Source: a virus
Virus record (IMG/VR): IMGVR_UViG_3300045581_000270
Coordinates: 1-34,908 of that record
Length of the DNA stretch: 34,908 nt
Reading direction: 5' to 3' (one strand)
In this document: in pieces, positions 1-34,908 of the stretch
Layout: each line of letters starts with the position of its first letter
How positions within the stretch are numbered: position 1 is the first letter of the stretch
Notes under the pieces: model-generated
Seen by the model: only the letters and a program-made list of their open reading frames with translations
Told to the model about the DNA's origin: nothing
Databases searched by the model: none
Program-made: the position numbers and the translations under genes

Positions 1-199
1 TCGCCATGAATTTGAAAACGCCAGCCTCGATTGCTTGCACCGCCTCACGTGCACCATCCAGTGCCGTCCTGCGGTCGTCTGCGTCATGCCAGTAGATTTC
101 AACACCGTGCCAGCTCGTGACGATAGCCCGCCACATGCCGGGGTCTTCTGCGGATGGCACACAGTCAATCGTCAGTCCGATTTTTACGGGTGGTCTCAT
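1..199 (-). CDS. hypothetical protein, 3' end outside window
   Basis: The frame stays open from an ATG at 199 to the window edge, giving 66 residues (begins MRPPVKIGLTIDCVPSAEDP) with no stop. Its ATG overlaps the TGA of the gene before it (ATGA at 196-199), so translation is probably coupled. The visible part is soluble, with a helical Asp/Arg/Ala-rich stretch. I recognise no family. The gene continues the early operon beyond the window. Confidence 0.6.
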   Translation of the reverse strand, partial: MRPPVKIGLTIDCVPSAEDPGMWRAIVTSWHGVEIYWHDADDRRTALDGAREAVQAIEAGVFKFMA

Positions 200-441
200 G
201 GCTGTTCCTGCGGTTGCGTGAACCCCAGCTCCGTCAGTGTCAGTCGTGCGCCATCCTGTGCTGCAGCCGCGTCCTCCCACACGACCGAGCCAGAATACAT
301 CGTGACGGTTCCTGAAAGCCGCAAGGGCTTCGCGACCCAGATGTATGTGCGAAACGAGTCTGGCTTAACCTCGATTCGCCACTCTCTACCCTGTGCGTCG
401 TGCATTATTGCGGCGTGTTTTTCGTCGAATTTCCAACTCAC
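196..441 (-). CDS. hypothetical protein, 81 aa, GTG start
   Basis: I chose the GTG at 441 because it overlaps the TGA of the upstream gene (GTGA at 438-441) and has a GAGGTGG ribosome site just before it; longer starts would run deep into that gene. The product (VSWKFDEKHAAIMHDAQGRE...) looks like a small beta-rich soluble protein that alternates charged and aromatic residues. No family is recognised. It is coupled at both ends by 4-base overlaps. Confidence 0.6.
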   Translation of the reverse strand: MSWKFDEKHAAIMHDAQGREWRIEVKPDSFRTYIWVAKPLRLSGTVTMYSGSVVWEDAAAAQDGARLTLTELGFTQPQEQP

Positions 442-710
442 TTGCCACCTCGCTTCCTCACGCCGTGTGCGAATACAACAGCCCCAGTGTGCGTCCACGT
501 GCCCGCTACAGGTCCGCCAGCATATTCTAGGCTGACGCCGCTACCAAGCGTCTGCAGTGCGTCCAGCAGCCTGTCAACCGTCCTGCGGGTGGTACCAGTT
601 GCTGCTCGCAGATCCTCAATGGTGCAGCCGTCGCGGCCGCTTGTTATGATGGTGCGTTCGATTCGCCGGAGCAGATCGACGGTGTGCGTGACGGGTTGTT
701 TGCCACCCAT
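438..710 (-). CDS. small helix-turn-helix-like protein, 90 aa
   Basis: Starting at the ATG at 710 the protein reads MGGKQPVTHTVDLLRRIERT and continues with a winged-helix-like pattern: a helix, then TIEDLRAATGTTRRTVDRLL (about residues 30-49), which has the spacing of a helix-turn-helix, then a short beta-like wing. It could bind DNA as a small phage regulator; this is inferred from the residue pattern only. The start lies 67 bases inside the gene before it. The stop overlaps the next start (GTGA). Confidence 0.6.
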   Translation of the reverse strand: MGGKQPVTHTVDLLRRIERTIITSGRDGCTIEDLRAATGTTRRTVDRLLDALQTLGSGVSLEYAGGPVAGTWTHTGAVVFAHGVRKRGGK

Positions 711-847
711 GCGTGCTCTCCATGAATCCACTGATCCCACGCCGACGCGAGCAGGAACAGTGCGGTTGCGGTTATTGCGATTGACAGTAGCACTGCAGCC
801 AAACTGGCCAGCAATGGCGTGCTGAACGTGGCGTGAATTATTGGCAT
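644..847 (-). CDS. small single-span membrane protein, 67 aa
   Basis: It begins at the ATG at 847, ten bases inside the previous gene. Residues about 12-34 (LLASLAAVLLSIAITATALF) form one clear membrane segment after a short N-terminus, followed by a polar tail of about 30 residues. The function is unknown. Small membrane proteins in phage early operons often act on the host envelope or exclude other phages, but nothing here singles out such a role. Confidence 0.55.
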   Translation of the reverse strand: MPIIHATFSTPLLASLAAVLLSIAITATALFLLASAWDQWIHGEHAWVANNPSRTPSICSGESNAPS

Positions 848-1224
848 GGTGTAAACTCCTGCAGCGCTGGCTGCACGCAGGACGCAACAAACGCATCCCA
901 GTCCGCCAGCGAAACGGCCAGCGGCCTCCACCACCCGGAGTCGTACACACGCTCAGCCCCAATCTCGAATGGCTGCGGATGCGGATCGGGGAGTGGAGAG
1001 TAGTCCACGCCGGTGCCGTAGCGATCCACCATCACGTATCCGATGGCTGGATCGGCAAACCCATCGAACCACGCGCGGACGATCCAGCCGGGTCGCGGGC
1101 AAGCCACCGTGCCGCTACGATCTCGCAGGGTGACGACGTGTGGTTCGCAGGTCCACGATGTTGGCATGATGGATGGATAATTGCGGTCGAAGAACAAGCG
1201 ATGGATAACACGTGGGACTTGCAT
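838..1224 (-). CDS. hypothetical protein, 128 aa
   Basis: The start at 1224 (MQVPRVIHRLFFDRNYPSIM) is preceded by an AGGAG ribosome site 8 bases upstream, which is why the longer frame is not used. The protein is soluble and rich in Trp, Pro and Tyr, with no motif I recognise. A GC-rich hairpin lies between it and the preceding gene. Confidence 0.65.
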   Translation of the reverse strand: MQVPRVIHRLFFDRNYPSIMPTSWTCEPHVVTLRDRSGTVACPRPGWIVRAWFDGFADPAIGYVMVDRYGTGVDYSPLPDPHPQPFEIGAERVYDSGWWRPLAVSLADWDAFVASCVQPALQEFTPCQ

Positions 1225-1266
1225 TGTAGAGACTCCTGTTTGTGTGGTTGATTCGGCCCGAAAGCA

Positions 1267-1287
1267 CCCCGGCAAACACTGCCGGGG
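1267..1287 (-). terminator. GC-rich hairpin between genes, possible terminator
   Basis: A perfect 8-bp stem (CCCCGGCA/TGCCGGGG) with a 5-nt loop sits in the gap between the 110-aa and 128-aa genes. It is followed on the minus strand by TGCTTTC, so the U-tract is poor. It may be a weak terminator or a stem that stabilises the transcript. Confidence 0.4.
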
Positions 1288-1311
1288 CTGTGTGTGGTGC
1301 GTGGCTGCCGA

Positions 1312-1644
1312 CTACTGCCAGCGGTAGTGCACGCCGCCAATCGTGACGCGGCCGTACTCGCCGCCATCGAGAATTTCGGCCGCCAACAAATCCTCCAAAT
1401 CTTCGCTCATGTCGTCCGCCGGCAACGGCTGCCAGTTGTGGCCAACGCCACTAGGGTCGATCTGGATAGCCTTGCCGCAGACGATTGCAGCCGTGGAGCG
1501 ACTGACAATCTTGCAGTCTGGCTGGCTTTCGTGCTGCTCGCATTCTGCGGCGAGTCGCTCCGCTTCCTCGCGGCTGGAAACCCAGTCGCTGAGCAGCTCG
1601 CGGGAACCAATATTGAGGACTGCGTATTTGGTTGTGTTGGTCAT
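1312..1644 (-). CDS. hypothetical protein, 110 aa, own promoter and structured leader
   Basis: It starts MTNTTKYAVLNIGSRELLSD at 1644. A G-rich site (AGGGGG) precedes the ATG by about 7 bases. The protein is acidic and soluble, with a helical middle (SSREEAERLAAECEQHES). No family is recognised. It is one of four genes in the window preceded by the same arrangement of TTGACA promoter, 5'-terminal hairpin and purine-rich ribosome site, so it is probably an early or regulated gene. Confidence 0.65.
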   Translation of the reverse strand: MTNTTKYAVLNIGSRELLSDWVSSREEAERLAAECEQHESQPDCKIVSRSTAAIVCGKAIQIDPSGVGHNWQPLPADDMSEDLEDLLAAEILDGGEYGRVTIGGVHYRWQ

Positions 1645-1671
1645 TGTTAGCCCCCTGCTTGATTGTTTGTC

Positions 1672-1694
1672 AGGCGTCGCACCTTGCGTTGCCT
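1672..1694 (-). promoter_or_regulatory. 5'-terminal leader hairpin with AGG loop (copy 1)
   Basis: The transcript begins with a hairpin: outer stem AGGC/GCCT, a 2x2 internal loop, inner stem CGCA/TGCG and an AGG triloop. It starts 7 bases after the -10 box at 1702-1707, so it is the 5' end of the message. The same GCA(AGG)TGC core appears in other leaders here (2220-2240, 13003-13023), which suggests a shared RNA regulatory element. Confidence 0.6.
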
Positions 1695-1701
1695 GTGTGA
1701 G

Positions 1702-1730
1702 AGATTATCGACTGTTTCCAGTTATGTCAA
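1702..1730 (-). promoter_or_regulatory. sigma70-type promoter (TTGACA-17-TAATCT)
   Basis: The -35 box TTGACA lies at 1725-1730 and the -10 box TAATCT at 1702-1707, with a 17-bp spacer. The spacer contains GGAAAC, shared with the promoters at 2248 and (as GAAAC) 13511. It drives the 110-aa gene at 1312-1644. Confidence 0.75.
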
Positions 1731-1747
1731 CAGTCACTTTCAAAAAA

Positions 1748-2047
1748 CTATAGACTCGCGTGAATTCGGCGAATTGCGAACTGGTGCATCGTCTGATGCT
1801 GATTGTCGGCTGCGTAGCTGAGCCACCTCGGCACGTCGCAGGTCACACACTCGATGGTCTCAGCCCCGCCAGCAATCAGCCCAGCGATTCGATGGTAGCC
1901 GTCGCAAATCTCCACGCGGTCGCCGCAGACATCGACGATCGGCGGGAATCGGATTTCGCTCGCGTGCAGCGGCTGGACATAGCCAAGCAGGTCAGAGACT
2001 TGATTGCGGAACTTGCTGGCGTCGATTGTCAGGCGGGTGGTTTTCAT
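1748..2047 (-). CDS. ParB-like (DGYHR) domain protein, 99 aa
   Basis: The protein has a short ParB/sulfiredoxin-type fold: IRFPPIVDV (about 32-40), then ICDGYHRIAGLIAGG (47-61), where DGYHR matches the D-G-x-H-R signature of ParB-like N-terminal domains. It is short and lacks the helix-turn-helix of true partition ParB proteins. In phages such proteins are DNA-binding or nucleotide-dependent factors of unclear role. The start at 2047 has an AAGGGG ribosome site within the recurring leader sequence CAAGGGGCTAAC. The domain call is fairly sure, the function is not. Confidence 0.65.
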   Translation of the reverse strand: MKTTRLTIDASKFRNQVSDLLGYVQPLHASEIRFPPIVDVCGDRVEICDGYHRIAGLIAGGAETIECVTCDVPRWLSYAADNQHQTMHQFAIRRIHASL

Positions 2048-2083
2048 CGCGTTAGCCCCTTGCTTTGATTGTGTGTCGGCCAA

Positions 2084-2197
2084 TCAGCGGTCAACTCGGT
2101 AAAGCTTGCCGTCGTCCACGCTCCGCACCCACGTGTTGAGTGGATTGTCGAGCGTGCGGATTTTGCGGCCGTTTGACTTCACGATGCTGATTCGCAT
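2084..2197 (-). CDS. 37-aa basic peptide behind its own promoter
   Basis: The ATG at 2197 (MRISIVKSNGRKIRTLDNPL) has AAGG eight bases upstream, and the promoter at 2248-2276 excludes any start much farther up. The peptide is basic and beta-like and ends LYRVDR. No family is recognised. A longer open frame through the promoter is not believed. Confidence 0.55.
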   Translation of the reverse strand: MRISIVKSNGRKIRTLDNPLNTWVRSVDDGKLYRVDR

Positions 2198-2219
2198 GAT
2201 TGCACCTTGCATTGTTTTT

Positions 2220-2240
2220 CCGGCTGCACCTTGCTGCCGG
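2220..2240 (-). promoter_or_regulatory. 5'-terminal leader hairpin with AGG loop (copy 2)
   Basis: A 5-bp outer stem (CCGGC/GCCGG), one A-A mismatch, inner stem GCA/TGC and an AGG triloop. It begins 7 bases after the -10 box, at the expected transcript start. The inner part is identical to the copy at 13003-13023 while the outer stem pairs differ, so pairing is kept while the sequence changes. A second bare GCAAGGTGC (2206-2214) sits at the ribosome site downstream. Confidence 0.65.
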
Positions 2241-2247
2241 TACGCAC

Positions 2248-2276
2248 AATATATCGACCGTTTCCGGTTGTGTCTA
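2248..2276 (-). promoter_or_regulatory. sigma70-type promoter (TAGACA-17-TATATT)
   Basis: The -35 box TAGACA is at 2271-2276 and the -10 box TATATT at 2248-2253, with a 17-bp spacer holding ACCGGAAAC, very like the promoters at 1702 and 13511. It lies just past the stop of the gene ending at 2316. Confidence 0.75.
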
Positions 2277-2315
2277 CAGTCAGTCGCCTGAATTTCGAAA
2301 ATTTTCCGAAACTGG

Positions 2316-2585
2316 TCAACTGTCACCCAGCAATTGAATCGCTCGCTCGATCGAGCCAATCGCCTCCCGCAGATCCTGGACGGCGGATTTGCTGCCGCGT
2401 TGGCCAGGCTGCAACAACTTTTTCACGGCGTGCTGAATTGCAGGACACGTCACATCCCATGCTCGGAGCACGTCGTAGACATCCACGACCGCAAATGCCC
2501 CAGCGTGCGCTCCTGGAAGCGTCTGGCGAAGCATCCGCTTGTATTTGCTGCCTGCAGACAGCGCGGGCAATTCATGGTCACTCAT
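2316..2585 (-). CDS. hypothetical helical protein, 89 aa
   Basis: It starts MSDHELPALSAGSKYKRMLR at 2585, 8 bases inside the preceding gene. It has a conserved-looking core (YDVLRAWDVTCPAIQHAVKKLL) followed by a long C-terminal helix (AVQDLREAIGSIERAIQLL). The pattern of a Lys-rich entry, aromatic core and trailing helix looks like a small phage protein family, but I cannot name it. It ends the operon part upstream of the promoter at 2248. Confidence 0.6.
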   Translation of the reverse strand: MSDHELPALSAGSKYKRMLRQTLPGAHAGAFAVVDVYDVLRAWDVTCPAIQHAVKKLLQPGQRGSKSAVQDLREAIGSIERAIQLLGDS

Positions 2586-2817
2586 TGCACACCTCCCCTT
2601 CAACAACCGGCCTTCGAACCTCAACCACCCGCCGCAAATCAACATCGCGCACGATCGCATCACGTGATTCACGCCCATTTACGAAATCCCGCAGCGCGAG
2701 ACCAATCGACGCCTCAACACGTGCCCAGTTGCTCCACGACTGATCCGCCTGCCAAATGCGGAACATGTCACCGTCCCGCAGAATGTCATTGTCATTTGTT
2801 ATCGGTCGCCACTTCAT
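2578..2817 (-). CDS. hypothetical protein, 79 aa
   Basis: It starts MKWRPITNDNDILRDGDMFR at 2817, inside the end of the preceding gene. It is Trp-rich near the N-terminus and has a charged C-terminal half (VVEVRRPVVEGEV). It looks like a small soluble phage accessory protein; no family is recognised. Confidence 0.55.
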   Translation of the reverse strand: MKWRPITNDNDILRDGDMFRIWQADQSWSNWARVEASIGLALRDFVNGRESRDAIVRDVDLRRVVEVRRPVVEGEVCNE

Positions 2818-3280
2818 CACACACCCCCACCACGCAAGCCCGATCCCACTTCCCATCAGCGTCGCGGTAGAACGACCAAAACGCCTCCAATTTCACTCCG
2901 CAGTCATCGCCGACGTCAACCAGCAAATCTGCGATATCAACGCAGGCCACGCCAATTAATCGCTGCGGTCTTTCGGCCGCCAGCTTCACCTGCTCGACGT
3001 GCTGCCGCGTTGGAGACCGCCAGCCGTCCGGAAACTCCGGCCGCAAATGCCATCGCCACCCGTCGTGATCGAGCCTGACCCGTGCAATTCGCTTCGGCAA
3101 ATTGGCCTCGGCTCGCCGCTGAAATGCCCGATAGATTGCATCCTCGACCTGCCGCCGCGAATATCGTCCATCGCAGGTCATGGGTTGTCCGTAATTGAGC
3201 GATTCGGTTAAATCATCCCAGTAGCGTGCAGCTTCGCCGGGAGCCCATTTTGGGCGGAAGTATTTGCGTGCTGTCTTCAT
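2792..3280 (-). CDS. hypothetical protein, 162 aa
   Basis: The ATG at 3280 gives MKTARKYFRPKWAPGEAARY and overlaps the stop of the preceding gene (ATGA at 3277-3280). Basic N-terminal helices (RRQVEDAIYRAFQRRAE) are followed by a beta-rich second half. No catalytic motif is visible. It sits directly downstream of the helicase and may serve replication, but that is only position. Confidence 0.6.
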   Translation of the reverse strand: MKTARKYFRPKWAPGEAARYWDDLTESLNYGQPMTCDGRYSRRQVEDAIYRAFQRRAEANLPKRIARVRLDHDGWRWHLRPEFPDGWRSPTRQHVEQVKLAAERPQRLIGVACVDIADLLVDVGDDCGVKLEAFWSFYRDADGKWDRACVVGVCDEVATDNK

Positions 3281-3471
3281 ATCCGCCTCCAAACCCTGCC
3301 GGCCTCGGCTGCTGCGCACCGTTCTTTACCCTGCGCCACCTTGCGTTCCATGCGTCGGATTTCCTGTTGCAGTCGCAGGATTTCCTCTGCACGATCTTTT
3401 AAATCTCGCTTCATCTTCGCCAGTGCTGTTGCGTCGGTCAGCACCTGCCGCCAGTCGTCGGTCAGTCCCAT
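3277..3471 (-). CDS. small coiled-coil protein, 64 aa
   Basis: From the ATG at 3471 (MGLTDDWRQVLTDATALAKM) most of the protein is one charged heptad helix (KRDLKDRAEEILRLQQEIRR), a likely coiled coil for self-association or binding a partner. It lies between the helicase and the 162-aa gene and is coupled to the latter by ATGA. Confidence 0.6.
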   Translation of the reverse strand: MGLTDDWRQVLTDATALAKMKRDLKDRAEEILRLQQEIRRMERKVAQGKERCAAAEAGRVWRRI

Positions 3472-3484
3472 TGTTGATCCTCCA

Positions 3485-4789
3485 TCAAATCGCCCACTGC
3501 GTCTCGGCAGCGTCAGCAGAGCCTGCTGATACGATGCGCTGCCTGCTCGCCTCAAATCTCATTTGGATGGTGTACCGCTTCGTTTCGCGGCTCCTGTTTT
3601 TCGCCACGTAAAGCCAATAGTCGTCCACTGACTCGCTGCTCTGAATTTTGTGCGGCCAGACCAAAAACAGAACCACGTCAGCATCCTGCTCGATCTGGCC
3701 CGACTCTTTGAGGTCGCTCATGTTCGGTATGAATGACTCTCGCGACTCAAGACCGCGGCCGATCTGAGCCAGCGCGAACATCAGCACCTTGTTTTCACTG
3801 CAACATTGCCGCAACACAACGCTGGACTCTGTGACAATTTCGTAGCGGCTCTTTTTCGCGTTCTTCAACAACTGCAGATAGTCCACACAGACAATCCGCA
3901 CGCCCTCTGCTTTCACCAGCGTGCCAATCTCCTCAGCCATCGTGTAGACGTCGCGAGTGTGCTGGACGATGTGGCACTCTGCGCGATTGGAAAAATGCCG
4001 TTCAAGCTGACCAGTCAAAGAATTGAACTTCGCAGCCCATTCATGCTCTGGAATATCACTGGCGAGCTGCGTGATTCGCTTGCCCAGCATCAGCTTCGAC
4101 ATTTCCTCAGACATCATGGCGCACGGCGTTCCACTTGCGATCATGTAATCCAACGCTTGCATGGCAAACGCTGACTTACCGTGCCCAGGTCTAGCGCCAA
4201 CAACCACCATTTCTCCGTACTCAAACCCGCCGCCGACCGCGTAGTCAAGTTCCTGAATGCCGGTGCGGATCAGTTTAGGTGTGCCATCCTGCAGCCGTGC
4301 AAGGTGCTCCATTGCGGCCTCTCGCAGCGTCGTGCGAACGATCCGTTCTTCTGCCGGTGTTTCCTGCGGCTCGGTCTTCTTGGCCTTTGGTTGCGAATAC
4401 GCCGGAACCTTCACGCGCTCAAAGTTTTCCGGCTTTGTCGCTCGCAGGTAATTCAGTGGGCCATCCGCCTTTTCGGCGTCCTTCAGTTTATGCCGGAGCT
4501 CGTGTTCCGACCACGGCGGCTCACAGGCTGCGTTCCAGTCGCGAATCGCATCGAACGCCTCATCCATCGTCAAGCCGAACCCACGCCGCAGGACGCACGC
4601 CACGCGGTAGCAGGCTGCGGAGCCATTCTGACCGCTGACCGCAGGCGGACACTTTGCGAGGTATTGTCTGGCACGCTCAATGACTGCCGCTTCGCTATGC
4701 CATCCGCCAGCCGTCGCTGCCTGTTGCTGCTGGCTATGGCCGAGCTCGTCGAGGTAGCGGTCAAATTCCAGGTCAATCGGATTAGCCAT
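3485..4789 (-). CDS. DnaB-like replicative helicase with PriCT-like N-terminus
   Basis: This is a hexameric 5'-3' helicase that should unwind phage DNA at the fork. Residues about 36-108 form a helical domain like the C-terminal (PriCT) module normally attached to phage primase-polymerases. From about 175 the DnaB RecA-fold domain follows: Walker A GARPGHGKS (198-206), EEMS (228-231), Walker B VCVDYLQLL (300-308) and a QDADVV motif near 375. The start at 4789 has GAGG six bases upstream and overlaps the primase gene by 8 bases. At 434 aa it lacks the usual DnaB N-terminal domain. With the preceding gene it looks like a primase-helicase split in two. Confidence 0.88.
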   Translation of the reverse strand: MANPIDLEFDRYLDELGHSQQQQAATAGGWHSEAAVIERARQYLAKCPPAVSGQNGSAACYRVACVLRRGFGLTMDEAFDAIRDWNAACEPPWSEHELRHKLKDAEKADGPLNYLRATKPENFERVKVPAYSQPKAKKTEPQETPAEERIVRTTLREAAMEHLARLQDGTPKLIRTGIQELDYAVGGGFEYGEMVVVGARPGHGKSAFAMQALDYMIASGTPCAMMSEEMSKLMLGKRITQLASDIPEHEWAAKFNSLTGQLERHFSNRAECHIVQHTRDVYTMAEEIGTLVKAEGVRIVCVDYLQLLKNAKKSRYEIVTESSVVLRQCCSENKVLMFALAQIGRGLESRESFIPNMSDLKESGQIEQDADVVLFLVWPHKIQSSESVDDYWLYVAKNRSRETKRYTIQMRFEASRQRIVSAGSADAAETQWAI

Positions 4790-5303
4790 TAACATCCTCG
4801 TATCCTCGAATGACGTTGCCTGTCACGGCAAAGTAGCGGCCATGCGTGTAGACTTCGACCCCTGGTGTCTTTCCGTATTTTGCTGGCATATCCAGTTTTT
4901 TGTTGATGCCCTTCGCGATGCTGCGGCTGCATCGCATGAACAATTTCACGCCAGTCCCGCTCGGGCTGATTTCTGAGTATGTCTTGAAGCGGTCAATCGT
5001 CTGCCATGCCCACTCATCAATTTCGCCCGTCTGTGGGTTGCGGCAGCCATCCAGGTCGATTCCGGCAAATCCGCCGTTCTCGCGGAAGACAAATCCTAAT
5101 CCCGCGTGATATGTCGGCCGATACTGAATGACGGCACACTCCCAGTCATGCCATGTTTCCGGGTCAGTGCTGCTGGCTGGCTGGTCATAGACTGACCACG
5201 GCACCTTGTTTGGCTTGCCGCCGCGGACAATGGATCGCCAAAGAATCCATTGTCGTTCGTTCTGCAGTGCTGTCGGGACATTTTTGAAAATCATCATTGC
5301 CAT
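4782..5303 (-). CDS. short primase-polymerase (NrS-1-like N-terminal domain)
   Basis: This is a 173-aa archaeo-eukaryotic-type primase-polymerase core that would make primers or extend DNA. The start (NVPTALQNERQWILWR, 8-23) and the acidic pair in GIDLDG (81-86, D83 and D85) fit the NrS-1/bifunctional primase-polymerase family. So do SPSGTG (113-118) and VYTHGRYFAVTG (151-162, with a conserved His). The protein stops after the catalytic core; the helical module that follows in single-chain relatives is at the start of the helicase gene. The ATG at 5297 is an alternative start better spaced from AGGGG. Confidence 0.82.
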   Translation of the reverse strand: MAMMIFKNVPTALQNERQWILWRSIVRGGKPNKVPWSVYDQPASSTDPETWHDWECAVIQYRPTYHAGLGFVFRENGGFAGIDLDGCRNPQTGEIDEWAWQTIDRFKTYSEISPSGTGVKLFMRCSRSIAKGINKKLDMPAKYGKTPGVEVYTHGRYFAVTGNVIRGYEDVNG

Positions 5304-5309
5304 TCCCCT

Positions 5310-6191
5310 TCAGTTGTAGGATTCCATTTTGGCTTTAACTGCCGCGTTAAACTCAGCCTCCGTGATCTCGCCGGAGTTGAATTTGCGGAACATCTCCTTT
5401 TGCCAGGCGAGAGGGTTTGGCCTGATCGGCTCTACCGGCTCATCCTCCCACCGTCTGGCATTCAGCCAGCTTGCCGGGTGCGCGATGAATTTCGGGTCTT
5501 GCCCAGCGCATCGCTGCCGAAAGGCCGCCACGGCTTTCAGGATGGTTTCCCTTGCAACGCCTTCTGAAATTGCCTTTGCCCATGCTTTGATCGCGTTGCC
5601 TTTGGCCTCGCGTCGTGGATAAATGGCCCAGAATTCTCCAAAGGCTGGATCATCCACTGGAACACTAGATCTTCGTGCCCGCGTTGGTGCAGGAGATTGT
5701 GACTGAAAACCAGCAGGAGTGTTTTTTGTATTTGTTTCTGCTTCTGCCTCTGCCTCTGCTTCTGCTTGGGCTAACTGCGGCTTACCGCGGCTAACATCTG
5801 ATTTACTTTGTTTACCTGTGCTTACTGGCTGTTTACCGCTGCGGCGGTACTCGGCCATGTACTGCCGCATGTATTCGCGGCGCTGCTCCTCGTCCCGTTT
5901 CGACCGGTATGATTCGTAATTGAGCAGCAGATATCCGCCGTCAACCGGTGCAATTCGGCGGCCCTCAAAATCAGTGTTTTTCGAGTATTTGTCTGGCGAC
6001 ATCAGGCATTGCAGGGCTGATTCCGTTTCTTCGATTGTCAAATTTGCCAGCCGTGCAAGCCCTGGAATTGCAGCCTCAACAAAGCCGGCCTGATCGGCTC
6101 TTGCCAGCATCGAAACAAAGAGTAGCCGCACCTCCTTCGGTTCCGACCACAAAGAACTCTCCGTAATTGATGCAAAAAGCTTGGCGAACAT
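5310..6191 (-). CDS. phage replication initiator-like protein (O/DnaT-type)
   Basis: The 293-aa protein has the layout of phage replication initiators. The N-terminal winged-helix-like domain (about 1-95) runs into a basic linker typical of such proteins (RREYMRQYMAEYRR). A low-complexity Ala/Glu repeat (AEAEAEAEAE) and a Pro/Ser linker follow. The C-terminal helical domain (FWAIYPRREAKGNAIKAW ... FIAHPASWLNARRWEDE) is common in phage replication and DnaT-like proteins. It should load the DnaB-like helicase. The ATG at 6191 has GGAGAG eight bases upstream. The DNA coding the linker carries repeats shared with the upstream region, like lambda O with its internal origin. Confidence 0.78.
   Translation of the reverse strand: MFAKLFASITESSLWSEPKEVRLLFVSMLARADQAGFVEAAIPGLARLANLTIEETESALQCLMSPDKYSKNTDFEGRRIAPVDGGYLLLNYESYRSKRDEEQRREYMRQYMAEYRRSGKQPVSTGKQSKSDVSRGKPQLAQAEAEAEAEAETNTKNTPAGFQSQSPAPTRARRSSVPVDDPAFGEFWAIYPRREAKGNAIKAWAKAISEGVARETILKAVAAFRQRCAGQDPKFIAHPASWLNARRWEDEPVEPIRPNPLAWQKEMFRKFNSGEITEAEFNAAVKAKMESYN
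5774..5840. other. candidate replication origin: repeats inside initiator gene
   Basis: Within the initiator linker there are repeated GGTAAAC/GTAAAT and GTTAGCC/GGTAAGCC units. A 13-base block (5784-5796) and a 10-base block (5827-5836) recur exactly upstream of the gene (6207-6219 and 6230-6239). Placing iterons in the linker-coding part of the initiator gene is the lambda plan. Origin function is inferred. Confidence 0.5.
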
Positions 6192-6204
6192 TGTCACACT
6201 CTCC

Positions 6205-6269
6205 TAACCGCGGCTAACAATTGCTAACAGGCTGTTTACAGAGTTTACTGTAAACTTTCATTGTTTACA
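6205..6269. promoter_or_regulatory. operator/iteron cluster upstream of initiator gene
   Basis: The cluster holds four GTTTAC half-sites in both orientations (from 6234, 6243, 6250 and 6263). These form a perfect palindrome GTTTAC-T-GTAAAC (6243-6255) and a second inverted pair TGTAAAC/GTTTACA with a 7-base spacer (6249-6269). It also contains the GTTAGC-type blocks found again inside the gene. A weak promoter (TTGCCC-17-TACAGT on the minus strand, 6246-6274) runs through the palindromes, so a protein bound here would control the replication operon. Confidence 0.5.
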
Positions 6270-6281
6270 GGGCAATGACCG

Positions 6282-6309
6282 AAAAAAATCCGCAGGAAAA
6301 ATCCTGCGG
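6282..6309 (-). terminator. Rho-independent terminator
   Basis: A perfect 8-bp stem CCGCAGGA/TCCTGCGG with a TTTT loop is followed on the minus strand by a run of seven T. It ends transcription of the DUF3102-like gene before the replication operon. Confidence 0.88.
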
Positions 6310-6327
6310 TCACGACGGCAGCCTCAG

Positions 6328-7062
6328 CTATTCACCATTCAGCCTTTCAGCCTCCGCCAGAATGTCATCATCCGTAATTGGCAGGAGCCGGCTTGCAGCC
6401 TCGCTCCACTGATACCATGCACCGTCCTGCAGTGTCCGCGGGTCGTCCGGCGGGACGATGCCAATCCGATCCGTCTCCCGTGCGTCGGGCTGGCGGCGGT
6501 TTTCGGCTGTGTGGTGGGTGTTGGTTTTCGGCAGTGGTGGCAGGTCGTCCTTTTCGGGCCGGTCCATTTCGTCGGGGTCGGCAAGCCATGCGGGCTTAGC
6601 CACCTGAGCAGCCACCGAATGATACGTGCTGGCTTCCGTGATCGTCTCGACTACGTGCCTTTGCGGTTGCGGGGCTGGTGTGGCAGGTGCCGGAGGCTTT
6701 GGTGTAGCTTCCGCTTTGCGGGCCTCGCGTTCGGCCTTCTTTGCCTGCTTCTCGGGGCTGTCTGCAATCAGCCGGAGAGCATGCCGAAGGCTGGTCGCGT
6801 CTTCCAAAAGCGCACCGCGGTGCGCTTTTGCCACATCCATAAACTGCTGTGCTCTTCGGACTCCATGACTAAAGTGCTCCGCAATCCACGCCTCCCACTC
6901 GCCATGCGGAATCTGTGGCCGAATTGCCAGCAGCGCTCGCCCCGCTGTCGCGGCGTGCTCCACAGTCTTCCGACCGCTTGCCTCGCAAGCTGCCGCGGCT
7001 TCGTTTGCCATCTCTGCCAGCGTTTCAACCGGCAATGACTCCAGTTTCACTAAATCGCTCAC
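6328..7062 (-). CDS. DUF3102-like protein, 244 aa
   Basis: The GTG at 7062 is chosen because GAGGAG lies eight bases upstream. The N-terminal half (about 1-105) has the DUF3102 pattern: EHAATAGRALLAIRPQIPHG, then GEWEAWIAEHFSHGVRRAQQFM, a helical DNA-binding-like domain found in phage and plasmid proteins. The C-terminal half is a Pro/Ala/Lys linker and an acidic tail (ITDDDILAEAERL). It is probably a DNA-binding or replication accessory protein; the exact role is unknown. It is followed at once by a strong terminator. Confidence 0.65.
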   Translation of the reverse strand: MSDLVKLESLPVETLAEMANEAAAACEASGRKTVEHAATAGRALLAIRPQIPHGEWEAWIAEHFSHGVRRAQQFMDVAKAHRGALLEDATSLRHALRLIADSPEKQAKKAEREARKAEATPKPPAPATPAPQPQRHVVETITEASTYHSVAAQVAKPAWLADPDEMDRPEKDDLPPLPKTNTHHTAENRRQPDARETDRIGIVPPDDPRTLQDGAWYQWSEAASRLLPITDDDILAEAERLNGE

Positions 7063-7102
7063 GATCAATCTCCTCAAATATCATGTTGCCCGTGCTGGGC
7101 TG

Positions 7103-7336
7103 TCACTCAACCACAACGCCCGCGGCAATTGCCGTGGCCAATGCCATCGCGTCTTCCAGGTAGCGAGCGAGGAACCACTTGCTTTCGTCGCTGCCGTTGC
7201 GGCTGCAAGTCAGATCCCACCAGTAGCTACACTCGTCACTCACACCATCCTCGTGTGGAATGATCTCGTAATGCCAACCGTCTGCTGACGCATTCAGCGA
7301 GCCGTCGGGGTCAATTGTCCAGTCGAGCCGCTGCAT
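7103..7336 (-). CDS. hypothetical protein, 77 aa, downstream of structured RNA
   Basis: The ATG at 7336 gives MQRLDWTIDPDGSLNASADG and a beta-rich start, then a helix (WFLARYLEDAMALATAIAAG). It resembles small phage proteins that pair one beta sheet with one helix; I cannot name the family. The start is about 14 bases after the U-tract of the terminator hairpin at 7355-7394, so expression may need readthrough of that terminator. GGAG abuts the ATG, which is unusually close. Confidence 0.55.
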   Translation of the reverse strand: MQRLDWTIDPDGSLNASADGWHYEIIPHEDGVSDECSYWWDLTCSRNGSDESKWFLARYLEDAMALATAIAAGVVVE

Positions 7337-7350
7337 CTCCGAACTCCATG

Positions 7351-7451
7351 AAAAAACCCGCTCGAAGTGTGATGCGACCACACCCCGGCGGGTTATGACA
7401 GGCTTTCGCCTGATAATTCTGCTTTTCGCTGGAGTGTCGCATACTCCGGCG
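7351..7451 (-). ncRNA. candidate structured RNA with kissing loops, own promoter and terminator
   Basis: The roughly 100-nt transcript would start near 7451. Hairpin 1 (7431-7447) has stem GGAGT/ACTCC, extendable past one A-C mismatch, and a 7-nt loop AUGCGAC. Hairpin 2 (7399-7412) is CAGGC-GAAA-GCCTG, a GNRA-capped stem. Hairpin 3 (7367-7383) has stem GTGTG/CACAC and a 7-nt loop GUCGCAU, the exact reverse complement of loop 1. It is nested in a terminator stem (AACCCGC 7388-7394 with GCGGGTT 7355-7361) followed by TTTTTT. It can be read as a free small RNA or as an attenuating leader of the 77-aa gene. I match it to no known class. Confidence 0.65.
7355..7394 (-). terminator. terminator forming 3' end of the structured RNA
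   Basis: A 7-bp outer stem AACCCGC/GCGGGTT encloses an inner 5-bp hairpin and is followed by a T6 tract (7351-7356, sharing two bases with the stem). It lies between the promoter at 7458 and the ATG at 7336. Confidence 0.72.
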
Positions 7452-7457
7452 AGGTTC

Positions 7458-7486
7458 ATCGTAGAGGGGTCATGTGCGGTTGTCAA
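7458..7486 (-). promoter_or_regulatory. sigma70-type promoter (TTGACA-17-TACGAT) of the structured RNA
   Basis: A perfect -35 TTGACA (7481-7486), a 17-bp spacer and -10 TACGAT (7458-7463). It begins three bases after the stop of the 68-aa gene and fires directly into hairpin 1. Confidence 0.75.
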
Positions 7487-7488
7487 GC

Positions 7489-7695
7489 TTACAGCAACTC
7501 AGCAGCCGCCACGGCAGCCAGGAATTGGCTGTAGCTACCGTGCAGAACCATTTGCTCAGCCACCATGTGCCGCACAACCCATAGGCCATCTGAATCCTGA
7601 TGGATGTGCACGAGTCTGCTGCCAGACTCACAGGCCAGCCCGTAGCAGACGTTGTCGCCATCGGTTGCGATTAGGTCAACTCGCCAGTCACTCAC
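7489..7695 (-). CDS. hypothetical protein, 68 aa, GTG start
   Basis: The GTG at 7695 overlaps the upstream TGA (GTGA) and has GGAGG close by, so the longer frame is rejected. The product (VSDWRVDLIATDGDNVCYGL...) is a small beta-rich protein ending in a hydrophobic Ala-rich helix. No family is recognised. Confidence 0.6.
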   Translation of the reverse strand: MSDWRVDLIATDGDNVCYGLACESGSRLVHIHQDSDGLWVVRHMVAEQMVLHGSYSQFLAAVAAAELL

Positions 7696-7982
7696 TGCAC
7701 CACCTCCTGCCACAGCTTGTAAATGCCCAAATAAAACCGCGGCAGACTGCTGGCACTGCAGACGCATGGATCGCGAATGTTGCTGATCATGCTTTCCGGA
7801 GCCTTGCAGCGTCTCGCGACTCTTCGCTGTGTCACTCCACGAGCCTGGAGCTCGTTCAACATTGCCTCGGCAGCCAGCCGCATCTGCTGCCGGGTGCGAA
7901 CCTCCGCATCACGTGCAGCCTGCCAGTCGTCGTAGATTTTCTGCCGCTCACCGAGCAGGCTCAATTGTTCAATTTTGCTCAC
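7692..7982 (-). CDS. hypothetical helical protein, 96 aa, possible HTH
   Basis: It starts MSKIEQLSLLGERQKIYDDW at 7982, coupled to the previous gene by ATGA. A long charged helix (about 10-50) precedes GVTQRRVARRCKAPESMISN, which has a loose helix-turn-helix pattern. It could be a small DNA-binding protein; this is weakly supported. Confidence 0.6.
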   Translation of the reverse strand: MSKIEQLSLLGERQKIYDDWQAARDAEVRTRQQMRLAAEAMLNELQARGVTQRRVARRCKAPESMISNIRDPCVCSASSLPRFYLGIYKLWQEVVQ

Positions 7983-8257
7983 CGTGGTAGCTCCTCAAAC
8001 ATTTTCAGCAACCGGGGATAGCATACAGTGTATGCGTGCTCCGGCGGCAATATACGATCTGAGCACATGTCGCCCGCGTAGGTTTTGCCGCGACCCATAC
8101 GTTTCGAGATTTCCATGCGGCCGACACCCTCGACTTTGAACATGTCCAGCATGTACCGCATGTCCGACCGCATCTGCTGCCGCAGATCCGTCATAGCGCG
8201 ATCGAGTCGCACGTATTCGGCGTGTCGAGCGCGGAAGTCGTTGTAGTCAGTTTGCAT
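7979..8257 (-). CDS. hypothetical protein, 92 aa
   Basis: The ATG at 8257 (MQTDYNDFRARHAEYVRLDR) has GGGAG at good spacing, while longer starts run through the preceding gene. It is highly charged and helical, with Arg/Met-rich segments (RQQMRSDMRYMLDMFKVEGV) and a RMEISKRMGRGKTYAG stretch that looks like a short helix-turn-helix. No family is named. It overlaps the preceding gene by 11 bases. Confidence 0.6.
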   Translation of the reverse strand: MQTDYNDFRARHAEYVRLDRAMTDLRQQMRSDMRYMLDMFKVEGVGRMEISKRMGRGKTYAGDMCSDRILPPEHAYTVCYPRLLKMFEELPR

Positions 8258-8651
8258 CATGATCTCCCGCAGTGCGGCGGCGGTCGCGTTCGGCGAGGAA
8301 AACTTGGGCCTGATCAAATGCTGCTGATTCGCCCAGATCAAGCCGCGAATACAACTCCCACGCCTTGCGTTCCAGCTCGGTTTCGACCATTTTGTCGGCG
8401 CCGGCAAAATGGTCTGCGGCTGCTTGTGACTGCTGCAGCCGTGAAAGTTCGGCCAGTGCCTTATCACGCTGCCCGATGATCTGCGTGATATTGTACGGGC
8501 GACGCGCAATTGACGATGCCAGCGTTTCCAGCCCGTACATGCTGGGGTGATACTCGTGCCACGCGCCAGTTCCCTGTTTCGCCTGCCACTCATCGCCCGC
8601 CTGAATCACCTCGCCAGGCTGCAGCTCTCGATATGCAATCTCATCCGCCAT
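8247..8651 (-). CDS. hypothetical protein, 134 aa
   Basis: It starts MADEIAYRELQPGEVIQAGD at 8651. Residues 1-35 resemble the small domain seen in many phage hypothetical proteins (YRELQPGEVIQAGDEW), which expects a beta hairpin. The rest is a long helical region (DKALAELSRLQQSQAAADHF) ending in a basic tail. The role is unknown. It is translationally overlapped at both ends. Confidence 0.65.
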   Translation of the reverse strand: MADEIAYRELQPGEVIQAGDEWQAKQGTGAWHEYHPSMYGLETLASSIARRPYNITQIIGQRDKALAELSRLQQSQAAADHFAGADKMVETELERKAWELYSRLDLGESAAFDQAQVFLAERDRRRTAGDHDAN

Positions 8652-8877
8652 TACTCGCCCCTTTCATTGTAAACGCATGCAATTCCGCAGCCGCACGATT
8701 GCGACTCAGCAAAAACGTCGGGTTGTAGGCGGCTCGACCGTATGCTCCACGAGCCGCACCACTAAAGACTCGGCCATCAGGTGACTGCACCGTGTAGCCG
8801 TGACTGGTGGCTGTCAGATAATAGCCGTGCCAGTCGCAGGCTTGCCCGCCAGCCGTCTCTCTCCATTCATACTTCAC
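8641..8877 (-). CDS. hypothetical protein, 78 aa, GTG start
   Basis: The GTG at 8877 lies 7 bases after AGGAG inside the end of the previous gene. The product (KYEWRETAGGQACDWHGYYL...) is aromatic and beta-rich, ending in a short helix. No family is recognised. Confidence 0.55.
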   Translation of the reverse strand: MKYEWRETAGGQACDWHGYYLTATSHGYTVQSPDGRVFSGAARGAYGRAAYNPTFLLSRNRAAAELHAFTMKGASNGG

Positions 8878-9850
8878 GGGTCAACTCCTGCTTGCGTGCG
8901 TCTTTGATGCGGGTCAAAAGCTTAATCGTGTCCTTGTCCAGCTTAGCTTCGCGAGCCAATCTATTAACCTCCTCCCAGACTGTCCGCAGTTGTGCCTCCG
9001 AGGTTGCTCGAACGATGTCTGCATGTGCATCACCGAGCAGCGTAGCATGCGGCGGGCTGAGCTTTGTTTGCAAGGCCGCAACCGCACTGAGAATGTCTGG
9101 CTCAGGTGCTGACTGCTGCTGCACAGGTCCAGCGTCAATAACCTCGATCCGTGCGTCAATCGTCGTATCGTCGGCCTCGTTGCTGTCCTCGGGCGTCATG
9201 CCAGCGGCGGACTGCACAACTCGCATCAGCTCCAGCAGCATCCGCCGCCGGGCTTTTGCGATGATTCCGTCGATGTTGTCGCTGCTGTCGTTCGAGTTCT
9301 TAAAGAATTTGCACGGCAGTTTCACGCTGCCCTGCCCGGTAAACGCCACGCGGTACGTTTTGCCGTCGTAAACTGTGGACGCTTCGCCTTCCACTGCCCA
9401 CACGGTCAAGCCAGATTTAAGCTGCACCTGCATCGGGAAACCAGCGTTTGCGGCTGGCGGCTCGCAGCCCATTTGAACGAGCAATTTACGGATGCCCGCA
9501 TCCTTGAGATACAGGGCCGACTTCACGCGGCCGTGAAAAATCGCGAATTCCTGCCGCCCGGGCGTGAAGCCACAGAACAAAGCCATCGCCATAACTCGCA
9601 CGGTCTCGCGATTAGACCCCTCACCCACCACCTCAACCATGCCAGTGTCAGGGTGTGCCATTCGCAGCAGTGCCGCTGCAGCCTGCTCGGTTTGTGCCGC
9701 CTCGATCGCGGTAAGCAGTGCGTCGGCTCGGATCATTGCAGCTTCCATCTCGTCGCGTCGCTGAACGGCTTCCAGATACGCCTGGCGACCAGTTTTGCAA
9801 AGTTTAGTCAGCTCGCGGACTGTCGTTGTGGTTGTCAGTGCTGTTGACAT
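8867..9850 (-). CDS. putative recombination/ssDNA-annealing protein, 327 aa
   Basis: The ATG at 9850 has GGAGGAG seven bases upstream. The middle of the protein (GFTPGRQEFAIFHGRVKSAL to about residue 145) has the general look of RecT-like annealing proteins, where a phrase about a catalogued substrate is followed by a conserved strand pair. After it come IDGIIAKARRRMLLELMRVV and an acidic linker. The C-terminal 100 residues are helical. Its place with a VRR-NUC nuclease fits a recombination module. The match is by eye and weak, so the function is tentative. Confidence 0.45.
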   Translation of the reverse strand: MSTALTTTTTVRELTKLCKTGRQAYLEAVQRRDEMEAAMIRADALLTAIEAAQTEQAAAALLRMAHPDTGMVEVVGEGSNRETVRVMAMALFCGFTPGRQEFAIFHGRVKSALYLKDAGIRKLLVQMGCEPPAANAGFPMQVQLKSGLTVWAVEGEASTVYDGKTYRVAFTGQGSVKLPCKFFKNSNDSSDNIDGIIAKARRRMLLELMRVVQSAAGMTPEDSNEADDTTIDARIEVIDAGPVQQQSAPEPDILSAVAALQTKLSPPHATLLGDAHADIVRATSEAQLRTVWEEVNRLAREAKLDKDTIKLLTRIKDARKQELTREV

Positions 9851-10187
9851 TTTCAATCTCCTCCAAGATTGCTTTCAGTTCATCGTCGGTAATCTGCGGA
9901 GCCAACGCGGCTGCCGCCTCAAGTGCATTTCGTCTTGCGTCTATCCGCTGCCCTTCGGCTTCGCGCTGGGTGCGTGTCATCATCGTCTCATGCTGAGCAT
10001 GTGCCTCCCAGGCTTCGACCATCGACAGCGGCTTTTCGCCGTCCGTGATGGATGCGGGGCCGAGGCCAATACCCTGCAGTTCCGGGCAGATATAAGGACG
10101 GTCGTAGTCGTTGCCTTTGCCGTCTTCGCGGCCGTAGTATTCGGGCCGATCCAGTGCGGCAAATAGGCGGTCAACTGTTTTGAACAT
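9804..10187 (-). CDS. hypothetical protein, 127 aa
   Basis: It starts MFKTVDRLFAALDRPEYYGR at 10187 and overlaps the previous gene by 17 bases and the next by 47. An aromatic N-terminal part is followed by a helical, charged second half (TRTQREAEGQRIDARRNALE) and a TDDELKAILEEIEN helix. No family is recognised. Confidence 0.6.
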   Translation of the reverse strand: MFKTVDRLFAALDRPEYYGREDGKGNDYDRPYICPELQGIGLGPASITDGEKPLSMVEAWEAHAQHETMMTRTQREAEGQRIDARRNALEAAAALAPQITDDELKAILEEIENVNSTDNHNDSPRAD

Positions 10188-10407
10188 CGGTGGCAGCCTC
10201 TGTTATTTGCACGCAGTGCAGCGTGATAGGGTGCACTTCGATACTGTGCATCCTGTCCGTGTCATGCTCAACACATTCCACGACAGCCACCACTGCAGTC
10301 CCTTCCAGCGTCGCTCTGATTCGATGCCCGATCGATGGTATTACCTGAAACGCAAGCGTCCACCTCACCGTCGGCTCGTGCCTGAACACCACCCCTGCAA
10401 ACACCAT
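10171..10407 (-). CDS. hypothetical protein, 78 aa, nested in CsrA-like ORF
   Basis: The ATG at 10407 (MVFAGVVFRHEPTVRWTLAF) has GGAGGGG six bases upstream. It lies well inside the CsrA-like ORF in another frame, with about 140 bases of overlap. The product is beta-rich (LEGTAVVAVVECVEHDTD). No family is recognised. Confidence 0.55.
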   Translation of the reverse strand: MVFAGVVFRHEPTVRWTLAFQVIPSIGHRIRATLEGTAVVAVVECVEHDTDRMHSIEVHPITLHCVQITEAATDVQNS

Positions 10408-10579
10408 CGCCATCCCCTCCAGCATGAAAGTTCTCAATCTCTGCCCGCCACACGGGAACACTCCGCGGGGCCTCGATATGGATCGCCGTATGACTGCCCC
10501 GCGTTTTGCCGAGTGTCACGGTAATATTCGGGCCGATGCGGATTGCCTGGCCCTCTTTTCGCTTAATCGTTAATGCCAT
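10268..10579 (-). CDS. csrA: CsrA-like RNA-binding protein with unusual C-terminal extension
   Basis: Residues 1-52 match the carbon storage regulator fold. MALTIKRKEGQAIRIGPNIT corresponds to strands 1-2, VTLGKTRGSHTAIHIEAP to strands 3-4, and VPVWRAEIENF to strand 5 plus the start of the helix, keeping the key Arg (R45, E. coli R44). CsrA dimers bind GGA in hairpin loops of mRNA leaders and block or stabilise translation. Usual length is about 60-70 aa, but this frame runs to 103 with a Gly/Asp/Cys-rich tail that overlaps the next gene, as if a stop codon had been lost. GGAGG precedes the ATG at 10579. Confidence 0.75.
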   Translation of the reverse strand: MALTIKRKEGQAIRIGPNITVTLGKTRGSHTAIHIEAPRSVPVWRAEIENFHAGGDGDGVCRGGVQARADGEVDACVSGNTIDRASNQSDAGRDCSGGCRGMC

Positions 10580-10919
10580 TTGGCCTCCATCCCTCCTGAA
10601 AAATGCGTTGTATCTGCGGCCAATGATGCGGGTACCACACGTAGACTTCCGCGCGGCTCGCGTGCTGACATTGCAACGCCGCGAGCCATTCAACCTGATC
10701 ATCAGACGGTTTGTTTCGGCCGACTTTTAGTTCTGCGAAAATGATCCTGCCAGCCTTCGCCGCCACGACGTCGGGAAAGCCCTTGTGCCCCTGGATTGCT
10801 GTCCGATATCCACGGGCTGTTTTGGCGGGCCTGAAGTGGCAGACACGCCAACCGTAGAGCATGGCCAGTTGCACGATCTGGCTTGTGAATTCGCCTTCGC
10901 TCGGGCCGCTATTCACCAT
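10563..10919 (-). CDS. VRR-NUC domain nuclease, 118 aa
   Basis: A PD-(D/E)xK-fold nuclease of the VRR-NUC type. GHKGFPDVVAAK (44-55) supplies the PD pair (D50) and IIFAELKVGRNKPSDDQ (59-75) the ExK pair (E63, K65) plus the trailing Gln. The N-terminal SEGEFTSQIVQLAMLYGW is typical. Phage members are thought to cut branched DNA, and FAN1 relatives act in repair. Here it sits beside a CsrA-like gene and near a possible annealing protein. Confidence 0.85.
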   Translation of the reverse strand: MVNSGPSEGEFTSQIVQLAMLYGWRVCHFRPAKTARGYRTAIQGHKGFPDVVAAKAGRIIFAELKVGRNKPSDDQVEWLAALQCQHASRAEVYVWYPHHWPQIQRIFQEGWRPNGIND

Positions 10920-11127
10920 ACGACAGTTTCCTGATTGCCACCACCGACCGATCCCAGACGGCTCCAGATTCGCCGAGGAATCGCACTGGTCCGCGGGTGC
11001 TTGTGCCGCCTTCGTACGTACCAGCCAACTTGCTGCACGCCTCGCGGATTTGCTCAGGTGTCGGGTCGTGCGGTTTGCGGTCGCCGCCGTAGGGTAGCGG
11101 CTGCAATGGTTTACAAATCGTCTTCAT
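10909..11127 (-). CDS. hypothetical protein, 72 aa
   Basis: The ATG at 11127 (MKTICKPLQPLPYGGDRKPH) falls within the acidic-tail codons of the preceding gene and the stop is inside the nuclease gene. PTPEQIREACSKLAGTYEGG looks like one helix, followed by a basic beta-like end. The role is unknown. Confidence 0.55.
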   Translation of the reverse strand: MKTICKPLQPLPYGGDRKPHDPTPEQIREACSKLAGTYEGGTSTRGPVRFLGESGAVWDRSVVAIRKLSYGE

Positions 11128-11548
11128 AGTCATCGTCCTCCTCGAAGTCATCATCAAAATCATCATCATCGTCGTCGTCAGTAAAGTCCAACTCCACAGC
11201 TCGCTTTACCAGCTCTGCCCGCAGAATCAAAAACTCTTCTGGTGCAACAACGCGAATCGATGCGCGGTTATCCTGGATCTTGTCAATTGACACTTGGACG
11301 GGCGCGAATCCCTGCTTGCTCGACCCCGGCGGCCTCAACGCAATTTCGTCAGCTTTTACCTGCAGTCGCTTGCGGACAATCTCGCCACCGTCAACGCTAA
11401 TTTCCAGATAGCCGTGCGACCTTGCCCCGCATTCATAACCAACAACTACAGACTTTGCGTCCGGCTCGTCGAGCCGAATTACGATTTCCTCACCAGGCAT
11501 TCGGGTCAGCAAAACGCCTGGCTGTTTTTCGTTATCGTCACGATACAT
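11111..11548 (-). CDS. enlarged CsrA-like protein with insertion and acidic tail
   Basis: GVLLTRMPGEEIVIRL (11-26) matches CsrA strands 1-2. APVQVSIDKIQDNRASIRVV (82-101) followed by APEEFLILRAELVKRA matches strands 3-5 and the helix, with the RNA-contact Arg at R110. Between them lies an insert of about 55 residues not found in normal CsrA, and the protein ends in a run of Asp/Glu (DFTDDDDDDDFDDDFEEDDD). The acidic tail could mimic RNA or hold the protein off its targets. This is the second CsrA-like protein within 1 kb. The ATG at 11548 follows AGAGGGG. The fold call rests on motif order. Confidence 0.6.
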   Translation of the reverse strand: MYRDDNEKQPGVLLTRMPGEEIVIRLDEPDAKSVVVGYECGARSHGYLEISVDGGEIVRKRLQVKADEIALRPPGSSKQGFAPVQVSIDKIQDNRASIRVVAPEEFLILRAELVKRAVELDFTDDDDDDDFDDDFEEDDDYEDDL

Positions 11549-11614
11549 TTTCACCCCTCTTGCTGTCGCTCGCCCAGCCGCGGAACAGCTCCACGGATTC
11601 GCCGGGTTTGCAAG

Positions 11615-11926
11615 TTAGTCGCATTCGATCAATTTCCCTAAAACCAACTTGGCTTCGCGATACGCTCCGTCATGCTCATTTTCATCGCTGACAATGAAAC
11701 TTGCTTCGCGAATAAAGCGATCCCAAACTGTGATTTGCAGCGCCCCATCCTGCAGCACCGCCAGCGTCAGAATTGACCTGTTGTTCGTGTTGATATCGAG
11801 GCATTTTCCGAAGCATGTGATTTCAAGCGGCATTGTAACTTTTGCTGCCGTGCCACTGATTCGCCTCGCAATTTCTGTTTCGAATTGCTCTACGCATTTA
11901 TCATCATCATCGTCTGATTCTGTCAT
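11615..11926 (-). CDS. hypothetical protein, 103 aa
   Basis: It starts MTESDDDDDKCVEQFETEIA at 11926, behind AAAGGA. An acidic start is followed by a beta-rich body (AKVTMPLEITCFGKCLDINT, ILTLAVLQDGALQITVWD) and a C-terminal helix. No family is recognised. The gene overlaps a possible 47-aa ORF in another frame. Confidence 0.6.
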   Translation of the reverse strand: MTESDDDDDKCVEQFETEIARRISGTAAKVTMPLEITCFGKCLDINTNNRSILTLAVLQDGALQITVWDRFIREASFIVSDENEHDGAYREAKLVLGKLIECD

Positions 11927-12050
11927 TGTCTGTCCTTTCTGCACCATGCAAAACCACCTGCCGCACCTTGCAGCAGGCTCGCACAATCATCCCCCGGCAT
12001 TCGTATGCGGCGAGGATCAGTCGCCCAGACCGGCTCAGCCGATCCTGCAC
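11907..12050 (-). CDS. possible 47-aa basic peptide, GTG start
   Basis: The frame begins at GTG 12050, preceded by AGGGACCGC, which is the end of a 25-bp block that also directly precedes the 101-aa gene at 12390. The peptide (VQDRLSRSGRLILAAYECRG...) is basic and contains RACCK. The shared leader is the main reason to believe it. A hairpin of the AGG-loop type lies inside it (11958-11978), so the stretch might instead be the leader of the 103-aa gene. Confidence 0.4.
   Translation of the reverse strand: MQDRLSRSGRLILAAYECRGMIVRACCKVRQVVLHGAERTDNDRIRR
11958..11978 (-). promoter_or_regulatory. AGG-loop hairpin upstream of 103-aa gene (copy 3)
   Basis: A 5-bp stem CCTGC/GCAGG, one mismatch, GCA/TGC and an AGG loop: the same element as in the promoter-linked leaders, but with no clear promoter at the usual distance. 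It is about 30 bases upstream of the ATG at 11926. Confidence 0.5.
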
Positions 12051-12073
12051 GCGGTCCCTGTGCTGCGGGGGTT
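12049..12073 (-). repeat. 25-bp perfect direct repeat at a start codon (copy A)
   Basis: The block is identical over 25 bases to 12392-12416 and holds the AGGGA ribosome site. Here it precedes the GTG of the 47-aa ORF. Confidence 0.8.
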
Positions 12074-12084
12074 TGTGTGCTCAG

Positions 12085-12390
12085 TCAATATCCGAGCGGA
12101 TTTGTCGTCACCCATCCCAAATGCGCAAAAACTTCCGAATAAGTATCCGCACTCATTTCATCGCAATCCATTTGCCGGGACACAGCAATGAACGCGCCAG
12201 CGTCAACATCGTAAATCACCTCTTCGACCTCCCACTCATCACATTGGCACATATGCTTTGAGTCTGGGCAAAACCGAAAGCCGACGACTGGCGCAACAAG
12301 CAACATGACCTCCTTAAACACATCACGCCTGTGCTGCTCACCATCTTCGTCGCAATACGCAAACATTACGTGAAATAGCGTCTTGTACAT
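12085..12390 (-). CDS. hypothetical protein, 101 aa
   Basis: It starts MYKTLFHVMFAYCDEDGEQH at 12390 and has a Cys-rich centre (FCPDSKHMCQCDEWEVEEVI), possibly metal-binding. It is preceded by AGGGA in the 25-bp repeat block. It looks like a beta-sheet protein; no family is recognised. Confidence 0.6.
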   Translation of the reverse strand: MYKTLFHVMFAYCDEDGEQHRRDVFKEVMLLVAPVVGFRFCPDSKHMCQCDEWEVEEVIYDVDAGAFIAVSRQMDCDEMSADTYSEVFAHLGWVTTNPLGY

Positions 12391-12391
12391 T

Positions 12392-12416
12392 ACGCGGTCC
12401 CTGTGCTGCGGGGGTT
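12392..12416 (-). repeat. 25-bp perfect direct repeat at a start codon (copy B)
   Basis: The second copy of the 25-bp block, immediately before the ATG at 12390, so it is part of the leader and ribosome site. Bases flanking the repeat differ (GTGTGC against GTTGTTG). Confidence 0.8.
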
Positions 12417-12424
12417 GTTGTTGT

Positions 12425-12697
12425 TCAGTTGGCCTCGATGATCTCCACAAAGCCGAGTGAGACCACGCCGCCCAACAGCCGCAGAATGCCGACTGAGTGG
12501 AGATCTTCAATGTTCGGCTGGTGTTTGCTGCCACCAAACCAAAGCGAAAATGATTCACCCACATTGCCCCGCAAAACGTCGGGCTCCGCAACGATCACGC
12601 GGGCCAGTTCATTCGCGGACTCAAGGTCTGATTTACACTCGATCACCACGTCGTCCATCGGGAAACGTGCAATCACAAGGAACGTGTCTGCCTGCAT
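12425..12697 (-). CDS. hypothetical protein, 90 aa
   Basis: It starts MQADTFLVIARFPMDDVVIE at 12697 behind GGAG. A beta-alpha-beta pattern (ESANELARVIVAEPDV as the helix) ends in a hydrophobic strand. No family is recognised. Confidence 0.6.
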   Translation of the reverse strand: MQADTFLVIARFPMDDVVIECKSDLESANELARVIVAEPDVLRGNVGESFSLWFGGSKHQPNIEDLHSVGILRLLGGVVSLGFVEIIEAN

Positions 12698-12841
12698 AGT
12701 TCCACTCCAAGAAAAGAAGAAAATCCCTGTTCCCGTCGATTGGCGCTGCAGACAGGGGGAACTGCAGTCGATGGCGTCATGCTTAGCATGCCGAGGCTCT
12801 AACGGGTTACCTCCGGACCGGGTATCCGCAGCCCCACTGGG

Positions 12842-13156
12842 TCACTGCCGCGGAGTCCTCACGTGTGCCGACCGGGTGGCATTCTGCTGGGTGTCCGGCC
12901 CGGCAAAGTTCATTGTGCAAAGAATGCACCGACCAAAAGAATCACGATTGCCAAAGCTGCCGCTGCTGCTGGTTCCATTGTCCGCCTCCTTGCTTGTCGG
13001 TCCACCCTGCACCTTGCTGGGTGTTTGCGACAGAGTAGCTGCGGACTGCTGCTGTGTCAATTGCAGATTCGGAAAATTTTGAATGCGTCGCAGACATGGC
13101 TCGCAGGTCGTTATTTCCCACGGCTGCAGCGGCTGGCCGCATTTGTCGCAGTGCAT
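12842..13156 (-). CDS. zinc-finger-like protein, 104 aa
   Basis: The N-terminus MHCDKCGQPLQPWEITTCEP then CLRR gives a CxxC...CxxC zinc site (residues 3-6 and 18-21). The middle is Gln/Ser-rich and probably unstructured, and another CxxC (CILC) lies near residue 76. The ATG at 13156 has GGAG six bases upstream, but the ATG at 13213 overlaps the previous stop (ATGA) and is an alternative. A promoter (13032-13060) and a 22-aa peptide frame lie inside it, so the C-terminal half may not be a real product. Confidence 0.5.
   Translation of the reverse strand: MHCDKCGQPLQPWEITTCEPCLRRIQNFPNLQLTQQQSAATLSQTPSKVQGGPTSKEADNGTSSSGSFGNRDSFGRCILCTMNFAGPDTQQNATRSAHVRTPRQ
12910..12978 (-). CDS. 22-aa hydrophobic membrane peptide
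   Basis: The peptide reads MEPAAAAALAIVILLVGAFF-AQ, a single membrane helix. It has AAGGAGG seven bases before the ATG and its own TTGACA-17-TACTCT promoter (13032-13060) with the 5'-terminal hairpin. It sits out of frame inside the zinc-finger-like ORF. The signals are better than those of many accepted genes. It could be a small toxin-like or envelope-active peptide, which is speculative. Confidence 0.6.
   Translation of the reverse strand: MEPAAAAALAIVILLVGAFFAQ
13003..13023 (-). promoter_or_regulatory. 5'-terminal leader hairpin with AGG loop (copy 4)
   Basis: Outer stem CACCC/GGGTG, A-A mismatch, GCA/TGC and AGG triloop: the loop and inner stem are identical to copy 2 while the outer stem differs. 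It begins 8 bases after the -10 box and precedes the 22-aa peptide. Confidence 0.65.
13032..13060 (-). promoter_or_regulatory. sigma70-type promoter (TTGACA-17-TACTCT)
   Basis: Perfect -35 TTGACA (13055-13060), 17-bp spacer, -10 TACTCT (13032-13037). It lies within the coding frame of the zinc-finger-like ORF and drives the 22-aa peptide. Confidence 0.7.
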
Positions 13157-13171
13157 TGCATTCTCCAGTAA

Positions 13172-13194
13172 AGCCCGGGCTGGTCTCCCGGGCT
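13172..13194 (-). terminator. strong hairpin at 3' end of 80-aa gene, possible terminator
   Basis: An 8-bp stem AGCCCGGG/CCCGGGCT with a 7-nt loop, followed by TTTA. The T-tract is short, so it may terminate weakly or cap the ribosome site of the zinc-finger-like gene. Confidence 0.45.
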
Positions 13195-13209
13195 GCGTTT
13201 GCGCTGATG

Positions 13210-13452
13210 TCATTTAGCACGATCAAACGCCGCCAGCATGGCTTTGCGACTGGCAAACCGCACGAGCTTGTCTGCAAGAATTCGCGGGCGGACATCGTGC
13301 GGAAGGCGGCAAACAAGCTGCACGTAAAACGAGCGGCGGTCGGCGTGTGTCAGCTCCACTGTGATGTGATCAACACATCCGGAAGAAAAGGCGGTGCCGT
13401 CCGGGCAGGTGTAACTGTAGACGGTTTTGTGATCTGCTACTGCTGTGCTCAT
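13210..13452 (-). CDS. hypothetical protein, 80 aa, first early gene
   Basis: It starts MSTAVADHKTVYSYTCPDGT at 13452, with AAGGGG seven bases upstream in a structured leader. It is beta-rich with a basic C-terminal helix (ASRKAMLAAFDRAK). No family is recognised. It is the first gene behind the promoter at 13511 and should be an early gene. Confidence 0.65.
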   Translation of the reverse strand: MSTAVADHKTVYSYTCPDGTAFSSGCVDHITVELTHADRRSFYVQLVCRLPHDVRPRILADKLVRFASRKAMLAAFDRAK

Positions 13453-13480
13453 TTTTCAGCCCCTTGCCTTGTTTGTCTTG

Positions 13481-13505
13481 CGTCGTTCGCCCCTTGCGTC
13501 CGACG
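13481..13505 (-). promoter_or_regulatory. 5'-terminal leader hairpin with AAGGG loop (copy 5)
   Basis: Outer stem CGTCG/CGACG, a 2x2 internal loop, inner stem CGC/GCG and loop AAGGG. It starts 5 bases after the -10 box. The leader repeats AAGGGG at the ribosome site. Confidence 0.6.
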
Positions 13506-13510
13506 CGGGT

Positions 13511-13539
13511 AATGTAGACTCTGTTTCGGTTTGTGTCAA
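13511..13539 (-). promoter_or_regulatory. sigma70-type promoter (TTGACA-17-TACATT)
   Basis: Perfect TTGACA (13534-13539), 17-bp spacer with AACCGAAAC, -10 TACATT (13511-13516). It lies just after the late terminator and opens the early region. Confidence 0.78.
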
Positions 13540-13557
13540 AGCTAGGCTGGAACAAAA

Positions 13558-13574
13558 TTCCAAAAATTTTGGAA
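13558..13574 (-). terminator. AT-rich terminator after late genes
   Basis: An 8-bp inverted repeat TTCCAAAA/TTTTGGAA with a 1-base centre, followed by TTTTGTT on the minus strand. It separates the late gene block from the early promoter. Confidence 0.6.
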
Positions 13575-13594
13575 GTCGGTAGAAATGCAGGAAT

Positions 13595-14074
13595 TCAGGC
13601 TGCCCACCATCGCAGATCCTGCCCGGTATCGTGCACGATCACGCGCAGGAATCCCGCGTCCTGCAGGGCCTGCAGCAGGTCATCAGCCGTCAGGTTGCCA
13701 TAATACTCGCCGGGCCTCAATGGTCCGCCATCTATCGCACTGTGTGGCGTTCTCAGCGGTCCTGCGCAGGTGCCCAGAAAATAACCGGACTGCAGCAGCA
13801 GCGGACGGACTTGCCCCACGATTGCCCGCCATTCCGCGCAGTGCTCCAGCACCTCGCAGCACACGACGATGTCATATTGGCCGTCGCTTTGCCAGTCGAG
13901 GAAATCCGCGACGACGTCAACACCCGGGCCGCGTTGCCGGTCGATGCCGAGCCATCGCGCGTTCGGCCAGTGCACGCGAGCGGTCCCGTTGATGTTTAGG
14001 GAGCCGATTTCAAGCACTGCCAGGCATTGCGACGATCCGTACTTCTCCAGCCATTCAGCCGCTTCGCTGTGCAT
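13595..14074 (-). CDS. SAM-dependent methyltransferase, 159 aa
   Basis: A class I Rossmann methyltransferase: VLEIGSLNINGT (20-31) is motif I, LGIDRQRGPGVDVVADF (42-58) carries the acidic strand-2 residue, and YDIVVCCEVLEH (67-78) is motif IV/post-IV. EVLEH is typical of the Methyltransf_11/23 group that modifies sugars or small molecules. It overlaps the preceding glycosyltransferase by 20 bases and is followed by a terminator. It probably methylates a sugar added by the neighbouring transferases. Confidence 0.8.
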   Translation of the reverse strand: MHSEAAEWLEKYGSSQCLAVLEIGSLNINGTARVHWPNARWLGIDRQRGPGVDVVADFLDWQSDGQYDIVVCCEVLEHCAEWRAIVGQVRPLLLQSGYFLGTCAGPLRTPHSAIDGGPLRPGEYYGNLTADDLLQALQDAGFLRVIVHDTGQDLRWWAA

Positions 14075-14804
14075 TGCGATTCTCCCTCAAGACATAGTCG
14101 ATGTGTGGGCTTCGGTGCTCCGCGTAACTGCCGCTGGGGACTCCAGACGCCTCGCACGCTCGCACGATTGCCCGGAGGTTGACGTGGAAGCGGTCGCTGT
14201 CAATTCGCCCCAGCAGCTTACGCCGGTAACGCGGCAAAGTCGAAGTCGCCGCGTCGCCGTGTCGCACCCAAATCCACCCCGGGGACTCGCTGACAATGCG
14301 GCTGGGCCACGTCGCCGGAATCTCCCAATGCCGGATCTGATGCGGGTCTTCGTTCGCGTTCGTGCAGAGCGTGGGAAACTGGTTGCCCGGGTGCCTCAGC
14401 AGGTGAATCTGCTGCCGCCAGAACGTGTAGCCCACAGGCCAAAGCAGGGCCTCGCGGCGTTCGCGTGCGGTTGCCTGCAGGGTTTCGCAGAAGTCGATTG
14501 AAAGCACGTCGTCATCGTCCATCCGGCTGACCAATTTCCAGCCGCTTGGTAACTCCCAGTCTTCGTGGTATAGCCGCCACGCCGGCCGCTCCAAGAATCG
14601 CACCTCGCAGCCGGTTGACTTAAACACCTCCCGCCGTGCGTCGATGTGTGCATCATCAGGACACACTGCCACGTGCACCACGGGCCTCACCCGCTGCGTC
14701 CGCAGTGCCACCGCGCAGGTGTGCCGGGTGATCTCCAGCCGCCTCGCTGACAGTTCGCCGCGGTCCGCAGGGTATGCGGACTGAATGATGATGATATGTC
14801 TCAT
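14055..14804 (-). CDS. glycosyltransferase with RMDDDD motif, 249 aa
   Basis: An alpha/beta start (MRHIIIIQSAYPAD) and RMDDDD (94-99) following GWKLVSRM give the metal-binding acidic motif of the putative rhamnosyltransferase/GT2-like family. Conserved Trp and His residues follow in the second half (SPGWIWVRHGDAA). It starts with ATGA overlap after the Stealth-like gene. It could glycosylate a tail protein or a host surface sugar; the target is not known. Confidence 0.65.
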   Translation of the reverse strand: MRHIIIIQSAYPADRGELSARRLEITRHTCAVALRTQRVRPVVHVAVCPDDAHIDARREVFKSTGCEVRFLERPAWRLYHEDWELPSGWKLVSRMDDDDVLSIDFCETLQATARERREALLWPVGYTFWRQQIHLLRHPGNQFPTLCTNANEDPHQIRHWEIPATWPSRIVSESPGWIWVRHGDAATSTLPRYRRKLLGRIDSDRFHVNLRAIVRACEASGVPSGSYAEHRSPHIDYVLRENRNAQRSG

Positions 14805-15877
14805 TTGCCAGCGTTCGCCCTCTGCTGCATATACTCATTGAATGGCACCGCCGCACGTCGCTTGACGGGCTTTCGCGTCGTCCTTGCTTTCTTCCTGAAC
14901 TGCGGCTGATAGCCGCTGTCGGCCGTCTCTCCACTCGCAGGCGTCGGCAGTCGATCCGCGAGGAACTGCCTCATCGCCGGTGTCCAGCATTCCGCGTAGT
15001 GGTTGATTATGCTCGCGCCACCTGCCGCTCGCTCAACCTCTTGCACGCTGCGGGCTGATGTGAGCCGCGCGAAAAACGGCCGTGTGCCCCAAGGTCTGCT
15101 GCGATATTCGTTGCCATATAGCACCTCCCACAGCATCGTATTTTCGCGCAGTTTGTAGATATCGAACAGATCCCGGAGCTTAGCACGCTCCACCGTGTGC
15201 GGCAGGTGGGTTGCATAATCGTATTGTGTCTTCCCGCGGGCCTGCAGTGCTGCCATCGTGTTTGTTTTGCGGCGTTGCCAACTGTTGCCTTTTGATGGAT
15301 GCCAGCGCCATGCACGTGGCACGTCGAGGTCGTCCCATGTCACGGGCTTCAGCAGGTACACATCATCCATCATCCACACGAAATCGGTGTCGATCTCAGG
15401 ATGCGTGGCCATCACCCACATTTTGTTCAGCATGTCACGATAGGGGCGGTTGGCGTTGTCCGCGCTGATCCGCGGGCAGGGAATTACGTGGCCACGGAAC
15501 CACTCTGGGCGGTCGCCGACGATTGTGATTTTCGACTGTCCGCGGTAGTTGGTTTCGACACTGCGGATGGAGAATCTCAGCTCGTCGCCGCAGGCTCCGC
15601 CGTGCCAGTAAGGCCAGCAGAACTGCACGGCTTCAGAGCGCACGGTAAACGTGCCGCAACCACCGCAGGCTCGGGGCTGCGGGGTGTACTCGCCGCGATG
15701 CTGTTTGGCGAGCTGCAGGAATTCGGTTTGTGCGAAAAAGTCTGGCTCACGGCGGAATGGGCAGCCATCGCAAAACGCCAAGGGAAGCATCGGCGGGTGC
15801 ATCATGTCGCGGTAGTTGTTGCACCGGCATTCACTGCCGACAATCTCGCCACGATATATGCAGCGCTTTTTGGTCAT
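14801..15877 (-). CDS. Stealth-like sugar-phosphate/glycosyl transferase with N-terminal Cys clusters, 358 aa
   Basis: LRFSIRSVETNYRGQSKITI, VGDRPEW (about 100-126) and FVWMMDDVYLLKPV (166-179, with the DD pair) match the CR1 and CR2 regions of Stealth-type proteins. These transfer hexose-1-phosphate onto bacterial capsules. The N-terminus has CRC (18-20), CDGC (36-39) and CGGC (71-74) clusters, likely metal-binding and unusual for this family. The C-terminal 40 residues are basic. The ATG at 15877 overlaps the previous TGA. The activity is inferred. Confidence 0.65.
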   Translation of the reverse strand: MTKKRCIYRGEIVGSECRCNNYRDMMHPPMLPLAFCDGCPFRREPDFFAQTEFLQLAKQHRGEYTPQPRACGGCGTFTVRSEAVQFCWPYWHGGACGDELRFSIRSVETNYRGQSKITIVGDRPEWFRGHVIPCPRISADNANRPYRDMLNKMWVMATHPEIDTDFVWMMDDVYLLKPVTWDDLDVPRAWRWHPSKGNSWQRRKTNTMAALQARGKTQYDYATHLPHTVERAKLRDLFDIYKLRENTMLWEVLYGNEYRSRPWGTRPFFARLTSARSVQEVERAAGGASIINHYAECWTPAMRQFLADRLPTPASGETADSGYQPQFRKKARTTRKPVKRRAAVPFNEYMQQRANAGK

Positions 15878-16632
15878 GTCCTCACCGGAGTAATCGTCAG
15901 AAAATCCGGCAGCCCCATATCGAATCCGGAGAACAGAGCCTGTTGGCATGGTGCCCCGTTCACTGCGCCGAAAAATCCGATCTGTGTGCCATTCCAGATT
16001 TTCTGCGGGTTTTCGCGCTTAAAGGTCAATGTTGTTAAGCACGGCACGCCACCATCAAGCGGCTTCCAGAATGTCCCGTTGTCGTTGATTCGAGCATAGA
16101 ACACGTCGGACGGCTTCGCTGTTTGATTGACGTCACCAAGCGGAAAGTTGGGATTGTAATCCCAGGCGTATGATATGCGTATTCGCATCCGCAGCACGCC
16201 GTACGGGTCGGTTTGCGGAACTGCCAGCACCACTCGCCCGCCAGTGGGCGACGGAAAGAAGCAACCGCCCAACCCTTGCTTTGCAGCATAGGGAATACTT
16301 TCGCTGGATGCCCAGACGCACTGCGTAGAGCCCGGAGCAGACGCACGAAAATAAAGCCGATACGTTGGCTGCGATGTGTAGACATTGCAGCAGGGCCTGT
16401 GCTGATTTCCCACGGCTCCAGTGTAATTCCACGTCATGTCATAGGCCGCAGGAGCCGCCCCGAATTGACATGACTGACAGCCCAGCACTGGCATCGGCGG
16501 GTCTGGCGGGTCTGGCCTCGCCGGATCGCCGCTGCTGTAACTGCGGATGCTACCGATTATGCTACTGCCGATTGCGCTCGGGGGATCACTCGCTGAGTCT
16601 GGCCCGCAATGACATCCGCACCACAAAAACAT
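15874..16632 (-). CDS. Cys-rich hypothetical distal tail protein, 252 aa
   Basis: It starts MFLWCGCHCGPDSASDPPSA and has a Pro/Asp-rich linker, then a beta-rich body with CQSCQ, CCNVY and many aromatic residues. It follows the tail genes directly, so it may be a tail tip or decoration protein. No family is recognised. Confidence 0.6.
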   Translation of the reverse strand: MFLWCGCHCGPDSASDPPSAIGSSIIGSIRSYSSGDPARPDPPDPPMPVLGCQSCQFGAAPAAYDMTWNYTGAVGNQHRPCCNVYTSQPTYRLYFRASAPGSTQCVWASSESIPYAAKQGLGGCFFPSPTGGRVVLAVPQTDPYGVLRMRIRISYAWDYNPNFPLGDVNQTAKPSDVFYARINDNGTFWKPLDGGVPCLTTLTFKRENPQKIWNGTQIGFFGAVNGAPCQQALFSGFDMGLPDFLTITPVRT

Positions 16633-16641
16633 GATGCCACC

Positions 16642-17091
16642 TCAGATTGAGCCTTCGCCGGGTGTGATGCTGCCGGACTCCTCAGACTCAAACCCGCCCG
16701 CTGAATAAATACTCATGCTCTGGCTTTCCGGTCCGCAGTCCGCTTTGTATGGTTGCCATTCGCCGTCAATGAATTCGACACCTAACACTGTGTCCGCGTC
16801 TAGGCTAATGTTTTCGAAGCGGTTTACCACGGTGATTTCTTCGTTCGTCACGATGTAATCTGACGATCCGGGCTTTTTGCGTGCGAGCTTCGCTGTAGCG
16901 ACGCTAGGATTTTTGAGCCAGTCCACGGCCGCCACCAAATCTTCCTGTAGCACGGCAATCCGGCGATTATCTCGCACGCCACCAAACTGCCTGCGCTGGC
17001 CCTCAGCATTGCGCATTCGCCGCACATGCTCCCGCATCATCTGCTGGAGTTGCTGAACGGCTTTTTGACTCAATAGCAGTCCGGTGGTCAT
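16642..17091 (-). CDS. hypothetical tail-region protein, 149 aa
   Basis: It starts MTTGLLLSQKAVQQLQQMMR at 17091. A helical N-terminal part (REHVRRMRNAEGQRR) is followed by a beta domain that ends in an acidic Ser-rich tail. It is likely a tail-associated protein by position only. Confidence 0.6.
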   Translation of the reverse strand: MTTGLLLSQKAVQQLQQMMREHVRRMRNAEGQRRQFGGVRDNRRIAVLQEDLVAAVDWLKNPSVATAKLARKKPGSSDYIVTNEEITVVNRFENISLDADTVLGVEFIDGEWQPYKADCGPESQSMSIYSAGGFESEESGSITPGEGSI

Positions 17092-17095
17092 GCGG

Positions 17096-17938
17096 TCACG
17101 TCAGCGGCAGGGAAGAAAACGCGCGGGTTTTATAGACATTGAACGCCACAAACACATTGTTTGACGGGCTGGGATTTTCCAGCGGTGCACCGGCACCATT
17201 CAGTGGATACGGCGCCGACGGTAGAATGCCGTTGACGGTAATCGGTATGCGCTTTGTTGCGTCGCTCGGATCTTTGCGGTTGTAGCCCGCGTCCAGGATA
17301 TCCAGTGCCCATCCGTCACGCTGCAGGTGAATCGTGAACGTGACGGTGCGGAATACCGTGCTGTTTCGTCGCTGCTTTGGTGAGACTGTCACGGCCTGCA
17401 TTTTGGCTTTGCCAACGGCAATCGAAACGCCATCGACCGTAAAGGCATCACTATTGACGGCGTCCTGATAGTCCAGAATCCACGACGGAACAGCCGTGAG
17501 ATTTTTCGTTACTGTAACGACTCGCCGCGAATCGTCCATCATTGCCGGCGGGTCAAATAAATCCCCTGCGCTGTTCGCAATCGCGTTGCCGTCTCGATCA
17601 AACACCGCGACCTTTTGAAATTGCTCTGACCCCCATGAAATTTCTGCATCATCAACCGTCGGGTCGGTGTTTATTACGCGCTCATCGCTGTATTCCGCTG
17701 TGACCGTCCAGCCCTTGAAAGGGTTGGTGTTCTCGACCTTCAGTCCGATGCAATAGGCGTTTCCGTCCCCCGGATGCGTGTTGCCGATAATCGGCAAACT
17801 GGCGTTGCTGCCCACCGTCGCCGCGTCTTCAGTATCAGACGACGTTTCCAGCTTAAACCGCCGCTGGTACGTGCGCACACCTTTCGTGTTTTGTGCGGTT
17901 CTGCCGCCGGGGTCTTCGCCAAGATAGGTCACTGTCAT
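17096..17938 (-). CDS. putative distal tail protein, 280 aa
   Basis: It starts MTVTYLGEDPGGRTAQNTKG at 17938. It is a beta-rich protein in the position after the tape measure, where distal tail or baseplate hub proteins lie. I see no diagnostic motif. Its TGA is 4 bases before the next start. Confidence 0.55.
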   Translation of the reverse strand: MTVTYLGEDPGGRTAQNTKGVRTYQRRFKLETSSDTEDAATVGSNASLPIIGNTHPGDGNAYCIGLKVENTNPFKGWTVTAEYSDERVINTDPTVDDAEISWGSEQFQKVAVFDRDGNAIANSAGDLFDPPAMMDDSRRVVTVTKNLTAVPSWILDYQDAVNSDAFTVDGVSIAVGKAKMQAVTVSPKQRRNSTVFRTVTFTIHLQRDGWALDILDAGYNRKDPSDATKRIPITVNGILPSAPYPLNGAGAPLENPSPSNNVFVAFNVYKTRAFSSLPLT

Positions 17939-20211
17939 GGGGTGAACGCCTCCAGCAATCCAACTACGCCGCCTTTTTGAATCAGACCGACCAAATCCAC
18001 CAGCGGCTTTTTCAGCTCTTTCGTCTGCTGCTGCGTGGCTTTCACGACTGGATCACCACGCCCCAGCATGGCGGAGACAATGGCAGAGTAGGCCTCTGCA
18101 GAGCCTTTTTGAATTGCTCCGGCAACGCGCTTTTCTTGCGTCATGCCTTCGCCGCGCTCCCCGCCCATCTGCGAAAACTTGTTGACGGCCATTGCACCGG
18201 CCAGCAGTTTGTTGTTCATCCAGCCGACCAAACCGTTCACCACTGGCGCCGCGTCGCCTTTGAGACCTTCAACAAACTGGCCCAAAGCCACCCCGAGGTT
18301 TTTGCCGACTGCTGCCCCTGCCCCCGGCGGTGGCGCTGGCGGAGCCACTGGCGCTGGCCTCGCCGCGCCTGGCTTCGGCTTGAGTGCATCCAGCAGCCCA
18401 GACAGTTTCGCCTGTGCCTCTGCCAGCCCCGGCCCGGCCGCGGGCGCCGCGTTACCACCGCGCAGGCCGCCGAGAAGTGTAGCCAATTGCGGCAGCCCGG
18501 GAATCAGGTGCATTCCAATTTTAGGCGCAGCCCCGGCAGCTTTTGCGGCCAACCGCTTGAGCAGCTCGTCCCACTTTTCCTCGATGTACGCAAACGCAAC
18601 ATCAAACGCAGCCCCAAACACCTGCTGAATAAATCCGACCTTGTCCTTGATGCCCATAAATGCCTGAATGAATTTGTTGACCTGATCCAGCGCTGCAGTG
18701 ATCGCTGGCCGCATTTGCTCGCCGATTGCTGTGGCAACAATCAGGATGTTATTCTTGAGCTGTGCAAACTGGCCCGCCATACTTTTCGCGAGTTCGTCGG
18801 TCATGCCTGCAAACTGGCCGGTTCCGGTCGTCAGCGTGTACAATGCTGCCCGCACGTCATGGAATCCGATTCGGCCCGCCTCCAGTGCGGCCTCGAGATC
18901 CCCAAATTTGGCCGTTAGTTCCGGCACAACATTGATTCCGCGCCGCTGCAGTTGAAGAATATCCTGCATTCCAATTGTGCCCTGGCTGCGGAACGTGGCG
19001 AAAATGTCTGTAAGTTCGGTAATGGATTGCCCGCTGCCAGCCGCCAGATTTGCAAGGACTTGCATATCCCCAAGCAACTCGCCGACCGGCGTTTGAACGG
19101 CCAGCAGTTGCGTTGCGGCACTGCGAATGTCCATTTTGTCAAATGGCACCGTTAGAGCAAAAGCGTTCAAGTCTTCCACCAGTTTCGCAGCCACGTTGGC
19201 ATCTTTGGTCAGCACCTTCATTCTCAGGGCCAATGTTTCCGCGTCGGCTGCCAGTTTCAGCATTCCGCCAACCGCAGCGACTGCCCCAAGGCCTGACATT
19301 GCCAGCCTCAATGGCGTTAGTGCCGACCCGATGAAACCCGAAATCGCACTGCCCGCACGTTTCGCCGCCGCCTCAAGTGTCTTGAGTGGGCTCAGCAGCG
19401 CTCGCACCGGGGCGGTTGCCAGTCGCAATGCTGCGGCCATCCACTGGCCAGCCGTCCCCAGCATACGCAGCGACATACTGGCCGCACGTGACGCCAGGCC
19501 GATACCAAAAAGCACAGTCGCGACAGCCCGCACCTTTGGCGGCAACATGCCGAGAATCGCCTGCGTGAGTTTGATCTGCAACTGGAAGGCCTTAAAGTAG
19601 GTCCACAGCGTAAACACGCCGCCAGCCAAACTAAGAATCGGCCCAATCACAACGCCAACGGCACGCGCAAACACCATCACAGCACTGCCAAGCACCTTAA
19701 ATGGAATCAGCAGAATCCCAATAGCCCGCGCCATGATTCGCAATGGAGCCAGCAGCACTTTGGCACCATCGGCAACCACACCAAACGCCCATGCAAGCGA
19801 TTCCAGCGTCCGCCGCACGGCAATTGCTGCAATGACAACCGAGTGCATACCGGTTGATGCAACCGACGCGCCTTTTGCAACAGAAACGGCCCCCTTGCTG
19901 GCCACGACCATACCCGCTCCCGCCACCGTCACCGCAGCGGAAACCTGGTGAGCCGCCTGCTCGAAATTGCGGGCCTGCGTTGCAGCCATTTGCGTTGCTG
20001 TCTGCAGGTCGGTCATCTTCAATGCAACCTCTTGCAGCTGCGCAGCCGTTCCCGTTCCCATCGTCAGCACGTCCAGAGAATGCGCCGCCTCGGCCGCTTT
20101 CGCAGCCCCCTTCCCGAACGACTGCATAGCCTGCTGACTGCGTGCAATTGCTGAGTCGAACTGCCGGGTATTGGCTCCAAGGTTGACGACAAGGCTGCCC
20201 ATCGAGGCCAT
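17935..20211 (-). CDS. tail tape measure protein, 758 aa
   Basis: The ATG at 20211 (MASMGSLVVNLGANTRQFDS) is chosen because it forms a TAATG overlap with the chaperone stop, and this N-terminus is typical of tape measures. Long helical stretches and several hydrophobic, Gly/Ala-rich spans follow, then helical repeats and a Pro/Ala linker (APVAPPAPPPGAGAAVG). The protein sets tail length and is wrapped by the tube. A 758-aa tape measure implies a moderate tail, about 110 nm by the usual 0.15 nm per residue. ATGA overlap links it to the next gene. Confidence 0.9.
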   Translation of the reverse strand: MASMGSLVVNLGANTRQFDSAIARSQQAMQSFGKGAAKAAEAAHSLDVLTMGTGTAAQLQEVALKMTDLQTATQMAATQARNFEQAAHQVSAAVTVAGAGMVVASKGAVSVAKGASVASTGMHSVVIAAIAVRRTLESLAWAFGVVADGAKVLLAPLRIMARAIGILLIPFKVLGSAVMVFARAVGVVIGPILSLAGGVFTLWTYFKAFQLQIKLTQAILGMLPPKVRAVATVLFGIGLASRAASMSLRMLGTAGQWMAAALRLATAPVRALLSPLKTLEAAAKRAGSAISGFIGSALTPLRLAMSGLGAVAAVGGMLKLAADAETLALRMKVLTKDANVAAKLVEDLNAFALTVPFDKMDIRSAATQLLAVQTPVGELLGDMQVLANLAAGSGQSITELTDIFATFRSQGTIGMQDILQLQRRGINVVPELTAKFGDLEAALEAGRIGFHDVRAALYTLTTGTGQFAGMTDELAKSMAGQFAQLKNNILIVATAIGEQMRPAITAALDQVNKFIQAFMGIKDKVGFIQQVFGAAFDVAFAYIEEKWDELLKRLAAKAAGAAPKIGMHLIPGLPQLATLLGGLRGGNAAPAAGPGLAEAQAKLSGLLDALKPKPGAARPAPVAPPAPPPGAGAAVGKNLGVALGQFVEGLKGDAAPVVNGLVGWMNNKLLAGAMAVNKFSQMGGERGEGMTQEKRVAGAIQKGSAEAYSAIVSAMLGRGDPVVKATQQQTKELKKPLVDLVGLIQKGGVVGLLEAFTP

Positions 20212-20908
20212 TAGCGTGCTCCCACCAGTTGTCGCAGGTGCGTTGTCAGTGCCTCGCGGCTTTCGGCCGCCGTCAGCGGTTTTTCTTTTGCTGTCGGTAG
20301 CCACGGGGCAAAATCGCTCGCCCGCATCTGCGAACCAACAAACGCCGCCAGCAGTTCGCCGATTCGAGCGAGGATCATTTCTGCGCCTCTCCAGCCTATC
20401 GGCTCAACACAATCCAGAGCCTGTATTTCCCGCCACACCTGCGGCGTCAGCGAGTCAAGCAATCCATCCGCAGACGGAATGCCCGCCAGCATCGCCACAC
20501 GCCACGCCAGACGCCTCTCGGCGTCGCTCCTTAGTTTCCCACCGTCGCCTCGATGTCCTGCTGCGTGAAGCCGCTGAGACGCTGAGCGACGTTGACGATT
20601 CTTTCCACGATGTCGGCTCGTTTGCGGCCCAGAGCCTGAACGTCCTCCGCCTTGAAAATTGGCGTGCCTGAATCATCGCGGCAACAAGCCACCAGCAGGC
20701 GTTCCCGAAACTCCTGGACACGAGCTTCAATGCTCTTGCCGTCTTTCGTCGCGAACTGCCGCTCAAAGCGTGTCCGCTCGCCTGCGGTCATGCCCCAAAC
20801 TGGAATCACTGAGCCTTCGCCAAACTCAGGCAACAATACATCTTCCCGGACAATTTCGGTTGCCGGACTCGCTGCCAGAAACATATCACGATTCAGAATC
20901 TGTCGCAT
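20211..20908 (-). CDS. tail assembly chaperone, -1 frameshift fusion (GT-like), 232 aa
   Basis: The short chaperone (125 aa) and a downstream frame (107 aa after the shift, LRSDAERRLAWRVAMLAGIP...) join at GGGAAAC (20534-20540) by a -1 shift. The C-terminal part has the GT pattern (SLTPQVWREIQALDCVEPIG). Like lambda gpGT it should bind the tape measure and recruit tube subunits. The downstream frame lacks a good start of its own. It ends in TAATG at the tape measure start. Confidence 0.75.
20510..20540 (-). promoter_or_regulatory. programmed -1 ribosomal frameshift signal
   Basis: Slippery heptamer G GGA AAC in the correct phase (20534-20540), an 8-nt spacer that includes the zero-frame UAA, then a perfect stem GACGCC-GAGA-GGCGTC (20510-20525) with a GNRA-type loop. 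Lambda uses GGGAAAG at the same gene. Confidence 0.82.
20531..20908 (-). CDS. tail assembly chaperone, unshifted form (G-like), 125 aa
   Basis: It starts MRQILNRDMFLAASPATEIV at 20908 and contains PVWGMTAGERTRFERQF (36-52), a phrase typical of phage tail assembly chaperones. A helical C-terminus follows. The stop UAA lies one base after the slippery heptamer. The product is made in excess over the frameshifted form in lambda-like phages. It overlaps the previous gene by 23 bases. Confidence 0.72.
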   Translation of the reverse strand: MRQILNRDMFLAASPATEIVREDVLLPEFGEGSVIPVWGMTAGERTRFERQFATKDGKSIEARVQEFRERLLVACCRDDSGTPIFKAEDVQALGRKRADIVERIVNVAQRLSGFTQQDIEATVGN

Positions 20909-21260
20909 TGTCGCCCTCCACTGCGTTCGGCCCCGGTATGGGGTCGCCGTTGTCATCGTAACCAACCATTTCGCCGCGCCGGTAGGCCTCACGATCCCCC
21001 GGCTGAATGCCCTTTGCAAGCATTTCACGTGCCTGCAGTTTGCGTGCGCGGTTCTGCCGCCAGTCGCCGCACGCCTTTTCCGCCTCGTCGTCTACTGGCT
21101 CTGCATCGCAGTTGCCGACCAGTAATTGTGCCTCACGCGCGGTCACGTCAAGCACAGTGCCAACACGCCAGAACAGCACGCCGCCAGCCCGTTTTTCTAA
21201 GCCGTCGTGCACTGTTCCCGGCGGTGCATTAAGATCCGTGCGGATCAGCCTGATTTTCAT
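20886..21260 (-). CDS. hypothetical tail protein, 124 aa
   Basis: It starts MKIRLIRTDLNAPPGTVHDG at 21260, coupled by ATGA. It is beta-rich at the start, then a charged helix and an acidic tail. Between the tube and chaperone genes it may be a tail terminator or completion factor, by position only. Confidence 0.6.
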   Translation of the reverse strand: MKIRLIRTDLNAPPGTVHDGLEKRAGGVLFWRVGTVLDVTAREAQLLVGNCDAEPVDDEAEKACGDWRQNRARKLQAREMLAKGIQPGDREAYRRGEMVGYDDNGDPIPGPNAVEGDNATDSES

Positions 21261-21673
21261 GTGGTGTAACCCATCAGGCCGGTAAGTTTCAGACCAACGT
21301 CGGCCTTCAGTCCGTCGTTCATCGCGCCGGTGAACCCAAACGAAACGCCCGCACTCGTGAAAGTGCTGGTGGCTGGCGTTGCGTCGGTGAACGTGATGGA
21401 CCACACACAATCAGCAGGAGTCGTCAACAGGTCCGTAATTGCCTGATGCCCCGCAAGATCCACATCATAGAAGATGGTGAAATTGAAGTTCCCGCCCTCG
21501 GTGTAGCCGGTCTGGCTGTATTCTTTACCGGCACCGCTGGTGTCAATTGTGGTGGCGTCGTAGGTCTCCGATTCCGCCCCATCATGGCTGAATTCGGTAA
21601 TCTGCGCCACGGCCGTGAGGACACTGGCGATTGTCTGCTTAATGATCGTGCCTTTTACCTTCAGTTTTGCCAC
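21257..21673 (-). CDS. major tail tube protein, 138 aa
   Basis: It starts MAKLKVKGTIIKQTIASVLT at 21673. The protein has the beta-rich pattern of siphophage tube proteins: TAVAQITEFSHDGAESETYD, GGNFNFTIFYDVDLAGHQ and a C-terminal TFTSAGVSFGFTGAMNDGL. It polymerises around the tape measure. The length is typical of short tube proteins. Confidence 0.78.
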   Translation of the reverse strand: MAKLKVKGTIIKQTIASVLTAVAQITEFSHDGAESETYDATTIDTSGAGKEYSQTGYTEGGNFNFTIFYDVDLAGHQAITDLLTTPADCVWSITFTDATPATSTFTSAGVSFGFTGAMNDGLKADVGLKLTGLMGYTT

Positions 21674-21682
21674 GGCTGGCTC

Positions 21683-22204
21683 CTATCTGTGCGATCTTGC
21701 AAAAGAGGAAATAACTCGTGATGCCGCTGCCTGCATTGCGCCTCGTGCCGCCGCCTGCGATGCCAGTTGAACCTGCCTCGCAAACATTGGTTGCTGTGGC
21801 ACCATTCTGCCGCGGCTCGCTGGCGCTGTCGAGCGTCCGCGGTATGTTGTCGCCTGTCGTTGTCCAGTGCGAAATGAGCCGAGAACCCACCAATGAAACG
21901 TGCTGCCGTCAATGCCGATTCCGCCTGACGCACTGCGTTGCCGCTTGCGTTTCCGTGCTGGCTTGCCGACACCAACGCCGATTTTACCTGCCAGCATGTG
22001 TGGCGATTGTCGCCGCTCGAATCGGTAGCCAACATCTCGCCGCGCATCTGCCGCCTCTGGGGCAATGTGCGCCTTCATGGCATGGGCCACGGCTTGCATT
22101 CCTGCCCGCACCACGGCCACCTGCAGGGTGCCCAAGGCCATGCCGCGAAGGTCGGCCATCGCCCTTGTGGCGTCTGCCAAACCGTTGAGCGAAATGCTAA
22201 GCAT
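21683..22204 (-). CDS. HK97 gp10-like neck protein, 173 aa
   Basis: The ATG at 22204 starts MLSISLNGLADATRAMADLR, an amphipathic start with an early helix as in gp10-like neck proteins. An arginine-rich loop (GKPARKRKRQRSASG) and a beta end follow. It lies between capsid-side and tube genes, as expected. The match is by pattern. Confidence 0.6.
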   Translation of the reverse strand: MLSISLNGLADATRAMADLRGMALGTLQVAVVRAGMQAVAHAMKAHIAPEAADARRDVGYRFERRQSPHMLAGKIGVGVGKPARKRKRQRSASGGIGIDGSTFHWWVLGSFRTGQRQATTYRGRSTAPASRGRMVPQQPMFARQVQLASQAAARGAMQAAASRVISSFARSHR

Positions 22205-22622
22205 ATCGCATCTCCGTTCCCGACAAGTCAAATCCATTCGGCGTAACCAACTCGAACGCCGCGGCACCATCCTTGCGCGTGCGGATTCGGTAGGTCGTCC
22301 GCTGCGTGTCTGACCAGTCGAAACACGAAACGCCCATGCCCGGACTTTCAACGGTCCAAGTATAGGCTGTGCCGTTAATTCTGCGGGTGATGATGTCGCC
22401 GATTTGCGGCTGTCCGAAGGTGTAGGCGGCAACTGAGATGAGCCAGTCCACCGCCTCCACCACGGATTCCGCGTTTTCGTCGATGATCTGCTTTTGGCTC
22501 TGGCCCTGCACGGCGTCGCCAATTGTGATCGTCGTGGCTCCACGTGTCACCGTGACGGCGACACCCGCAGTGCGACGGATCATTTTCAGCCCGGCTGTGA
22601 TGGCAGACTCAAAAGCGGCCAC
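22197..22622 (-). CDS. head-tail connector-region protein, 141 aa, GTG start
   Basis: The GTG at 22622 lies two bases after the capsid stop; the long upstream frame shadows the capsid gene and is rejected. It is beta-rich, with ITIGDAVQGQSQKQIIDENA and an aromatic C-terminus. It is probably a neck protein by position. Confidence 0.6.
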   Translation of the reverse strand: MAAFESAITAGLKMIRRTAGVAVTVTRGATTITIGDAVQGQSQKQIIDENAESVVEAVDWLISVAAYTFGQPQIGDIITRRINGTAYTWTVESPGMGVSCFDWSDTQRTTYRIRTRKDGAAAFELVTPNGFDLSGTEMRYA

Positions 22623-22624
22623 AA

Positions 22625-23560
22625 TCAGGTCTCCAGCGCTTCGGTGCTGAGGAGGTGATCGGTGACGATAATCGGAATACCAAACGCATCCTGTGGGAAC
22701 GGAGCCGGTGCCCCGGTTGGATTGGTTGCAGTTCGGCTCTGCTGAAGCTGCTTCAGGCTGCGTCGGTTCATGACGAGAATTGACGGCTGCGAGGCGACCG
22801 GAAACTCTGCCAGCAGGCTGCTGATGAGGTCGTCGGTCAATCCCTTGCCGCTGTCTTCCGTCAGATTGGCAATTCGACCGACGGAATACTTTCCGCCCAT
22901 CTGCAGGGCGACCCAAACGCTGGCCGGGGTCCAGTAGGCCGGGTAAAACCCGGTGCTGCCAGCAACACGCTGAACGGTCGTTTCGCCGAGGTCGATGGTG
23001 TCTTTCGTCACCATTGCAACATCGTCAACACCGAGGCGCACAGCGTAGACGCTGGAGGCTGTCGCTGCGGTTGTGCCGCCTGCGTCAATCACCATGTCGT
23101 CGGCCAAAGCGTCAAGGAAGGTGCTGTTCATGAAACCCGAGAACCCGGCAGCATCGCCGCCAGTGCCCGTGCCGTAAAAGACCTGCTTTTCGAGTTTTGC
23201 CAGCATTGCCTGCAGGTGACGTGCACCTTCGCGGGCAATGTAGGCTTCCGGTCCACCGTCGCGCCATGCGTCGGCCACGGCCATGTCAACGGCAAAGGAG
23301 AAATCGGCGATCTTCAGGCTGACAGACACCACGGTGTCTTCGCTGTGATCGTTTTCGCGTCCGTCGTTCTCGGAGCGAAAGCCGACAACAGGGCTGCCCG
23401 TGTATTTGTTGTACTTGTGCGTTGTCCCGCCGTCAGCAGGGCTGATGCGGGGCATGCGCCCAACGGTGGGAGCAGCCAGCAAAAGGTCACTGGTGTTTGT
23501 GCGTGCGACATCGAGAGCGTCCGCCACGAAGTCGGCAATGGCTACGTAATCATTGGCCAC
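22625..23560 (-). CDS. major capsid protein, 311 aa
   Basis: It starts at GTG 23560, behind AAGGAGG. The sequence fits an HK97-fold capsid protein: an N-terminal arm, an E-loop-like stretch (YTGSPVVGFRSENDGRENDH), a spine helix (YIAREGARHLQAMLAKLEKQ), VFYGTGTGGDAAGFSGFM and a C-terminal P-domain (SILVMNRRSLKQLQQ... IPIIVTDHLL). It follows the protease gene. No strict motif exists, but the features and order are convincing. Confidence 0.82.
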   Translation of the reverse strand: MANDYVAIADFVADALDVARTNTSDLLLAAPTVGRMPRISPADGGTTHKYNKYTGSPVVGFRSENDGRENDHSEDTVVSVSLKIADFSFAVDMAVADAWRDGGPEAYIAREGARHLQAMLAKLEKQVFYGTGTGGDAAGFSGFMNSTFLDALADDMVIDAGGTTAATASSVYAVRLGVDDVAMVTKDTIDLGETTVQRVAGSTGFYPAYWTPASVWVALQMGGKYSVGRIANLTEDSGKGLTDDLISSLLAEFPVASQPSILVMNRRSLKQLQQSRTATNPTGAPAPFPQDAFGIPIIVTDHLLSTEALET

Positions 23561-23573
23561 AGTCTAGGCCTCC

Positions 23574-24701
23574 TTAGTTGCTGGCCGCGACAGGGCGGCC
23601 ATTGATGTTGATCCTGCCCAGCATTCCGGCTCGCAGGCTCGGTGCCTGCTGCTTCTGGGTTGTTTCGTGCGAGCCAAACGCAGCAGGCTCTTTTTCGCCG
23701 AGGTCAATTGCGGCCAGCTTGGCGCTCAATTCTGCAATCTTCGCGTCTCGGTCGCTGAGTTCGCGCCGCAACTCTGCAATCAGCAGATCCTGACATTCGG
23801 CGTAGGTCTTGCCGTCTGCGAACCACTCGCCACCCTTCGCGCCAAACGCAGCGATGAAACGCTTGCATTCAGCGGCGAAGTCTTCGCGCGTTGGTTGCGG
23901 ATCGGCCGGGGGCTGTGATTCTGCCACTGGCTGTTCCTTTTTGATCTTGAGGTTGTGGCGAGACAGAAACCGCTGCACAGCAGCCGCCACGCGCTGCGGA
24001 TCAGCATCGAGCAAACAAGGCTTTGGGGCTGCCGAGGACAAGCCCAAAGCGTATTCCATGAGGGCATCAGCCTCTTCAGCAATCTGCTGCCCGCGGCGAA
24101 ACAGGCCGTCGGGATTGGCTGCAGGACTATCCACCACGTCCGCGGCCCGCAGGCTGCTCATGCGTGCGTGTGGATAGTTGCTGCGGTTGAGTTCGTCGGG
24201 ACTCACAAACCGGCCGTTTGCAGTGTTCTCAGCGGTTTCGCGGTCGATGGCGCCACTGTCCACATCGAACACAATGGAAACACCAAAATCCTCCGGAGCA
24301 TCCTCGGCCAAGGTCATCACGTAGTCTGCCAAATTGCCGTCCGGAGTTTTGGTTGCGGCCTCAGCGAAATGCAGATCAGCCAGCACCCGATCCCCGCTCA
24401 ATCGTGCATTGTCCACCTTGCCAAGGTAATTGCCAAGGCCGTCGCTGCTCATACCGGGATGAGTGAAACGGGCCTTAAGCCCTTCGCTGCGTGCATTGAT
24501 AGCGTCCGCGGTTTGCTGCAGAAATGCAGCGTCTACCCACATTTCGTGACCCAATGCTTCCCCGCGAGTAATCACGGAAACGCCTGAAATCATGCCGTGC
24601 CCAAATCGCCCGCCGGTGCGGTCAACGCGGTCGGCACCTTTGGCCACCTTTGCACGAAAGTGCTTCAGCGGTGCCGCCAAAATCTCACTGGTCGTTGTCA
24701 T
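23574..24701 (-). CDS. prohead protease-like protein with scaffold-like C-terminus, 375 aa
   Basis: The N-terminal domain (about 30-215) has ARFTHPGMSSDGLGNYLGKV (His81) and EDFGVSIVFDVD (Ser142), candidate catalytic residues of a phage maturation protease. The C-terminal part (about 215-375) is helical and charged, with a heptad region (LIAELRRELSDRDAKIAELS) like a delta/scaffold domain. A protease-scaffold fusion saves a separate scaffold gene. The start at 24701 lies in the acidic-tail codons of the portal gene. Confidence 0.7.
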   Translation of the reverse strand: MTTTSEILAAPLKHFRAKVAKGADRVDRTGGRFGHGMISGVSVITRGEALGHEMWVDAAFLQQTADAINARSEGLKARFTHPGMSSDGLGNYLGKVDNARLSGDRVLADLHFAEAATKTPDGNLADYVMTLAEDAPEDFGVSIVFDVDSGAIDRETAENTANGRFVSPDELNRSNYPHARMSSLRAADVVDSPAANPDGLFRRGQQIAEEADALMEYALGLSSAAPKPCLLDADPQRVAAAVQRFLSRHNLKIKKEQPVAESQPPADPQPTREDFAAECKRFIAAFGAKGGEWFADGKTYAECQDLLIAELRRELSDRDAKIAELSAKLAAIDLGEKEPAAFGSHETTQKQQAPSLRAGMLGRININGRPVAASN

Positions 24702-26118
24702 CGTCGTCCTCGCTGTCGTCTTCGTCCTCGATGTCAATTGGCGTCGCCGTCGTCGGTGTCGCTGCGGCCATTGCATAGTCCAGCGTTACCCCGCGGCTGC
24801 GTGCGTATTCCTGCGCTCGCGCAATCGCGTCGATGTTTTCCTCAAACTCACCTCGCCCCGCTTCTTTGCAAATGCGATATGGGTTGTCCAGGCCGGCCCG
24901 AATTGCGTCCACGTTACCGCGGATCTCTTTGGCTGGGTCCCACCACGGCATCCCGCGGTGAACCCACTCGAATGCCAGATCGCTGATTGTCAGGCCAGCA
25001 GGAACCTGCAAGGCCCCGGAAATAATCCAGCCTTGATAAAGCCAGACGGTGATCTTGCGAAGAAATTCCGCCACGTCGTCCCGCTTGCTCTGACAGCTTC
25101 GATCATACAGCAGCCACGCCGCTCGGGAGCCGAAAAAGTTGGTGTGTGACTCGTCGTAAAAATTGAATGGCAGATCGAGCGACTTCAGGGCAATCGCAAG
25201 CACCACGCCGATGAATTCGCGGGTGTTGCTTCCGGGGTTGTCGGTCTTCAAAAATTCGGCCTTGTCGCCGGGGTCCAGATCGAGCTGCACTGGCCCTTTG
25301 CCGAAATCGACCTGATAGCCGTTTGCATCCGTTCCGCTCGCCATGCCCACGGAATCTTGAGCGTCGCGATAAAAAACCAGCGCAAACAACTGCTCAACCT
25401 TCATCTTCGCCAATGCGTAGTCGATGCCTTCGTACACATCGCGAAAACTGTTGATCGCCGCAGCCAGTGGGCTGATGCCTCGCACCTGGTCGAATCGCTC
25501 AAAATAACCATGCTGTACAATGCGGCTTGCTGCCACGTTGCGGGCAAACTCAAAGCGGCCATTGCCTACACGATTCCAAATTGCCGCCTCGGCAAGCCCA
25601 CCAGCCCGGTTTACGCGGATTCCGTTAATCCACTGAGAACCCTCTGCAGTCTCCACGTCTTCCGGCTGGCGAATGCGGTCAGCCTCAAGTGCCTGCAATT
25701 GCAGCGATTGCAGCTTGAGGGCAAATACGTCGCCGTCTTTCGTCCGGCACGCCTCGAACAGGCGAAGCATCTTGCGAAATGAAAACCGCCCAGCCGCGTC
25801 GCAGTTTTGCGGTCGCTGCCATTCGGTCATCAGCGTTTCAATTTGAGCGTCTAACGCAGCGTTTCCCGTTCGGCTTTGAAAATCGAACATGGAAACGTAG
25901 TCAAGATGCTTCCGAATTGCCCAGGCAACCAACGCAAAATTGCGGCTGAGGTCTCTGGCTGCTCCCAGCATCTTGTGCCGGTCGCCGTTTTTAAGCTCGT
26001 CGTCCTCGTGCTTCAAAATCGAACTGACAGCCTTTCGCTTGCCGTTCGTGCGAATGGCGTCGTAGCCCGACTGAAACATGCCCGCCATGCGGTTCCGCAG
26101 CGATTGGAGAGTGCTCAT
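24685..26118 (-). CDS. portal protein (lambda-type), 477 aa
   Basis: The ATG at 26118 (MSTLQSLRNRMAGMFQSGYD) overlaps the gpW-like stop (ATGA). The body has the lambda-B-like portal pattern: NFALVAWAIRKHLDYVSMFD, then LQALEADRIRQPEDVE and the RIVQHGYFERFDQVRGISPL stretch. The end is acidic (EDEDDSEDDDDNDQ). The dodecameric ring is the gate for DNA packaging. Confidence 0.9.
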   Translation of the reverse strand: MSTLQSLRNRMAGMFQSGYDAIRTNGKRKAVSSILKHEDDELKNGDRHKMLGAARDLSRNFALVAWAIRKHLDYVSMFDFQSRTGNAALDAQIETLMTEWQRPQNCDAAGRFSFRKMLRLFEACRTKDGDVFALKLQSLQLQALEADRIRQPEDVETAEGSQWINGIRVNRAGGLAEAAIWNRVGNGRFEFARNVAASRIVQHGYFERFDQVRGISPLAAAINSFRDVYEGIDYALAKMKVEQLFALVFYRDAQDSVGMASGTDANGYQVDFGKGPVQLDLDPGDKAEFLKTDNPGSNTREFIGVVLAIALKSLDLPFNFYDESHTNFFGSRAAWLLYDRSCQSKRDDVAEFLRKITVWLYQGWIISGALQVPAGLTISDLAFEWVHRGMPWWDPAKEIRGNVDAIRAGLDNPYRICKEAGRGEFEENIDAIARAQEYARSRGVTLDYAMAAATPTTATPIDIEDEDDSEDDDDNDQ

Positions 26119-26336
26119 TGAAAGCCCCCCAAATACACCTGAGCTGCTCGCGGTCGCCGTTTGGGCTGCCCGGTGCACTGCGCGATTTGCTCGTTGATCC
26201 GGTTCAGAACCGACTGCCGCTCAGCGATGCTGGCGAAAGTCGTGCTCTGGCCGTCAACAGAAATCGACATAACGCCGGTGGAAATCGCTTCCTCCAAGGC
26301 GTCGCGTCGTGCTTTTAATGTGGCAAGATCGGTCAT
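26115..26336 (-). CDS. gpW-like head-tail connector, 73 aa
   Basis: The sequence MTDLATLKARRDALEEAIST, VMSISVDGQSTTFASIAERQ and the basic end (KRRPRAAQVYLGGF) follow the order of lambda gpW: a helix, a beta hairpin, a helix and a short tail. gpW closes the portal after packaging. A TTG at 26390 could extend it with a CxxC stretch, but that is not favoured. Confidence 0.75.
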   Translation of the reverse strand: MTDLATLKARRDALEEAISTGVMSISVDGQSTTFASIAERQSVLNRINEQIAQCTGQPKRRPRAAQVYLGGFQ

Positions 26337-26396
26337 GCTGCAGACGATAAACCGCCGCCGCGACGCCTCGCAAGTGCCACATTTCGCCAAGCGAAA

Positions 26397-26687
26397 TCAT
26401 TCCACGGCGTTTTCTCGCCGGATCACGCGGTAACGCTGGCCGCAACCTTTGCACGTGCAATATTGCCAGCGAATGCGGTTGAATGGCCGGCCGTCCTTTG
26501 ACAGTCCGGAAATCTGCCGCGTCAGGCTGCCCTCGTAGCCGTCCCGATCGGTGGACTTGCACCGAGGACACGCCGCCGGAACCTCCTCGACTACCTCATC
26601 AGCCACGCGGCCCGCAGATTGCTCTTGAGTCTGTGCCGCCGCTGGGGCCTGCCACTGGCTGCTGCTGGTCTTTCGAAATCTCGTCAT
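26397..26687 (-). CDS. zinc-ribbon protein between terminase and connector, 96 aa
   Basis: CPRCKSTDRDGYEG (40-53) and YCTCKGCGQRYRVIRR (76-91) form a four-Cys zinc ribbon typical of transcription-factor or DNA-binding small proteins. It overlaps the terminase stop (ATGA) and precedes the gpW-like gene. Its role is unknown; it may help packaging or late gene control. Confidence 0.65.
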   Translation of the reverse strand: MTRFRKTSSSQWQAPAAAQTQEQSAGRVADEVVEEVPAACPRCKSTDRDGYEGSLTRQISGLSKDGRPFNRIRWQYCTCKGCGQRYRVIRRENAVE

Positions 26688-28768
26688 AGGTAACTTACTC
26701 TCTTTCTGCTCGCCTGCCGCGTCAGCGGCCCTCCCACAATCCGGCTGAAGTGTACCTTCGCACCTATCGAAACTGCAACAATCGCCCCACAGGTCGTATC
26801 GAACCAGTGGTTATCCGGGCTGCCTGGCATCTGCTTCCACTCAAGAATCGTGCCATGCGGCCCGGTCGTTTCGGTGCAATACTCGGACGCCGCCAAATGC
26901 TCGCAATATCGGCGATGATCGCCCTTCGGCAGCTCAACAGATCCGGCCCGCCCGCTGTCGGTGCTTAGCCTGCGATGCAAAAATGTCTTCAAAGCGTTTG
27001 TGTCGTCAAAGACGTTGCGAAACCCTTTGGCAGAGGGGTCTGGCTTCATTGTCCACGGAATCGCCGCATCCTGACTGCGGATCTCACCTGGGCTTTTGCT
27101 GCGCTGCATGATCGGCACGTCACCAGCTTTGACGCCTCGCCCAAACAGCGTAAAGAGCCTGCCGCCGTGCTGGTTGTTTTTGATTGCTGACCGAACTGCC
27201 CCGACCTGATAGCCGCCGTCAATCAAGCCGATATCAAATGGCAATGCCACCCCGTCGGCCCGCTCCCATGTTCGTTCTGTCAGATCCTTCAGCAAAGCCT
27301 CAAGTGCCGCCTGAATCGCCTTTTCCTCGCTCAATCCACGGTGAACCTGCTGAATCGACAGCTTAACCGAGCGATACTCAAACGAGTTGTTTTTCTGCTG
27401 TGGGTAGGTGCCGTAGATGGGATAGATCCGGAAATCCGGCGTGACTCCCACTGCGGTCCAATACAGCAGCCGCTTTTGCACGTCGATATGAAATCCCACC
27501 GTGCAAACATCCGGCGGAAACTTCTTCCACGTGCCAACACGGTCGCGGTTGATTTCACCCGCCGTCAGAAACCCGGTGCCGTGATTTGCCCGCAATGGCT
27601 GATTCTGGCACTCGGACGCAAACACATCCTCGCCGTCGTCGATCAGAATATTGTAGGCGTGCTGAATCGCTGAATACTCGCCCCGGGAATAGCACTGTTC
27701 CCACGTCGCCAATGCCCCCGCGTCTGCTCGTTCGCGATTTGCCAAATAGTGCTGGTTGCTCGCCTCGATTGCCCGCTTGCGGTCGTGTGGGTCTTCGGGG
27801 TTGTAGTTTCGGCGAAGGTCCGCGTATTCCGTCAGCCAAAACGTCTCGTGATTGTCGCTGAATCGCTTCAGCATCGGGATGCGCAAGCCTTCCCACTCCG
27901 GATGCTTTTGGTGGTCTGCCAACTGGTCCACGGCGTCGTCTTCAATAATGACCGTGGCATTCATAATGGCCGCGATTTGCTCGTTATGACCACCGAGGCG
28001 CAGCACACCCTTTCGAATCAGATCAAGCCGCTTCGTGCACTGCGCCGGACTCATGGCGCTAACGTCGGTCTGCGGGTCGTCAATTATCACAAAGTCAGGC
28101 CGCTGCTTCGTGCCATCCGGCCGCTTATGTGCCATGCCGCGAATTCGACCCGTGAGGCCACGGGCAAGCACAATAGCGCCGCTCGATTCTGTCCAGTTGC
28201 CGGAGTCGTCCTGAATCGACGGCAGCACCAGCGTATCCTGCCCCCATACGATAAATGTCGGCTTTCCGTTGTATGTCTGGCTGCGTGCTCGCTGTGCCTT
28301 GTTTTCCAGATGCAAAACCGGCCGACAAACTTCCGGAAAGTCATCGTGCAACAGGTCATTGGTCATCAGTTCGGTTTTGATGGACTCGATATTGTCTTTC
28401 GCGGCGTGCTCGTCTGCCCCGATAATTGGGATAAACTTTCGGTGCCCATACAGCACCGCCCACAGTGCGGCATTTTCACTGATGGTCGTCTTGCCAAACC
28501 CGCGGGGGAACAGGTTGAGCACACGGGCGCCGCCGTCGAGGATTGCCAATTGCATTCGCAGGATGGCGCCTTTTTGATCGTCGCTGAATTCGCTAAGGCC
28601 GGTCGTCTCGGGGAAATACTGGCGAAGAAATTCGAGCAGGTCTGTTCGGCAGTAGTTGCGACGGTCTGGATTGACTGGAGCCGGGATCTCGCCCACCTCC
28701 ATTAGCTTCCTGTGCTGCTCCGCCTGCCAGCGATCTTGCTTTGTGCTGGTCTGTCTCGGGTCACTCAT
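26684..28768 (-). CDS. large terminase subunit, 694 aa
   Basis: It powers and cuts packaged DNA. The ATPase has Walker A FPRGFGKT (87-94), Walker B DFVIIDD (225-231) and GLTGRIRGM (204-212). The nuclease half has acidic residues in VGFHIDVQ (D429) and FDIGLIDGGYQ (D517) and a conserved NHWFDTTCGA near the end. No separate small terminase gene is seen in the window. It is longer than typical terL (about 450-600 aa). Confidence 0.9.
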   Translation of the reverse strand: MSDPRQTSTKQDRWQAEQHRKLMEVGEIPAPVNPDRRNYCRTDLLEFLRQYFPETTGLSEFSDDQKGAILRMQLAILDGGARVLNLFPRGFGKTTISENAALWAVLYGHRKFIPIIGADEHAAKDNIESIKTELMTNDLLHDDFPEVCRPVLHLENKAQRARSQTYNGKPTFIVWGQDTLVLPSIQDDSGNWTESSGAIVLARGLTGRIRGMAHKRPDGTKQRPDFVIIDDPQTDVSAMSPAQCTKRLDLIRKGVLRLGGHNEQIAAIMNATVIIEDDAVDQLADHQKHPEWEGLRIPMLKRFSDNHETFWLTEYADLRRNYNPEDPHDRKRAIEASNQHYLANRERADAGALATWEQCYSRGEYSAIQHAYNILIDDGEDVFASECQNQPLRANHGTGFLTAGEINRDRVGTWKKFPPDVCTVGFHIDVQKRLLYWTAVGVTPDFRIYPIYGTYPQQKNNSFEYRSVKLSIQQVHRGLSEEKAIQAALEALLKDLTERTWERADGVALPFDIGLIDGGYQVGAVRSAIKNNQHGGRLFTLFGRGVKAGDVPIMQRSKSPGEIRSQDAAIPWTMKPDPSAKGFRNVFDDTNALKTFLHRRLSTDSGRAGSVELPKGDHRRYCEHLAASEYCTETTGPHGTILEWKQMPGSPDNHWFDTTCGAIVAVSIGAKVHFSRIVGGPLTRQASRKRVSYL

Positions 28769-28848
28769 GCGATTTTGCCACCCGGTAAATACAGTAACAG
28801 CGTTTTTGGGCGAAGAGTGCGGTTTTCCCTCTGTTTTTTAGGAAGTAC

Positions 28849-29238
28849 CTACGCCTCTCCATCAGTCCATCGGTCCACCACCCTGATCTCAAACGGCGTG
28901 AATATCACACTGCCGCCACCAGACAGGCTGCCCGTGTATTCAATGCGATACACGCCCGGATCTGTGAACACATTCGATGCGATGTCATGCCTGAAGTTGT
29001 ACCCAGTCGCGTCTTCCGTCCATCTGCCGTCGGTCTGCAGCGCGTTGAACACCACGGACGCAGATGCAAGGGAGCCGCTTGCCACCACGGTATCCCGATC
29101 GTTGGTGTTCCACGCCTTGTACGTGATGCCTGTAAAATCCGACTGCACGGCATTGGTGCCGTTGATCTGCAGCCTTGCCATAACACTGAACGTGCTATCC
29201 TCAGCAACACAGCCTTGTATTGATTCACAGCAACTCAT
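28849..29238 (-). CDS. hypothetical structural-region protein, 129 aa
   Basis: It starts MSCCESIQGCVAEDSTFSVM at 29238, coupled by ATGA. The beta-rich body (RLQINGTNAVQSDF, GVYRIEYTGSLSGGGSVI) resembles an immunoglobulin-like or fibre-attachment domain. It may be a decoration or head-fibre protein. Confidence 0.6.
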   Translation of the reverse strand: MSCCESIQGCVAEDSTFSVMARLQINGTNAVQSDFTGITYKAWNTNDRDTVVASGSLASASVVFNALQTDGRWTEDATGYNFRHDIASNVFTDPGVYRIEYTGSLSGGGSVIFTPFEIRVVDRWTDGEA

Positions 29239-29456
29239 TGCACCTGCCCCGCTGCTATTGTGCTTTGGTATACGCTCGCCAATGCCACGCCGGATTGATA
29301 CGCCTGCCCTGCACGTGTGTTGCTTTGATAAACCTCACCTGCCACGAATCGACCGTACCGCGTGGCTGGAATCACGCCGCCATTCGCCAACGCCCACCCC
29401 GCAAACGCCCGCGACTGAAACACCCTGCCGCGCATTATCAGGCGACCAGTGCTCAT
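29235..29456 (-). CDS. small repeat protein with YQS motifs, 73 aa
   Basis: The second half has an imperfect YQS repeat every 10-11 residues (EVYQSNTRAGQ, AYQSGVALAS, VYQSTIAAGQ), which hints at a beta-solenoid or fibril. It is coupled at both ends by ATGA. Confidence 0.55.
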   Translation of the reverse strand: MSTGRLIMRGRVFQSRAFAGWALANGGVIPATRYGRFVAGEVYQSNTRAGQAYQSGVALASVYQSTIAAGQVQ

Positions 29457-30301
29457 GTCTTCGTCCTCGTGGTTGTCGAGCGATTGCCAGTCGCGTCAAG
29501 CCCCGAGTAATCGACCGTGTAGGTGCTGCCGCCGAATGAAATCTGGTAAGTCTCTGCAGCAGTCCCTGCGTCTGAGATCGACCCCATCAGCACCGAGGTT
29601 ACAAACCCCATGCCATCGATCAGCACCACCTGATTCGCCAGCGTCGCAAGCCCTGATTGAATCTCTGCGATGGTGTGCACGTGCGATGTCGGATCGATCA
29701 GTATCCCATCGCCTGCAGTCGGTGCGGTCGTCAGCGGATCTTGCAGCGTGATCGTCTGCGTACCGTCGCCGTTGTTGACAAATGTGGCAATTGGTGAGTT
29801 CTGCTCAGCGATGGAGGCGTCGCTGGCGAACCAGAGGACCGACTTGTTAAACGCCCCAGTTGGGTAGGCCAAGCCGCTGACCGTAAACGTGGTTGCCGTC
29901 GGTGCTGGTGACGCAAGAACAGTGCTCTCAACCACTGCGTTTGCTTTGCGGAGCAGGTCCAAGGTCTTGCCCGTCGTGCCTGCGTCTGTATGTGCAGACT
30001 GCGTCGCATCCCACACCGCATCCTCAACCTGCGTCGGTGTCAGATCATAGGCGTAGTAGGTGCCAGTTGCGGCAAGCGTGTCCACCCAATATGCCGCAAG
30101 TGGGCTGCTGTTGCTATTGATTGCAATCAGTCGATAGCGACCGGCTGGGAGGTCAGTGAATGCCGCCCGGTAAATCAGCTTGGAGTTCGTTCGCTCAGTC
30201 GCCGCAGCCGTATCAACAACCGTATCAGATCCAGCAGCAAACAACCGGACTGTCAGCGTTTGGTTTGGCGGGGCAGAGAATTCAACGGATTGAGTGGCCA
30301 C
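29453..30301 (-). CDS. tail/head fibre-like protein, 282 aa, GTG start
   Basis: The GTG at 30301 shares bases with the upstream TAG (TAGTG); the longer frame is rejected. VATQSVEFSAPPNQTLTVRL opens an immunoglobulin-like beta domain. A coiled linker (DLTPTQVEDAVWDATQSAHT) and beta repeats follow. It is probably a structural fibre or baseplate component. Confidence 0.65.
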   Translation of the reverse strand: MATQSVEFSAPPNQTLTVRLFAAGSDTVVDTAAATERTNSKLIYRAAFTDLPAGRYRLIAINSNSSPLAAYWVDTLAATGTYYAYDLTPTQVEDAVWDATQSAHTDAGTTGKTLDLLRKANAVVESTVLASPAPTATTFTVSGLAYPTGAFNKSVLWFASDASIAEQNSPIATFVNNGDGTQTITLQDPLTTAPTAGDGILIDPTSHVHTIAEIQSGLATLANQVVLIDGMGFVTSVLMGSISDAGTAAETYQISFGGSTYTVDYSGLDATGNRSTTTRTKT

Positions 30302-30510
30302 TATGATTCTCCCATAGCCTTCAGCATCAGTGCCAGCCCCTGCATCTGCCGTGCAACAGATTGCCACAATGGCTCTGTGCGATAAATCAGCGTCATCGCG
30401 TTGCCCTGGACGTCACCAGGAATTGACACAGGCTGTTCGGGGTCTTGCCCCGTCATTTCGCAGTATCGCCTTGCGGCTGATTCGTATTGTTTGAGAGGCT
30501 GCGTGGCCAT
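30301..30510 (-). CDS. hypothetical small helical protein, 69 aa
   Basis: The ATG at 30510 gives MATQPLKQYESAARRYCEMT, one base after the preceding stop. It is helical at both ends. No family is recognised. Confidence 0.55.
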   Translation of the reverse strand: MATQPLKQYESAARRYCEMTGQDPEQPVSIPGDVQGNAMTLIYRTEPLWQSVARQMQGLALMLKAMGES

Positions 30511-30511
30511 G

Positions 30512-30865
30512 TCATTCACCAATCTGAATATAGCCGTTCGTGAGCGATGTCACCGTCTTTGGACTGCTCTGGTATTTCGTGGGCACGAATTCATCGAGCG
30601 ACTTGCCGATCAACTGAGCGTAGCCTGCAATGTGCTGCAGATTGAGACGGGCTAAAGCCAACCATCGCACGGCATCCCCGTTCATGGCGTCTGCAATGTC
30701 CTGTGGACTTGCTGCCGGATGCTCCCAAAACGCCCGCCATCCGTCGATGTGTTGGCCTGCTCTGCGGTCGATCTCCGAACGCACATTGCGCAGCAACTCA
30801 TCGGCTGCCATTTGTGCCTGAGTGGGCTGCGGGATTGGATTGGTTTGAAAGATGCCGTCTGTCAT
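30512..30865 (-). CDS. hypothetical helical protein, 117 aa
   Basis: It starts MTDGIFQTNPIPQPTQAQMA at 30865. Residues 20-95 are helical and Trp-containing (DGWRAFWEHPAASPQDIADA). It may be a chaperone or connector for the fibre proteins beside it, by position only. Confidence 0.6.
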   Translation of the reverse strand: MTDGIFQTNPIPQPTQAQMAADELLRNVRSEIDRRAGQHIDGWRAFWEHPAASPQDIADAMNGDAVRWLALARLNLQHIAGYAQLIGKSLDEFVPTKYQSSPKTVTSLTNGYIQIGE

Positions 30866-30869
30866 GTTG

Positions 30870-32072
30870 TTATCCGAATGAAATTTGTCCACCACGCGCG
30901 ATGCACTGCCATCGCCATGTTTCGTTAGCAACTCCGATTGGCGCAACCTGCAATCGCTTGTTTGTGTTATCTTCAGCTACAGACACAGATGTTCCTGCCG
31001 CCTCATCTGTCCCAATGGTGTTTACTGTGCCGACGAGGGTTACTGTGTTGCTAACATTCTTGACCGTCACCTCCCGAGTGAATCGTGCGACTGTTCCGCC
31101 GCCGTTCTTCACCCCGGTAATTTGCAGCAACAGCGTGAACACTCTTCCCGAAGCGATCGACCAACCTTCCTGCGTCGTCCCGTCGAATATATTTGCCAGC
31201 AAATTCACTGCCGTCACGCCGTCTGTTGTTTGACCTCGCAATGGGGGCATTTCGATTGCCTGCGTGTCACCGTTGGCACTAAATCTGCCAGCCGCATGCA
31301 CCTTAGATCCCGCTATGTTTGTTCTGCTCCGAAGTCCGGACGCAAAACTAAACCATGCTGCTGCAACAACCTCATAGCCCAGCGCCACAGACGCATAACT
31401 GGATGCCTCGCTAGATTGCCCTGCAGCAAACGCTGCATTTATTGTGGCCTGTGTCAGCACACCAACCGCCACTGCCCCCTCGGCTGTCGCCGAACACCCT
31501 AAACCTCCCGAAATAGAGCACATGCCCGTTGATGTATTGCGCTGTCCACCAAGCACCACAGATGCGGTGCCCGTTGCGGCCTGTGCTGCTGCCGTCCTGC
31601 TGGTTTGCAGGTCAACAGCATTCGCGCCGCGGACATTGCCACCAGCAGCTGTGCCGTCTGGCACCTGTAGCGAAAACGATCCAGTGCCTTTCGGCACAAT
31701 CGAAACAGAGACGTTGGTCGTCGCTCCCGTCGCCTGCAAACTGGCATGATTTACCGTTGCATTCGGGCTGGATGTGTAATTGTCCGTGATGATAATTGAT
31801 GACGCCTGTAGTGTCGCCCCGCCGGTCCCGTCTGCTCGCAACACCGCATTATCCACGCTGCCTGTCGAGCCGCCCACGCCAGCAGTGACCGTACTCCATG
31901 TGCCATCGCCGCGGAGGTAGGTTGTAGCGTCAGGCGTGCCGGTCCCGAGGATCGCAAATAATTGCAGGTTGGTCAATGCCTCAGCCGCGCCAGTGCCCGC
32001 GTCGTCACGTGCCAAAATGCGGGCCGTCGGCACGTCGATAATTGATCCGAATGGCAGAGCGAGGACTGGCAT
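30870..32072 (-). CDS. tail fibre-like protein with adhesin-type repeats, 400 aa
   Basis: It starts MPVLALPFGSIIDVPTARIL. YLRGDGTWSTV (about 52-62) is a typical fibre linker, and ATAEGAVAVGVLTQATINAA, AAGQSSEASSYASVALGYEV and ASGLRSRTNIAGSKVHAAGR follow the YadA-head-type AxAxG...A repeat. The C-terminal part is beta-rich and ends RWQCIARGGQISFG. It probably binds the host surface. Confidence 0.78.
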   Translation of the reverse strand: MPVLALPFGSIIDVPTARILARDDAGTGAAEALTNLQLFAILGTGTPDATTYLRGDGTWSTVTAGVGGSTGSVDNAVLRADGTGGATLQASSIIITDNYTSSPNATVNHASLQATGATTNVSVSIVPKGTGSFSLQVPDGTAAGGNVRGANAVDLQTSRTAAAQAATGTASVVLGGQRNTSTGMCSISGGLGCSATAEGAVAVGVLTQATINAAFAAGQSSEASSYASVALGYEVVAAAWFSFASGLRSRTNIAGSKVHAAGRFSANGDTQAIEMPPLRGQTTDGVTAVNLLANIFDGTTQEGWSIASGRVFTLLLQITGVKNGGGTVARFTREVTVKNVSNTVTLVGTVNTIGTDEAAGTSVSVAEDNTNKRLQVAPIGVANETWRWQCIARGGQISFG

Positions 32073-32075
32073 AGA

Positions 32076-32477
32076 TTACTCGATCAGTTTTTCAATTTGT
32101 CGGAGATCGTCTTCGCGACCCTCAAAAGTTGTTGCCAAAAACGAGGCTGCTTTCACTGTCGATGGCGACTGAATCCCCGCACTCATTGCAGCAGCATCCC
32201 GGCACTGCCAGAATTTCGCAAGCGCATCCTTCACCCGCGCATCCGCAGCCCTCGCAGCATCCACACTGGCTTTCACGGCCTGCAATTCGTTGTAGCATGC
32301 TCCCACTGGTCGATCGTCGATATCCGTCTGCTGACGTGAATCGCCATCCGGGAACATGCTCCCGCTCAATCCTGAATCCGTCGCGGGTTGTGACCCGCTC
32401 AATTGTCCGCTCTCGTCCGCCTGAGCCACTAGCCACCTCCAAAGCCCGCGTAGAAACTCTTGCAAGTGCCACCTCAT
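32076..32477 (-). CDS. hypothetical protein, 133 aa, overlaps membrane ORF in another frame
   Basis: The frame ends 3 bases before the fibre gene and has an ordinary-looking helical end (ELQAVKASVDAARAADARVK). The N-terminal half is Gly/Ser-rich. Its start at 32477 has no clear ribosome site. It shares 356 bases with the ORF at 32122-32655, one base out of phase, so at least one of the two is not a simple gene. Confidence 0.45.
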   Translation of the reverse strand: MRWHLQEFLRGLWRWLVAQADESGQLSGSQPATDSGLSGSMFPDGDSRQQTDIDDRPVGACYNELQAVKASVDAARAADARVKDALAKFWQCRDAAAMSAGIQSPSTVKAASFLATTFEGREDDLRQIEKLIE

Positions 32478-32655
32478 ATTGCCGCGTCGCGTGAATCCCG
32501 AAGCAACTCAAAATTACTGGACACGCCACCAGCGCCGCCTTCGCCACGGCCAGAAATAGCGGCTCTCCACGGCTGACGCGAAATGTCCAAATGCCGAATA
32601 CATAGCAGCCCCATGCAGCGGCTGCCGTAGCGTGCCAGGTCTGCGTCAGGTCCAT
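32122..32655 (-). CDS. membrane protein with Cys-rich tail, 177 aa, overlapping ORF
   Basis: The ATG at 32655 overlaps the preceding stop by 10 bases. Two hydrophobic segments (about 10-25 and 33-54) precede a charged domain and a Cys-rich end (CGCCEGCGCAGEGCACEI, then CCCNEC). It lies after a holin-like gene and could be a lysis factor, possibly an odd spanin, but no lipobox or signal is clear. Its Cys run may simply be the out-of-phase reading of Ala/Asp codons of the other ORF. Confidence 0.45.
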   Translation of the reverse strand: MDLTQTWHATAAAAWGCYVFGIWTFRVSRGEPLFLAVAKAALVACPVILSCFGIHATRQYEVALARVSTRALEVASGSGGRERTIERVTTRDGFRIEREHVPGWRFTSADGYRRSTSGSMLQRIAGRESQCGCCEGCGCAGEGCACEILAVPGCCCNECGDSVAIDSESSLVFGNNF

Positions 32656-32858
32656 ATCAGCGAAATCCCGTAAAAGATTGAGATGGTTGTGATTGAAAAG
32701 GCAATCGCCAGCACGATCCATCGCAAGTACGGTCCGACGTGATCGAGCAGCTTTCGGCTCGTTTCTGCATCCACTGTAACACGCCGACTTCCCGCCTGCA
32801 GGTCGATGCCTCCGGGCTGTCTATCGTCGGTTGATTGTTTGGGCTGCTCATCGTCCAT
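32646..32858 (-). CDS. holin-like single-span membrane protein, 70 aa
   Basis: It starts MDDEQPKQSTDDRQPGGIDL at 32858 and ends in one membrane segment (about 46-69, LRWIVLAIAFSITTISIFYG). A polar head with a C-terminal span fits a holin/antiholin-like or pinholin-like protein, but small membrane proteins of other kinds look the same. It is the first gene after the promoter at 32909-32937. Confidence 0.55.
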   Translation of the reverse strand: MDDEQPKQSTDDRQPGGIDLQAGSRRVTVDAETSRKLLDHVGPYLRWIVLAIAFSITTISIFYGISLIWT

Positions 32859-32908
32859 CCTCGCCGATCCTGCGGGGTGTTGTCAATTGGTGTGGGGTCA
32901 TGGATGGG

Positions 32909-32937
32909 AATCTAACGGGTTTCCCCGCCGATGTCAA
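32909..32937 (-). promoter_or_regulatory. sigma70-type promoter (TTGACA-17-TAGATT)
   Basis: Perfect TTGACA (32932-32937), 17-bp spacer holding GGGGAAAC, -10 TAGATT (32909-32914). It stands between a strong terminator and the holin-like gene and could drive the whole late block. Confidence 0.75.
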
Positions 32938-32976
32938 AATGCCTGAGCTGTCAAGGATTAGTTGACTACTGAATTG

Positions 32977-33035
32977 AAAAAGCCCGGCAGGACTCTGCAG
33001 AGATTCGGGTGGTGGAGGCGCACCCCCTGCCGGGC
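32977..33035 (-). terminator. Rho-independent terminator after 265-aa gene
   Basis: A 10-bp stem GCCCGGCAGG/CCTGCCGGGC (33026-33035 with 32982-32991), a 34-nt loop with a small inner GGTG/CACC hairpin, then a T-tract (CTTTTTC). Confidence 0.85.
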
Positions 33036-33049
33036 GGGCGAAGGGTTGA

Positions 33050-33847
33050 TTATGCACCGGGAGCCGGAGCAAATGAGGCAACTGGAGCGACGCTTGGGAA
33101 TGCGGTCGTTGCCGGCATCGGTCCTGATTCTGGGTATGGCCCCAATTGCGGAAGATGGCTGATCGGAATGCCGTCCGTCAGCACCTTCAAGCGGTCTTCA
33201 GTCGGCCAGGTCTGCAGGTCTGGTACGGTGTCAATCAGTTCAGTTGACGTGAACCACTTGCTCGGATCGTATGATGCAAGTTGAGCCTCAGTAAGCGTAA
33301 AATCCGGCTTCTCAGCGTCTGCACGTGGAACCATCAACAGCGTCGTGGCCATGTCGCGGTAAATGCGCTGAATGTACTGCCCTACAAGCCCGCTGAATGC
33401 GATGGAAAACTCCAGTGGCCTCGCGTTGTCTTGGTGCTGCATCGACTCAGTAAGAGCCAGCAGCGCCAGTCCTGCCCATCGTTTCATCCAGGCGTTTCTG
33501 ACTTTAAAATATGGCACTGGGTAGAGCAGGAATTCCTCCGGTGCCGGAACAGCGTGAGCCGGTTCCATGAATGGCTGATTTGCAGCCACCTGTGAATTGG
33601 CCAGCAGACTCCGAGCACGCACGCAAAGCCGATGAATTCGCTGAAGCGTATTGATGGACGGCGGAGTGCTCAGCCTTGCGTCAGTGTGCCACATAACAGC
33701 CGAAAGATTCCGGCCGATCACCTGCACGAGGTCGCGAATTGCGTTGTTCTGGCTTTTGTTGTCATCACTCCAGTTCGGCACGGCCAGACCGTAATCCTGC
33801 CATTGCCCGACGTTGTACCAGAGAAAAGCGTCTGTGTTACCTGGCAT
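33050..33847 (-). CDS. hypothetical protein, 265 aa
   Basis: It starts MPGNTDAFLWYNVGQWQDYG at 33847, two bases from the thioredoxin stop. It is mostly helical with many Trp/Tyr residues (RDLVQVIGRNLSAVMWHTDA), a hydrophobic helix (WAGLALLALTE) and a Pro/Ala-rich end. It may be a structural component of the virion. No family is recognised. Confidence 0.65.
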   Translation of the reverse strand: MPGNTDAFLWYNVGQWQDYGLAVPNWSDDNKSQNNAIRDLVQVIGRNLSAVMWHTDARLSTPPSINTLQRIHRLCVRARSLLANSQVAANQPFMEPAHAVPAPEEFLLYPVPYFKVRNAWMKRWAGLALLALTESMQHQDNARPLEFSIAFSGLVGQYIQRIYRDMATTLLMVPRADAEKPDFTLTEAQLASYDPSKWFTSTELIDTVPDLQTWPTEDRLKVLTDGIPISHLPQLGPYPESGPMPATTAFPSVAPVASFAPAPGA

Positions 33848-33848
33848 G

Positions 33849-34850
33849 CTATGCCGCCTCCCGTTTGCTCGACTCGTACTGCCCGATCAGATGATTCAGC
33901 GCCTGAATCAGTCCCTCCGACCCGGGATATTTGCGGGCGTATTGATCGGCCGCCCACTGCCATGCTTCGCGATGTGTTTCGCGCTCAATCGGTACGTAAT
34001 GCGTGGTCTGCTCGACTCTCGCCGGTGGTGGTGGTGTGTCAGTCGCGACAACTACTGGCCGCTCAATCACCGTCTGCCGCTGCGGTTGTTGTGCCCGCAT
34101 TGCCAGCCGCCGCTTCCGCAGCAGTTGAAACACCGTGCCTGCCACGCCAATTGCACCCGCTGGGATCGCGACCTGTGGGGCGAATAGAGCCAGCGCAGCA
34201 GCCCCAACCTTAGCCCAGTCTGCCGCAATTCCAGCCCCACTGCCGCCCGGCGCATCCACAGGGGGAATAGATAGCACCGGGGGCAGCGGAGGTAATGTAC
34301 CAGCCTGCTGCCGGTTCTCGTCAGCAGCAGGGGTTTCCGGCAACAACGAGCTGCCGGATGCCTGTTTTCGCAACTGCTCTCGCAGTCGGTCAATCTCCAA
34401 TCTCAGGTCTGTGATGTCAGGCAACGCGCGCTCTGCAGGAGTGACGGGGCGGGTGGGAGGCTCGATCCGACCGCCGAGATCCCTTCCCGCCCCGTCAGCA
34501 TCCAGATTCAGCCTTCCAAGGAACGCCTGCCAATTGCCATCGTAGCCACTGAATGACTGCTGATGGATGCCGTCGCGAAAGACAATAAATCCGGGCAGGC
34601 TGGCAATCGCAAACCGTCTTGCAAATCGCTGCTCTGACGGCTTTTCCCACTCCACGGACTTCACCGAAAACGCCGACTCAAGCCGACTGCGGAATTCTGC
34701 AATGCGGTCGTAATCGCTGCGGAATCGCTGACACGGAGCACACCACGGAGCATGCACGACGTAAATCGTCCAGCCGGGTGGAACTCCCGGAAATGGCTGC
34801 TGTGCCAGTGCGGCAGAGCAGAGCAGCATCCATGCCAGCAGGGTTTTCAT
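33849..34850 (-). CDS. secreted thioredoxin-fold protein with membrane segment, 333 aa
   Basis: The ATG at 34850 (GGAGG upstream) starts a signal peptide (MKTLLAWMLLCSAALA). The thioredoxin domain has WCAPC (36-40) and the cis-Pro in SLPGFIVF (P86), so it should reduce or swap disulfides outside the cytoplasm. A coiled coil (144-163), a Pro-rich linker, a membrane-like segment (214-244) and a basic helical tail (RETHREAWQWAADQYARKYP) follow. A secreted thioredoxin in a phage structural operon is unusual. Confidence 0.75.
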   Translation of the reverse strand: MKTLLAWMLLCSAALAQQPFPGVPPGWTIYVVHAPWCAPCQRFRSDYDRIAEFRSRLESAFSVKSVEWEKPSEQRFARRFAIASLPGFIVFRDGIHQQSFSGYDGNWQAFLGRLNLDADGAGRDLGGRIEPPTRPVTPAERALPDITDLRLEIDRLREQLRKQASGSSLLPETPAADENRQQAGTLPPLPPVLSIPPVDAPGGSGAGIAADWAKVGAAALALFAPQVAIPAGAIGVAGTVFQLLRKRRLAMRAQQPQRQTVIERPVVVATDTPPPPARVEQTTHYVPIERETHREAWQWAADQYARKYPGSEGLIQALNHLIGQYESSKREAA

Positions 34851-34908
34851 CGTCGCCGCCTCCAGCTCCAGACGGCCCAGGCGTATGCTCGCACCGCCAG
34901 CCACATTG
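34847..34908 (-). CDS. possible 3' end of upstream gene
   Basis: The last bases read in frame to a TGA that overlaps the thioredoxin ATG (ATGA), giving ...MWLAVRAYAWAVWSWRRRR. The stretch looks like the membrane-plus-basic end of a small protein, but it is too short to name. Confidence 0.35.
   Translation of the reverse strand, partial: MWLAVRAYAWAVWSWRRRR

Follow-up and report, generated by a model that had tools for sequence, protein, structure and literature searches.

Covarying kissing loops in a predicted family of small RNAs from uncultured phages

Comparison of seven related copies shows that two apical loops of a small predicted phage RNA really pair with each other, their letters changing together between viruses. 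On these comparative grounds the RNA is a small new family of phage RNA outside Rfam, with a kissing pair backed by covariation. We found it in an IMG/VR phage record of 34,908 bases, the whole stretch of DNA that was analysed and that we call the window. This phage, whose host we suspect from its gene content to be a planctomycete, encodes a lambda-type portal, a gpA-type terminase (gpA nuclease, PF20454), a GP7-type major capsid protein and a DnaB-like helicase. A CsrA-like protein is also encoded in the window (10268-10582, minus strand), with homologues in sister phages. The RNA element is flanked by two small minus-strand genes and lies just upstream of a DUF3102 gene. It consists of three hairpins behind a sigma70-type promoter (7486-7351, minus strand), the third hairpin being the terminator, and the predicted RNA is ~105 nt long. 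Its features, and the gene that follows it, are as follows.

7458-7486, minus strand: predicted promoter, read from the sequence, with -35 TTGACA (7486-7481), a 17-nt spacer and -10 TACGAT (7463-7458)
~7451, minus strand: expected RNA start, predicted from the promoter at 7458-7486
7427-7451, minus strand: hairpin 1 from folding, CGCC GGAGU [AUGCGAC] ACUCC AGCG, three stem pairs with two-sided changes
7436-7442, minus strand: kissing loop 1, AUGCGAC, on the GGAGU/ACUCC stem, pairing with loop 3, 7/7 pairs covarying
7413-7426, minus strand: single-stranded linker AAAAGCAGAAUUAU, from the alignments
7399-7412, minus strand: middle hairpin from folding, CAGGC-GAAA-GCCUG, its stem kept in every copy
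7355-7394, minus strand: terminator hairpin from folding, AACCCGCCGGGGUGUG [GUCGCAU] CACACUUCG-A-GCGGGUU, kept in all copies
7372-7378, minus strand: kissing loop 3, GUCGCAU, on the GUGUG/CACAC stem, exact complement of loop 1 and covarying with it
7351-7356, minus strand: U tract of the intrinsic terminator, from the sequence, six U in 7/7 copies
7103-7336, minus strand: gene for a 77-aa protein, beginning 14 nt past the U tract, too close for a separate promoter

The original prediction, made from the window alone, had placed the promoter, the loops, the GAAA-capped hairpin and the six U exactly where we find them on the minus strand, and it had rightly read AUGCGAC (7442-7436) and GUCGCAU (7378-7372) as exact complements. 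The 5-bp stems that it gave to both hairpins are too short: hairpin 1 continues beyond its 5-bp inner stem, past a C.A mismatch, into an outer CGC/GCG helix, and the terminator stem comprises 16 bp with one bulged A. Its view that the 7-mer fills each loop entirely holds in part, since the minimum free energy (MFE) folds of close homologues (class A, below) leave loop 3 open at exactly 7 nt, whereas the fold of the window copy alone closes it further by a G-U and a U-A pair and leaves a 3-nt loop. The MFE of the window element lies 5.3 standard deviations below that of dinucleotide shuffles.

Starting from relatives of the DUF3102 protein, we reached three phages in which the element lies upstream of the gene for this protein, and a terminator pattern led to a fourth. 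A covariance model built from these five class A copies was run over 21 phage records; it recovered all five (E-values of 4e-27 to 2e-31 for class A) as well as two distant copies, one in phage G011 and a second one in phage G005, that had been left out of model building (class B, 7e-11 and 3e-9). The element is thus present in seven copies in six phage records. Besides the window copy, these comprise four close copies of class A and the two distant ones of class B, which five related IMG/VR phages carry between them. In all seven the promoter is followed by hairpin 1, the linker, hairpin 2 and the terminator, in that order. TTGACA is identical in 7/7 copies with a promoter spacing of 16-17 nt, and the -10 hexamers read TACGAT, TACCCT (three copies), TAACCT, TACTCT or TAATCT. 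This conservation of promoter and terminator in every copy supports the predicted structured RNA with expression signals of its own. The linker keeps CAGA in both classes, and AUCAGA in six of the seven aligned copies, while the loop of the middle hairpin varies among GAAA, UAAC, UCUU and UUCAU. The class B copies carry wholly different loops, and each folds independently into the same hairpins; their loops hold 8 complementary nt, GAAGAGAG/CUCUCUUC, seven of which fill loop 3. Phage G005 thus contains both classes, with loops that are orthogonal to each other. When the six phages were scanned for TTGAC(A/T)-type promoters with a T5 run behind them, the seven elements came up together with two other places.

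The family was confined to this phage group in the collections searched. Blastn against phage and plasmid collections gave no homologue outside the group; a pattern scan of genome contigs gave seven loci, none of which matched model R1 at E 0.01, and three of the whole genomes behind these loci were empty for model R2. A loose viral pattern returned eleven further contigs whose resemblance was limited to the terminator or was unrelated. Two candidate members, L010 and L006, were rejected for weak model scores and for lacking complementary loops. Two further places are recorded here as observations in their own right. Positions 40692-40870 (plus strand) of the G003 record hold a promoter-led, terminator-ended stretch in which a hairpin loop matches a downstream single strand over 8 nt, possibly by chance. 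At L079:3666-3776 (minus strand), a promoter, a short hairpin and a terminator precede a gene, and 9 nt just upstream of the loop region are complementary to it; the model score of this place is weak (E 0.017) and its homology doubtful.

Five loop pairs occur among the copies: AUGCGAC/GUCGCAU, AUGCGAG/CUCGCAU, GUAGCAG/CUGCUAC, GUAGCGA/UCGCUAC and AAGAGAG/CUCUCUU. Within class A, double changes affect six of the seven pairs of the kissing helix with zero broken cells. When the class B row is included, double changes extend to 7/7 pairs and all 35 cells are paired, so the covariation proposed in the original prediction as the check on the pair is found, two-sided at every position. None of 500 shuffles reached the covariation score of the kissing helix, and the signal was gone, with control scores far lower, when the partner was slid by 1-3 columns. 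The test used loop and flanking stem letters only, with the class B row put in register by hand, and its rows are few and related: seven copies and five loop types represent few independent events, one type being common to G001 and G005 and another to the class B copies of G005 and G011. The stem of hairpin 1 covaries too, with two-sided changes at three pairs.

The covarying homologues carry more weight than the single sequence. The original prediction had put the chance of such a match at about 1 in 16,000, a figure that ignores the number of hairpin pairs available. With a descriptor of two hairpins, the second followed by T5, and 7 complementary loop nt, two loci were obtained in 4.5 Mb of Markov sequence, or ~0.03 expected in the window; natural sequence taken from other contigs, 0.43 Mb in all, contained one. 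A null of this size makes the window sequence by itself only suggestive, and it is the covariation among homologues that settles the matter.

In the four close copies of class A, 12 of the 14 loop columns are variable compared with 7 of 92 elsewhere. Strong diversifying selection on the loops was considered and rejected, as loop change is both faster and slower than neutral: G001 and G003 differ at six of the seven loop pairs at 34% fourfold divergence in a neighbouring gene, whereas G000 and G001 differ at one of seven although fourfold sites in the neighbouring gene differ at 60%. Part of what separates G001 from G003 can moreover be explained by a shift of one base, given the shared GCGAG, for which loop 3 compensates with a shift of its own. 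Loop divergence is therefore not clock-like, and given this mixed comparison with fourfold sites we claim conserved complementarity with changing letters, not diversifying selection.

The same co-changing 7-mers could in principle act at the DNA level, as inverted operator half-sites for a phage-specific repressor, with the hairpins being incidental; they are indeed inverted copies of one 7-mer just past a promoter. We consider this most improbable, given that every copy has both 7-mers placed exactly in its apical loops, that the stem of hairpin 1 covaries as well and does so with G-U pairs, and that the 7-mers are not consistently present at other promoters. Complementary sites in phage transcripts fare no better. 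Loop 7-mers occur in their own genomes at about chance frequency or below, except in G001 (11 against 4.7 expected), where the excess is not at sites conserved with other loop types. No complementary site recurred at matched sites in the phage genomes, which suggests that the loops serve each other and not a phage mRNA. Sites complementary to the linker were likewise near chance in the phage genomes and gave no orthologous target. CsrB-type RNAs carry repeated GGA motifs in hairpin loops; titration of CsrA in that manner, considered on account of the CsrA-like protein of the phage, was dismissed, as none of the loops of the seven aligned copies contains GGA.

The explanation that we prefer, and that we judge moderately probable, is a discrete trans-acting RNA that is clamped by an intramolecular kiss and presents the CAGA linker, while read-through feeds the gene or tRNA behind. 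A non-coding RNA of ~105 nt would start at a sigma70-type promoter of its own and end at the intrinsic terminator. We infer a discrete RNA from the conservation of promoter and terminator around it in spite of changing downstream genes. In this RNA the 5′ hairpin would pair its apical loop over 7 nt with that of the terminator hairpin, as the covariation indicates, most likely within one molecule, given that the linker seems capable of spanning the stacked helices: by an estimate made by hand, a stacked rod of 9 + 7 + 16 bp measures ~90 Å, a distance that ~15 + 3 single-stranded nt of linker plus a hairpin base can just bridge. Such a kiss would tie the 5′ end to the terminator stem in a closed ring, exposing the linker with its conserved CAGA followed by the small hairpin. 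Since CAGA is kept unpaired in both classes, the RNA may act in trans via this linker, as a compact sRNA or a protein-binding RNA. Read-through of the terminator would probably provide a low level of transcript for the promoterless gene or tRNA that follows. In this arrangement the loops need only match each other, which fits their changing together while linker and terminator stay fixed.

What follows the terminator differs among the copies: the 77-aa gene in four, tRNA-Tyr in two and neither in one, the class B copy of G005. In all four phages that have the 77-aa gene it stands directly behind the class A element, including the homologues in G002, G003 and G005, each of which is single-copy, and it is absent from G001 and G011. 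Its product is predicted to adopt a beta4-alpha fold (pLDDT 85.5); it had no family match in Pfam, PHROGs or PADLOC and its structure no significant PDB match, the best matches in a viral library being uncharacterised phage proteins, none of them confident. In two distantly related phages, tRNA-Tyr (GTA) lies directly behind the kissing RNA (L002:7275-7360 and L039:1629-1714), beginning about 16-35 nt past the U tract with no space for a promoter of its own.

This organization invites a reading of the element as a leader or attenuator, in which the promoter drives the 77-aa gene or tRNA-Tyr and loop-loop pairing tunes polymerase read-through. We rate it as a tentative possibility that is on balance unlikely. 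In its favour, nothing behind the terminator has space for its own promoter, the next gene starting 14 nt (77-aa gene) or about 16-35 nt (tRNA-Tyr) on, and the constant position of the 77-aa gene behind class A elements is compatible with it. Furthermore, loops 1 and 3 are paired in the MFE of three of six copies when the nascent RNA is cut before the 3′ arm of the terminator. Nonetheless, full-length folds reveal no conserved stem that would exclude the terminator, the kiss takes up only the apical loop, and loop covariation by itself needs no switch. The kiss, which might open or lock the terminator as predicted, is topologically compatible with a closed terminator stem. The further suggestion, a switch dedicated to the 77-aa gene, loses weight since tRNA-Tyr takes the place of this gene behind two of the seven copies and neither stands behind one; the downstream genes are in fact unrelated.

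The order of promoter, pseudoknotted RNA, Rho-independent terminator and protein gene is also that of type III toxin-antitoxin systems such as ToxI and CptI (PMC5086642), and the element with its small protein gene could be a unit of this kind. This is very unlikely. The element differs from these systems in having no tandem repeats (one unit per copy) and no recognisable toxin, and the gene is sometimes missing, three of the seven copies being without it. Searches of Pfam, PHROGs, PADLOC and PDB with the 77-aa protein revealed no ToxN-, CptN- or TenpN-type toxin behind the terminator and no confident structural match.

As in the original prediction, which could name no known RNA class, Rfam 15 gave no match at the element and none in the window; the best sub-threshold match at the element scored 13.6 bits against a cut-off of 46.6, and only tRNA was matched in the homologous loci. 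In the kiss between RNA I and RNA II of ColE1, seven-nt loops are paired over their full length, and the 7-nt loops of the element are likewise paired full length. The ColE1 loops, however, belong to separate RNAs transcribed from the two strands of one locus and match automatically for that reason, whereas both loops of the element lie in one same-strand transcript and match by selection. The pRNA, for its part, is about 110-170 nt long. Like the pRNA of phi29, the element is a phage RNA with two complementary, covarying loops. The phi29 RNA pairs 3-4 nt between molecules and has a three-way junction and a phi29-type motor, whereas the element pairs 7 nt, carries its loops on hairpin 1 and the terminator, and lies in a phage in which no phi29-type motor was seen among the genes matched. 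The pRNA model of Rfam gave no match in the window or in the homologous loci. Judged by sequence, the element is thus like pRNA or the ColE1 kiss by design and none of them by membership.

These likenesses bear on whether the kiss joins molecules, for which the sequences give the same signal as for a kiss within one. Loop 1 could kiss loop 3 of the next molecule, head to tail, with the loop letters as an identity code. We hold this self-assembly to be clearly unlikely, and would put at a similarly low level the corresponding code, in which related phages, and two copies within one phage, carry mutually non-matching loops on the same body. In its favour, covarying loops on a conserved body are the pattern of pRNA, whose right- and left-hand loops change in complement while the rest is conserved in fold (PMC12670572), and GOLLD and ROOL, RNAs of unknown function from phages and prophages that are often near tRNAs, form multimers through kissing loops (PMC12286853). 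The two G005 copies with orthogonal loops and the two copies adjoining tRNA-Tyr are in keeping with it. Against self-assembly, the linker seems to have the length needed for a kiss within one molecule, and low concentration favours pairing of that kind. The terminase is a lambda gpA-type enzyme and not a phi29-type ATPase, and loop types largely track kinship. Unlike the ~105-nt element, GOLLD and ROOL are large RNAs that form cages, many GOLLD being longer than 800 nt, and their Rfam models had no match. Superinfection immunity via loop codes was set aside, a tyrosine integrase being found in 0/6 RNA-carrying records.

In three of the related loci, the kissing RNA unit is separated from the DUF3102 gene by a highly conserved stretch of ~430 nt (L002:7361-7790, L003:7530-8000 and L004:7537-8000) that looks non-coding and folds strongly, with 121 predicted pairs. 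Six of these pairs show double changes, among three sequences only, and Rfam gave no match to the stretch, which may be another structured RNA, larger than the first. In the window there is too little room for it. Right behind the class B element of G005, a GC-rich and probably non-coding stretch (L040:1612-1756) resembles it by eye.

The kissing RNA appears to be an undescribed family in uncultured phages. It is a compact RNA, and the letters of its loop pair have been replaced several times in nature with the pairing kept, which would make it a clean natural model for kissing loops and for the choice between pairing within and between RNAs. If its loops do serve as identity codes, it would provide, beside pRNA, a second phage case in which loop complementarity sets self-recognition.

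Follow-up and report, generated by a model that had tools for sequence, protein, structure and literature searches.

The leaders that precede a series of mostly small genes in the DNA analysed here very probably constitute a genuine RNA element family. We suggest, with a probability of roughly 0.45, that they form a portable post-transcriptional control element read by a pair of CsrA proteins encoded by the phage itself. The analysed stretch (the window) is a linear virus record of 34,908 bases, whose minus strand holds nearly all genes: helicase, primase and replication genes lie on the left side, terminase, portal, capsid and tape-measure genes on the right side. Homologues of the portal protein were found in five of 294 Planctomycetota genomes (42-47% identity, one 36%), and two, with 29-31% identity, were found among the 194 Verrucomicrobiota genomes searched. 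A planctomycete is a likely host for the window phage, and Planctomycetota are probably the hosts of the leader-bearing phages, which form a small clade and are uncultured.

Table 1. CsrA-family genes and leader elements of the window (loops in brackets)
Feature	Position	Strand	Sequence or build	Remarks
CsrA1	10268..10579	-	103 aa; CsrA domain = residues 3-49	type B CsrA paralogue
CsrA2	11111..11548	-	145 aa; b1-b2, ~58-aa insert, b3-b5, acidic tail	enlarged CsrA-like protein
Type A CsrA remnant	11538..11624	-	28 codons, MRLTCKPGESVELFRG...	compared with MRLTRKPGESVELFRG of A2
Leader 1 promoter	13511..13539	-	TTGACA-N17-TACATT	sigma-70-type
Leader 1 hairpin I	13480..13506	-	GCGTCG-GA-CGC[AAGGG]GCG-AA-CGACGC	
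Leader 1 element II	13458..13468	-	GGC[AAGGG]GCT	at ribosome site; start codon 13452, 80-aa gene
Leader 2 promoter	13032..13060	-	TTGACA-N17-TACTCT	
Leader 2 hairpin I	13003..13023	-	CACCC-A-GC[AAGGT]GC-A-GGGTG	type II
Leader 2 element II	12984..12993	-	GCAAGGAGGC	start codon 12978, 22-aa peptide gene 12910-12978
Leader 3 hairpin I	11956..11978	-	GCCTGC-T-GC[AAGGT]GC-G-GCAGGT	type III, no promoter, heads csrA operon
Leader 3 element II	11938..11952	-	TTTGC[ATGGT]GCAGA	immediately 5′ of ribosome site
Leader 4 promoter	2248..2276	-	TAGACA-N17-TATATT	
Leader 4 hairpin I	2220..2240	-	CCGGC-A-GC[AAGGT]GC-A-GCCGG	
Leader 4 element II	2201..2211	-	TGC[AAGGT]GCA	start codon 2197, 37-aa gene
Leader 5 promoter	1702..1730	-	TTGACA-N17-TAATCT	
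Leader 5 hairpin I	1671..1695	-	CAGGC-AA-CGC[AAGGT]GCG-AC-GCCTG	
Leader 5 element II	1649..1659	-	AGC[AGGGG]GCT	start codon 1644, 110-aa gene
Lone element II	2054..2064	-	AGC[AAGGG]GCT	start codon 2047, 99-aa gene

In hairpin I of the leaders an outer stem of 3-6 pairs is followed by a small symmetric internal loop and then by an inner (C)GC/GC(G) stem, which carries the loop AAGGU or AAGGG. Element II, AGC[AAGGG]GCU or similar, follows 12-21 nt later (measured between the 9-mers). Four window leaders trail a TTGACA/TAGACA-N17-TAnnnT promoter, and their hairpin I starts a few bases from the expected transcription start. The preliminary description had noticed CAAGG in a hairpin loop and again at the ribosome site of several leaders; this holds for at least five genes of the window and exceeds chance, as GCAAGG[GT]GC occurs nine times, compared with 1.43 +/- 1.22 in shuffled sequence (0 of 100 shuffles reached nine). 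Eight of the nine copies are on the minus (coding) strand shortly 5′ of start codons. With a covariance model of the leader, five places in the window scored 39-58 bits, values that are high by construction because all five were among the 16 training sequences; a sixth, untrained place scored 18.5 bits. The promoter spacers at 1702-1730, 2248-2276 and 13511-13539 (minus strand) have in common a CNAACNGGAAACNGTCGA-like sequence that is partly dyad-symmetric and may be the operator of a phage repressor.

A pattern derived from the window leaders was run over 2.9 million viral contigs and returned 24 stretches; the matches retained were viral only and needed a promoter, a hairpin and a start codon. 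Besides the window, 11 records had every part in place, from promoter and hairpin to second element and open reading frame; one of them contains nine copies. Altogether 43 copies (39 distinct) were collected from 12 records, the window included, before at least 21 gene families. Directly at a sigma-70-type promoter begin 39 of the 43, and the remaining four are intergenic copies without promoter, which head the csrA operon. The sigma-70-like -10 box ends 13-15 nt 5′ of GCAAGG in 38 copies. One gene may carry differing stem versions in different phages and one version may precede different genes; the cassette therefore moves independently of the gene. No Rfam family reached its gathering score in the window, and none matched at E<=1 in 1500-2400 and 11500-13620.

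Several sets of candidates were rejected. Matches to a loose two-site pattern were due to chance and mostly intragenic; a stricter leader pattern, run on 84,980 bacterial and archaeal species genomes, also yielded chance matches, mostly within genes. Four type II pattern matches (L375-L378), in records without CsrA, were coding coincidences, and the single match of the leader model among 199 Planctomycetota genomes resembled coding sequence.

Three types of leader could be distinguished. In types I and II element II lies at the ribosome site. Type I is found upstream of varied small genes, whereas type II precedes a conserved, membrane-like peptide of 22 residues in nine records and has GCAAGGAGGC as its element II. 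The type III leader has no promoter: it is intergenic, opens the operon with the csrA genes, and is not at a 5′ end. Its element II sits just 5′ of the ribosome site and is kept although it is not the Shine-Dalgarno sequence itself. This layout argues that the element acts through the mRNA rather than by changing promoter activity.

Two further features of this region were recorded. The hydrophobic peptide encoded at 12910-12978 (minus strand; MEPAAAAALAIVILLVGAFFAQ, 22-23 residues) has a type II leader each time in the nine records; the ~200 nt that follow its gene (12720-12909, minus strand) are non-coding, conserved in eight records and mostly end in a terminator-like hairpin and a T run (CCCTGT...ACAGGGATTTTCTTC), and may be transcribed from the leader 2 promoter as a small or structured RNA. 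A 30-nt direct repeat (ACCCCCGCAGCACAGGGACCGCGT, minus strand) lies at 12049-12078 and 12392-12421, once before a gene and once more in an intergenic position, and is also present in G049 and G053.

The structural claim was examined by covariation. The leaders had been found via the loop sequence, the stems not being part of the search pattern. In the ungapped alignment of 36 distinct hairpins covariation was 0.350, compared with a mean of 0.098 (sd 0.019) in 500 column shuffles and at most 0.091 in slid alignment controls. The pair at alignment columns 8-26, seven positions below the loop, is formed in 35 of the 36 hairpins, as C-G in 19 and as G-C in 14. All 36 have a C-G closing pair and an adjoining G-C pair, and AAGG is invariant. 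The loop reads AAGGU in 36 of 39 hairpins; its last base is U, G or, once, C, and never A. The invariance of the loop and of its closing pairs is partly a selection effect of the search pattern, to which the loop belonged; a covariance-model search that tolerated deviations added just weak or partial members (15-20 bits). Because the stems have been replaced while AAGG, the closing pairs and, mostly, the U stayed fixed, a factor reading the loop is the simplest interpretation. Folding energies of single hairpins were modestly better than those of flank-shuffled sequences for the type with a 3x3 internal loop, and for this reason the structural claim rests on covariation and not on energies. 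Element II shows little covariation of its own and must be conserved partly as a ribosome site.

The facts about CsrA quoted in the preliminary description are in line with the literature: the SELEX consensus is RUACARGGAUGU, GGA is presented in loops and there are two sites per leader (PMC7652899). A CsrA dimer bridges sites 10-63 nt apart (PMC7652899), a range that includes the 12-21 nt between the two elements of the leader. The pentaloop AAGGA is a high-affinity target of RsmE, from which the leader loop differs in the last base alone (PMC4005645). What the preliminary description overlooked is that GGA is missing from the hairpin loops: it occurs in none of 39 hairpin I loops and in eight of 38 second elements; among the window leaders only element II of leader 2 contains it. 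In the known CsrA and RsmE complexes it is the protein backbone that recognizes the bases of GGA, and these are not exchangeable (PMC4005645). As the loop never ends in A, either the paralogues have acquired a changed specificity or the reader is another molecule.

Both CsrA-like genes reported earlier, at 10268-10579 and 11111-11548, were found at these positions, on the minus strand. CsrA1 passes the curated cut-off of Pfam CsrA (PF02599; 48.3 bits, cut-off 27), and alignment to RsmE (2jpp) and to its orthologues in G046, G049, G050 and G053 revealed that it keeps the equivalents of Arg44 and of Arg6 in b1. Orthologues in the other phages are shorter, 61-68 aa. The last ~50 codons of CsrA1 overlap the next gene (10171-10425) in a different frame, and for this overrun, in the region 10171-10579, loss of the stop codon or an error in sequencing is possible. 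CsrA2 stays below the Pfam cut-off with 22.2 bits over 34 residues, to which its second half alone contributes; the match is partial because the first strand, VLLTRMPGEEIVI, is split off by the ~58-aa insert. Its b1-b2 and b3-b5 motifs (VLLTRMPGEEIVI and VSIDKIQDNRASIRVVAPEEFLILRAEL) align with the type A proteins and include the Arg44 equivalent, which is therefore kept in both paralogues, and its C-terminal end is a run of Asp and Glu. The EEI motif that follows the Arg44 equivalent is lost in the type B CsrA of the relatives. Monomer models of the two proteins had low confidence (pLDDT 49 and 56); the model of CsrA2 (pLDDT 49) predicts strands at 14-16 and 21-24, in the insert at 33-66, and at 85-114.

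The type A gene is intact in five other phages, and the window retains only its 28-codon start, which overlaps the stop codon of the preceding gene in the same way as in the relatives. The enlarged CsrA2, located 3′ of the remnant, apparently replaces type A CsrA in the window. With type A reduced to a remnant here, the pair is not simply conserved.

Next we consider how leaders and CsrA genes are distributed. Relatives were reached via the portal protein and the leader patterns; searches of IMG/VR with back-translated peptides of the two window CsrA proteins found no relatives, nor did a direct IMG/VR search with the protein encoded at 8867-9850. Each of the five leader records longer than 30 kb, one of which is the window, has two CsrA-family genes; among the leader-bearing relatives this applies to four of four above 38 kb, and a 20.9-kb record has one. 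In the remaining leader-bearing fragments, all below 22 kb, no CsrA gene was found. CsrA genes were absent from 34 of 34 unrelated long viral records that served as controls (chance matches to the pattern), and about 1.2% of phage genomes carry CsrA according to a published survey (PMC7366521). A search of IMG/VR with the type A CsrA sequence returned five records only, all five leader-bearing. Leaders and genes follow one another in a conserved order, from the type II and then the type III leader through at least one gene, CsrA A, a small gene and a nuclease-like gene to CsrA B. The relatives identified by their portal protein (46-56% identical) usually have one ordinary CsrA (seven of nine records above 28 kb; two in one record). 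The leader was not found in portal relatives with an ordinary CsrA, and on 39 portal-relative stretches the leader model gave nothing convincing (best E 0.04). The leader thus tracks the type A/B pair and not CsrA generally. As the leader records come from related phages, the co-occurrences are not independent.

Repeats of other kinds were also seen. A single-CsrA phage (L101, 6000-7560; G028, 23239-24790) has its own start-associated repeat, GACCAGGA(A/C)AACGAAGGGGACGAATGATG, which contains GGA and stands before at least four genes. Repeats in the portal relative G011 were rejected as another leader family, as they resemble integron attC sites. In a portal relative (L091, IMGVR_UViG_3300009370_000074; 8600-13600, minus strand) five attC-like repeats about 900 nt apart (TAACGTC...GTTATGC) look like a gene-cassette array within a viral contig.

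The proposal that phage CsrA controls the leaders is thus partly borne out: co-occurrence, two-site layout, spacing and Arg44 speak for it, whereas the loops have no GGA and other early genes co-occur as well. The early genes at 8867-9850, 9804-10187, 10909-11133 and 2316-2585 are also common to the leader-bearing phages (four long relatives), and association alone therefore does not single out CsrA. Another protein of the early block, or a host RNA-binding protein that is not CsrA, might read the leaders, with the CsrA pair directed at, for example, host mRNAs. We regard this as rather unlikely. It would draw on at least four further early genes without assigned function, and the constant U where GGA would have its A speaks against a standard CsrA site; however, none of these early genes resembles a known RNA-binding family, and the loop, the closing pairs and the two-site layout are all near those of CsrA sites. 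The CsrA pair is a plausible and the best candidate for the reader, on the grounds of association and layout.

A function without any specific protein is unlikely. In such a scheme the hairpin would guard the 5′ end of the mRNA and both AAGG copies would serve the ribosome, as a standby site or by pairing with the anti-Shine-Dalgarno sequence, resulting in strong early translation. In favour of this scheme, hairpin I keeps a constant distance from the -10 box and occupies the very 5′ end, AAGG is able to pair with CCUU in the anti-Shine-Dalgarno sequence, and in types I and II there is overlap between element II and the ribosome site. This would leave unexplained the invariant C-G and G-C closing pairs, the near-invariant U after AAGG and the second copy of type III, which is placed beside and not at the ribosome site, and type III, lacking a promoter, is not located at a 5′ end.

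Very unlikely, in our estimate, is an action of the promoter-plus-hairpin cassette on transcription, either as a nascent-RNA signal to the polymerase, comparable to the put hairpins of phage HK022, or as a DNA operator. The fixed distance between promoter and hairpin and the AACNGGAAACNGTC-like sequence shared by several promoter spacers would fit such a role, but the compensating substitutions in the stems show the importance of RNA pairing, four intergenic copies have no promoter, and the second element keeps its place relative to the start codon. The least probable reader is host CsrA, by which early phage genes would be tied to host physiology: although six CsrA genes occur in a Pirellulaceae genome and two in another planctomycete, and type II elements hold a canonical AAGGAG on a C-G pair, the GGA that host CsrA is expected to need occurs in none of the 39 hairpin loops, and related phages with similar head genes and probable hosts have no leader. 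The preliminary description had left the choice between the phage proteins and host CsrA open; the loops without GGA, the single-CsrA relatives without leader and the shared early genes make host CsrA the less likely of the two.

The sequences show a host-type promoter giving rise to an mRNA that has hairpin I, topped by the fixed apical motif C-AAGG-U-G, at its very 5′ end; the GC-AAGG core recurs 12-21 nt later at (types I and II) or just before (type III) the ribosome-binding site, and this cassette precedes many unrelated genes, mostly small ones. If the phage CsrA pair reads the leaders, the following mechanism can be envisaged. The two CsrA-like proteins would form homo- or heterodimers with an altered loop specificity, AAGGU instead of ANGGA. 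One face of the dimer would bind hairpin I and the other the copy at the ribosome site, and ribosome loading would be blocked. Early genes would then be translated right after infection and be shut down jointly as the CsrA pair accumulates; since the csrA operon starts with a type III leader, the pair would limit its own synthesis.

The leaders of the CsrA/RsmA/RsmE systems (glgC, hcnA) resemble this arrangement in having small CsrA-family proteins with Arg44, sites in C-G-closed hairpin loops, one site upstream and one at the ribosome site, and a spacing within bridging range (PMC7652899, PMC4005645). The phage system differs from them in its loop, AAGGU/AAGGG in place of ANGGA, in the divergent pair of phage-encoded paralogues in one operon, and in one uniform leader being repeated before many genes of the same phage. 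CsrA2 can be compared with RsmN/RsmF of Pseudomonas aeruginosa, a CsrA-family protein that also has an insert between b2 and b3 and an Arg44 equivalent; there the insert is a 16-aa helix (PMC3791407), whereas that of CsrA2 has ~58 aa with strands predicted at low confidence, and the protein has a long acidic tail. Among the csrA alleles of phages and plasmids, which likewise include CsrA genes carried by phages, the largest group are rsmM-type alleles of Pseudomonas phages, and in the portion of that survey available to us cis-acting phage targets are not described (PMC7366521).

The closest parallel in the literature is provided by cluster K mycobacteriophages with their start-associated sequences (SAS) and extended SAS, for which neither a binder nor a function is known: short conserved elements before the starts of many small genes of different families, distributed like cassettes (PMC3203893). 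About half of the SAS have an upstream inverted repeat (PMC3203893). The leaders, too, are repeats before the starts of unrelated genes with an upstream inverted repeat (43 copies, 21 families). The SAS are distinguished by the sequence 5′-GGGATAGGAGCCC, by inverted repeats of 17 bp and by no reported link to CsrA (PMC3203893), whereas in the phage leader hairpin I and the start element share a 9-nt core and a promoter is built in. The second elements of the leaders, AGCAAGGGGCT or GCAAGGAGGC, do not match the SAS consensus.

In summary, we tentatively picture a self-contained control of early genes, slightly more speculative than the pairing of leader and CsrA as such: two diverged phage CsrA paralogues recognizing AAGGU and not GGA, and a matching 60-nt dual-hairpin leader before many genes, including their own operon, would act as a global translational timer. 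If this is true, the phage carries a translational regulon for which it supplies both the protein pair and the cis element, and CsrA proteins can depart from the GGA rule. The pairing of leader and CsrA is a testable candidate for how start-associated phage repeats, such as those of the cluster K mycobacteriophages, may work. Even without the CsrA link, the leader represents a structurally supported family of cis-acting RNA that is absent from Rfam.
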